A stretch of 51,485 nucleotides of DNA from positions 1-51,485 of the forward strand of contig JAUWQI010000007.1 of assembly GCA_030611085.1 (NCBI GenBank). Direction: 5' to 3'. The position numbers and the translations under genes were made by a program. The stretch's first letter is position 1; each line of letters opens with the position of its first letter. The notes under the pieces are model-generated. The model had not been told where the DNA came from and searched no databases. It saw only the letters and a list, made by a program, of their open reading frames with translations. Positions 1 to 51,485 of the stretch are shown here, piece by piece. This DNA comes from Dehalococcoidia bacterium (GTDB taxonomy: Bacteria > Chloroflexota > Dehalococcoidia > GIF9 > AB-539-J10).

Positions 1-28
1 AGTGCTTCCAGTGCTACCCTGGCTTTGA

Positions 29-526
29 ATGATGGGCTGTGTTTCCTGCGGTTCTGTTTCATGTTCTGCTCCTCCTATTTTTGTTATTTTAGGGGCAGAA
101 CCCGCTCTTAACAACCTGTCCGAAATTTGGGGACCACCTCAAAGTACCGAAGTTGAACAATTACTAGAAGAAGATATAGAAATGTTCATAGAGGGCAATC
201 CCCAGGCACTTGATAAAAATCTGAGAACATTCAAACGCCAATATGTGCTCAAATCAGGTGAAAGGATAGATTTGCTTCTTAAAGATAAAGAAGGTCTCGT
301 GGTTGTTGAAATGAAGAAGGGAGCGATAGGTAGAGAAGCGTTTAATCAGATTACGAAATACCTTAAAGAAGTTAAAAGCGAATCCAAATGTAAGGTTAGG
401 GGTGTTATAGTTTGCAGGGATGTATTACCCATCTTTGAAGACTTCTTTTTGAAGAAGGTAGCAGAGGGCAAAATTAAAGTTTACCTTTACTCTTGGAAGT
501 TTAATTTACGACCCTTGCAATCATAA
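29..526 (+). CDS. NucS/DUF91-like PD-(D/E)XK nuclease-fold protein (true start uncertain)
   Basis: ORF containing RIDLLLKDKEGLVVVEMKKG, a PD-(D/E)XK-like D...ExK core; the N-terminal ~25 aa look non-homologous. Confidence 0.5.
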   Translation: MMGCVSCGSVSCSAPPIFVILGAEPALNNLSEIWGPPQSTEVEQLLEEDIEMFIEGNPQALDKNLRTFKRQYVLKSGERIDLLLKDKEGLVVVEMKKGAIGREAFNQITKYLKEVKSESKCKVRGVIVCRDVLPIFEDFFLKKVAEGKIKVYLYSWKFNLRPLQS

Positions 527-704
527 GCATAAAAGATGATATGTGATAATTATGTCCGACGCCAACTTAAAATTCCTTCGGAATTTTGGTCCTATCGGAC
601 TCGGACAACACAGTGTATGCAGTGTGCTCCGCTCACCCAAACCCACCTTTGGCGGGGCTTTGCAAACACGCAAAAACGTTAAACAAAGGCATGTGTTACC
701 CATT

Positions 705-1394
705 ATGAGGCCAAAAATGCAATACAGCGATATCCTTAAGCAACTGAAATCCTTATCTAATCCCAAAGCAATAGAGGGGATGGCAAAGTATGGAATTACG
801 CCAGAGAAAACCTACGGGGTGTCAATCCCAAACCTGAGAAGGATTGCTAAGGAAATAGGAATAGACCACGAGCTGGCTCAGCAGCTTTGGGCATCAGGTA
901 TCCGTGAAACCCGGATACTTGCGAGCATGATTGATGCTCCAGAGATAGTAACTGAGGAACAAATGGAAAGTTGGGTAAAAGACTTTGATTACTGGGAGAT
1001 TTGCGACCAATGCTGTCAGAATCTCTTTGAGAAAACTAGATTTGCCTATCAAAAAGCGGTTGAATGGAGTTCGAACGATGAAGAGTTTATCAAGAGGGCA
1101 GGGTTTGTATTGATGGCTCGATTAGCTTTCAAAGATAAGGGAGTGGAGGATGGGCAATTTGAGGAATTTCTCGGAATCATAAATAGAGAGGCATCCGATA
1201 GTAGAAACTTTGTTAGAAAGGCAGTTAATTGGGCATTAAGACAAATTGGGAAAAGGAATCTCAATTTGAACAAGAAGGCGGCTGAAACCGCTAAAGAGAT
1301 TCAGGAAATAGATTCAAGGAGCGCTAGATGGGTTGCCTCCGACGCAATTCGGGAGTTAACCAGTAAAGCAGTTCAAGAAAGGCTGCGGAATTAA
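705..1394 (+). CDS. DNA alkylation repair protein, AlkD/HEAT-like family (ORF opens at 543; 705 or 720 is the more likely start)
   Basis: Protein from MRPKMQYSDILKQLKSLSNPKAIEGMAKYGI... with DYWEICDQCCQNLF...RNFVRKAVNWALRQIGKRN resembles AlkD-like HEAT-repeat glycosylases. Confidence 0.75.
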   Translation: MRPKMQYSDILKQLKSLSNPKAIEGMAKYGITPEKTYGVSIPNLRRIAKEIGIDHELAQQLWASGIRETRILASMIDAPEIVTEEQMESWVKDFDYWEICDQCCQNLFEKTRFAYQKAVEWSSNDEEFIKRAGFVLMARLAFKDKGVEDGQFEEFLGIINREASDSRNFVRKAVNWALRQIGKRNLNLNKKAAETAKEIQEIDSRSARWVASDAIRELTSKAVQERLRN

Positions 1395-1417
1395 GAAGGA
1401 ATTTATAGCCTCCCGCG

Positions 1418-1572
1418 TAATGTCGTATAAAGTTCCTCTCCCTTGAAGGGAGAGGATTGTAGTTGCCTGATTCATCAGGCTTAGCCCAATAAATTGGGCA
1501 ACTACATTGTTGTTAAATAGCCTTACGCTCTCCCGCTGGGGGAGGGAGAATTATAAGGAATCTTGCAATTGG
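1418..1572. repeat. ~155 bp structured repeat, copy 1
   Basis: Near-identical to 3683-3838; contains CCTCTCCCTTGAAGGGAGAGG hairpin and GTAGTTGCC...CCTGATTCATCAGG...CCCAATAAATTGGG...GGCAACTAC. Confidence 0.9.
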
Positions 1573-2297
1573 ATTTAGCATCGAGGAGCCCTGTGAAAGA
1601 TTTGCCCAAAGTTGTAAATGCATATATGTCCAGAACGACTGGGCTTAGGGAACATTGCGCTCGATGCTTGCGAACTGAACGGTGGGGTGGAAGTGTAGTA
1701 TTGATGATTGTTGACGCCGCGTTTACTTCTATTGGCCTTAATTACTTTACCGCCGTAGTCCCCAAGGTGATGAAGTTTAAGGAGGAACTAGTTGATTGTG
1801 GCGAGGTTACGGGACTTGAAGGCCTGAGCAATCTTCCAGAAGAGAAGGCGGAAAGCATCTGGAGAAATAGGAGGTCATGGCAAGCAGCAAAATCTATTGC
1901 TTCTTATCTTTGTGAACTGGGAAAAGCGGAAGGACTGGATGAGCGAAGAGCCTTTCGCTTTTGGGCCGCTAATTCGCAGCTCGAAGGCTGGAGGGAAGAC
2001 CCCATAGGCAAAATCAGTGGAGTTGGCATTACTACATTTCAATATCTGAGGATGATGGGAGGTATAGATACAGCAATGCCTGATAAGATAGTAAGGAGAG
2101 TAGTTAAGCAAATCCTCGATGAAGCTGAGTTTGATATGCCAACCAAAGGGGATTTAGATTTAGTCAGGACAATTGAGCGATTGTCAGAACTCTCGGGTTA
2201 CAGACCTATCGAGATATGCTGGATGACATGGCTCATTCAACCCGAGGGGAAAATGGTGAGGATGGAGAAGTATCGGAATCTTCTGGACAAAATATAA
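1563..2297 (+). CDS. Hypothetical protein with a possible HhH DNA-glycosylase-like segment
   Basis: ORF of 244 aa; ISGVGITTFQYLRMMGGIDTAMPDKIVRRVVKQ resembles an HhH motif followed by a helical region. Confidence 0.55.
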   Translation: MQLDLASRSPVKDLPKVVNAYMSRTTGLREHCARCLRTERWGGSVVLMIVDAAFTSIGLNYFTAVVPKVMKFKEELVDCGEVTGLEGLSNLPEEKAESIWRNRRSWQAAKSIASYLCELGKAEGLDERRAFRFWAANSQLEGWREDPIGKISGVGITTFQYLRMMGGIDTAMPDKIVRRVVKQILDEAEFDMPTKGDLDLVRTIERLSELSGYRPIEICWMTWLIQPEGKMVRMEKYRNLLDKI

Positions 2298-2446
2298 AAT
2301 GAGCCGCCGCTCCTTTTATGGCTCATCATGTAATGCGCTATAGGAAAAGGAAGCTCCTAGTTAAATACCCTCCAAATGTATAGTCTTAATCTTCCTAATA
2401 CTAAAGTTAAAATGGCTTGTTACAGGGGTGTTTAGCAACCCTATTT

Positions 2447-2566
2447 GTCATTCTGAGCTCTATGGGCGAAGAATCTCTTTAGACTCTTCGCGGAGTTTAT
2501 CCTGAGTGAGATTCTTCAGTCGCTCCTCTCCTTCAGAATGACAAGAGGCGAAGGGCTCAGAGTGAC
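2447..2566. repeat. Long imperfect inverted repeat of the GTCATTCTGAG / CTTCGCGGAGTTTATCCTGAGTGAGATTCTTC family
   Basis: GTCATTCTGA (2447) is inverted as TCAGAATGAC (2533-2542); shares sequence with 8125-8200 and 14808-14870. Confidence 0.85.
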
Positions 2567-2715
2567 ATTTATTCAACTAGTTAATAAACACTCGCTTGTT
2601 ACCTCTATTGACATCCACTCGCGTAGCTAGTATCTTAATTCTTACAGTTGAAAGTGTTAGGAAGATATTTGATTTAAGGCAGCACCTATTTACCAAATGA
2701 CAGGAAAGCTAGTAT

Positions 2716-3603
2716 ATGCGTATTGTTAGAGGGATTTTCTCGGGTATCTTTAGCTTTGTGTTGGTTGTTGTTCTGGTCGTTCTAGGCATTGTTACCACTA
2801 TAAACCTTACCATCCTCAATCCAAATTTTGTCATCTCCGAACTCGATAAATTAGATGCCTACCCAATCATTACTGACCAGGTGAAAAACCAATTGCCCGA
2901 AGAAGAACCATACATAGCTCAAATTGCAGATGAAACCCTCGCTGAACTCGAACCATGGATGAAAGAGCAGGTTACCACTATCGTTCCCAGTGGCTATGCT
3001 TATCTTAAGGGAGAGGAAGAGCTCAATATAGTTATTCCATTAGGGCAAGTAAGAGCTAGCCTTAAGGAAAATTTGGCGGAAGCTATGCGCGAATCTCCCC
3101 CACCTGAGTTAGAAGGACTTCCGCCGGAGCAGATAGAGGCCTTCATATCCCAAGCATGTGCCGAGATAGATAGCCATGTCCCACAGCAAATCGAGATTAA
3201 TGAAGCCTTTCTGGGACCAGAAATAGTAACGCAACTTCAGAAAGCAAAGGAAATTATTGGTTACATTGAGTTTGGCTATAAAGCCTTGATTGGGCTAGCC
3301 ACTCTGCTGATATTAATTATAGCTTTGATACAATGGTGGCGTGCCAAGCCTATTACCCGTTATATCAGCATATCATTTACCGTAGCTGGTGTTCTCAGTC
3401 TCGTGAGCACTATAGCTGCCAGACACTTTGACTTCCAAGCAATCCAGCTTGATATCCCTCCTGAGATTGGTGCAAAGTTGCCCCAGTTAATCAGCGATAC
3501 CACCTCTCCCTTACTGATATATAGCGTGGCATTTCTGGTTGTCGGCATAGGGCTAATTGCGCTCTCCGTTAAGCTCAAATCTCCCGATGTCGAAAACATA
3601 TAG
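2716..3603 (+). CDS. Hypothetical membrane protein
   Basis: Hydrophobic N-terminal segment, soluble domain, three C-terminal hydrophobic segments. Confidence 0.7.
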   Translation: MRIVRGIFSGIFSFVLVVVLVVLGIVTTINLTILNPNFVISELDKLDAYPIITDQVKNQLPEEEPYIAQIADETLAELEPWMKEQVTTIVPSGYAYLKGEEELNIVIPLGQVRASLKENLAEAMRESPPPELEGLPPEQIEAFISQACAEIDSHVPQQIEINEAFLGPEIVTQLQKAKEIIGYIEFGYKALIGLATLLILIIALIQWWRAKPITRYISISFTVAGVLSLVSTIAARHFDFQAIQLDIPPEIGAKLPQLISDTTSPLLIYSVAFLVVGIGLIALSVKLKSPDVENI

Positions 3604-3682
3604 GAAACCTTCATTATAGTGATGAATGGTTACAAGCACGTAAAATGTTCGCTGTAAGATATAAGATATTAACTATAGTTAA

Positions 3683-3838
3683 CCGCATAATCTCGTATAA
3701 AATTCCTGTCCCTTGAAGGGGGAGGATTGTAGTTGCCTGATTCATCAGGCTTAGCCCAATAAATTGGGCAACTACACTGTTAAATAGCCTCACCCCTCCC
3801 GCTAGAGGAAGGAGAATTATAATGAATTTTGCAATTGA
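3683..3838. repeat. ~155 bp structured repeat, copy 2 (direct orientation relative to copy 1)
   Basis: Shares GGAGGATTGTAGTTGCCTGATTCATCAGGCTTAGCCCAATAAATTGGGCAACTACA and flanking hairpins with copy 1. Confidence 0.9.
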
Positions 3839-3854
3839 CTATAAAATCCTCTAG

Positions 3855-4514
3855 GTGGAGTGGCATAACAACAAAATGTTAAATCTTCTTTTTATGAAAG
3901 TTTTTGCGGTAATTACCCTGATCTCGGCTGCTTTTGTGCCTCAATACATAATACGCCATAGAGAAAAGGAAGCCACCAGTCAAATATCCTCTAAGCCTGT
4001 AGCTTCGTTCTTCGCAATAATGAGTTTAACATTCGTTTTCCTGGTTATAGCGCACACAATCCTTCTCTTTCGAGATATGTATCCTGATATGCCATTTATC
4101 TTCTCCACGCCTATAGATTTGTCTTTGCAGCTTGTCGGGGTCGCATTGATATGCGCATCGTTGTCCCTTGCTATTTGGGGAGCCTTTTCCTTGGGTGAAT
4201 TTGCCGGAGACCTTCGGTTAAAGAAAGGGCACCGAGTAATCAAGACCGGTGTTTATCATTGGGTGAGGCATCCATTATACTCATCGCTTATCTTCTGGTG
4301 TGCTGGAAGTCTCCTATTCTTTAAAAGTTTCCTTTTCTTGATTCTCTTCGTCCTGGTGCCGGCAGTTTATCTCGAGGCGAAGTCGGAGGGAAAATCGCTC
4401 ATTGAGGCTTTCGGCGAGGAATATGAGAACTACCGTGCCACTACTGGCATGTTCTTTCCTAAAGTATTCAAGGGGAGGGAAACATCATTGAGAAAATCTC
4501 GGCCCAAAAGGTAA
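3855..4514 (+). CDS. Isoprenylcysteine carboxyl methyltransferase (ICMT/PEMT) family membrane protein
   Basis: GVYHWVRHPLYSSLIFWCAGSLL...EAKSEGKSLIEAFGEEYENYRATTGMFFP. Confidence 0.8.
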   Translation: MEWHNNKMLNLLFMKVFAVITLISAAFVPQYIIRHREKEATSQISSKPVASFFAIMSLTFVFLVIAHTILLFRDMYPDMPFIFSTPIDLSLQLVGVALICASLSLAIWGAFSLGEFAGDLRLKKGHRVIKTGVYHWVRHPLYSSLIFWCAGSLLFFKSFLFLILFVLVPAVYLEAKSEGKSLIEAFGEEYENYRATTGMFFPKVFKGRETSLRKSRPKR

Positions 4515-4571
4515 ACCTTTGAAGGCTTTTCTCGTTTATAATGTTAAACTGGAATAGAAGGAGGCAAATAA

Positions 4572-5405
4572 ATGAATAAGTGGCTCAAATTTTCAATCCC
4601 ACTATTGCTAATTATGGGATTAGTGCTAACTAGTGGCTGTGCACGAGCAGGTTATTACCCGCCAGAGCCAACACCAATGTCGCCGCCACCACCAGAGGAA
4701 TTTACTGATAAAGGCTATCCAAATGCAGGTGGATTCGCACCTGAGGCGATAAACACAGAGCGTAAAATCATAAAGACTGGCCACATAACTTTAGAAGTAG
4801 AGGCTATAGCTGAGGCTATAGATAAGGTTGCTGAGGTAGCCGATGAACTAGGTGGCTATGTGGTTTCCTCTCATAAAAGCGAAGGTGAAAAGAGAACTTC
4901 GGGCTATATCACCATTCGAGTTCCCGCTGATATATTTGATGAAGCCTTCAATAGACTTCGCCAGTTGGCAGTAAGTGTGCCCGATGAAAGCACCGAGGCG
5001 AAGGATGTAACTGAAGAATATATTGACCTGCAAGCGCGACTACATAACCTTGAAGCTACCGAAACCCAGTACCTGGCATTGCTGGAGAAAGCGGAAACGG
5101 TGGAGGAAATGTTAAAAGTGCAGCAGGCGCTTTCCAATGTGCGCGGGCAAATTGAGCAGATTGAAGGGCGTATAAAATACCTGGAGCGAACCTCAGATAT
5201 GTCACTTATCGAGGTAGGCCTAAAGGAAACTAAGCCTTTGGCTGAGTACTGGAACGCCTCCAATGCCTTCAGAGGAGCAGTACACGGGCTAACTACATTT
5301 GGAAGAGTTCTGGCAACCGTGCTAATGTGGCTCGGCGTTTTCTGCTGGCTCTGGATTCCACCCTTAGTAATCTGGCGCAGACGACGGCGAAGGGCAAAAA
5401 GCTAA
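4572..5405 (+). CDS. DUF4349 domain-containing lipoprotein
   Basis: Lipobox-like LTSGC; RKIIKTGHITLEVEAIAEAIDKVAEVADELGGYVVSSHKS...; C-terminal TM. Confidence 0.8.
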   Translation: MNKWLKFSIPLLLIMGLVLTSGCARAGYYPPEPTPMSPPPPEEFTDKGYPNAGGFAPEAINTERKIIKTGHITLEVEAIAEAIDKVAEVADELGGYVVSSHKSEGEKRTSGYITIRVPADIFDEAFNRLRQLAVSVPDESTEAKDVTEEYIDLQARLHNLEATETQYLALLEKAETVEEMLKVQQALSNVRGQIEQIEGRIKYLERTSDMSLIEVGLKETKPLAEYWNASNAFRGAVHGLTTFGRVLATVLMWLGVFCWLWIPPLVIWRRRRRRAKS

Positions 5406-5499
5406 ACTCGCAGGAAGGAGAAACTTGTTTGTTATTTTGCCACCCTCACCCTATTCCACTTCCCTTAAAGGAGAGGCCAAGTGGGAGTTGTCTTTGGCT

Positions 5500-6633
5500 T
5501 TAAATTCCTGCCATGGTAGCTATCTTATCTAGGTGGAAATTGGCATCACCAAAGTTAACCTCCCAGGTTTTAGCTCGCTTAAAATAAAGTGGCAGGTCAT
5601 GATCTTCACAAAAACCGATAGCTCCGTGAATCTGATGGGATATAGTAGCAACCCTTCTGAACTTCTCGCTAGCCCAGGCTTTAGCCATGGCTACCTCTTG
5701 GGTTGCAGGGAGACCTTCGCTAAGCCGCCAAGCAGCCTCGTAAGTAATAAAAGAGCACCCATCAATATCGATTAGCATATCGGCACAATTAAATTGTATT
5801 GCTTCGAAGCTACCGATAGGATGACCAAATACCACCCTTTGCTTAGCGTAGTCTACCGTCATTTCCAGAACTTGTTTGGCGCCGCCAACCATCTCCGCAC
5901 ATTGCGCTACTGTAGCTTTCTCCAGCACCTTTTCCAAAACAGACCAGCCCTCATTGAGCTTGCCCAAGATGTTTTGTCTTGGTACCTTTACATTATCAAA
6001 GGTGACTTCGCACTGCTTATCCCCGACAACAGTCTCAAGCAAGGTGCAATTTATCCCCGGGCTTTTAGCATCAACCAAAAATAATGTAACCCCCTCCTCA
6101 GGTATCCCTGTTTCCTTAGTTCTGGCAGCGCAGATAAGATAATCGCTCACATGGGCGTCAGGGACAAAGAGTTTTGTTCCTTGAATTAAAAAGCTCCCGT
6201 TTTCCTGCACAGCCTTGGTTTGAATTCCATCAGCGCTATATCTAGCACTTGGCTCAGTTAGGGCTAAGGTTAAGAGTAGCTTTCCTTGAGCTAGCTTAGG
6301 CAAAAGTTCCTGTTTCTGCTCATCGCTTCCAGTTTCAAGAATAGTTACCCCTCCAAGGACCACGGTGGAAAAGAAAGGACCGGGCAGGCAAGCTCGTCCC
6401 ATCTCCTCAAGGAGCACCACTAAATCAAAAAAGCTTGCCCCACTACCGCCATACTCTTCGGGAATAATTAAGCCTAACCATCCTACTTCGCTTAGCTTCT
6501 GCCATAATTCAAGGGGATAACCTCTTTCATCTTTAGCCATTTCTCGAACTAATTTTTTAGGACATTCAGTAGCCAAGAAATCTCGAGCCGCTTTTCGTAA
6601 CATTTCTTGCTCTTCCGTTAAACTAAAATCCAT
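5500..6633 (-). CDS. Acyl-CoA dehydrogenase (start taken at MDFSLTEEQEMLRKAARDF; ORF opens at 6702)
   Basis: ACAD family sequence, e.g. LIIPEEYGGSGASFFDLVVLLEEMGRACLPGPFF, QIHGAIGFCEDHDLPLYFKRAK. Confidence 0.9.
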   Translation of the reverse strand: MDFSLTEEQEMLRKAARDFLATECPKKLVREMAKDERGYPLELWQKLSEVGWLGLIIPEEYGGSGASFFDLVVLLEEMGRACLPGPFFSTVVLGGVTILETGSDEQKQELLPKLAQGKLLLTLALTEPSARYSADGIQTKAVQENGSFLIQGTKLFVPDAHVSDYLICAARTKETGIPEEGVTLFLVDAKSPGINCTLLETVVGDKQCEVTFDNVKVPRQNILGKLNEGWSVLEKVLEKATVAQCAEMVGGAKQVLEMTVDYAKQRVVFGHPIGSFEAIQFNCADMLIDIDGCSFITYEAAWRLSEGLPATQEVAMAKAWASEKFRRVATISHQIHGAIGFCEDHDLPLYFKRAKTWEVNFGDANFHLDKIATMAGI

Positions 6634-6664
6634 TGCTGCCTCCTTAGTCGCTTTGAAAATCCTA

Positions 6665-7840
6665 TTACCGGGGTAAGCCGAGACCTCTCTGAGCAATGAC
6701 AATTCGGTCTACCTCGGAACTTCCTGCCTCCAATGTATTACCTATGGAGCGAAGATAACGAGAGGGTGCTTGTCCATCTAAAGGAGCCCACTTGGAACCC
6801 TCGGTCAATACACCATAATGGCCTAAAACTTGACAAACTGTAGCAGTTACCCTTTGATTTACCTCCAAGCCATATACTTTAGTCATTGCCGCTTCATAAT
6901 TAGGTATAAGTCCTTTATCTAGCATCCAAATTGCCCGGTAATGAACTAATCGCGTTATCTCACACTCCACAATCAATTCCGCAAGGCGGTTCCTCAACGC
7001 AGAAGCAATAGGTTTTGTTTTCCGAGCATATTCCAGTGCGTCATCAAGATTTCGACGGGCTATACCGTAGGCTGGAATGCAAGAACGCTCAAAATCAAGC
7101 ACCCCCATAACTACAAACCACCCTCGATTTTTACCTCCTACTAAGTTCTCTTTAGGAACACGAACGTTATCAAAGAAAACTTCATTAAATTCAGATTCAC
7201 CAGCCATATTCGCTATAGGGATAATGCTAATGCCGGGAGTTTTCATATCCAGAAGGAAAAAGCTCAATCCTCTATAATTTGGAACTGCTTCAGGATCTGT
7301 TCTGGCTATGATAAAGCCCCAATCTGCTCGATGTGCTGCAGTAGTCCAACATTTCTGCCCATTGATGACGAAATAATCGCCATCCTCAACTGCTCTAGTT
7401 TGTAATGAAGCTAAGTCTGAGCCAGCATCACGTTCGCTTAGAAATTCACACCACATCGTCTCCCCTTTAGCAATTCCAGGAAGATGCCTTTTTTTCTGCT
7501 CTTCATTGCCAGATTTAAGAAGCATTGGAGCTAGCATGCCAACTCCAAAGGGGTCCAGCCCTGGGAACCTGTAATATGACAATTCCTCGGCGAGAATATG
7601 CTGAAGAAGCATTGAATTTCGCCCCCCATATTCCTTGGGCCAAGCTAAAGATAGCCAACCTTTAGCCCCAAGTTTCTTAGCCATTGCTCGATGTAAGCTC
7701 CATTGTTCATCATAAGGACCACCGGCGTTTGAAAAGAAATCCAAAGCATGCTCTCTCCACTTCGGGGGGAATTCTCTATCTACGAATTCCCGAACTTCTT
7801 TCCGGAAAGCTTCCTCTTCTGGGGTAAATGCAAAATCCAT
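6665..7840 (-). CDS. Acyl-CoA dehydrogenase
   Basis: MDFAFTPEEEAFRKEVREFVDREFPPKW...GWLSLAWPKEYGG...SERDAGSDLASLQTRA. Confidence 0.92.
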   Translation of the reverse strand: MDFAFTPEEEAFRKEVREFVDREFPPKWREHALDFFSNAGGPYDEQWSLHRAMAKKLGAKGWLSLAWPKEYGGRNSMLLQHILAEELSYYRFPGLDPFGVGMLAPMLLKSGNEEQKKRHLPGIAKGETMWCEFLSERDAGSDLASLQTRAVEDGDYFVINGQKCWTTAAHRADWGFIIARTDPEAVPNYRGLSFFLLDMKTPGISIIPIANMAGESEFNEVFFDNVRVPKENLVGGKNRGWFVVMGVLDFERSCIPAYGIARRNLDDALEYARKTKPIASALRNRLAELIVECEITRLVHYRAIWMLDKGLIPNYEAAMTKVYGLEVNQRVTATVCQVLGHYGVLTEGSKWAPLDGQAPSRYLRSIGNTLEAGSSEVDRIVIAQRGLGLPR

Positions 7841-8124
7841 CTTTGCCTCCTCTACTGTCTCACCTATTCAGCAGGCTTCAATAATCAAGATACTATCACA
7901 ATTCTGGGAGGACTATCAACAAAACAATTTAAATCCACTTAATATACAACCGAACTTGAGCGAGGTATGTTGCGTTTGGGTATTGACACTCCTAGTGTTT
8001 TGCCCAGCTAGCTTTGCTATGATTTTGGGATAGAAGAGTTAGAGATGGTGCATGCTCCAGAATACATCTCTCAGATTCAAAACAAGGATAGATTACTTCG
8101 TGGGTCCTGTCCTGAGGGCCATGT

Positions 8125-8200
8125 GATTCTTCGCAGAGTTTATCCTGAGTGAGATTCTTCGGTCGCTTCGCTCCCTCAGAATGACAAGAGGCGAAGCGTT
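8125..8200. repeat. Intergenic copy of the TGTCATTCTGAGGGAGC...CCGAAGAATCTCACTCAGGATAAACTCTGCGAAGAAT repeat family
   Basis: Reverse complement closely matches the in-gene copy at 14808-14870. Confidence 0.85.
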
Positions 8201-8246
8201 CGCCATAACATTAGTAGATAGCTCTCAGCTAATAACTGCTTGCTTG

Positions 8247-9167
8247 TCATGCAGGTTTCTTAGCAAAGGGCAGGAGCGTGTCCCACTCACCTTTCTCCCA
8301 CACTACCAGAAGCTGGCTGGAGATACAAAGTGAGCTATAGGTGCCAATGATAACGCCGAGGAACAGCACCAAAACAAAGTAGTGAATGGAAGCTCCGCCA
8401 AAAAGGAACAGCGCCAGAATAACAAAAAGGGTAGTTAGAGCAGTATTTAAGGAACGCCCCAGTGTCTCTACGATGCTAGAGTTTACCGTCACCGAGAAAT
8501 CGGGGTTAATGTGTCTAGATACATTTTCCCGAATGCGGTCAAAGATGACTACAGTATTATTGATGCTATAGCCCACGACCGCCAGCAATCCAGTGATAAA
8601 CATGGCATCAACCTCCACTCCCGCAAGCCAACCCAAGATGGAAAAAATGCCTACTATTATAAACACATCGTGGATAAGGGCAATGATGGCACAAATGCCC
8701 CAGCGGAATGGCTTGGGCATACGGCGAAATGCCCAGGCGATGTAAAGCAACATAGCCACAGCAGCTATTACTACAGCGATGCCAGCACTACGTGCTGTTT
8801 CTGCACCCACTGCAGGCGAGGCTGAATAAGGGTTGGTCATCTTAACTTCACAGCCCAATTTTTCTCCCAGTTCTTGTGCTAACTTTTTCCCTTCCTCTGC
8901 TGATACTATTCCCTTGAGATGAACGATGAAATCACCCTCAGCATTTCGAATGCTCGCTTTACCGTATCCCAAGTCAGCTATCTCCTGCCGCAACTGGCTC
9001 TGCTCCACTGGAGAGCTGGGAGAGATGAACTGCAGGGTCATAGAGGTACCACCAACAAAATCAACCCCGGGTCGCAAGCCAAAAACGGCTAAGGAAATTA
9101 TCCCGACAACTATAATTATCCCCGAAGCGAGGAAGAACCAGCTTTTCTTACCAACAAAATCTATCAC
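8247..9167 (-). CDS. secF: Protein translocase subunit SecF
   Basis: GLRPGVDFVGGTSMTLQF..., VGYSINNTVVIFDRIRENV. Confidence 0.95.
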   Translation of the reverse strand: MIDFVGKKSWFFLASGIIIVVGIISLAVFGLRPGVDFVGGTSMTLQFISPSSPVEQSQLRQEIADLGYGKASIRNAEGDFIVHLKGIVSAEEGKKLAQELGEKLGCEVKMTNPYSASPAVGAETARSAGIAVVIAAVAMLLYIAWAFRRMPKPFRWGICAIIALIHDVFIIVGIFSILGWLAGVEVDAMFITGLLAVVGYSINNTVVIFDRIRENVSRHINPDFSVTVNSSIVETLGRSLNTALTTLFVILALFLFGGASIHYFVLVLFLGVIIGTYSSLCISSQLLVVWEKGEWDTLLPFAKKPA

Positions 9168-10522
9168 TTCTTAACTCCATAAGCTGCGAGGTCGGTAACT
9201 ACCCCACTGCCCATAATAAGGCGCAGGAGAGTCCGTGTAATGACAATGGCAGTGAACATGGATAGAGCTACGCCAATAAATAAGGTTATGGCAAATCCAC
9301 TGACCATAAAGGCGCCCAATTTGGTGCCAAACCAAAGAAGGACAGCACAGGCAATAAAGGTGGTGATATTGCTATCTCTGATAGCTGTCCAGGCGCGATT
9401 AAACCCAGCCCCTGCCGCAGCAGCCAAAGTGCGTCCAGCTCGCAACTCCTCTTTAGCCCGCTCGAAGATGAGGATATTGGCATCTACTGCCATGCCTAAA
9501 GATAAGATAAAACCAGCGACGCCAGGCAGATTAAGGGTTATATCAAACAGGTCAAAAATGGCCAAAAGAATGACACCGTAAATCCCGAGACTGAGGCAAG
9601 CTATAAAACCGGGCAGGCGATAGTAAAGAATCATGAATAGCAACAATAAGGCTACTCCAATCTCTATTGCCAGCATACTCTTCTTAATAGAATCGGCTCC
9701 TAAAGTAGGGTCTACGCTTCTTTCGTAAAAAGGAACATTGGGCTTAAATACTCGCGATTCACCTTCGCCCTCCCAAGTACCTAGGGGGACAGGAATCCGA
9801 CCAGCATTGAGCAAATCACACAATTCCTGGGCATCGTCCAAACTTAGCCCCTCAATTTGACCATTCTCTCTTATTATCCCCCGAACCACAGGAGCAATGG
9901 GATGACCATCTTTGCCCAGAAGCGGTTTGTTGCCAAGATAGATAGCTAGCTGCTTGTCTATGAGGCGGCTAGTTATCTGCTCTGAGAGCTCCCGCCCAGT
10001 TTCATCCCAATGGAATACCACTAGCGGGGTGTTAAGCTGGTCCAATCTAACCTCGGTGTTCTCCTCAAAATATCTACTAGTGAGGGTTAGCTCCTCACCG
10101 TTGGCTGTCCCTTTGGCAGGAACCCAGTTTCCCTCTTCGTCCTGCTCTTTGAAAGTGATTAGTGCGACCATCTTCTTCTTAACTTCCGTAACTTCACTTT
10201 CAGTGGCGCCGGGCAACTGGATAGCAATGCTATGCTCCCCGCCTTGCTTCTGCGCCTGAACGATGGGCTGACTGAGACCAAGACGACCGATACGTCTCTC
10301 AATCGCCTTCTTTATTCCCTTCATGACTTCCGATGGGTTTTCATCGGGACCAAGCTCGCTGAGGTCAGCCTGGTAAACCAGGTAACTACCGCCTTTGAGG
10401 TCAAGGCCAAGTTTCAGTCCGTGCTCGCCAAGTAAATTTGTATGCACGGGCAATATTGACCAAAGAGAAAGGCCAAGGAGCGCCAGAATAAAGATTAGTA
10501 AATAAATGCCTCTTCTTCTCAT
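9164..10522 (-). CDS. secD: Protein translocase subunit SecD
   Basis: GLKLGLDLKGGSYLVYQ, LPGVAGFILSLGMAVDANILIFERAKEELRAGRTLAAA; overlaps the secF start. Confidence 0.95.
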   Translation of the reverse strand: MRRRGIYLLIFILALLGLSLWSILPVHTNLLGEHGLKLGLDLKGGSYLVYQADLSELGPDENPSEVMKGIKKAIERRIGRLGLSQPIVQAQKQGGEHSIAIQLPGATESEVTEVKKKMVALITFKEQDEEGNWVPAKGTANGEELTLTSRYFEENTEVRLDQLNTPLVVFHWDETGRELSEQITSRLIDKQLAIYLGNKPLLGKDGHPIAPVVRGIIRENGQIEGLSLDDAQELCDLLNAGRIPVPLGTWEGEGESRVFKPNVPFYERSVDPTLGADSIKKSMLAIEIGVALLLLFMILYYRLPGFIACLSLGIYGVILLAIFDLFDITLNLPGVAGFILSLGMAVDANILIFERAKEELRAGRTLAAAAGAGFNRAWTAIRDSNITTFIACAVLLWFGTKLGAFMVSGFAITLFIGVALSMFTAIVITRTLLRLIMGSGVVTDLAAYGVKK

Positions 10523-10548
10523 ATTCTCATATCGTCTTTATCTTTATA

Positions 10549-10572
10549 AGCCCAATAAATTGGGCAACTACA
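10549..10572. repeat. Partial copy of the three-way-junction repeat core
   Basis: AGCCCAATAAATTGGGCAACTACA matches positions within 1484-1506 and 3754-3776. Confidence 0.8.
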
Positions 10573-10583
10573 ATCTTTCTAGC

Positions 10584-12104
10584 CTATTTCTGTTTTGTGA
10601 GATTGCTTCGCTGCGCTCGCAATGACAATTCCTTCCGTACTAAGGCCAGAGCCTCTTCCCTATTAGTTAACTCGCCGCTAGCTTGGGCTTCATGAACTAC
10701 GGCTAAAAGCTCACCAATCAATGGTCCTGGAGTTAAGCCAACGATATTTATCAAATCATGGCCATCGACAAGCTTCATCGGCAAGATTTTGACTTGCTGC
10801 TTGTCATGCTCGCTCAATATATAGCTTGCCACCCGACACTGCCTTCTCCACTCCTCCATATCTACAAGGGGGCCACGGCTCGCCAGATAATCAGCCAAAG
10901 CTAAAAGCAGAATATCAATGCCAGCGTCACCAGTATCGCGGAAGTAGCGATAGATTGCCCGCTGAGTAGGCAATTCCCCGTTTGCCATCTGGGCGGGGCG
11001 AAGGTGATAATACACTAGGTTTTCCACTAAATTTATTTCCCGGTTGCTAAATCGCAACTTCTCTAGAATGCTCGCAGTCATTGCTGCCCCTTGCTTAGTA
11101 TGCCCTAAGAACCTCGCTCTACCCGTATCATCAAGAGACTTTGTTCTGGGTTTGGCAACATCGTGGAGTAACCCACCTAGCTTAAGCAAAACTTTGCGAT
11201 TACTCCCGTGGGAAATCTCTTGGGACAAATGCTCCTCTATCATATCAGACCATAGAGCAGTACTTAGTATATCTTCATTGCCATATTCCCAGTCGCTTTC
11301 TCTAATTAAGAATTCTACCGTAGCCACCGTTTGCAAGGAATGCTCAAAGACATCCCAGAAGTGTACTGTTGGTTGCTCTACCGCTTTGCTCTCCCCTAGT
11401 TCGGGGATTAGGACTAGAAGCAAGCCGAGCTGGTCTAAATATCTCAGATGATAGTATGCTCGGGGCAAACTGAGCAATCGGAGCAATTCCTCCCTAACTC
11501 TCTCCCCAGGAATTTTACCAGTGGATTGAGAATAGCGACGAATTAAACTTTCTGTCTCTGGCTCTATGGCAAAATCGAGCTCAGCAGCCAACCTCACTGC
11601 CCGCAATAATCTGGCGGCATCAGCTTCAAATATCTGGTCACTCACTGCTCGCACGGTCCTATTTCCCAAATCCTCCTTCCCAGAAAAGGGGTCAATAAGC
11701 AATGTTTGAGATTGCTTCACTTCAGGCTCGTAGCTAACAAATTGGCCAAGCTCCATAGCCATAGCATTTATGGTGAAGTCACGGCGGGCAAGGTCAGATT
11801 CAATGTCTTCACTGAATGAGGAAAAATCAAAATACCATTCCTTCTCCCCCTCCATTATTACCACCCTAGCTATGCCGTTTGCCTCATCAAGCAGCACGAA
11901 TTTGCCTCCAAACTCTCTAGCCACGCCTCTAGCTATGCTTAGGGCGTTTCCATCCACGGCGATATCGACATCATTGGTTTGTCTGCCCAAGAGCCAATCG
12001 CGAATGAAGCCACCAACGATATAGCCAGGATGGCTTCCTTGAGATAGCAATTCGTATAACTTATTTAAGACGGTAATTAAATTACTTATTTCGGGGAAGG
12101 ACAT
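10584..12104 (-). CDS. cca: CCA tRNA nucleotidyltransferase / poly(A) polymerase family with HD domain
   Basis: GGFIRDWLLGRQTNDVDIAVDG, RRDFTINAMA, RAVRLAAELDF, LLHDVAKPRTK (HD). Confidence 0.88.
   Translation of the reverse strand: MSFPEISNLITVLNKLYELLSQGSHPGYIVGGFIRDWLLGRQTNDVDIAVDGNALSIARGVAREFGGKFVLLDEANGIARVVIMEGEKEWYFDFSSFSEDIESDLARRDFTINAMAMELGQFVSYEPEVKQSQTLLIDPFSGKEDLGNRTVRAVSDQIFEADAARLLRAVRLAAELDFAIEPETESLIRRYSQSTGKIPGERVREELLRLLSLPRAYYHLRYLDQLGLLLVLIPELGESKAVEQPTVHFWDVFEHSLQTVATVEFLIRESDWEYGNEDILSTALWSDMIEEHLSQEISHGSNRKVLLKLGGLLHDVAKPRTKSLDDTGRARFLGHTKQGAAMTASILEKLRFSNREINLVENLVYYHLRPAQMANGELPTQRAIYRYFRDTGDAGIDILLLALADYLASRGPLVDMEEWRRQCRVASYILSEHDKQQVKILPMKLVDGHDLINIVGLTPGPLIGELLAVVHEAQASGELTNREEALALVRKELSLRAQRSNLTKQK
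10599..10626. repeat. GAGATTGCTTCGCTGCGCTCGCAATGAC palindromic repeat within the cca 3' end
   Basis: Imperfect inverted repeat; translates as ...SLRAQRSNLTKQK at the Cca C-terminus. Confidence 0.75.
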
Positions 12105-12200
12105 TGGCGTGCATTATAGCTTTAGTTAGCGCATATTGCAAAGGTTACACATCCAAAGCTCGCTAAGGTATCGCAGACGCTATATAATTAAAACACATAA

Positions 12201-12476
12201 ATGATAGACAACGAAAGCCTACTACCTGAAGCTGATATTCAGCAAAAAGCTAAAACTTTCCTGCTTATGAAATATCCTGAATCTACAATTACATTTGGCA
12301 GGACACAACTAGCTACCAAAAAAGGCAACCCTGTATTCCAACTAAATGGCACTATCGACATGAAATCACATGGCACTATCGATCGATTCACTTTTCGGTC
12401 TCACCCTAACCGCTATTCCTTCAACATAGAACTAGCTGCCAAACAGGGCACGATGCTCAATTATGTGCTAAGGTAG
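12201..12476 (+). CDS. Hypothetical protein, 91 aa
   Basis: Isolated ORF divergent from cca and convergent with the 12490 CDS; no family recognised. Confidence 0.5.
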   Translation: MIDNESLLPEADIQQKAKTFLLMKYPESTITFGRTQLATKKGNPVFQLNGTIDMKSHGTIDRFTFRSHPNRYSFNIELAAKQGTMLNYVLR

Positions 12477-12489
12477 GCTTTTGCCCTGC

Positions 12490-14016
12490 TTACCCCAAAC
12501 TCAGGTTGTTGTTTGGTGAAGTTAGCCTAGAACTAAAGTATTTATTGATTGCGACAATAGCATTGGCAGCACGCTCCATGGTGGGGAAAACAGGGATTGA
12601 AGCTCTTAGCAGCCTTTGCTCTATATCCAAGCGTTCTGGCTCAGCAGAACCCGATGGCAAGACAACTATTAAGGGTTTATTTTGCCTCCTTCTCAGGTCT
12701 ATAAAGAAATCGTTTATTCTCTCCACTCTTCCCCAGGACAGAAATGACAGGAGAATACCCATATCTTCCTGAATCAAGAGGAGTTCAACAGCGGGGTCAT
12801 TTACTACTAATTTTATAGCTTGGAATAAAGTTGAGCCGCCGCGGAGTTGTGCTTGGCTTACATCAATAGGGTTGTGCAAAATGCTACCTACTTCGCCCAA
12901 AAGGCTAACCAATTCTTCCTTTGTCTTGCTAGAGAGGGATGGTAGTTCAAGCCCACTCTCTATACAAGCATCGCTAGCTGATACTGAGATGCCACCACCA
13001 CCTCCTCCTAACCCTCCGATAACTGCTATATTATTGCCTTTCCAATGCCCAAGTTGTTGGAAGATGAGCAAAGTATCAGTTAATTCCTCTAAACTGTGTA
13101 CTTCGATAGCACCAGCTTGCTTCAACATCGCCGACCAAACGGCTGTCGAGCTAGTTAAAGAGCCAGTATGAGATATAGCTGCTTGAGCTCCAGCTTCAGT
13201 CCTACCCCCTTTCCAAACGACTAATGGCTTAGCCTTAACCACCTCCTTCATCGTGTCAAAAAGACGATGTCCTCTCCTCGTCCCCTCAAGGTAAGCACCA
13301 ATAACTGTAGTTTTAGGGTCAGCAGCCAAATATTGAAAGAAATCGCTAGCATCTAAATCAATACCGTTACCAAAACTAACTCCCTCGCTATAATTAATAT
13401 GCCGAATTACCCCGATTTCTATCAATCTGTCAGCAATGCCGCCGCTTTGAGAGATAAAGCCTACAGAACCGCCTATGCCAATTTTCCCCAAAGGTGTCAT
13501 ACCGAAAGGTATTCGGCTTTCAGGGCAACAGACACCGAGGCAGTTAGGACCAATGATGCGGATGCCGTTTTGTCTTGCCTTTCTCACCATTTGATCCTCC
13601 AACCCACACCACTCAGGTTTACCCGTCTCGCTGAACCCAGCGGTAAAGAAATGAATAGTTTTAACCTTCTTAGCAGCGCAATCATCAAGAAGTTTCAGGA
13701 CAGATTGTCGAGGAATGGATACAATGACATAATCCACTTCACCCGGAACCAGCCTTAAGTTAGGGAAAATCTTCAAGCCTGAAATAATGCCTCCGCCAGA
13801 GCCAATGGGATAAATATGTCCGGCGAAGCCAGCGGAAATCAGAGCTTTCACCCACTGAGAGCCTGGCTTTGCCTCATTGGCCGATACACCAACAACAGCA
13901 ATAGATTTGGGATAAAAAATAGGTTCAAATTCTTTAAGCCTTTCCTCAAACAATCGTTTTACTCCTTTAGCACCTCGTAACGGTATCTGCTCTAAGCTGC
14001 ATTGATTTAACTTCAC
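12490..14016 (-). CDS. NDP-forming acyl-CoA synthetase/CoA-binding domain protein (succinyl-CoA ligase-like); start uncertain
   Basis: FYPKSIAVVGVSANEAKPGSQWVKALISAGFAGHIYPI, GPNCLGVCCPESRIPFG, GGRTEAGAQAAISHTGSLTSS. Confidence 0.85.
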   Translation of the reverse strand: MKLNQCSLEQIPLRGAKGVKRLFEERLKEFEPIFYPKSIAVVGVSANEAKPGSQWVKALISAGFAGHIYPIGSGGGIISGLKIFPNLRLVPGEVDYVIVSIPRQSVLKLLDDCAAKKVKTIHFFTAGFSETGKPEWCGLEDQMVRKARQNGIRIIGPNCLGVCCPESRIPFGMTPLGKIGIGGSVGFISQSGGIADRLIEIGVIRHINYSEGVSFGNGIDLDASDFFQYLAADPKTTVIGAYLEGTRRGHRLFDTMKEVVKAKPLVVWKGGRTEAGAQAAISHTGSLTSSTAVWSAMLKQAGAIEVHSLEELTDTLLIFQQLGHWKGNNIAVIGGLGGGGGGISVSASDACIESGLELPSLSSKTKEELVSLLGEVGSILHNPIDVSQAQLRGGSTLFQAIKLVVNDPAVELLLIQEDMGILLSFLSWGRVERINDFFIDLRRRQNKPLIVVLPSGSAEPERLDIEQRLLRASIPVFPTMERAANAIVAINKYFSSRLTSPNNNLSLG

Positions 14017-14105
14017 ATTTACCGAGGACTCCTACTTCTCGAACAAGGTTCTGCTACTGCGGCATAATGTAAGCTTAGCCCCATTTCAAGGGAGTAAAAC
14101 AGAGC

Positions 14106-15548
14106 TTAGAAAGTCTCCACCTTGCTTTCCAATTCTCCCCACATTCCTCGGTTGCAAAATCCCATGAGTTTAACCGCTGCTATTTTATTGGTCAGTGGTT
14201 CCTGGCTTTGGGTAAATACCCTGATATAGTTACCAGTTAACCCAGAGTATATACCTCTACCTGGATTTATTTCCTTTTCCCACAAAACAGATATGGTTTG
14301 CCCTATAAATTGTTGCCAGAAGCTACGCCGACAGTCTTTAGCTAGCTGTAACATTCGCTGGGTACGCTCTTTCTTTATTTCATCCCTAACTTGGTGAGGC
14401 ATTTCGGCTGCCTCCGTTCCCGGCCGAAGCGAAAAAGGGAAAACATGGATGTTGGCAAAGTCAGCCTGCTGGCAAAAATGATAGCTTTGCTCAAACTCTT
14501 CACTGCTTTCCCCAGGGAAGCCCACCATAACATCAGTGGTAATAGCCACTTGGGGTATCGCCTCCCTAATTGAACTTATTGCTCTTTGATAATCATCCAA
14601 TGAGTAGCGTCGCCTCATCCTTTGAAGCACAGCACCGCTTCCGCTTTGAAGGGCTAAGTGGAAATGGCGACAAAGCCTTTTGTCTTGCCACAGGGCAAGC
14701 AATTCGGGAGAGACTTCTTGAGGCTGCAGAGAAGAGAGACGGAGCCTCTCAATAGTTGTGTTGCAAAGGATATTTTCTATCAAATCCCTAAGGGCGGCTT
14801 CAGTGGGAAATTCTTCGCAGAGTTTATCCTGAGTGAGATTCTTCGGGCGCTCCTCTCCCTCAGAATGACAACCTTCCTTTGTCACCCTGGAAGTGAAGGA
14901 TCTCAGGGAGTCTTTATAGCAGCCGATTTTAGTCCCGGTGAGAACAACTTCCTTATAACCCATAGCCACCTTTTGCTTAATCTCTCCAATTATTTGGGAA
15001 GCGGGCAAGGAATATTCATGTGGTCTTACCTTGGGCACAATACAGTAAGCGCACGGGCTATGACAGCCATCTTGAATCTTCACCAGGGAGCGAACTCTGG
15101 GGTTAAGAGGGGCGTGAGGCTGCTGCGATACTCCTTCGGGAAGTTTACCCTGAGCGAGATTCTTCGGTTGCTTCTCTTCCTCAGAATGACAGGAAGAGAA
15201 AGACTCAGGCTTTGTAGCTAACAAGCCTTTTACAATCTCGAGTAGATGTTTTTTCTCCTCGTTGTCAAGGACAAGGTCGGCAAGCTGAGCCAACTCGCGA
15301 GGAACTCTCTGAGCATAGCACCCAGTGGCAATGGTGAAAGCCTCAGGATTTCTCCGTCTTGCCAGTCTGAGCCAATGGCGTGACTTACGGTCAGCTACAT
15401 GAGTGACGGTGCAAGTATTAGCGATGTAGATATCGGCTACACTATTAGGAGCTACAAGCTGATATCCCGCTTGGCTAAACTGGCTAGCCAGATATTCTGT
15501 TTCCGCTTGATTGAGCTTACACCCCAGCGTGTAAAAAGCTACCCTCAT
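14106..15548 (-). CDS. mtaB: tRNA t6A37 methylthiotransferase MtaB-like (MiaB family radical SAM)
   Basis: VAFYTLGCKLNQAETEYLASQF, VKIQDGCHSPCAYCIVPKVRP, LRLSSLQPQEV; two repeat-like inserts. Confidence 0.9.
   Translation of the reverse strand: MRVAFYTLGCKLNQAETEYLASQFSQAGYQLVAPNSVADIYIANTCTVTHVADRKSRHWLRLARRRNPEAFTIATGCYAQRVPRELAQLADLVLDNEEKKHLLEIVKGLLATKPESFSSCHSEEEKQPKNLAQGKLPEGVSQQPHAPLNPRVRSLVKIQDGCHSPCAYCIVPKVRPHEYSLPASQIIGEIKQKVAMGYKEVVLTGTKIGCYKDSLRSFTSRVTKEGCHSEGEERPKNLTQDKLCEEFPTEAALRDLIENILCNTTIERLRLSSLQPQEVSPELLALWQDKRLCRHFHLALQSGSGAVLQRMRRRYSLDDYQRAISSIREAIPQVAITTDVMVGFPGESSEEFEQSYHFCQQADFANIHVFPFSLRPGTEAAEMPHQVRDEIKKERTQRMLQLAKDCRRSFWQQFIGQTISVLWEKEINPGRGIYSGLTGNYIRVFTQSQEPLTNKIAAVKLMGFCNRGMWGELESKVETF
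14808..14870. repeat. Palindromic-family repeat inside mtaB (copy B)
   Basis: Minus strand TGTCATTCTGAGGGAGAGGAGCGCCCGAAGAATCTCACTCAGGATAAACTCTGCGAAGAATTT, in frame as CHSEGEERPKNLTQDKLCEEF. Confidence 0.9.
15124..15189. repeat. Palindromic-family repeat inside mtaB (copy A)
   Basis: Minus strand TGTCATTCTGAGGAAGAGAAGCAACCGAAGAATCTCGCTCAGGGTAAACTTCCCGAAGGAGTA, in frame as CHSEEEKQPKNLAQGKLPEGV. Confidence 0.9.
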
Positions 15549-15689
15549 ATTAGTCCTGAGTCCGAAGTCCTAAGTCGATAATCATCGAGGTGTCAAAAAA
15601 TAAGGACATCCTCTTCTACTAGTTGGCGCTAGACTATTATTTATTACCACAGATTCAGCATTGGTCTAGCTATAAGCTTGCTGGCGAGC

Positions 15690-17285
15690 TCAATGTTGCT
15701 GTAGATACACCTGGCTTAAGTCAGGGATGCCTAAAGGATTAGGCTCATAATCCTTGACATAGGGCTTAACCAGGATATAGTTGGCGCCAAAGCATAAGGG
15801 GAGGCAAGGAGCCTCATCAACTACCATTTGCTCAGCTTGCTGATACATCGCCAAGCGGGTAGCGCTATCTTGTTCTATAGCTGCCTGGTCAAGCAAAGCA
15901 TCCAGCTCAGGATTGCTATAGCCAAAAATATTGTTCTCGCTCCCGGTATAGAAGAGGTTATCGAGGAAATTATGCGGGTCAGGATAGTCAGCCACCCAAC
16001 CCAGCATAAACATCTCGTCCCTCTCTTGCTTCAAATTATACATGAAATCCTCCGGCTCCAGTTGTCTTACTGCTACCTCAACACCGAGATTCTGCTGCCA
16101 TTCCTGAATAATGGCACCCAAGCTGTCGGAAATGCTGTTGCCATAGCCTGAAACAGTGAAGGTAATAGGCGGCAAATTCGAGGCATCCTCATACTTTGAG
16201 GTAGCGATAAACTCCCTCGCCTTCTCTACATCATAGTCCAGCCCTTTCAAACCTTCGTTACAACCAGGCATGCCCGGAGGCAAAACGCCCTGAGCTTTCG
16301 TTACCATACCTCTCAATGTTGATTTAATGATGCGCTCCTTGTCCACGGAATAGCAAAAAGCACGGCGGATATTAACATCATCAAAAGGCGCTTTAGTAGT
16401 ATTGAAACCAATATAAGAGAGGCTGAGTTCAGGTGTTATGGCTAGTTCTTGATGAAAGGGGCTGGCCTCATCCTCAGCTTGGTCAATATAACTCATATAA
16501 ACTGGAGTGATATCAATCTCCCCTTTTTCATACATAGCCATAGGCATGCCGGCGAGAAGATGAAAGACAACTTGCTTTACTTTAGCTATCCCTCCATAAT
16601 AAAGCTCGTTCTGCTCCAAAATCAAAATGCTGCCTTGCCTCCACTCCTTCAACTTAAATGGACCTGTTCCGATTGGCTGATGCCACCAGTTCTTTCCCGA
16701 TTCCACATTAGCCTGGTCGACGACGAAGGCGGTGGGATAAGTTAACTTGGACAGGAAATAAGCCTTAGGGACATCAATGGTAACCTCAAGAGTGTAATCA
16801 TCAATAACTCTAACTCCGGAGATTTCCTTCGTCTTGCCCGCCAGCATGTCTTTAGCACCAATAATATCGCCTAAGTAAGTAGCTGCCGTCTGAGAGCCGG
16901 TATTGAGGTCGCAAGCTCGCTCCCAGGAATATTTAAAATCAGCAGCATTGACCTCTCTGCCGTTATGAAATTTCACCTCGTGTCGCAAGTAAAAGACATA
17001 TGTTTTGCCATCCTGGCTTTTCTCCCACCTCTCGGCAATATCAGGCACCACCTTTAATCCGCTATCAAGGCGAACCAATCCGCTGAAGATGTGCATAACA
17101 TAAGTATGAGAAGTCATCTCGCTGGAAATGGCAGGGTCAAGGGTTATAGGGCCAATATCCCAGAGGTTAAGAATACCTTGGCTGGAAGGCAATACCTTAA
17201 CTTCAAGCTGGCAACCAGTTGAAGGTAGAAGCAATAAAGCACAAATGAGGAGAGATAATAATACAGACTGCCCAATTCTCTTCAT
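15690..17285 (-). CDS. Peptide/oligopeptide ABC transporter substrate-binding lipoprotein (SBP_bac_5)
   Basis: LLLPSTGC lipobox, ERWEKSQDGKTYVFYLRHEVKFHNGREVNAADFKYSWER. Confidence 0.92.
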   Translation of the reverse strand: MKRIGQSVLLSLLICALLLLPSTGCQLEVKVLPSSQGILNLWDIGPITLDPAISSEMTSHTYVMHIFSGLVRLDSGLKVVPDIAERWEKSQDGKTYVFYLRHEVKFHNGREVNAADFKYSWERACDLNTGSQTAATYLGDIIGAKDMLAGKTKEISGVRVIDDYTLEVTIDVPKAYFLSKLTYPTAFVVDQANVESGKNWWHQPIGTGPFKLKEWRQGSILILEQNELYYGGIAKVKQVVFHLLAGMPMAMYEKGEIDITPVYMSYIDQAEDEASPFHQELAITPELSLSYIGFNTTKAPFDDVNIRRAFCYSVDKERIIKSTLRGMVTKAQGVLPPGMPGCNEGLKGLDYDVEKAREFIATSKYEDASNLPPITFTVSGYGNSISDSLGAIIQEWQQNLGVEVAVRQLEPEDFMYNLKQERDEMFMLGWVADYPDPHNFLDNLFYTGSENNIFGYSNPELDALLDQAAIEQDSATRLAMYQQAEQMVVDEAPCLPLCFGANYILVKPYVKDYEPNPLGIPDLSQVYLQQH

Positions 17286-17752
17286 TGGCTTCCTTCAGCA
17301 AAAAAAGACTCTAAAGTTGAAAATAACTGAGATGGGTTGCTTGCACTCAAGGCAAGCTTCTCAAAAGGACATAAGTCGGTGCCGTCGTAGTTAAAGATAT
17401 GAGGAACCTCGTTCTTACTAGTAATAGTCACACCTTTTTCCCTGAGCATAGTCAATGCTCTTGTGCTTGCTACGAGAGCGTATGCTGAGGCTATCTGAGC
17501 ATAAAGGCAAAGCATAGCTGCAGCCGAGCCCACTATTTTATCGGCTATTGCCGCGCCACGTAGGTCATCACCCAAGCTCACTATAGCTTGAAAGAAGGGG
17601 TGTAATCCTCCCTCCTTTGAGTTGAGGAGAACCTGCCCTTCCTTCACTATAACCAGATTCAGCTTTTCACTCTGCAAAAAAGAACAGGCGAGCTCAATAT
17701 CTTCCATATCACTCAACTTCACATAACTGGTATGCCCTGCTGCCCAGACCAA
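17282..17752 (-). CDS. DUF1893-like protein
   Basis: LNLVIVKEGQVLLNSKEGGLHPFFQAIVSLGDDLRGAAIADKIVGSAAAMLCLYA. Confidence 0.7.
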   Translation of the reverse strand: MVWAAGHTSYVKLSDMEDIELACSFLQSEKLNLVIVKEGQVLLNSKEGGLHPFFQAIVSLGDDLRGAAIADKIVGSAAAMLCLYAQIASAYALVASTRALTMLREKGVTITSKNEVPHIFNYDGTDLCPFEKLALSASNPSQLFSTLESFFAEGSQ

Positions 17753-17756
17753 CTAT

Positions 17757-18359
17757 TCACCAAATAATAAGAATTCCCCCTATGGTATCATCATAGTTTG
17801 GCCTTTTATAATAATGTCCAGGTTCAGGTACCACACATTTGTAATAATGTTTACCTATTACAGGATTAACAATATCATCGTGTTGCGGCTCGATATAAAC
17901 TAAGCCTTCATCAATGGTATTGAAAGCCACAATAGTGTGCCCACCATCAGGATAGTTAATGATTACATAAGCACAACGAATGCCCTCTTCTTCAGCATTA
18001 TTGCATACATCCATAGCAAAATTCTGACATACATATTCATCCTCAGCATAATCCCTTTCGTCTGTTTTATCTTCCCTGATAAAGTTCATCATTTGTCTGT
18101 ATGTGGGGTCCTCGATAGTATAGCCACGCCCACTCGCTAATTCATCATAGCTTGCCTGCAAATCAGCAAGCTCCTCTTTTATTGTCTCTACCTCAGTTTG
18201 CGTTGAGCCTAATTCTGTCTGTGCTGAGGCAAGCTCAGCTTGTGCTGAAGCTAGCTCCACCCTTGTTAACTCTAACCTATCGCTGGTGTTTCCCAAGATG
18301 GAAAATAGCCCAAGGCACAAAACTGCCAAGATTCCGATAGCTATCCATCTTTTCATCAC
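17757..18359 (-). CDS. Secreted or anchored protein with coiled-coil repeats and a possible transglutaminase-like domain
   Basis: N-terminal hydrophobic segment; ELASAQAELASAQTELGSTQTE heptads; DEYVCQNFAMDVCNNAEEEGIRCAYVIINYPDGGHTIVAF (Cys/His arrangement). Confidence 0.65.
   Translation of the reverse strand: MMKRWIAIGILAVLCLGLFSILGNTSDRLELTRVELASAQAELASAQTELGSTQTEVETIKEELADLQASYDELASGRGYTIEDPTYRQMMNFIREDKTDERDYAEDEYVCQNFAMDVCNNAEEEGIRCAYVIINYPDGGHTIVAFNTIDEGLVYIEPQHDDIVNPVIGKHYYKCVVPEPGHYYKRPNYDDTIGGILIIW
18202..18264. repeat. Three imperfect ~21 bp tandem units encoding coiled-coil heptads
   Basis: Successive units around gtttgcgttgagcctaattct / gtctgtgctgaggcaagctca / gcttgtgctgaagctagctcc. 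Confidence 0.65.
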
Positions 18360-18371
18360 TGCCTCCTCTGC

Positions 18372-19061
18372 CTAGAATAAATTCTTGGCTTTCAGGCTTA
18401 AGTAACTTTTATCGCAGACGATGATATGGTCTAGGACTTCAATGCCTATGATTTCGCCCGCCTTGGCTAATCTTTTAGTTAATTCAATATCCTCTTTTGA
18501 CGGCGCTGGGTCACCTGAGGGGTGATTGTGAACGAAGATAACCGAGGCAGCGTTGGAGGAAATAGCCTCCTTAAAAACCTCACGGGGATGGACAATGCTA
18601 GTATCAAGGCTGCCCACAGAAACTGGCTTGTAGTTTATCAGCCTGTTTCTAGTATCCAAACAAAGAACCAGAAAATGTTCTTTCTTCTTGCCTTTTAATT
18701 GGCTCCTCACTATGCTAGCCACTTTCTCGGGGGATTTGATTGCTGGCTTCTGGCTTTCATCAGTAGCGCTTTCCAGCCTCTTGCTTAATTCGAAGGCTGC
18801 TTTAATCTGGGCTGCCTTGGCTGGCCCAATGCCATTTACCTGGGTCAACTCCTCTATAGAGGCATTGGTAATCCCTTTAAGATTGCCAAATCGGCTCAAT
18901 AACCTCTGGGCAGTTACCATGACTGATTCACCCCTAATTCCTCGCCCCAAGATTAAGGCCAAAATCTCTTGGGCAGAAAGAGCTTCGCTGCCCAGCTTAA
19001 GCAGCCTCTCTCTAGGACGCTCGCTAAGAGGCAGGTCATGAACGGTAAAGGAATCTTTCAT
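18372..19061 (-). CDS. radC: RadC family JAB-domain protein
   Basis: LPLSERPRERLLKLGSEALSAQEILALILGRGIRG..., FVHNHPSGDPAPSKEDIELTKRL. Confidence 0.95.
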   Translation of the reverse strand: MKDSFTVHDLPLSERPRERLLKLGSEALSAQEILALILGRGIRGESVMVTAQRLLSRFGNLKGITNASIEELTQVNGIGPAKAAQIKAAFELSKRLESATDESQKPAIKSPEKVASIVRSQLKGKKKEHFLVLCLDTRNRLINYKPVSVGSLDTSIVHPREVFKEAISSNAASVIFVHNHPSGDPAPSKEDIELTKRLAKAGEIIGIEVLDHIIVCDKSYLSLKAKNLF

Positions 19062-19077
19062 AGCTTATTCCCTTTAA

Positions 19078-20322
19078 CTAACTTTTTCTTCTACATGACC
19101 TCCGCCAATCCCACTCCTCTAAAGCCAAGGCACCCCATAAAGCCAGTGCTGTAGCTAATGCCGATAATACAGCGATTAGGGCGGGGTAAGATTGCCACGC
19201 TTTACTCGCAATGACACTGCTTCGGCTCACCGTAATGACTGCAGGGGCTAACAGCGTTTCTTGCCAGCGGCTATCAAGCCCATCTATATCAAAGCCATAA
19301 ACCTGGGTTAAGGCTTCGTCGTAGGTGTTGCCTTGTTTTAACAAGGTTAGCAAATGGAGCATCTTATCTTGACTGTAATTATTGAGGAGGTATTCCACCA
19401 AGCTATAACTCTCGGCATAGGAAAGATAAGCCTTTTCCGGTTCGGCAGAAAAGGGGCTGCATAAGCTGCGCACTGAAATAAGCTTATTTTCAGAAATAGC
19501 CTTCGCTAACCAGGATTGCAGAAACGGCTCAAGTTCGCCTTCATTGTACATAGCTAAGCCTTCATCAAGCCAGACGGGAAGTCTGCCATAGGGGCTGAAA
19601 GTCGCCTGATGAACAACCAGATGCGTTAGCTCGTGAACCAAAGCCCTCTTGCCCCAGTCAAGCCTGTCTGGTGAAACGCCAATGGCAATTATGCCAAACT
19701 CAGTGAAGGCAACACCCCCAGTCCATTCCATAGGAAAAATCATGGCTCCTTGCAGGTCCCTGGACGAAGTATAAATATATATTTTGATTGGTCTCTCTGG
19801 ATAGGTGCCAATATTTTGAGTCAATCTAGCAAGCCCTGCCTCGCAAGCATTCATTAATTCGCGAGCGAAGGAATCATCACCTTCATACCAAAAAAGGGTT
19901 AGTTTGCCCTCGGTCAAACTTCGCCAATCATAGCGGCTATCTTCGAAAAGCGCCGTAGTAGAGGGAGTTTCAACTTTGTTCCCAGCCTTATCCTCAACTG
20001 TCCACCAATATGTTATAGCTGTCCCCGGAGGTAAGCTTGCCTTCCTCATATCCCATGTCCAACTGGTTTTCACCCTGCTTGCTGGAGTGAAATCAGGCCA
20101 GCCTTCACTGGTAACTTGAGCATAATTCATTTTATCCACTTGATAATGAAGGCGAGCATCAACAATGGTGACAGAGCTTTCAGCTTCAAGATTAAAAGTA
20201 AGCGCAGTGGGAAAATTTATTTCTACGCTGCTATCTATTATTGAGACATCGTTGCCAGCATTGACAACGGAAGGAATCAGCAGCAGAAGCGTTAAGATTA
20301 CTAAGCCGATGCGTTTAATCAT
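19078..20322 (-). CDS. Peptidase MA-like gluzincin metalloprotease with C-terminal TM
   Basis: LVHELTHLVVHQATFSPYGRLPVWLDEGLAMYNEG (HExxH...E). Confidence 0.85.
   Translation of the reverse strand: MIKRIGLVILTLLLLIPSVVNAGNDVSIIDSSVEINFPTALTFNLEAESSVTIVDARLHYQVDKMNYAQVTSEGWPDFTPASRVKTSWTWDMRKASLPPGTAITYWWTVEDKAGNKVETPSTTALFEDSRYDWRSLTEGKLTLFWYEGDDSFARELMNACEAGLARLTQNIGTYPERPIKIYIYTSSRDLQGAMIFPMEWTGGVAFTEFGIIAIGVSPDRLDWGKRALVHELTHLVVHQATFSPYGRLPVWLDEGLAMYNEGELEPFLQSWLAKAISENKLISVRSLCSPFSAEPEKAYLSYAESYSLVEYLLNNYSQDKMLHLLTLLKQGNTYDEALTQVYGFDIDGLDSRWQETLLAPAVITVSRSSVIASKAWQSYPALIAVLSALATALALWGALALEEWDWRRSCRRKS
19191..19217. repeat. Repeat-like segment GATTGCCACGCTTTACTCGCAATGACA inside the peptidase-MA CDS
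   Basis: In-frame translation SVIASKAWQSYP between the peptidase domain and the TM helix. Confidence 0.7.
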
Positions 20323-21417
20323 TCCCCTACTTTAGATCGAAGGTATGCGGTGATAAATCCGTCCAGGTCTCCATCCAATACAGCCTCGGCATTGTTTACT
20401 TCATAACCAGTGCGATGGTCTTTTACCATTTTATAGGGATGAAGAACATAGCTTCGAATTTGATTCCCCCAACCAGCTTCAATACGCTCCCCTTTGAGCT
20501 TGGTTTTCTCCTTTTCTTTCTTAACGCGCTCCAGCTCAAGCAGGCGGGCGTAAAGGATTTTCAGGGCAGTCTCCTTATTTTGGTATTGAGACCTCTGGCC
20601 CTGACAAGTAGCTATTAACCCCGTGGGTAAGTGAGTTACCCTAACTGCGCTGCTCGTCTTTTGCATATGTTGCCCGCCAGGACCACTGGACCTGAAGGTA
20701 TCTATCCTCAAGTCCTCGGAGTTTATTTTAATATCTACAGTCTCCTCCGCTTCGGGGAGAATCTCTACAAGGACAAAGGAGGTATGCCGAGCATGGTCGG
20801 CATCAAAGGGGGAAAGTCGCACTAACCTGTGGACTCCATGCTCACTCCTGAGATAGCCATAGGCATAATCTCCTTTAATTTCCACAATAGCACTTTTTAT
20901 GCCAGCTTCCTCTCCAGGAGAAGCATCTAATACCTCAGCGTCATAATTATGTCTCTCTGCCCACCTCAAGTACATTCGGAGCAATATATTAGCCCAATCC
21001 TGCGATTCTGTGCCACCGGCACCAGCATGAAGGGCAAGCATAGCATTTCGACTATCATAAGTGCCACTAAGAGTTAGCTGGCTTTCCAGACGCTCGAACT
21101 GAGAACTTAGTTCTTGCAAGCCTCGCTGTATCTCTTCCTTAAGGGAATAATCGCCCGCTTCCATAGCCAAGGTAGCCATATCATGAAGTTCGGCGGTTTT
21201 GCTCTCCAGCTCACGCCAGGTATTAACTAAATTTTTCTTGGCTCCAAGCTGACGCATAAGGGCTTGAGCTTGGGCAGGGTCGTGCCAGAAATCAGGGCTA
21301 GCTGATTTTGACTCTATGAGGGTGATTCCCTTCTCTTTGCCAGGGATGTCAAAGATGCACCATTGTATCTGAGATTCGGCGTAGTAAAGCTTCTAGATTT
21401 TCCTTTTCTTCCTGCAT
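20319..21417 (-). CDS. prfB: Peptide chain release factor 2 with programmed +1 frameshift
   Basis: GGQ motif (SSGPGGQHMQKTSSAVRVTH). Upstream ATG at 21417 reads MQEEKENLEALLRRISDTMVHL then CTT TGA C (TGA 21351-21349); the +1 frame continues DIPGKEKGITLIESKSASPDFWHDPAQAQALMRQLG into the tracked ORF. Confidence 0.95.
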
Positions 21418-21426
21418 TTGTGCTCC

Positions 21427-22131
21427 TTATGTAAACAACTTTCCTTGGTGACTCGGCTCAAAAACTAAATTGCCCCCAGCGGCAAGATGAGCCATGCGAG
21501 TGGGCTCGGGAAGACGATAGCCGCGACAACAATTTGTTACCCAGTATAGAGCCAAAGCAAGGTCAATCTTATGACCTATGGAAACATATATTGGCTTCAC
21601 TCTAACCTTAGTCCTTAAAGCTGCTCCAATAACATCTCCATTATCAACCAGTTCGGCATGAGAGCCAAGCTCTTCCCCCAAAGGCTCGTGCTTGCCACAA
21701 AGGATAGATTTAGCACAGCCTATCGTAGGCACATCGAGAAAAAGTCCCAGATGTGAAGCAAGCCCTAACCTCCTGGGATGGGCAATTCCTTGACCATCAA
21801 CCAGAACAAGGTCGGGAGTATTACACAGTTTCTCACAAGCATCCAGAATTAAAGGGCATTCTCGAAAGGACAATAAACCTGGAATGTAAGGGAGGCTAAC
21901 TTGGCTTTCTGCAGTTTTAACCTCTTCGACATCGAGTTCAGGATAGCTGAGAACCACCACTGCCCCCCGAGCTACACCTTGAGAGTTGGGAGCGGATATA
22001 TCAACACCGGCAATAAGATGTGGGTTAATTCTCTCATTTTGGGTCACCACCCTTCCAGCCAGACTCAATTGTATCTCCCTGGCTTGCTCCAGGCTCACAT
22101 CCCACCGATGCAACTTGTTTATTTTCACCAC
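21427..22131 (-). CDS. nfi: Endonuclease V (deoxyinosine 3'-endonuclease)
   Basis: IAGVDISAP, PYIPGLLSFRECPLILDACEKL, LVLVDGQGIAHPRRLGLASHLG. Confidence 0.92.
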   Translation of the reverse strand: MVKINKLHRWDVSLEQAREIQLSLAGRVVTQNERINPHLIAGVDISAPNSQGVARGAVVVLSYPELDVEEVKTAESQVSLPYIPGLLSFRECPLILDACEKLCNTPDLVLVDGQGIAHPRRLGLASHLGLFLDVPTIGCAKSILCGKHEPLGEELGSHAELVDNGDVIGAALRTKVRVKPIYVSIGHKIDLALALYWVTNCCRGYRLPEPTRMAHLAAGGNLVFEPSHQGKLFT

Positions 22132-22170
22132 TTTGATTATAAAGCATTTCCGCCTAAGAGCAAAGCAAAA

Positions 22171-22244
<74 letters not shown>

Positions 22245-22312
22245 TTTGTCTTTGCTATTATAAGATGCTTTAATAACCAAAGCAAGATGAAATAATATCC
22301 GTTTAGTCTTGT

Positions 22313-22368
22313 GTCATTCTGAGCATAGCGAAGAATCTCTAGACCCTTCGCTTCGCTCAGGGTGACAG
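22313..22368. repeat. GTCATTCTGAG...AGGGTGAC imperfect inverted repeat in the apgM leader
   Basis: TGTCATTCTGAGCATAGCGAAGAATCTCTAGACCCTTCGCTTCGCTCAGGGTGACA. Confidence 0.8.
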
Positions 22369-22381
22369 CGGGGGCGCTCAC

Positions 22382-23566
22382 ATGAAATATTGCGTTCTGA
22401 TTATCGATGGAGCCGCGGGTTGGCCGTTGCCTGACCGTGGTGGGAAGACTTGCCTCGAATTGGCGCACACTCCAAGCTTGGATGCCATAGCCAAGGAAGG
22501 TGTTGTCGGGCTCGTTCGCACTGTGCCATCGGGGATGGAGCCTAGCAGTGCCTGTGCTTGCATGTCCGTGCTGGGTTATGACCCCAAAGTTTATTATCGG
22601 GGCAGGAGCGCCATCGAAGCTAAGAGTATGAGCATCCCTATTAACGAAGGAGAGGTTGTTTTTCGTTGCAACTTGGTGGCTGTGCGTGATGGGAAAATGT
22701 GGAGCTACAGCTCCAGTCATATCAGCACCGAAGAAGCTCAGGCTCTTATTGCTGCTTTAAATGAGAGCATTGGTAATGATAAAGTGCATTTTTATCCTGG
22801 CGTGAGCTACAGACATATATGTAAGATAAAAGGGCACGAAGATATACTTTTGGCTACTTGCACTCCGCCACATGATATTCCTGGTAAGGCTATCAAGGAA
22901 TTTTTGCCCTATGGGCCCGGGAGCGAGTTATTGAGAGAGCTTATGGCACGCTCCGAAGTCGTGCTTCGGGACCATCCTATAAATGTAGCACGGAAGTCAC
23001 GCGACGATATCCCGGCTACGACGATTTGGCTCTTCTGGGGCAGTGGTAAAATACCTGATATGCCAGCCTTCAAGCGGACTTATGGCATCAATGCTGCCCT
23101 GACCTCTGGGGTTGACCTTCTGCGAGGCTTAGCCCAGATGCTAGGGATGGAAGTATTAAATATTCCCGGTGTGACTGATGGGCTGGACAACGATTATGCG
23201 GCACAAGCAACTGGAGCATTGGAAGCGCTTGAGAAATGTGATATGGCGGTTATCCATGTAGAAGCATCAGATGAAGCTGCTCATGCTGGCTCCATTGATG
23301 ACAAAATAGAGGCTATCCAGAAAGTGGATAAAGAGATTGTGAGTCAAATCCGTAGTTGGGATAAAGATTCTCTTCGGGTGTTAATTATGCCCGACCACCC
23401 CACGCCGATTAAAATTCAGACTCATACTGCGGAACCAGTTCCATTTGTGTTGTGGGGGCAAAGATTTGCGGCTAATGGAGCGAAGAGATTTACTGAGGCA
23501 GAGGCGCAAGGCACAGGCGTTTTCATTGAGGAGGGGTATAATATTATGGGCAGGCTGATAAAGTGA
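22382..23566 (+). CDS. apgM: 2,3-bisphosphoglycerate-independent phosphoglycerate mutase, ApgM type
   Basis: [64 protein letters not shown]. Confidence 0.9.
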
Positions 23567-24801
23567 GCAGGAGTTTCAGCATGGCTTTAATAGTGCAAAA
23601 ATATGGCGGTAGCTCGGTGGCTAATGGTGAGCTAATTAAGAGTGTGGCTCGTCGTGTAGCCGAAGCTAAGGACGAAGGAAATCAGGTGGTAGTGGTTGTC
23701 TCAGCAATGGGGGATACTACTGATGAGCTAATTAAGTTAGCTCATCAAGTTACTGAGCAGCCCAAGGAAAGGGAACTAGATGTCCTTTTGTCCACTGGTG
23801 AGACAATTTCCAGCACACTTTTAGCCATGGCACTGGAGAGTTTAGGATACAAGGCAGTTAGCCTTACCGGTGCTCAGGCAGGCATCCAGACCGATTCTAG
23901 CCATAGTCAAGCTCGAATTCTTCGCGTTGACCCTAAACGAATTATTAACGAATTAGAAAAGGGAAATATTGTTATTGTAGCTGGATTTCAAGGCGTTACT
24001 CCCGATATGGATATCACCACCCTGGGGCGAGGTGGCTCTGATACTACAGCAGTGGCTCTGGCTGCCAGCCTGAGTGCTGAGATATGTCAGATTTACACCG
24101 ATGTTGAGGGGGTTTATACTGCTGACCCGCATCTTGTGCCCGAAGCGAGTAAATTAGAGGAGATTGGCTACGAGGAAATGCTGGAGCTAGCTAGTTACGG
24201 GGCTAAGGTAATACATCCTAGAGCGGTGGAACTGGGTAAGTTATATAATATGCCTATCTTAGTGGCTTCTAGTTTCAGCAACAGCATGGGAACTGTCATT
24301 TGTAAGGAGGCATCTATGGAACTAAGAAACAAGGTCAGGGGTGTGGCTCATGATACCAATGTGGCTAAGGTTACAGTTATTGGCGTTCCCGACCGCCCCG
24401 GCATTGCTATGGCTATCTTTGAGCCTCTGACTAAGGCAAATATAAGTGTGGATACCATTGTCCAGAATGCCAGCATTGAGAATATTACCGACCTTACCTT
24501 TACTGTGGCTCGAAACGATTTAATTAAGGCGATGTCCCTTGTAGAACCTGCGGCTCAATCTGTAGGGGCTAAGCGATGTGTTACCAATGCAAAATTGGCT
24601 AAAGTCAGCATAGTAGGAACTGGCATGCAAAATATGCCAGGCTATGCTGCCCTAATGTTTCGCACGCTTTATGAAAAGGGCATTAACATCCAACTAATTA
24701 CCACTTCAGAGATAAGAATAACTTGCATTATTTCTGAGGATAGGGTTAAGGATGCCGTTCAGGCGTTACATAAAAGTTTTGAACTGGAGGATGTCGCTTG
24801 A
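23563..24801 (+). CDS. lysC: Aspartate kinase (internal start [15 protein letters not shown] at 23581 more likely)
   Basis: [45 protein letters not shown]-terminal ACT domains. Confidence 0.95.
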
Positions 24802-24922
24802 CATATGAAATGCAAAATGAAAAGATACAAAGCAAGGATAGAAATTTTTGAGTTTTGACTCTTGAATTTTGATTTTAGTTGAGTTGTCATTTTGACTTTT
24901 ACCCTTTGATTTTCAATTTTCG

Positions 24923-25792
24923 GTGATGGATATGGCGCCTTACCAGGAAGAGGAGAAAACAAGATTAAGACAGCGCCTGAGCAAGGAAGCTGTGGGCTTG
25001 GCTATTCAAGGCAGGTGGGAAGAGGCAGAGACGGTAAATAGAGATATGATTGGAAGGTTTCCCACTGATGTCGAATCTTATAATCGACTTGGCAGAGCTT
25101 TGACGGAGTTAGGAGATTTTGCTCAAGCTAAGGAAGCCTACCTTCAAGCTTTGGAGCTTGCCCCCGGCAACGCTATTGCTAAGAAGAACCTGGCCCGTTT
25201 AGCTAGCCTGCCTGAATCCGTAGCTACCTCAGATGCTAGGCCGCATAAAGCTCCACGGGAGCATTTCCGAAGGGTTGCCCCCGAGTTATTTACTGCCGAA
25301 ATGGGCAAAGCTAGGGTGGTAAATCTCTGCAATATGGCTTCAAGCGAGGTGTTAGCTAAAATGGGGTTTGGTATCCAGATATACTTGAAAGTAAAAGGAC
25401 AGCACCTAGTTGTGGAAAAAGAGGATGGAGAATACTTGGGGGAAGTGGAACCAAAACAAGGATTACGCCTCATCAAGCTAATAGAGGAGGGAAATAGATA
25501 TGCTGCAGCTTTCTTAGCTATAAAAGAGAATAAAGTGCAGGTGCTTATTAGAGAAGTGTACCAACATCCTAGCCAAGTAGGGCACCCTTCCTTTCCCATT
25601 AAAGGTGCAGGCCGCCTCCGTCCTCGTGTTAGAGAGAGCTTCCTTAGACGCAGAGCCGTTACTGAGGAAAATGAAGCAGTAGAAGAGATTGCGTATCCCG
25701 AGGAGGAACGGGAGGGGGAATCTGAGGAACCTTTGCTCGAAGGTTTCTTTGTCGTTGATGAGGATGGACAGAAGGAGGGATTTGAACCATGA
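24923..25792 (+). CDS. TPR domain protein
   Basis: [51 protein letters not shown] overlap with gyrA. Confidence 0.8.
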
Positions 25793-28218
25793 TGGAAACT
25801 GGAGTAGTAAAGCCTATTGATATAGAAGAGGAGATGAAAAGCTCCTATATCGACTATGCTATGAGTGTTATTGTCTCCCGCGCATTACCCGATGTGCGTG
25901 ATGGCCTAAAGCCAGTGCAGCGACGCATCTTATACGCTATGGATGGTCTGGGACTACACCACAACACACCGCATAAAAAAAGTGCCCGTATTATTGGTGA
26001 AGTTCTGGGAAAATACCACCCCCATGGGGATGCTCCTGTATATGAGGCTATGGTGCGTATGGCCCAGGATTTTTCTCTGAGATATACATTGGTTGATGGG
26101 CAGGGTAACTTTGGCAGCGTTGATAATGACCCTCCGGCGGCAATGAGGTATACCGAGGCTCGGCTTGCTGAAGTTGCTGAGGAAATGCTGGTTGACATTG
26201 ATAAAAATACTGTCAACTTCGTTCCTAATTTTGATGATTCCCTCCAAGAGCCTTCTGTCTTGCCTGCTAGGGTACCTAATCTACTGGTTAATGGCTCTTC
26301 TGGCATAGCTGTGGGGACGGCAACTAATATCCCTCCCCACAACCTGGGAGAGATATGCGATGCCACTGCCTATTTAATTGATAATCCCCAAGCCACTACG
26401 GAGGAATTGATGGAGTTTGTTAACGGCCCTGATTTTCCTACAGCAGGGGTAATTTTAGGCAAAGAGGGTATAAAGAGCGCTTATGCCACGGGGCGGGGGA
26501 AAGTCGTAGTTCGGGCTAAGACCAGTGAGCTAAGGTCTACGGGGGAAAGGAAACAAATAATCGTTACCGAGCTTCCCTACCAGGTAAATAAATCAGCTCT
26601 GGTGGAGCGGATAGCCGAATTAGCCAAACAGAAAAAAATTACTGGAATAGCTGAAGTGCGTGATGAGTCGGATAGAGAGGGTATGCGCCTTGTTATCGAA
26701 CTTAGGAAGGAGACACAAGCTCAGCAGGTACTTAATAATCTCTATAACTATACTCCAATGCAGTCTGCCTTTTACATCAATATGGTTGCATTAGTTGATG
26801 GCCAGCCTAAAGTAATTAATCTCAAAGAAGCGTTAATTTGCTACATTGACTTTCGTTCTGAAGTTATTACCAGACGGTCGAAATTCGAACTTGACAAGGC
26901 GAGAAATAGAGCCCACCTCCTTGAAGGCTTCAGGATTGCTCTGGACAATCTGGAACAGATAATTAAGGTTATTAGACAGTCTGAGACTGTTGACTCCGCT
27001 CGCACCAATTTGATGGCAGCTTTCACTCTATCGCAGGTTCAAGCTCAAGCTATTCTTGATATGCCCCTTCGCCGTTTAGCCAGGCTGGAACGAGAAAAAA
27101 TAGCTGAAGAGTATACTAATGTAATCAAAAACATTTCTTATCTGGAGGACTTACTTGCTAACCCCAGGAAGGTATTATCGCTCATTACGCAGGATGTTAA
27201 GGAACTTAAATCCAAGTATGGCGACTCCCGTCGAACCGAAATTCGCCAGGAGGAAATCACGGAATTTCGTAAAGAAGACCTTGTTCCTCACGGGGAAATG
27301 GTAGCCACCTTGACTAGTCGGGGATTCATAAAGAGAATTCCCATTACCTCCTATCGGCTACAGCATCGTGGGGGGAAAGGCGTTATGGGAATGGTGACCC
27401 GTGAAAGCGATACGGTAAACCACATCTTAATAGCCGACACGCATGATAACCTGCTTTTCTTCACCGGCTCGGGTAAGGTTTATACCCTTAAATGCTATGA
27501 GATTCCCGAAGATTCATCCCGCACTGCTAAGGGCACAGCCCTGGTCAATTTGTTACCTATAAGTTTGAAAGATGAAGTAACTGCACTATTAGCTAGTGCA
27601 AACTTTCCTTCGAATATGTTCTTACTAATGGCTACTAAAGCTGGCGGAATAAAAAAGACCTCTTTAGATAAATTTGCTTCGATTAAGAGAAATGGCCTTA
27701 TTGCTATGGGGCTCAGAAATGAAGATGAACTAGTGTCAACCAGAATGGTTACTGACGAGAATGAGGTCATTTTAGTGAGTCAAAATGGGTTGGCCACTAG
27801 ATTTAGGGTTAAGGACTTAAGGACCGCATCTCGGACCAGTGGCGGTGTTCGTGGTATTCGACTTATTGATGATTGTGTTATCGGCATGGATGTTATCTTT
27901 CCCGATGCTTATGTGCTCGCAGTGACCCGGAATGGTTTTGGCAAGTTAACTCCGGTAAGGAACTACCCTATCCATCAGAGGGGTGGTAAGGGAATGCGAG
28001 CTTATAGAGTTAATTCGAAAACAGATAAAGTAGCTATGTCTAAACTTGTCTCCCCGCAAGGAACCTTGGCGATATTATCAGCCAAGGGCATCATCGTATA
28101 CATTCCTATGGAACAGGTTTCAATTCAGGGCAGGAATAGCCAAGGAGTGCATCTAATGAGATTGAGTGAAGGTGATAGCGTAGTTTCCTTCACCACTCTG
28201 GAACTCCCCGCAAAATAA
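25789..28218 (+). CDS. gyrA: DNA gyrase subunit A
   Basis: [63 protein letters not shown] box. Confidence 0.96.
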
Positions 28219-28235
28219 AACCCTAGGACTACCCA

Positions 28236-28835
28236 ATGCTAAATCTTCTTCGAGAGTTAGGCCTGACCTTTGTCCCTCTCTTTGTAGCTATGGACTCAGT
28301 GGGGAATCTACCTATTTTCCTTTCTCTAACCAAGGATGTAGAAGCCTCGGAAAGTAGGCATGCAGCAAGGTTAGCAATTTTCACCGCTCTAGGCTTGGGT
28401 CTGGGATTCGTTGCTATCGGCAAAGCCATATTTCTGCTTTTAGGCATTGAAGTGGCCGATTTCTTAGTAGCTGGGGGCATCATCTTGCTAGCTTTAGCCA
28501 TTAAGGACCTAATCACCGGCAAGATGATAGAAGCTCAGGATTCATTAGCTCCCAAGATGGCGGGAGTTGTCCCCTTAGGTACCCCACTGATTGTGGGACC
28601 AGCAGTGCTCACCACCCTGTTAATACTCCTCGACCAACATTATTCCGTTGTCATTCTGATAGTCTCATTCATCCTTAACCTGGTGATACAGTGGCTTCTT
28701 CTCAGGCAGGCCAATCGAATCGTAGGTTTTTTAGGCAACACCGGCGTGAGGGCCATATCTAAAATAGTTATGCTTCTTTTAGCTGCCATTGCTGTAAAAA
28801 TGATTCGCGCGGGAGTTTTGGCAATTTTGGGGTAG
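28236..28835 (+). CDS. MarC family integral membrane protein
   Basis: PLFVAMDSVGNLPIFLSLT..., VPLGTPLIVGPAVLTTLLIL. Confidence 0.85.
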   Translation: MLNLLRELGLTFVPLFVAMDSVGNLPIFLSLTKDVEASESRHAARLAIFTALGLGLGFVAIGKAIFLLLGIEVADFLVAGGIILLALAIKDLITGKMIEAQDSLAPKMAGVVPLGTPLIVGPAVLTTLLILLDQHYSVVILIVSFILNLVIQWLLLRQANRIVGFLGNTGVRAISKIVMLLLAAIAVKMIRAGVLAILG

Positions 28836-28837
28836 TT

Positions 28838-28867
28838 TTGACCCCTAACTAAAAATTGGGGTATCAT
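28838..28867 (+). promoter_or_regulatory. Candidate sigma70 promoter for the hsp20 gene
   Basis: TTGACC (28838-28843), 18 bp spacer, TATCAT (28862-28867). Confidence 0.5.
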
Positions 28868-28911
28868 AAAACATAAAACAAGGGCTCTAGCCCATGTGAG
28901 GAGGCAGATAA

Positions 28912-29358
28912 GTGATAGAGTTGCAAAAAGATTGGTCTGAAATAGTTATTGGCATGCAAAGGCAGGTGAAGTGGTTAATGGATGATGTTGTCAGCCGCAA
29001 ACCGCCTATGGTGCGTTTTTCTCCCCGAACTTGGGAACCGGCTATCGATGTTTATGAAACTGATAAAGATGTAGTGGTTCTCGTTGAGTTGGCTGGCATT
29101 AAAGAGGATGAGGTCGAAGTGATTGTTCATAATAACATCCTTATTATTAGAGGTGAACGGAAGGATATCAAGCAAGGAATTAAGCGGACTTATTCCCAAA
29201 TGGAGATTCTGTGGGGACCCTTTGAGCGAGATATCACTTTACCTGCAAGTGTGAATGTGGAACGAATCAAAGCTTTTTACCAGCATGGTTTTTTAGAAGT
29301 GATATTACCTAAACTAAACGAAGAGAAAACACACCATGTAGACATAAAAGTAGAGTAG
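28912..29358 (+). CDS. Hsp20/alpha-crystallin family small heat shock protein
   Basis: PAIDVYETDKDVVVLVELAGIKEDEVEVIVHNNILIIRGERK. Confidence 0.93.
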   Translation: MIELQKDWSEIVIGMQRQVKWLMDDVVSRKPPMVRFSPRTWEPAIDVYETDKDVVVLVELAGIKEDEVEVIVHNNILIIRGERKDIKQGIKRTYSQMEILWGPFERDITLPASVNVERIKAFYQHGFLEVILPKLNEEKTHHVDIKVE

Positions 29359-29373
29359 TAAAGGAAATCGAGA

Positions 29374-31764
29374 ATGGTTATCACTGGAGAAAAGAGAGAG
29401 CAAGCTGAGGAGAAGTTTCGCATTCCTGAGGAACTGCTCATTCTTCCTCAGAGTGAAGTGGTGGGCTACCCCTCCCTTATTGTCCCTCTAAGCACATCGG
29501 ACGAAAAGGTAGTCAAGCTTATAGACGAAGCCGCTGCTGGCAATAAGCTTGTTGGTTTCTTCGCTCAGAGACCAGATTCAAAGGAGGCTACTGACCTTTA
29601 CTCTATAGGTATCGCCGCTCTCATTGTTCGCATGTTCAAGTTACCTGATGGCTCGATTCGCGTCTTCTTTCAAGGCCTCTCCAGAATTGGGTTAAAGGGG
29701 ATTACCCAGACCGACCCTTATATCAAGGCTAAGGTCGAAGTTATTGAGGACAAGGTAGAGAAGACTACCGAGCTTGAGGCTCTTACCAAGAATCTAACTG
29801 GCCTTTCCCAAAAGATGATTGAATTGGCTCCCAATTTGCCCAGTGAACTTAGCATCGCCGTGCTAAACATTCCCGATCCCGGAACCTTAGCTGATTTCAT
29901 CGCTGCCCAGATTAACCTCAACCTTGAGGAGGGGCAGGAAATTCTGGAATCCATTGATGTCACCAAGCGGATTAAGAAGCTGACCACATTTGTCAATCGT
30001 GAGCTACAAGTTCTAGAGCTCGGAAGTAAAATTCAATCTGAAGCTAAAGAAGAGATGACCAAAGCACAGCGGGAATTTTACCTCCGAGAGCAGTTAAAAG
30101 CTATACAGAAGGAACTAGGAGAAGCTGATGAGCGGACAGCAGAGATAGGCGAACTCAAAGAGAAAATCGCTGAGGCAAAGCTGTCTCCTGAGGCAAATAA
30201 GGAAGCCGCACGGGAGCTTGACCGCCTGGCTAAGATGCCGCCAGCAGCCGCTGAGTATACTGTATCGCGTAGCTACCTCGACTGGCTGATTAACCTTCCC
30301 TGGTCGAAAAGCACTGAGGATAATTTAGATGTTACTCAGGCAGCCAATATCCTTAATGAGGATCACTACGATTTGGACAAAGTGAAAGAGAGAGTTCTGG
30401 ATTATCTGGCGGTGCGAAAGCTCAAATCAGATATAAAAGGACCCATTTTGTGTTTCGTTGGGCCACCGGGTACTGGCAAAACTTCCGTAGGGCAATCTAT
30501 TGCCCGTGCTTTAGGAAGGAAGTTTGTCCGTATGTCTCTGGGCGGCACCAGAGATGAAGCCGATATCCGAGGGCATCGCCGTACCTATGTAGGCGCCTTG
30601 CCTGGCAGGATTATTCAGGGGTTGCGTCACGCTCAATCTAACAATCCTCTATTCATGCTCGATGAAATCGATAAATTAGGCGCCGATTTCAGGGGCGACC
30701 CAGCCGCTGCTTTACTTGAGGTTCTTGACCCGGAGCAAAACTTCTCTTTCGTTGACCATTACCTCGATGTGCCTTTCGACTTGTCCCGTGTGATGTTTAT
30801 TACCACAGCCAATATCATTGACCCCATCCCTCCAGCGCTGCGAGATAGGATGGAAACAATAGAATTGCCAGGCTACACTGAGAATGAGAAGCTTCACATT
30901 GCTAAGAAATTCCTCATTCCTAAGCAACTTAATGAAAATGGGCTATCTCTACAGCAACTCGAAATTAAGGATGAAGCCGTGCTTGGCATCATTTGGAGTT
31001 ACACCAGAGAAGCTGGGCTGAGAAATTTGGAGCGGGAGATTGGCACTATTTGTCGCAAGGTTGCCCGCCAGATAGCTGAAGGCAAAGAGAAGCTAACCAT
31101 AGTTACCCCGGATAAGCTGCACGATTACCTTGGTGCCGAGAGATTCCACTATGAAGTAGCTGAGGAGGCTGATGAGGTAGGTGTAGCTACTGGGTTGGCA
31201 TGGACACCTGCTGGCGGTGACATCATCTTTGTCGAAGCCTCCCTGGTTCCAGGGAAAGGCAATCTTACCCTTACTGGCAAGCTGGGCGATGTCATGCAGG
31301 AATCGGCACGAGCAGCTCTTACTTATGTCCGCTCTTTATTTACTCGCCCCACTATGAATAAATATACATTAAACATACCCGATAACTTCTATGAGCATAA
31401 CGATGTTCACATTCATGTTCCTGCCGGAGCTATCCCCAAAGATGGACCCTCTGCTGGCATCACCATGACTGTAGCCTTGGTTTCGGCTTTGACTGGGCGT
31501 CCGGTAAGCAAAGATACCAGCATGACTGGTGAAATCACATTGAGGGGCAAAGTCCTCCCTGTGGGTGGCGTTAGGGATAAGGTGTTGGCAGCTCACCGTG
31601 CTGGTCTCAAGAAAGTGATTTTACCCAAGGAAAATGAGAAGGATTTAGAGGAAGTCCCCCAGCAAGTTAAAGAAGAGCTTCAATTCATATTTGTAGAGAA
31701 TATTGATGAAGCACTTGAGGTTGTTTTGAAGGATTCCAGCAAAGGGGAATCTGAATCAAGTTAA
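29374..31764 (+). CDS. lon: Endopeptidase La (Lon protease)
   Basis: [60 protein letters not shown]. Confidence 0.97.
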
Positions 31765-31857
31765 TTTTCATTCATAACTCGGGAGGCAGGCAGTTCGACA
31801 AGGCGCTTACTACTTCATGTCTTAGGGCCTTCTTAACCTACGTTCTGCTTATTAAGC

Positions 31858-33411
31858 TTAGAGCGGAATGTTGCTATGCTTCTTAGGTGGATTCACAACT
31901 TCTTTATCCCTGAGCATCTCTAGGGCTTTTATTATCTTAGGGCGTGTTTCCCTGGGGTCAATGACATCATCAATGTGGCCCCTGCTAGCCGCGACATAGG
32001 GATTGGTAAATTTATCCAGGTATTCTTGAATTAATTGTTGCTTCCTCTCCTCAGGATTTTCTGATTTGTTTATGTCGTCATGAAAGACAATATTAACTGC
32101 CCCTCCAGGACCCATAACAGCAATCTCCGCTGTTGGCCAAGCATAACAAATGTCCCCCCGCAAGCTCTTACTACCCATGGCAATATAAGCTCCGCCATAT
32201 GCTTTGCGGATAATTACGCTCACCTTGGGGACAGTAGCTTCAGCATAAGCAAAAAGAAGCTTAGCCCCGTGCCTGACAATGCCCTTATGCTCTTGGTCAG
32301 CTCCAGGCATATACCCTGGAATGTCAACAAAGGTGACCATTGGTATATTGAAGCAATCGCAGAAACGAGCAAACCTGGCCCCCTTATCTGAAGCATTGAT
32401 ATCCAGAACTCCAGCTAAATGAGAAGGTTGGTGAGCTAAAATTCCCACGCTTTGTCCACCCATTCGAGCGAAACCTACAACAAAATTGCGAGCAAACTCT
32501 TGATGAACTTCCATAAAGTCACCGTTATCCACTACCTTTGTAATAACCTTCCTCATATCATATGGTCTAGTGGGAGTTGTGGGGATAATACGAAGCAATT
32601 CCTCGTCAGTCCGATTAGGGTCATCACTGCTGTCTATAACTTGAGGAGGTTCTTTGTAGTTTTGAGGAAGGAAGCTTAATAGTTTACGCACCTGTTGAAA
32701 ACATTCCTCTTCAGTTTCACACACAAAGTGGCAATTGCCACTTTGTGTCGCATTTACCATCGCGCCGCCTAATTCCTCCAATGTAACACTCTCCCCTGTC
32801 ACCTCCTTAATAACATTAGGGCCAGTGATGCACATTTGTCCGATTCGCTTGACCATAAAGACAAAATCAGTAATGGCTGTGGAGTAAGCAACACTTCCAG
32901 CGATAGGACCTGCCACCACTGAAATTTGAGGAATAATTCCTGAATATAAAGTGTTTCGAGTGAAAATATTCCCACAAGCCATGAGACTATCAGCACCCTC
33001 CTGGATGCGTGCTCCACCTGAATCAAGTATGCAGACAAGCGGAGCGCGGCTGTTAAACGCTAAGTCCATTACCTTGCAAATTTTAGCGGACGCTGCTTCT
33101 GATATTGTGCCGCCAAAAACAGTAAAATCTTGAGAAAAGGCGAAAACGAGCCTATTATTCACTTTGCCAAAGCCACCAACTACTGAATCGCCAAGAAAGC
33201 GGGCATCTGCCATGTCAAAATCGGTGCAGCGATGAGTTACAAAAGGGTCTATCTCTTCAAAACTCCCTGAGTCGAAGAGGAGGTCAAGTCGCTCTCTGGC
33301 AGTTAGTTTCCCCTTGGCATGTTGTGCCTTAATGCGCTCAGACCCGCCACCTGCTTTGGCATCCTCCCTGAGTTTATTTAATTGGGCTATCCTTTCTTCT
33401 ATTTTCATCAA
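31858..33411 (-). CDS. Acyl-CoA carboxylase carboxyltransferase (propionyl/methylmalonyl-CoA type beta subunit)
   Basis: KGKLTARERLDLLFDSGSFEEIDPFVTHR, GGTISEAASAKICKVMDLA, DIPGYMPGADQEHKGIVRHGAKLL. Confidence 0.93.
   Translation of the reverse strand: MMKIEERIAQLNKLREDAKAGGGSERIKAQHAKGKLTARERLDLLFDSGSFEEIDPFVTHRCTDFDMADARFLGDSVVGGFGKVNNRLVFAFSQDFTVFGGTISEAASAKICKVMDLAFNSRAPLVCILDSGGARIQEGADSLMACGNIFTRNTLYSGIIPQISVVAGPIAGSVAYSTAITDFVFMVKRIGQMCITGPNVIKEVTGESVTLEELGGAMVNATQSGNCHFVCETEEECFQQVRKLLSFLPQNYKEPPQVIDSSDDPNRTDEELLRIIPTTPTRPYDMRKVITKVVDNGDFMEVHQEFARNFVVGFARMGGQSVGILAHQPSHLAGVLDINASDKGARFARFCDCFNIPMVTFVDIPGYMPGADQEHKGIVRHGAKLLFAYAEATVPKVSVIIRKAYGGAYIAMGSKSLRGDICYAWPTAEIAVMGPGGAVNIVFHDDINKSENPEERKQQLIQEYLDKFTNPYVAASRGHIDDVIDPRETRPKIIKALEMLRDKEVVNPPKKHSNIPL
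32721..32748. repeat. Perfect 28-bp palindrome
   Basis: ACACAAAGTGGCAA|TTGCCACTTTGTGT, both halves exactly reverse complementary, zero spacer. Confidence 0.97.
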
Positions 33412-34418
33412 CCAATGATCTCCTTACATTTTTCAGTAAATGCTGGCAATGCCTCTTTATAATCTGCCACGATACCAAAATCAGCTACCTTAAATATATT
33501 TGCATCAGGGTCCTTATTCACAGCTACGATGCACTTCGAGCCCAGACAACCAGCAATATGTTGAACTGCCCCTGATATGCCTATAGCAATATAAATATTA
33601 GGGGTTACTATTTTGCCTGTTTGCCCAATTTCTATGCTTTGGGATACCCAACCTTCCTGACAAGGAACTCTAGAGGCACCAACTGCACCTTTCAAAAGCT
33701 TAGCTAGCTCTTCAAGCATAGCGAAATTTCCAGCACTACCAATACCAGCACCGCCAGCAACAACAGCATCCGCGTCCTCAAGTTTTACCCCCTCAATAGG
33801 TTGCTTTATCCTCTCCACCAATTTGATTTTCATTGTCTCGATATCCACCTCTACCTTCACTGGAATAGACTCGCCCTGCCTTGATTCATCAGGCTCCAGT
33901 GGTGACATTGATTTAGCTCTCACTGTTGCCATCTGAGGGTGAGTTACCGAGACTACCTCTGCTAAAGCATTTCCTCCATATACCGGCCTTGTTTGGATTA
34001 GCAACTTGGTATCAGGCTCGATTCGGAGTTCTACACAGTCTACAGCTAGTGCAACCTTTAGCCTGGCTGCTATCCGTGGCGCAATATCACGACCCATATC
34101 GGTTTGCCCTAGCAGAAAAACAGAAGGGGCTATTTCCCTGCACAGGTTAGTTGCTACTTCGGTGCAGGCGTCGCAATGATAGTTATCAAGCAATGGCTGA
34201 GCAGCTATATAAACCTTATTAGCGCCACAGGCAATAGCCTCCCTGGCAGCATTGCTAAGATCACTCCCCATGAGCAAGATGCTTAGCTCCTCTCCCAAAT
34301 CGTCGGCAAGCTTTCTCCCTATGCCAAGCAGCTCTTTGCTAATCCCTGTTAATCTTCCTTCAATTAGTTCACCACAAATCAAGACTCCCTTGTATTCGGC
34401 CATCTCAGGCACCTCCAT
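33408..34418 (-). CDS. etfA: Electron transfer flavoprotein alpha subunit
   Basis: PSVFLLGQTDMGRDIAPRIAARLKVALAVDCVEL; C-terminal FAD domain YIAIGISGAVQHIAGCLGSKCIVAVNKDPDANIFKVADFGIVADY. Confidence 0.93.
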   Translation of the reverse strand: MEVPEMAEYKGVLICGELIEGRLTGISKELLGIGRKLADDLGEELSILLMGSDLSNAAREAIACGANKVYIAAQPLLDNYHCDACTEVATNLCREIAPSVFLLGQTDMGRDIAPRIAARLKVALAVDCVELRIEPDTKLLIQTRPVYGGNALAEVVSVTHPQMATVRAKSMSPLEPDESRQGESIPVKVEVDIETMKIKLVERIKQPIEGVKLEDADAVVAGGAGIGSAGNFAMLEELAKLLKGAVGASRVPCQEGWVSQSIEIGQTGKIVTPNIYIAIGISGAVQHIAGCLGSKCIVAVNKDPDANIFKVADFGIVADYKEALPAFTEKCKEIIG

Positions 34419-34461
34419 TTAACTAGCGCGTAGGGCATAGCGGGTAGACGCTACACGCCAG

Positions 34462-35262
34462 CTATATTACTTTCGCCTCTCTTAATCTCAGGGCTAAATT
34501 AGCTGCTGCTTCCGCCGCTGTTTTGCCTTCTATGATCTGGCATCCCCTTTCTCTAGTCGGGGTAAAGAGTTTTAGTAGTTTGATGCGTGAGCTGGTATCG
34601 CCTATTTGAGATAGGTCTACTCCGATATCCTCGAGGCTCCAGGAGGGTATCTTCTTCCTGGCTGCAGATATAACCCCCCAGCCTGTAGGAATACGCGCCT
34701 GGCCAATCTCGTAGCTAACTGTTATTACTGCGGGCATAGGAAGCTCTAAGCTTTCATCGCCATCTTCTATTATATGTTCCACTTTCAGTCTGCTATCCAT
34801 AACTTCGATTTTTCTGGTTCTGGCAACTACGGGTATCCCCAGGCTCTCAGCAATAATAGAGCCAACTTGACCAGAGCCCCAATCCGCAGCTTCCCTGCCA
34901 CAAATAATTAAATCATAAGCAACAATTTCCTCTATGGCTTTTGTTAAGATATAGGCGGTCAGGAGGCTGTCATAGCCTTCTATAATATGTTCGACAACGA
35001 TTCCTTCATCAGCTCCCATTGCAAGGCTGTGTTTCACCGCGTTTACTGCTGAGCTTTCCCCCACGGTTACCACGGTGATTTTAGCACCACATTGCTCTTT
35101 GATGCGTAATGCTGCCTCTACAGCCTGCTCATCGAAGGGACTGACAACAAGTGGAATTCCCTCCGGTGGAATAACTTTGTTGCTTTCTGGGTCAATCTTA
35201 AATTTACCTGGCGGCATCTCCGGGTCCAGGATTTGCTTTACGCAAACGATGATGTTTATCAT
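34462..35262 (-). CDS. etfB: Electron transfer flavoprotein beta subunit
   Basis: MINIIVCVKQILDPE..., VSPFDEQAVEAALRIKE, DLIICGREAADWGSGQVGSIIAESLG. Confidence 0.93.
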   Translation of the reverse strand: MINIIVCVKQILDPEMPPGKFKIDPESNKVIPPEGIPLVVSPFDEQAVEAALRIKEQCGAKITVVTVGESSAVNAVKHSLAMGADEGIVVEHIIEGYDSLLTAYILTKAIEEIVAYDLIICGREAADWGSGQVGSIIAESLGIPVVARTRKIEVMDSRLKVEHIIEDGDESLELPMPAVITVSYEIGQARIPTGWGVISAARKKIPSWSLEDIGVDLSQIGDTSSRIKLLKLFTPTRERGCQIIEGKTAAEAAANLALRLREAKVI

Positions 35263-35275
35263 ATTACTCTCCTCC

Positions 35276-35554
35276 CTATCCGTATTGGTAGGCTATCCCG
35301 AAACCACCTCTCGGATATGTCCAGTTTATAGCTCCTTTACTGCAAGCAAGGCGGCAACTTCCACATTCTAAACAACCTTCGTAGGAATAGGTAATCTTCT
35401 CCCCAAGCAATTTAAAACACTCTGCAGGACATATATGAAGGCAGACCCGATTGCGGCAAGTTCTGCAAATATCCTCATTTACGCTAATATGCAGTTCCTC
35501 ATCGATATCATACTTATTAAGTGCTAACTTATCTTCCAGGCTCATTGAGTTCAT
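35276..35554 (-). CDS. fixX: FixX-like ferredoxin
   Basis: CRTCRNRVCLHICPAECF...YEGCLECGSCRLACSKGAINWTYPRGGFGIAYQYG. Confidence 0.88.
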   Translation of the reverse strand: MNSMSLEDKLALNKYDIDEELHISVNEDICRTCRNRVCLHICPAECFKLLGEKITYSYEGCLECGSCRLACSKGAINWTYPRGGFGIAYQYG

Positions 35555-36846
35555 ATTGCTCTTCTTCCCAAAAAACCATCCACGGCTACATGCAGGATGG
35601 AGAGTTTTTGCCTTCCCATCTCAGTTCGGGCTAATTGCCAAAGCCTTTTCCTTGGCTTCCCATCGTTAGTGAAAAGCCCTCTAGACAGGTTACATATTAG
35701 CTCAGGATAGGTTGTGTAAAGGCGTGGATTGTCAAGAAAAAACTGGCTATGTTTAAATGTTTCCAGGTCCCGGAGCACAAAGCTTTCTTTAAGAAGTTTC
35801 TCATAGTTGCAAAGTGTCTTTCGGGAAGGGTCACCATTTTGCTTAGCTAGTTTAACTGTCTCTGCTGCTGCCATACCCGAGGCAAAGGCGAAGCTAGCGC
35901 CATCCAGGGTAATCCCTGTGGTAAGGACCAGGCCTGCTGCATCACCTACAACCAGGAAGCCATCTTTGTATAGCATGGGCACCTTGTTAATCCCTGCATT
36001 GGGAACGAGATGGGCTGAGTATTCCTCCACCGTCCCTCCCTTGATTAAATTCCTAACCCCAGGATGGCTCTTAAACTCTTCAAGAAGGTCGGCTGGTTTA
36101 ACTCCCATTCTGCGGAGAGCACTTAGCTGAATTACAATCCCCAAAGAAAGGCTCTCTTTATTAGTATAAAGAAAGCCACCACCATGCATCCCCCTGGTAC
36201 AGAAGCCATCGAATAACTGGGTAACACCTTCATCATCCTCCAAATTGAATCGTTCTTGGATAATCTCAGAAGGCAACTGGATTAACTCCTTAACTCCCAG
36301 GCTGACATATTCTGTAGAAAGCTCTTCTGCCAGCCCTGCTTTCTGTGCTAGAAGGGAATTTACTCCATCAGCAGCGATAACTACACTGGCTGGGAAATCC
36401 TCACCCCCTGCCTTCACTCCTACAACCTGATTCCCATCCCAAAGAAGGTCTTCAACCAAAAGGCCTGGAACTATAATTGCTCCAGCCTCCTCAACCTTCC
36501 CAGCTAACCACTTATCAAATTTGGCTCGCAAAACTGAATACCCATTATAAGGTGGCTTGCCAAAACTTGGCGATTGGAAATCAATGGAGAATGAATCTTC
36601 TCTAGAAAGGAAGGTAATCACATGTCGAGTGATATATCTCTCTAATGGAGCTTCTTCCCAAAAATTAGGAATTAGTTGTGCTAGAACACTGCCACAGAGC
36701 ATGCCGCCAAACATATTCTTGGCTCCGGGGAATTTGCCGCGCTCAATTACCAAGACCTCTAATCCAGCTTTTGCTAGTGCATAAGCAGCAGCACAGCCAG
36801 CTGGACCCGCACCAGCAACAACGGCATCAAATTTGGTCGGTTCCAT
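35551..36846 (-). CDS. fixC: FixC-like FAD-dependent oxidoreductase (ETF-quinone oxidoreductase family)
   Basis: FDAVVAGAGPAGCAAAYALAKAGLEVLVIERGKFPGAKNMFGGML; overlaps fixX. Confidence 0.9.
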   Translation of the reverse strand: MEPTKFDAVVAGAGPAGCAAAYALAKAGLEVLVIERGKFPGAKNMFGGMLCGSVLAQLIPNFWEEAPLERYITRHVITFLSREDSFSIDFQSPSFGKPPYNGYSVLRAKFDKWLAGKVEEAGAIIVPGLLVEDLLWDGNQVVGVKAGGEDFPASVVIAADGVNSLLAQKAGLAEELSTEYVSLGVKELIQLPSEIIQERFNLEDDEGVTQLFDGFCTRGMHGGGFLYTNKESLSLGIVIQLSALRRMGVKPADLLEEFKSHPGVRNLIKGGTVEEYSAHLVPNAGINKVPMLYKDGFLVVGDAAGLVLTTGITLDGASFAFASGMAAAETVKLAKQNGDPSRKTLCNYEKLLKESFVLRDLETFKHSQFFLDNPRLYTTYPELICNLSRGLFTNDGKPRKRLWQLARTEMGRQKLSILHVAVDGFLGRRAI

Positions 36847-36965
36847 TCAAGCTTAAAGTATACCACCCCCTTAATTCCTCGTCACCATTTCAGATACTAG
36901 ATGAATTTTCCCTTCAAGTTGATTATAATACCCCAAAGAATAAAATACTCAGAGGAGGAATCAAG

Positions 36966-38129
36966 ATGATAGATTTTGAGCTTAATGATGAACAAAGGAT
37001 GTTTCGTGATATGACTCGCGAATTTGTCAAGCGAGAGCTGACTCCAGAGGTAATCAAAGAATATGAGCGGCAGCATCGTTTCCCTGATGAAATTATCAAG
37101 AAGATGGCCTCTCTCGGCTTAACAGGCGACATAGTGCCCCAAGAATACGGAGGATTGGGGGCAGATTGGATATCACACGGTCTAATTAGTGAAGAGATAG
37201 GAGGCGCTTGGTTTGCATTATGCCTTGCTATTCAGCTTGTGCAGACTAGCTTGGTTGAATATCCTATAGTAAAATTTGGCACTGAAGAGCAAAAACAAAA
37301 ATATCTTCCCCTTTTGAGCAAGGCGGAAAAAATTGGTTGTTTAGCTGCTGTGGAACCCAATGTAGGCAGTGATGGCACTGCAGTTGAATGTAGAGCTACG
37401 CTGGATGGCGAGTACTGGGTAATCAATGGTTTCAAAACCTGGATTACTAATGGAAGTGTTGCTGATACAAGTATAGTGCTTGTTCAGACAGATAAAAGCA
37501 AAGCTATAAGGGGACTTGCTCTTCTTTTTGTGGAAAAAGGGACACCGGGCTTCTCAGCTACAGATATCACGCATAAGACAGGAGTTTACTCTACACCCAC
37601 CTCAGAATTAAGGTTTGCTGATTGTCGTGTCCCTAAGGAGAATCTTCTTGGGGAAGTGGGAAGAGGATTTCAGAATGCTATGGCGGGAATCAACAATGTC
37701 AGATATAGCCTGGCAGCAGGGTGCACTGGGATGATTCAATCTTGCATTGACGCTTGTGTCAAATATGCCCAAGAGAGAAACCAGTTTGACAAACCCATCG
37801 GTGGCTTTCAATTAACGCAGGAGAAGATTGCCGATATGATAATAGATGCTGAGGCATCGCGCTTCCTCTACCTTCATGTAGGCTACCTAAAAGATAAGGG
37901 GCTTCCATTCAATCGTGAGACTTCAATAGCTAAAATATTTGCTACAGAAGCCGCTTTGCGAGCTTCCGCTAACGCAATAAAAATACATGGCGCCTATGGT
38001 TATTGCGATGAATTTCCAGTAGAGCGCAGCTTCCGTGATGTTATGGCTCCAACTATTTTTGGCGGCACTAATGAGATGCATAGATTAACCATTGGGCGTG
38101 ATGTTCTTGGCATCAATGCAATTAGGTAG
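36966..38129 (+). CDS. Acyl-CoA dehydrogenase (ORF opens at 36678; start taken at MIDFELNDEQRMF)
   Basis: GAGGAGG Shine-Dalgarno-like sequence before ATG 36966; ACAD motifs IKIHGAYGYCDEFPVERSFRDVMAPTIFGGTNEMHRL. Confidence 0.93.
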   Translation: MIDFELNDEQRMFRDMTREFVKRELTPEVIKEYERQHRFPDEIIKKMASLGLTGDIVPQEYGGLGADWISHGLISEEIGGAWFALCLAIQLVQTSLVEYPIVKFGTEEQKQKYLPLLSKAEKIGCLAAVEPNVGSDGTAVECRATLDGEYWVINGFKTWITNGSVADTSIVLVQTDKSKAIRGLALLFVEKGTPGFSATDITHKTGVYSTPTSELRFADCRVPKENLLGEVGRGFQNAMAGINNVRYSLAAGCTGMIQSCIDACVKYAQERNQFDKPIGGFQLTQEKIADMIIDAEASRFLYLHVGYLKDKGLPFNRETSIAKIFATEAALRASANAIKIHGAYGYCDEFPVERSFRDVMAPTIFGGTNEMHRLTIGRDVLGINAIR

Positions 38130-38139
38130 AAATTGAATT

Positions 38140-39024
38140 ATGGCTAGACCCCAAAAAGGTGTGCTTGGCTTTACTAAATGCGGCGAAACCATTTTCCATT
38201 GGGGCAAGCGAACCTATATTATGGGGGTTATTAACCTCTCCCCAGATTCCTTCTCTGGTGATGGGTTGAGAGACATTGAGACTGCCGTAGTCAGGGCAAA
38301 GCGATTAGCTGCGGAAGGAGCAGATATAATTGATGTCGGCGGCGAATCTACTCGCCCCGTCTCATCCCCAATTTCGAGTGCCGAGGAACTACATCGGGTA
38401 ATTCCCGTTTTAGAAAGGCTAAGCAACGAGATATCGTTGCCATTGAGCATAGATACTTATAAGCTAGAAGTGGCTCGCCATGCTCTGGATGCTGGCGCCA
38501 GTATGATAAACGATATCTGGGGATTGAAGCGGGAGCCCAAGTTGGCTGAGCTAGCAGCGCAAAGAGAGTTGCCAATTATCTTAATGAGCAATCAGCGGGA
38601 TTCCCCACCCTGTCACGATATTATGTCCACAATTATCCCCGACTTGCAAAGAGCCATAAACCAGGCTTTAACCCTGGGTATGCCCCGGGAAAATATCATT
38701 ATCGACCCCGGCATCGGCTTCGGTAAGACGCAAGACCAAAATCTAGAAATCTTGCGGAGGGTGGAAGAGCTTCAAACGCTAAATAGGCCCATCCTTCTGG
38801 GAAGTTCGCGTAAGTCAGTAATAGGCTGGGTGCTTGATTTAAGCCCGGAGCAGAGGTCGGAGGGAACGGCATTCATCCCACCCTCTGACCACAGATTGGA
38901 AGGAACAGCAGCCACTTTGGCTATCGGCATCGCCAAAGGCATTGATATCGTTCGAGTGCATGATGTCAAAGAGATGGCACGCGTGTGTAAGATGAGCGAC
39001 GCTATTATCAGAGGTTGGCGATAA
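38140..39024 (+). CDS. folP: Dihydropteroate synthase
   Basis: MGVINLSPDSFSGDG, GADIIDVGGESTRP, DPGIGFGKT, RLEGTAATLA. Confidence 0.95.
   Translation: MARPQKGVLGFTKCGETIFHWGKRTYIMGVINLSPDSFSGDGLRDIETAVVRAKRLAAEGADIIDVGGESTRPVSSPISSAEELHRVIPVLERLSNEISLPLSIDTYKLEVARHALDAGASMINDIWGLKREPKLAELAAQRELPIILMSNQRDSPPCHDIMSTIIPDLQRAINQALTLGMPRENIIIDPGIGFGKTQDQNLEILRRVEELQTLNRPILLGSSRKSVIGWVLDLSPEQRSEGTAFIPPSDHRLEGTAATLAIGIAKGIDIVRVHDVKEMARVCKMSDAIIRGWR
38854..38892. repeat. 39-bp in-frame insertion/duplication with palindrome in folP
   Basis: GGTCGGAGGG (38855-38864) pairs with CCCTCTGACC (38881-38890); encodes RSEGTAFIPPSDH immediately before RLEGTA. Confidence 0.7.
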
Positions 39025-39025
39025 A

Positions 39026-39541
39026 TTGCCTACTGCTTATCTTTGCATTGGCTCAAACCTGGGAGAGCGGGAGAAAAACCTGACTCAGGCTCTAACATTG
39101 CTTTCTCAAAAGGCAAACCTCGACAAAGTTTCATCCATCTATGAAACCGAGCCAGTGGGCTATAAAGAACAGCCATTTTTTCTTAATTTGGTGTGTCAAA
39201 TTACCACCGAATTAAATGCTGAGGAACTCCTCCACATAGCTAAAGAAATTGAAAATGCAATGGGCCGGATACCCAACTTCCCTAACTCACCTCGCCCTAT
39301 TGATATAGACATCCTTTTCTACGAAAATCAGATTATCCAGACTCAAAACTTAACCATTCCACATCCCCGTTTAGCAGAGCGAGCTTTTGTTCTTATACCA
39401 TTGACCGAAATTGCCCCAGCACTAGTTCATCCCGAGCTGGGCAAGAGCATCGCTGAATTAGCTGGCAGCGCGAAGGGATATAATGGAGTGCGAAAAATGA
39501 ATCAAATAGCAATTTCCTCTCCCTTGAAGGGAGAGGATTAA
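39026..39541 (+). CDS. folK: 2-amino-4-hydroxy-6-hydroxymethyldihydropteridine pyrophosphokinase (TTG start)
   Basis: AYLCIGSNLGEREKNLTQAL, RPIDIDILFYENQ, IPHPRLAERAFVLIPLTEIAP. Confidence 0.95.
   Translation: MPTAYLCIGSNLGEREKNLTQALTLLSQKANLDKVSSIYETEPVGYKEQPFFLNLVCQITTELNAEELLHIAKEIENAMGRIPNFPNSPRPIDIDILFYENQIIQTQNLTIPHPRLAERAFVLIPLTEIAPALVHPELGKSIAELAGSAKGYNGVRKMNQIAISSPLKGED
39516..39536. repeat. CCTCTCCCTTGAAGGGAGAGG hairpin at the folK 3' end
   Basis: Identical to 1435-1455, including the trailing ATT. Confidence 0.9.
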
Positions 39542-39567
39542 GGCGAGGGTGAAACTAGGAGGCTTTC

Positions 39568-39936
39568 ATGTACCAATTATTTGTGGAAGAACACTTTGAT
39601 GCGGCGCACTATCTGCGAAGCTATCACGGCAAGTGTGAAAATCTACATGGTCACCGTTTCAAGGTGGTAGCTCGCCTCGAAGCAGCAAAGCTTGATGAGA
39701 ATGGCTTAGCCTATGATTTCGCCAAAGTTAAGCAGCACTTGAGGAACGCTTTAGCTCAATTTGACCACGCTTGTCTTAATGATGTGCCACCTTTTGATAA
39801 AATTGAACCTTCCTGTGAGAACCTCGCCACCACTATATACGATGCGCTTCAGCCTTACTTTTCCCAGTCACCTGTGAAATTAGCCTGCGTAGAGGTGTGG
39901 GAATCTCCCACGAGCGGAGTGGCCTATAGTCCTTAG
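39568..39936 (+). CDS. queD: 6-pyruvoyl-tetrahydropterin synthase/QueD family
   Basis: EEHFDAAHYLRSYHGKCENLHGHRFKVVARLE...LAYDFAKVKQHL. Confidence 0.93.
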   Translation: MYQLFVEEHFDAAHYLRSYHGKCENLHGHRFKVVARLEAAKLDENGLAYDFAKVKQHLRNALAQFDHACLNDVPPFDKIEPSCENLATTIYDALQPYFSQSPVKLACVEVWESPTSGVAYSP

Positions 39937-39937
39937 A

Positions 39938-40129
39938 CTAACTTTGTTCGCTTGGCGGCAGTAAATTGGGAATTGTGTCTACGATGGGGTAAGAGTATTG
40001 ACACTTGGGACAATATAAAGAGCCTGTGATAATTTCCTCCCCCTCCTCTTTGTCCACATTAAGCTGTAATTCTCCTTTACACACAGGACAGGCCAAAATT
40101 TGCATCAATTCCCTTTTCATCTTAATCAC
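39938..40129 (-). CDS. Trm112 family protein
   Basis: MKRELMQILACPVCKGEL...GSLYCPKCQYSYPIVDTIPNLLP. Confidence 0.9.
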   Translation of the reverse strand: MIKMKRELMQILACPVCKGELQLNVDKEEGEEIITGSLYCPKCQYSYPIVDTIPNLLPPSEQS

Positions 40130-40202
40130 AGATTATAGCATATAAGCGTCAAAGTAAGACTAAAAAAGAAGAAGGTGATATAATATTTCACAAGGAGTCA
40201 AA

Positions 40203-40535
40203 ATGACCGTTCAGATTAGGAAAACTTATAGGGATGTAAATCCCGAGATGCTTTGTGATGAAATACGGGGTTTGGCGCAAAAACAAGGAATTATAGCCGG
40301 CGAGGCAAAGTTACAGACATATCCCCTTCCCAGTGGTGCCACACAATCCCGCGTCACCATGATATTCCAAACAGAAGACCAGAAAGAATGTGGTAGCGCA
40401 CATATCGTAGGTTCACCTAAAGGCGAAACAAAAATGATTCTTGACTTAGACGAAAAGCTCCTTGGCCAAGAAAAAATCTCCACCCTCCAAGAAGACTTAG
40501 ACTTTATTCTCAGCTCATATGAACTCAAGTGGTAA
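40203..40535 (+). CDS. Hypothetical protein, 110 aa
   Basis: ORF preceded by AAGGAG; first member of an overlapping gene set. Confidence 0.65.
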   Translation: MTVQIRKTYRDVNPEMLCDEIRGLAQKQGIIAGEAKLQTYPLPSGATQSRVTMIFQTEDQKECGSAHIVGSPKGETKMILDLDEKLLGQEKISTLQEDLDFILSSYELKW

Positions 40536-40714
40536 GCAAGCAATTCTCAGAGCAGAACCATCCTAAGAAAGAAACCCGGCAAGAGCGAAGAGAGAAGCGG
40601 CGGCTGAGGGAAAAAGCCAAGATGCCCCAACATGGCATGGGTTTGGCAAGAATATATAAGGACGCCATATCTAAGAGAGCCAAGAGCACAGAAGCTCACA
40701 AACAGCCGAAGTGA
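40529..40714 (+). CDS. Small highly basic hypothetical protein (GTG start), 61 aa
   Basis: KKETRQERREKRRLREKAKMPQHGMGLARIYKDAISKRAKS; overlaps both neighbours. Confidence 0.5.
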   Translation: MVSKQFSEQNHPKKETRQERREKRRLREKAKMPQHGMGLARIYKDAISKRAKSTEAHKQPK

Positions 40715-40848
40715 AGCTAAACGGCAATATAATAAAGAAATTTCTTCTTAGAGGCCCAATCATAGTCTTGATTTGCATTGCTATCGGCTTCGCCATAGTC
40801 TATGGCGGTGATTGGCTACTCCAGCAACTGGCGCATTTACAACCTTAA
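40711..40848 (+). CDS. Putative single-TM 45-aa membrane peptide (GTG start), not in the ORF track
   Basis: GTGA overlap with the upstream stop; VKLNGNIIKKFLLRGPIIVLICIAIGFAIVYGGDWLLQQLAHLQP*. Confidence 0.45.
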   Translation: MKLNGNIIKKFLLRGPIIVLICIAIGFAIVYGGDWLLQQLAHLQP

Positions 40849-40861
40849 GCTTCTGGTATTA

Positions 40862-40871
40862 CCCCCCCCCC
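40862..40871. repeat. Homopolymeric C10 tract
   Basis: ATTA CCCCCCCCCC AAACG. Confidence 0.95.
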
Positions 40872-41114
40872 AAACGAATCCAAATCGCTCAACCATCCAC
40901 AAACCATATTTGTGGCTTGCAGGCCTATTTAAGGCAACCTCAGTCGGAGCTGCTGGGCTCAACAAAACTCTCAACCAAAGAGGAAATATGTCCCTCCTCC
41001 AGATCATCCCTGGAGGGGATACAGCCTCCAATCTCAACGCACCAGCCAAGCATTACCTGTATGAAGTCACTAAAGGACATTTCTAAAGAGTTTTGACAAG
41101 AACCTCCTCGCACA

Positions 41115-41160
41115 TTGACAGGCAAAATTAGCTTATGTTATGTTATATTAAATTAACATA
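41115..41160 (+). promoter_or_regulatory. Candidate promoter and PadR-type operator upstream of padR
   Basis: TTGACA 41115-41120; TATGTTA (41139-41145) N8 TAACATA (41154-41160) overlaps the likely -10. Confidence 0.6.
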
Positions 41161-41185
41161 TAGTATGTCAGCCGAGGTATAAGAA

Positions 41186-41521
41186 ATGAATTATGGACGT
41201 GAGTTACTCAAGGGAAATACGGACTCTCTGCTGCTTTACTTAATTAGTTGCCAACCTACATATGGTTACCAGATTATAAAAGAACTAGAGAAAAGGAGCA
41301 ATGGGTATTTCCAGTTTAAGGAAGGAACTCTTTATCCTGCGCTCCACCGCTTGGAGAAAGACAAACTCATCAAAGGTAAATGGCAAATGCTGCCTAATGG
41401 GCAACAAAGGCGATATTATTTCATAACTAAAAAGGGACAGCAAGCCTTAACTAGAAGATTAACTGCATGGCAAGACTTTTCCACAGCAATTAAAGCAATT
41501 ATACAACCAGAAGCAACTTGA
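41186..41521 (+). CDS. PadR family transcriptional regulator
   Basis: PTYGYQIIKELEKRSNGYFQFKEGTLYPALHRLEKDKLIKGKW...RRYYFITKKGQQAL. Confidence 0.95.
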   Translation: MNYGRELLKGNTDSLLLYLISCQPTYGYQIIKELEKRSNGYFQFKEGTLYPALHRLEKDKLIKGKWQMLPNGQQRRYYFITKKGQQALTRRLTAWQDFSTAIKAIIQPEAT

Positions 41522-41528
41522 TACTGCA

Positions 41529-42431
41529 ATGGCAGATAACTTAAACCGCTATCTAGATAGCTTTAAGGCTAGCCTTGAGATTGACTCGGTTGTTAAGGAA
41601 AATGTAGCTAGAGAACTCCACACACACCTCGAGGATAAGAGCGAAGAGCTAAAGAAAGAGGGGCTTAGCGAAGAAGAAGCAGATAAGGTTGCTATTCAGG
41701 CGCTCGGCTCTCCAAACTTAATTGCTCAGCAAACTTATGAGGTGCATAGTCAAGGTAGTTGGCAAGAGGCATTTTTTGCTGCCTCGCCTCACTTACTGGT
41801 CACTTTGCTTTTCGCTTCATATTACTTGCAAAACATCCTGTGCTTATCAATCGTATTGGCAGCGACTGTTGGCATAACAATTTATGGCTGGCATCAGGGT
41901 AAACCAATATGGCTTTTCCCCTGGTTAGGGTATTATTTGCTGCCAGTGATAGCAACAGGAGTTTTATTAGTCTCCCTATCCCGAGGTTGGATTTGGCTGG
42001 GGGCACTTATTTATATTCTGCTAGCTTTATTTGTGCTTGTTTATATAGTGAAGCAAACAGCGAATCGGGATTGGCTCTATGTATCGCTAATGCTCGCCCC
42101 ACTTTTTGTAATATTCAATTGGCTATTGGTGTTAAGCCCTAAAGATGGATTCATGCCAGGCAATTTACAACTAGCCCAACTTCAAGCGGATGTGCCTTTT
42201 ATAATCACTAGCTTTTTGGCTCTAGCTGCAGCAACTGTAATATTCATTCGTGTGAGGCAGCGCTGCTATAAAGCTACCACCTTGTTAGCCCTACCAGTTG
42301 TAATTTTAGTTTCAGTGGCTTTGGTTGACGCAGAAAACATCGGTTTCTGGGGGTGGTTGACATTACTCTTTGCTTTACTCGCTTTCACTAGCCCAATTTG
42401 GACCAAGCTAGGAATAATGCATAGAGTGTGA
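41529..42431 (+). CDS. HAAS-like N-terminal domain membrane protein (PadR partner)
   Basis: RELHTHLEDKSEELKKEGLSEEEADKVAIQALGSPNLIAQQ followed by multiple TM segments. Confidence 0.75.
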   Translation: MADNLNRYLDSFKASLEIDSVVKENVARELHTHLEDKSEELKKEGLSEEEADKVAIQALGSPNLIAQQTYEVHSQGSWQEAFFAASPHLLVTLLFASYYLQNILCLSIVLAATVGITIYGWHQGKPIWLFPWLGYYLLPVIATGVLLVSLSRGWIWLGALIYILLALFVLVYIVKQTANRDWLYVSLMLAPLFVIFNWLLVLSPKDGFMPGNLQLAQLQADVPFIITSFLALAAATVIFIRVRQRCYKATTLLALPVVILVSVALVDAENIGFWGWLTLLFALLAFTSPIWTKLGIMHRV

Positions 42432-42442
42432 GGCGCTAGAGA

Positions 42443-43480
42443 TTAATCTTGCCTTCGATTCCACAAGCCTGGCTGAACTTCTTTCTCGTAGGGTAACTCT
42501 AGGTGTTCATAAGCAAGCTTGGTAGCAACTCTGCCGCGAGGTGTGCGCTCTAGGAAGCTTAACTGGAGAAGATAGGGCTCGTAAACATCCATAATAGTAT
42601 CAGCATCCTCGCCAATAGAAGCAGCGATAGTATCTAACCCCACGGGGCCACCATCAAATTTATCAATTATCGTGTGTAGCACTCTATGGTCCACACTATC
42701 CAAGCCCACAGAATCTATCTCCAGCTTCGAAAGCCCCTCCAGAGCTATTTCCTTAGTGACCACTCCATTCGCCATAACTTGAGCATAATCTCGCACTCTC
42801 TTTAGAAGGCGATTAGCTACTCGGGGAGTGCCTCTAGCACGCTCTGCTATTTGGATAAGCCCCTCTTTCTCCACTACCACCTTGAGGATAGCTGACGACC
42901 TCTCCAAAATCGCTTGTATTGCAGATTTGTCATAGAAATCAAGATGATAGGTTGCCCCAAATCTATCACGAAGCGGAGGGCTCAGCAAGGCAAGTCGAGT
43001 GGTAGCCCCAATTAAGGTAAAGCGGGGTAAATTTAACCGTAAGCTTCTGGCGCCTGGACCCTTACCCAAAAAGATATCAAAAACAAAATCTTCTATCGCA
43101 GGATAGAGTTTTTCTTCCACTGTATGACTAAGCCGGTGGATCTCATCTATAAAAAGGACATCACCCTCATGCAGATTAGTAAGAATAGCTGCTAGATCTC
43201 CAGGCCGTTCTATCGCCGGCCCTGAACTAACTTTAATGCTAACCCCCATCTCAGCAGCGATGATATAAGCAAGGGTAGTCTTTCCCAAGCCAGGGGGCCC
43301 GTAAAGGATAATATGATCCACTGGGTCATGTCTTTTTTGGGCAGCAGCAATGCCTATTTTTAGATTATCCTTAACTTTTTCTTGCCCTATAAATTCAGCA
43401 AGATGTTTAGGACGAAGATCGGAGTCAACAAGAAATTCTTCGCTATCATTCAAAGCCGGCTTGCCCGAAACAATGCGCAT
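42443..43480 (-). CDS. ruvB: Holliday junction branch migration helicase RuvB
   Basis: [69 protein letters not shown]. Confidence 0.97.
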
Positions 43481-43508
43481 TTCCCTTGCCCCCGGTGATG
43501 AAAAACCG

Positions 43509-46500
43509 CTACTCTAGTTGTAAGCTCACTGCCTCAGCTTCTTCATCATCCAACACCTGTGAGGGAATAAGCCTGCCGAGAATAACATTTCCTTTAAGCC
43601 CACGAAGTCTATCCACCTTACCTTTAACTGCAGCATCAACAAGAACACGACCTGTTTCTTGGAAAGAAGCAGCAGCTAGCCAGCTATCCTTACTTAAGCT
43701 GGCTCTAGTTATCCCCAGAAGAACAGCTTGAGCCGTTGCCGGTTCACCTCCTTCAGCCAGTACCCTAGCATTCACATCTTCATAGCTAAATTGATCCACT
43801 AACTCATCAGGTAAGAGCTCTGTATCACCCGAGGAAGTAATTTTCACTTTACTTAGCATCTGACGAATAATAGTAACAATATGCTTATCATGTATATTTA
43901 CGCCCTGAGAGCGATATACCTTTTGTACTTCATCAACTAGATATTGCTGTACCGCCTCCTTTCCCAAAATATGCAAAAGATCATGGAGATTGATAGCGCC
44001 TTCAGTAATTCTCCCACCTGCTTTTACCTTATCCCCCGATTGAACAAGCAAATGCGCACCATGCGGAACATTATATTCCCTCTCCTCCCTTTCCTCATAC
44101 TTAATATAAACATGGCTATCTTCAACGGTAACCTGACCAGCAACTCTAGCTACTACAGGTTGCTTTTCAACTATTGCGGGCAAATGTTCCTCAGTCTCCT
44201 CTTGGGGAGAAAACAGAACAGTGCCAACACCAACTAATTGCCCGTTAGCTACAACCACTTCCTCCCCTGGCGGAGTTGGATATTCATCCAAATAAAATTC
44301 AGAATTAGTGGTCTTAACTATGCTCCCCCCATCAGCGCTAGTTACCTCAATAACGCCATCAATCTCAGAAATAATAGCACTACCCTTCGGTGTTCTAGCT
44401 TCAAAAAGTTCTTCTACGCGAGGTAATCCAGTGGTAATATCAGCACCCACCACACCTCCTGTATGAAAAGTGCGTAAAGTAAGCTGAGTTCCTGGTTCAC
44501 CAATGCTTTGAGCAGCAACAACTCCTACTGCGGTGCCAAGCTTTACTAGCTGTTTTTTCCCCAGATCTCTCCCATAGCAATACTGGCAAACACCAAATCG
44601 AGAGCGACAAGTAAGAGGCGACCTGACATACACTTGAGTAATACCAGCATTGATAACTTGCTTCACCTTCCCCTCATTGATTTCCTCATTGCGAGCGACA
44701 ATTATTGCTTGGGTACGTGGATCGACAATCTTACTTGCTGCTAAGTAGCCAATAATCCGCTCCTCAAAAGGAGGCAAGGAGCTATCTATAGATTCCTGTG
44801 ATATCCAAATTCCTTCAGTGGTACCACAATCTGTTTCAGTTACGATAATATCTTGGGCCACATCTACAAGGCGTCTAGTAAGATAGCCGCTACCCGATGT
44901 CCTCAAAGCAGTATCAGCTAATCCTTTACGTCCACCATGAGTGGAAATGAAATACTCCATGGCCGACAATCCATCGCGAAAACTCGACTTAATAGGAAAA
45001 TCTATTATCCTTCCAGAAGGGTCAGTCATTAGCCCACGCATCCCCGCCATCTGCCTGATTTGAGAGATATTCCCCTTTGCCCCTGATGTAGCCATCATGT
45101 AGATTCCACCATGAGGGTCTAGAGATTGGGATATATCCTCAGTAATTTTATCTGTAGTCGCCATCCACTCTTGAACTGTGCTTTCGTACTTCTCATCCTC
45201 AGTGATCAAGCCACGGTTAAATTGATCCTCAATAAGATTAACCTGCTCTTCAGCCTCCTTAAGGAGTTTAGATTTAGACGGAGGCTGCTCAATATCATCC
45301 ATAGCAATAGAAATCCCTGACTTTGTAACGTAGTCAAACCCCAATTGCTTAAGTTTATCAAGGACAGCAGCAGTAGTCTCATTACCCAATAACCGAATAC
45401 AATCAGACACTAATGTCCTTAAGGCAGCTTTGTCTACGGCTCTATCGTAAAAACGGAGTTGCGGAGGTAGAGTATCGTTGAATAAAATCCGCCCTACAGT
45501 AGTACTTATCCTCTCTCCTTGCTGTGTCCGCACAATAATTCCGGCACCAAACTCGATTAAGCCAAGTTCGTAAGCCAACTTGGCCTCATCAAAATTAGAA
45601 AAGACCTTTCCCTCGCCTTTGGCTCCAGGCTTAATGGTGGTAAGATAATAACAACCCAGAACTATATCCAAGGTAGGCGTTACCACAGGTTCACCACAAC
45701 TTGGTAGCAGCATATTGTAAGGACTGAGCATATATTCTCTAGCCTCTTTTACTGCAGCCCTTGACAATGGTACATGGACCGCCATCTGATCACCATCAAA
45801 GTCAGCATTAAAAGCAGTGCAAACTAAGGGGTGGAGCTGAAAAGCATCCCCGTCAATTAACACAGGTTCAAAGGCTTGAATACTCAGGCGATGCAATGTA
45901 GGAGCACGATTAAGCAATACAGGTCGCTCTTTAACTACCTCATTTAGTGCATCCCAAACCTCCATGCTAGCTCTTTCCACCTGGTGCCGAGCACTCTTTA
46001 GATTATTGGCATAACCATTCTCTATGAGCTTCCGCATAACAGAAGGCTTGAATAGCTCTAGGGCAACATGGCGTGGCAAGCCACATTGGTGAAGCTTGAG
46101 CTTAGGGCCAACAACGATAACCGAGCGACCGCTGTAATCCACGCGCTTACCTAAAAGATTTTGGCGAAACCGGCCTTGTTTACCCTTTAATATGGATGCA
46201 AGAGATTTCAAGGCATGATTATTACCAGTAGTAACTACACGCCCCCGCCGCCCATTATCAATAAGAGCATCAACAGCTTCTTGCAACATGCGCTTCTCAT
46301 TTCGGATAATAACTTCTGGCGCACCTAACCTCATAAGACGACGTAGACGATTATTACGGTTAATAACACGCCGATAGAGGTCATTAAGGTCCGAGATAAC
46401 GAAGCGTCCACCACCTAGCTGAACTATGGGACGAAGTGCTGGGGGCAATACAGGAAGCACAGTTAAAACCATCCACTCGGGCTTATTCCCGCTGAGCTTA

Positions 46501-47498
46501 AGAGATTCGATTAATTGTAACCGTTGGCTGACTTTCCTACGGTGCTCTCCTGAAATGCTACGTATTTGCTCCAAAAGTTCTTGATGCAACTTGTCTATAT
46601 CAATTTTCTTCAATATCTCTAGCATGGCTTCAGCCCCCATGCCTGCTTCAAAAATATCGCCATATTTATCCTTAAGCTTCCTGTATTCATCCTCGTTAAG
46701 CAGCTTTAATGGCTGAATATTTTCTATTTCCGACTTCCTCACTTTCAGTTCTTCTTCAAGTCCTACTCTCTTCTCAACAAGCCTGGCACGAAGCTGGTTT
46801 ACTTCTTTTATCACAAGCTCTTTCCTAAAATTTTCCCCCGACTCTTCCTCTTCACAAAGCTTGCCCAAAGCGTTACCTGGTTGCCTCCTCTCCGTTTCGT
46901 TCCGAGTCGCAGAGATAGAGGAGGCGGAAAGTTCCAAGTCGGAGCTTCGACTCAGAAGGGGAGACAGAGCTTTAGCTTTGAGCTGTTCTATTTCTTTGTC
47001 GACATACTCCTCTTGCTCAGCAATTTTTTGAGCTATTTCTTCCTCGAGTTGATGAATTCTCTTCTTCTTCGCCTCCTCATCAACGGAGATAATGATATAC
47101 CGAGCAAAATAGATAACTCCCTCCAAGTTTCGTGGAGACATACCAAGGAGGAGCCCAATTCGGCTGGGAATCAATTTAACAAACCATATATGTGTAACTG
47201 GTGCTGCCAATCCTATATGCCCCATGCGTTCCCGACGTACACTGGAATGAGCTACCTCAACTCCACATTTATCACAAATAACACCCTTATATCTTGCCTT
47301 TTTATATTTGCCACAGTGGCACTCATAGTCCTTGACAGGGCCAAAGATTCTTTCACAGAAGAGGCCGTCTCTTTCTGGCTTCAAAGTGCGATAATTTATC
47401 GTTTCAGCTTTAGTTACCTCACCATGAGACCAACTCCTGATTTGCTCCGGTGAAGCAAGGCTTATTCCAAGAGCATTAACATCGTCAAATTGAGACAT
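43509..47498 (-). CDS. rpoC: RNA polymerase subunit beta' (start at [11 protein letters not shown])
   Basis: [17 protein letters not shown]-type motif ([15 protein letters not shown]); CHCGKYKK...CDKCGVEV zinc site; C-terminal domains present. Confidence 0.97.
46883..46952. repeat. Compound palindromic segment within rpoC
   Basis: GCCTCCTCT (46883-46891)/AGAGGAGGC (46917-46925), GGAAAGTTCC (46926-46935), AGTCG (46937-46941)/CGACT (46948-46952). Confidence 0.8.
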
Positions 47499-50400
47499 CT
47501 CTTTCTCCTTCAGTGAGCAACTCCACAGCAAAACCTAAACTACGCAGCTCCATAAACAAAACCTTAGTCGCCTCTGGAATACCAAGCTGCTGAATATCTT
47601 CGCCTTTAACAAGAGCCTCATAAGCCTTGGCCCGCCCTGCTACATCGTCCGACTTTATTGTAAGCATTTCCTGAAGCATGTGCGCTGCACCATAACCTTC
47701 CAGTGCCCATACTTCCATCTCACCAAATCTTTGACCACCAAATTGAGCTTTTCCTCCTAGGGGTTGTTGCGTGATAAGTGAATACGGACCAGTGGAACGA
47801 GCATGCACCTTGTCAGCCACAAGGTGATTTAGCTTCATCATGTAGATACTGCCCACAGTTATTGGCTGGTCAAAAGGCTTGCCAGTTTTCCCATCTCGGA
47901 GTTCTATTTTGCCAAAGGTAGGGGGATAAAACCTTTGCTCTTTGTGAACTTTTTGTGCCCTCTGGTCTAAATCCCCATCACTTAGATTTCGAGCATTTAT
48001 GCCCTGTTCCTCAAGCCACAAACAGAGAGCGGCTCTTCTAGCCACACCTTTACACCTCTCATCCATTATTTCTGCGGCATCAAAGCCATGGTGGGAAAGC
48101 CACTCCTCGATCTTCTCCGAATCAGCAACCATATTGGTCGAGTTTCTCAGGTCAAGGTTAACAGCACCCGCCTCCCATGCCATCCAGGTCCTAGCTAACG
48201 CATCCTCAATATCTGTAGCATCAGCTCCATCAAAAATTGGGTTAATTGCCTTGAAGCCGAGCACACACGCGGCCCAACCCAAATGAGCCTCCAAGACCTG
48301 CCCAATATTCATACGAGAGGGAACGCCAAGGGGATTGAGGATAATATCTACCGGCGTGCCATCAGGTAGAAATGGCATGTCTTCCTCAGGCACTATAACA
48401 GAAACAACTCCTTTATTGCCATGCCTCCCTGACATTTTGTCCCCTACTGAGATTTTGCGCTTCTGGGCAACCCACACCCGCACAAGCCTATTGGTTCCAG
48501 CAGGTAGTTCATCATGGCTGTCGCGGGAGAAAATTCTCATTCTAATCACCCTTCCCCACACTCCGGATGGCATTCTAAGGGAGCTATCTTTCACTTCCCG
48601 TGTTGTTTTTTCGCCGAAGATGGCTCGCAATAGTTTTTCTTCCGCTGAGGGTTCGGTTTCCCCTTTAGGGGTGATTTTCCCTACCAGAACATCGCCAGGC
48701 TTTACTTCGGCTCCAATGTGTATTATGCCTATTCCATCAAGGCTGGCGAGGCTTTCTTCACTCAGGTTGGGTATGTCCCTGGTGATTTCCTCCGGCCCAA
48801 GCTTTGTATCGCGCTCCTCTATCTCATATTTCTCGATATGAATAGAGGTGTAGTCATCATTCTTAACCAGTCTTCTGCTGATGATGATGGCGTCCTCAAA
48901 GTTATATCCTTCCCAACTCATAAAGGCACAAATGACGTTTTGCCCTAAGGCAAGCTCGCCACTCTCTATCGAGGAGCTATCTACCAGCACTTGACCTTTT
49001 TTAACTCTATCATTTTTATTTACGATGGGGTGCTGGTTAGTGCATGTCCCCTGGTTGGTTCTAATGAATTTGCTTAGCTTGAACGGGTGTTCTTTGCCTT
49101 GTTCATCCCGAATTATAATTTGCGAGCTGGTTGCTGAGGTTACTATGCCATCGGCAGGAGCAAATATCACTTGCCCGCTATGTTTGGCTACCTCCTTCTC
49201 CATGCCTGTAGCTACTAAGGGAGCCTCAGGATGCAGTAATGGCACTGCTTGACGCTGCATATTGCAACCCATTAAGGCGCGGTTGGCATCATCATGCTCA
49301 AGAAATGGAATGAGGCAGGCGGCTATGCTAAATAGTTGCTTTGACGAGACGTCGATAAAGTCCACTTTGTCTATTGATTCCTTAAAGTACTTGCCCCCTT
49401 GCTTAACCTCAACTTTGTCACAGGTAAGCTCGTTTCTTTCATTGGCTGGAGCATTAGCCTGGGCGCTGGCATATTGACCCTCTTCGTCAGCAGCCAGGTA
49501 GCAGAGCTGGTTAGAAATAAAAGGGGCTACCTTGATGCTTTGACCGGGAAGGGATGATAGTTTTTGCGCAATTTGCTTTGTGATTAGTGTTTCAGATTTA
49601 GCTATAAGCTTACCTTTGCTATCTGTTATGTCCTGTCGAGTTGTTTTTCCTAGCAGTTCTTCTATGGTATTGGGAATTTCATGGATGACTTTGCGATACG
49701 GGGTTTCTATGAAGCCATACTCGTTAACCGTGGCATAGGTGGCTAAGGAGCCAATCAGGCCAATGTTTGGGCCTTCGGGTGTCTCTATGGGACAAATCCT
49801 ACCGTAGTGGGAATAGTGGACATCTCGAACTTCAATGCCCGCCCTTTTTCTAGAGAGTCCTCCTGGACCCATAGCAGAGAGGCGGCGTTTATGAGTTAGT
49901 TCGGCTAAGGGGTTAGTCTGGTCCATAAACTGCGATAGCTGAGACCTGCCAAAGAATTCTCTTATAGCAGCCACTACCGGGCGTACGTTGACTAAGGCCG
50001 AAGGAGTTGCCACCTCGGGGCCAAGAATGCTCATTCTCTCCTTAATAGCTCTCTCCAACCTTAACAAGCCAATGCGAAATTGCTTTTGTATTAGAAAACC
50101 TACTGCCTGTGCTCGCCGATTACCCAGGTGGTCAATGTCATCAGGAGCTTCCCTGCCGTTGTTGATTAGAATAATGCGGCGGACTATCTGCACCAGGTCT
50201 TCGGCAGTTAGACTGGTATGGTCTTCAGGAATATCAAGCCCTAGCTTTTTGTTGAGTTTATACCGACCAACTTTGCCTAAGCTGTAGCGTCGAGGGTTGA
50301 ACAGCAGGTTATCCAGCAGTGCTCGGGCACTAGCAAGGCTAGGAGTCTCGCCAGAGGATAATTTTCTATAAATATCGACTAGAGCCTCAGCTTTGCCCCT

Positions 50401-51096
50401 GATTAGAGGGTCCCGCTCTATTGTGGAGCGAATAAAGGCATGACCAGGGGAGTCATCCACATCTTGGAAAAGGGAAAATAATGTATCATCGCTACCAAAG
50501 CCTATAGCGCGCAACAAGGTAGTAACTGGAATCTTCCGCTTGCCACTCACCTTGATTGAAATTACATCCCGGCCAGAGGTATCAAAATTAAGCCATGCTC
50601 CATGTTCAGCAACAAGTTTAGCAAGGCCTAATTCCCGCCCACTTGCAGGGTCTCTCTCCAAAGTAAAATAAACACCGGGAAAGCGAGTTATCTGGCTAAC
50701 TACTACCCGCTCTATCCCAGAGATAGTAAAAGTACCTTTATCCGTCATTAAAGGAAAATCGCCAAGGGATAATTCTTGTTGCTTGATCTCCCCTGTCTCC
50801 TTAACCAATAGTTGAACGGTGACATAAAGGGGAGAAGAATAAGTCATGCCTTTCTCAATGCAGTCAGCAATAGAGTGCTGGGGCTCCCGAAACTCATAAT
50901 CACCAAAACGCAATTCTAGCTTAGTGTTGGTATAATCCTGAATCGGGGAAATTTCCGCAAACAGTTCCTTCAAGCCTTCTTCTTGAAACCAGCGAAATGA
51001 ATCAAACTGAACTTGAATAAGGTCGGGAATTTCTACAGCCTCGGGCAATTTAGCAAAAGATTTCGCCTCGCGCTTAAGCATCGAAGAAATAGCCAT
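47485..51096 (-). CDS. rpoB: RNA polymerase subunit beta
   Basis: [81 protein letters not shown]. Confidence 0.98.
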
Positions 51097-51214
51097 AATT
51101 CTTTCTCCTTAAAACAAGAACTAAAATAAAATAATGCCTTTAAAACATTCAACTAGGGGAAATTCAGAACTGCTAAAAGTAGGGGGAAATTAGTAAACAT
51201 TATGCAAAACAGAA

Positions 51215-51243
51215 ATTATAACGCTAATGCCAAATTTTGTCAA
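51215..51243 (-). promoter_or_regulatory. Consensus sigma70 promoter for rpoBC
   Basis: Minus strand TTGACA (51243-51238), 17 bp spacer, TATAAT (51220-51215); leader about 110 nt to rpoB. Confidence 0.85.
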
Positions 51244-51257
51244 GCGAGAGTCTCTTC

Positions 51258-51319
51258 CAATACAAGATGAGCCTGAAGGGGGTATTGATTTCTAACGCAA
51301 GATGAGCCTGAGAAGTTAG
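51258..51319. repeat. Twin stem-loops sharing AAGATGAGCCTGA
   Basis: CAATAC-N18-GTATTG (51258-51287) and CTAAC-N18-GTTAG (51292-51319); shared core at 51264-51276 and 51299-51311. Confidence 0.8.
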
Positions 51320-51391
51320 GGCAACTCGTTTATGATTGGGACATGCGCCTGACCACAAACGCGGAACAAATACGGATGAGAAAGGCGTGAT

Positions 51392-51485
51392 ATGGCGGTA
51401 TACACAGAAGGTTATGGGATACTCCAGGGCACAGGTATCCAGACTGATAGAGATGAATTGCAAGAATGGTTAAGTGGAGCTGATG
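51392..51485 (+). CDS. Possible 5' end of a truncated divergent CDS
   Basis: ATG at 51392 open to window end: MAVYTEGYGILQGTGIQTDRDELQEWLSGAD. Confidence 0.4.
   Translation, partial: MAVYTEGYGILQGTGIQTDRDELQEWLSGAD

Follow-up and report, generated by a model that had tools for sequence, protein, structure and literature searches.

The window analysed here, a 51,485-nt stretch of a metagenomic Dehalococcoidia contig (JAUWQI010000007.1), encodes on its minus strand (14106..15548) the tRNA t6A37 C2-methylthiotransferase MtaB, a protein of 480 aa read from one open frame that carries two repeat-derived insertions. In profile searches, the protein scored above the cut-off of the curated NCBIfam family TIGR01579 (394 bits; cut-off 357) and contained the Pfam domains UPF0004 (2-91) and Radical_SAM (157-359). 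Six of its cysteines are invariant in the MtaB alignment, three N-terminal (C10, C46, C77) and three in the radical-SAM CxxxCxxC motif (C162, C166, C169), and the closest folds to its model were those of MtaB (9a6d) and MiaB (7mjv-7mjz), with a TM of about 0.77. The profile search detected a single mtaB gene in this 83% complete bin. An antisense ORF of 187 aa (14658-15218) had no Pfam match and was taken as spurious.

The first insertion (site 1; 15105..15206, minus strand, aa ~115-148) occupies the linker between the UPF0004 and radical-SAM domains, as delimited by self-comparison of loci from the same genome, orthologue alignment and AlphaFold; the repeat-supported stretch extends over 15116-15209. 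Its core copy (15134..15191, minus strand) is 90% identical to the 64-nt consensus of the repeat, referred to below as the CHSE repeat, and encodes CHSEEEKQPKNLAQGKLPE in frame f1, while the entire insert, KPESFSSCHSEEEKQPKNLAQGKLPEGVSQQPH, has a full-length match to a composite found in TruA, SPEPCASCHSEGAKRPKNLAQGEIREGEAQQSH. The second insertion (site 2; 14811..14912, minus strand, aa ~213-246), delimited by orthologue alignment and pLDDT, follows LTGTKIGCYKD in a loop of the radical-SAM domain, at a position where most aligned MtaB orthologues have no residues. Its core copy (14807..14870, minus strand, 91% identity to the consensus) encodes CHSEGEERPKNLTQDKLCEEF, also in frame f1, and is preceded by a module CTGAGATCCTTCACTTCCAGGGTGACA and a short spacer, an arrangement like that found upstream of gmk. 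A first-pass annotation of this DNA had proposed two copies of one repeat within MtaB, in the same frame and orientation and with the reading frame open across both, and all of this holds, with the catalytic cysteines kept.

The same annotation had placed the inserts at domain boundaries or surface loops, which agrees with their positions and with the structural prediction. In the AlphaFold model (A1, window protein with 19 relatives), the mean pLDDT was 82 and values below 50 were restricted to residues 114-148 and 215-250, which correspond to the two insertions in an otherwise confidently modelled MtaB fold, and to the last four residues. Both segments are thus predicted to be disordered; since gapped alignment columns themselves depress pLDDT, the model supports this disorder but does not prove it. 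MtaB was present in 48 of the 61 genomes searched, including the source genome. As the length of the interdomain linker varies among these orthologues, the segments might be imagined as native, conserved parts of MtaB whose likeness to intergenic DNA is secondary. However, an alignment of 30 sequences, a comparison that the first-pass annotation had suggested, showed that both are absent from the MtaB of the repeat-free relatives (G002, G007, G010, G013, G016 and G020), and it is the DNA, not the peptide alone, that matches dozens of intergenic copies as well as insertions in unrelated genes. We give this reading virtually no weight.

Near-identical intergenic copies had also been reported in the window, and they are real. 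One, on the minus strand (8125..8186), is 97% identical to the consensus and is not crossed by any long ORF; another, near 2481-2543, belongs to a long palindromic, two-headed intergenic copy, TGTCATTCTGAG...CTCAGAGTGACA (2440..2570). A short two-headed REP dimer, made of TGTCATTCTGAGCATAGCGAAGAATCTC plus TGTCACCCTGAGCGAAGCGAAGGGTCT on the opposite strand, is located beside a tRNA gene (22311..22367), and an Rfam scan of the window returned nothing except one tRNA. The window also contains other repeats. Direct repeats of 108 and 53 nt at 1404-1582 and 3674-3848, 2266-2270 bp apart and with a CTCTCCCTTGAAGGGAGAGG palindrome, are unrelated to the CHSE repeat, and a second REP family, GTCATTGCGAG...GAAGCAATCTCAC, has copies at 10597-10627 and 19186-19216.

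The CHSE repeat is modular. Its 64-nt unit consists of module A (TGTCATTCTGAGGGAGCGAAGCGACCGAAGAATCTC) followed by module B (GCTCAGGATAAACTCCGCGAAGAATCTC); many copies are preceded by a short head, TGTCATTCTGAGCCCTTCGCTTC, and many intergenic ones have a closing inverted head, GACCCTTCGCTTCGCTCAGGGTGACA. It had first been described as a palindromic repeat of ~63 bp, a description that stands only in part: the repeat exists, but the MtaB inserts are longer, about 100 nt each, because they include adjoining modules of this repeat system, and the A+B unit on its own does not stand out as a palindrome (DNA fold z = +0.73). Good folding is confined to the two-headed form that lies between genes, TGTCATTCTGAG...CTCAGGGTGACA (z = -2.18), which is a real palindrome. 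The closing inverted module was found in 2 of 32 in-gene copies versus 14 of 43 other copies (p = 0.009), and the folding energy per nucleotide did not differ between the two groups (p = 0.24).

In its general build the repeat resembles the CGTC-tagged REPs described by Di Nocera in 2013 (PMC3733652), a superfamily that includes RPE-4 and RPE-6 of Rickettsia conorii and dRS3 of Neisseria. These have a CGTC tag, with TGTC as a frequent variant, an AT-first stem of 8-9 bp, a loop of 4-5 nt and a tail that is mostly CCA; they have no dedicated transposase, and head-to-head dimers predominate whereas tail-to-tail ones are rare (PMC3733652). Our unit starts with TGTC, or with CGTC in several copies (L042, L048, L051 and L070), and its short form, TGTC-ATTCTGAG-CGAAG-CGAAGAAT-CTC, has an AT-first stem and a 5-nt loop and would fit the REP stem with two GA mismatches, the computed stem having only 5+2 bp. 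In contrast with the published elements, the 3-nt tail is CTC instead of CCA, the stem contains the GA mismatches, and the main, long form has a larger loop. Dimers with the TGTC tags outward are common, an arrangement that may differ from the predominant head-to-head one of PMC3733652. Thus, the sequence makes membership in the CGTC-tagged superfamily likely but not proven, since the tag and general build agree and the tail, the stem mismatches and perhaps the dimer type differ. No GTAG tag was found at the repeat ends, which places the repeat outside the RAYT-associated GTAG REPs. The Y1_Tnp domain (PF01797) of Y1/RAYT transposases was not detected in the 83% complete bin; among nine genomes, G005 and G027 had one each.

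The source genome (G000) is a metagenomic bin of 1.16 Mb in 30 contigs, assigned to the Dehalococcoidia (Chloroflexota), and those of its relatives that have names are bins of Dehalococcoidia and Chloroflexi. A search with core copy 2 yielded 41 matches in this genome, the best outside mtaB having an E-value of 1.5e-22, which excludes chance similarity. From the stretches read around these matches we collected 45 copies that were 30 nt or longer, a sample and not a complete census, and considered as in-gene those within an ORF of 180 aa or more that extended for 25 aa or more beyond each end of the copy. Eighteen of the 45 sampled copies were in genes, nearly all of them recognised conserved ones, identified by HMM as BirA, a DnaC-like ATPase, HisC, CarA, a radical-SAM protein, FolC, Gmk, ProS, GlmM/PGM, HypF (twice), TsaC, TruA, a DUF2851 protein, RecO, PolA, MiaB and MtaB (twice). 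The copies in gmk and tsaC, which sit ahead of the conserved domain, are possibly untranslated. In several hosts the inserts fall between Pfam domain ends (BirA 232/314, CarA 170/253, HypF 148/198, MiaB 104/167 and MtaB 91/157), and MiaB, a paralogue of MtaB, harbours a copy of opposite orientation in the linker that corresponds to site 1 of MtaB. The double hit in mtaB, singled out as notable in the first-pass annotation, is therefore real but accompanied by hits in many other genes of the genome. Long copies in this genome were in genes far more often than short ones (17 of 29 versus 1 of 16, p = 0.0005; p = 0.07 over four genomes), and the ORF layout, as opposed to homology, revealed no obvious genes broken by the repeat near the non-coding copies. 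At another locus (L073, G000:C15, about 2620-2731, minus strand), a different repeat, TGTCATTGTGGGCAAAGCGAAGAATCTC, seems to continue in frame into PRVILVVGVNGSGKTTSTAKL, with which an FtsY-like GTPase domain begins.

Sister genomes have their own hosts, including RuvX, DapF, UvrA, SecA, aconitase, Mfd and ribosomal protein L13, among others, as well as a shikimate kinase-DHQ synthase fusion (SK-DHQS) with the insert between its domains. In the L13 of G019 and G005 (L098, L132), the repeat encodes a C-terminal tail. Altogether, 39 of the 103 copies sampled in four genomes of the family were in genes, as against none of 30 in G052 and G057, which belong to another family and also have this repeat (p = 7e-6); the samples are centred on the best matches and incomplete, and some insertions are common to several genomes. 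In PolA, the repeat follows GKAFYIPLRLL in G000 (L062, G000:C6), G005 (L124) and G027 (L110) alike. As these represent two genera, the PolA insertion is probably older than their separation and has been kept in frame.

MtaB itself is a recurrent target. G019 and one of the two MtaB proteins of G027 likewise have the CHSE repeat at site 1, and a further copy occupies a third site, after LWQD, in both genomes. Site 1 of G011, which belongs to a sister genus, contains another repeat in frame, GTCATTGCGAGG...GAAGC, with 11 matches in that genome and decayed-looking forms in its relatives. A palindrome lies at site 1 of G005, and at site 2 a short sequence resembling a palindrome, CCTGAGCGATAGCGAAGGATCT or a variant of it, is present in G019, G027, G008 and G006; given their low copy number, these elements of site 1 and site 2 are only suggestive. 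Between G005 and G027, the mtaB ends are 92-100% identical but identity falls to 35% at site 1, and the insert sites are all changed (L012, L039, L040). The two genes thus form a mosaic, the central block of one of them being recombinant, and insertions can accordingly be exchanged between relatives. The G027 bin contains two mtaB genes (L010, L039), one of which groups with another genus (G003, G017), and it is therefore probably contaminated.

In a repeat-rich metagenome bin of 30 contigs, mtaB might be a decaying pseudogene or the product of misassembly at the repeats, either of which the first-pass annotation had named as fatal to its proposal. The data speak against both. A join at a 64-bp repeat would connect different genes and not two parts of the same gene in frame; the frame and catalytic residues are intact in what is the only mtaB found in the bin, and its regions flanking the inserts are under purifying selection (pS 0.60 and pN 0.16 against G019). 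In addition, a similar pattern is seen in many conserved genes and in bins of sister genera, including the PolA site common to G000, G005 and G027. We consider this explanation very unlikely.

Four of the six frames of the unit are free of stops, and their use is strongly unequal. Orthologous insertions were counted once and N-terminal ones were removed by hand; the independent insertions that remained in the four related genomes amounted to 21 in f1 (CHSEGAKRPKNLAQDKLREES), 7 in r1 (EILRGVYPERDSSVASLPQND), 1 in f2 (VILRERSDRRISLRINSAKNL) and none in r2 (RFFAEFILSEILRSLRSLRMT); frames were assigned by peptide, some script-labelled r2 cases being r1 peptides behind a one-base gap. The lead of f1 is significant against equal chances (binomial p = 1e-7), also in the source genome alone (12 of 17, p = 1e-4), so that the tabulation by frame proposed in the first-pass annotation favours f1. 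The order of usage follows the hydropathy of the peptides (f1 -1.66, r1 -0.71, f2 -0.57, r2 +0.39).

Such a marked preference for one peptide frame, together with the maintenance of insertions in the PolA of different genera and, within genus g6, at two sites of MtaB, could mean that the f1 peptide has been taken up for a selected property, such as interaction, regulation or contact with RNA. We regard this as quite unlikely: the host proteins are unrelated, opposite-strand peptides are used as well (the 7 r1 cases), inserts differ and decay between lineages, and hydrophilicity alone could account for the frame preference. Moreover, the ratio of nonsynonymous to synonymous changes is not lower in the inserts than in their flanks (about 10:5 versus 170:210, p = 0.07, with few changes). 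Removal after transcription or skipping during translation, in the manner of introns, inteins or bypass elements, is suggested by the insertion of a partly palindromic repeat in conserved genes, but the reading frame continues uninterrupted across the insert in those hosts that were verified, most in-gene copies have no hairpin-closing module and a biased peptide frame is expected only for a translated insert, which makes this mechanism exceedingly improbable. Some weight, albeit small, can be given to the idea that the in-gene form has itself evolved as a stop-free, weakly folding A+B unit that codes for hydrophilic peptides and spreads in the coding DNA of one Dehalococcoidia family, the hairpin dimer staying intergenic and the family of G052 and G057 keeping the repeat out of its genes.

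Beyond what had been proposed in the first-pass annotation, repeat insertion was thus found to be genome-wide, frame-biased and common to sister genera. We consider it highly probable that both MtaB segments represent a REP-like mobile repeat in translated form and that the copies in genes survive as hydrophilic, disordered and probably near-neutral loops. In the model that we favour, a REP-like repeat with a TGTC/CGTC tag and the modules TGTCATTCTGAG...GAAGAATCTC and GCTCAGGATAAACTCCGCGAAGAATCTC would have multiplied in one Dehalococcoidia family, its copies landing both in genes and in intergenic DNA. Those in genes would be kept only if their length preserved the frame, the frame was stop-free, the peptide was hydrophilic and the site was a linker or surface loop. 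The result would be an enzyme that still works but bears a disordered loop; this loop, neutral or of slight cost, could then persist, decay or move between relatives via recombination. We infer that mtaB is translated and active with its loops, that these are near-neutral and that the repeat is mobile through an as yet hypothetical enzyme. Since neither a precise empty site nor a target duplication could be delimited, insertion by transposition is also something that we infer rather than observe.

Several known systems provide a framework for these observations. The Rickettsia palindromic elements (RPEs; Ogata 2000) are short mobile repeats that occur between genes and also, in frame, within many conserved protein genes, and a guanylate kinase bearing an RPE is translated and active in Rickettsia (PMC2229807). 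Our repeat shares with them the coexistence of in-frame and intergenic copies, and gmk is among the hosts of both, although the gmk copy found here is upstream of the conserved domain and maybe untranslated, and its host is an uncultured member of the Dehalococcoidia. RPEs measure 105-146 bp and have terminal inverted repeats and long hairpins, whereas the in-gene copies studied here measure ~64-100 nt and are weakly palindromic; compared with the RPE-1 type, they agree in being in frame in conserved genes but differ in length and fold (z = +0.73), and in most of them the second inverted end is missing. The enterobacterial RU-1/ERIC, RU-2 and RU-3 are MITE-like repeats fused in frame to ORFs (PMC2229807, PMC2759123), also small and mobile, but they are other, longer elements (103-168 bp) whose fusions often affect hypothetical proteins. 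In the first-pass annotation, in-frame palindromic elements had been noted as known from Rickettsia, and two in one conserved gene of an unrelated lineage as a case that would be notable. Such cases outside Rickettsia are on record: intragenic CGTC-tagged REPs have already been reported in PolA, in UvrA and in doubly hit ORFs, with a suggested placement in linkers (PMC3733652), and the repeat described here shares the PolA and UvrA hosts and the doubly hit ORFs with them. The text of that article makes no mention of Dehalococcoidia, our literature search on Dehalococcoidia and palindromic repeats retrieved no description of the repeat, and a search for the literal TGTCATTCTGAG gave an unrelated match only.

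What we report is therefore a known phenomenon, seen here at high density in a new lineage and with a new repeat family. The decoration of core proteins by peptides derived from mobile repeats, usually called an oddity of Rickettsia, is dense in a Chloroflexota lineage too, where the decorated hosts include SecA, UvrA, PolA, ProS and CarA. This also calls for caution, as one repeat peptide can turn up in many unrelated annotated proteins. Together, the many independent insertions, the frame bias and the contrast between families constitute a natural experiment on which peptides, and at which positions, are tolerated.
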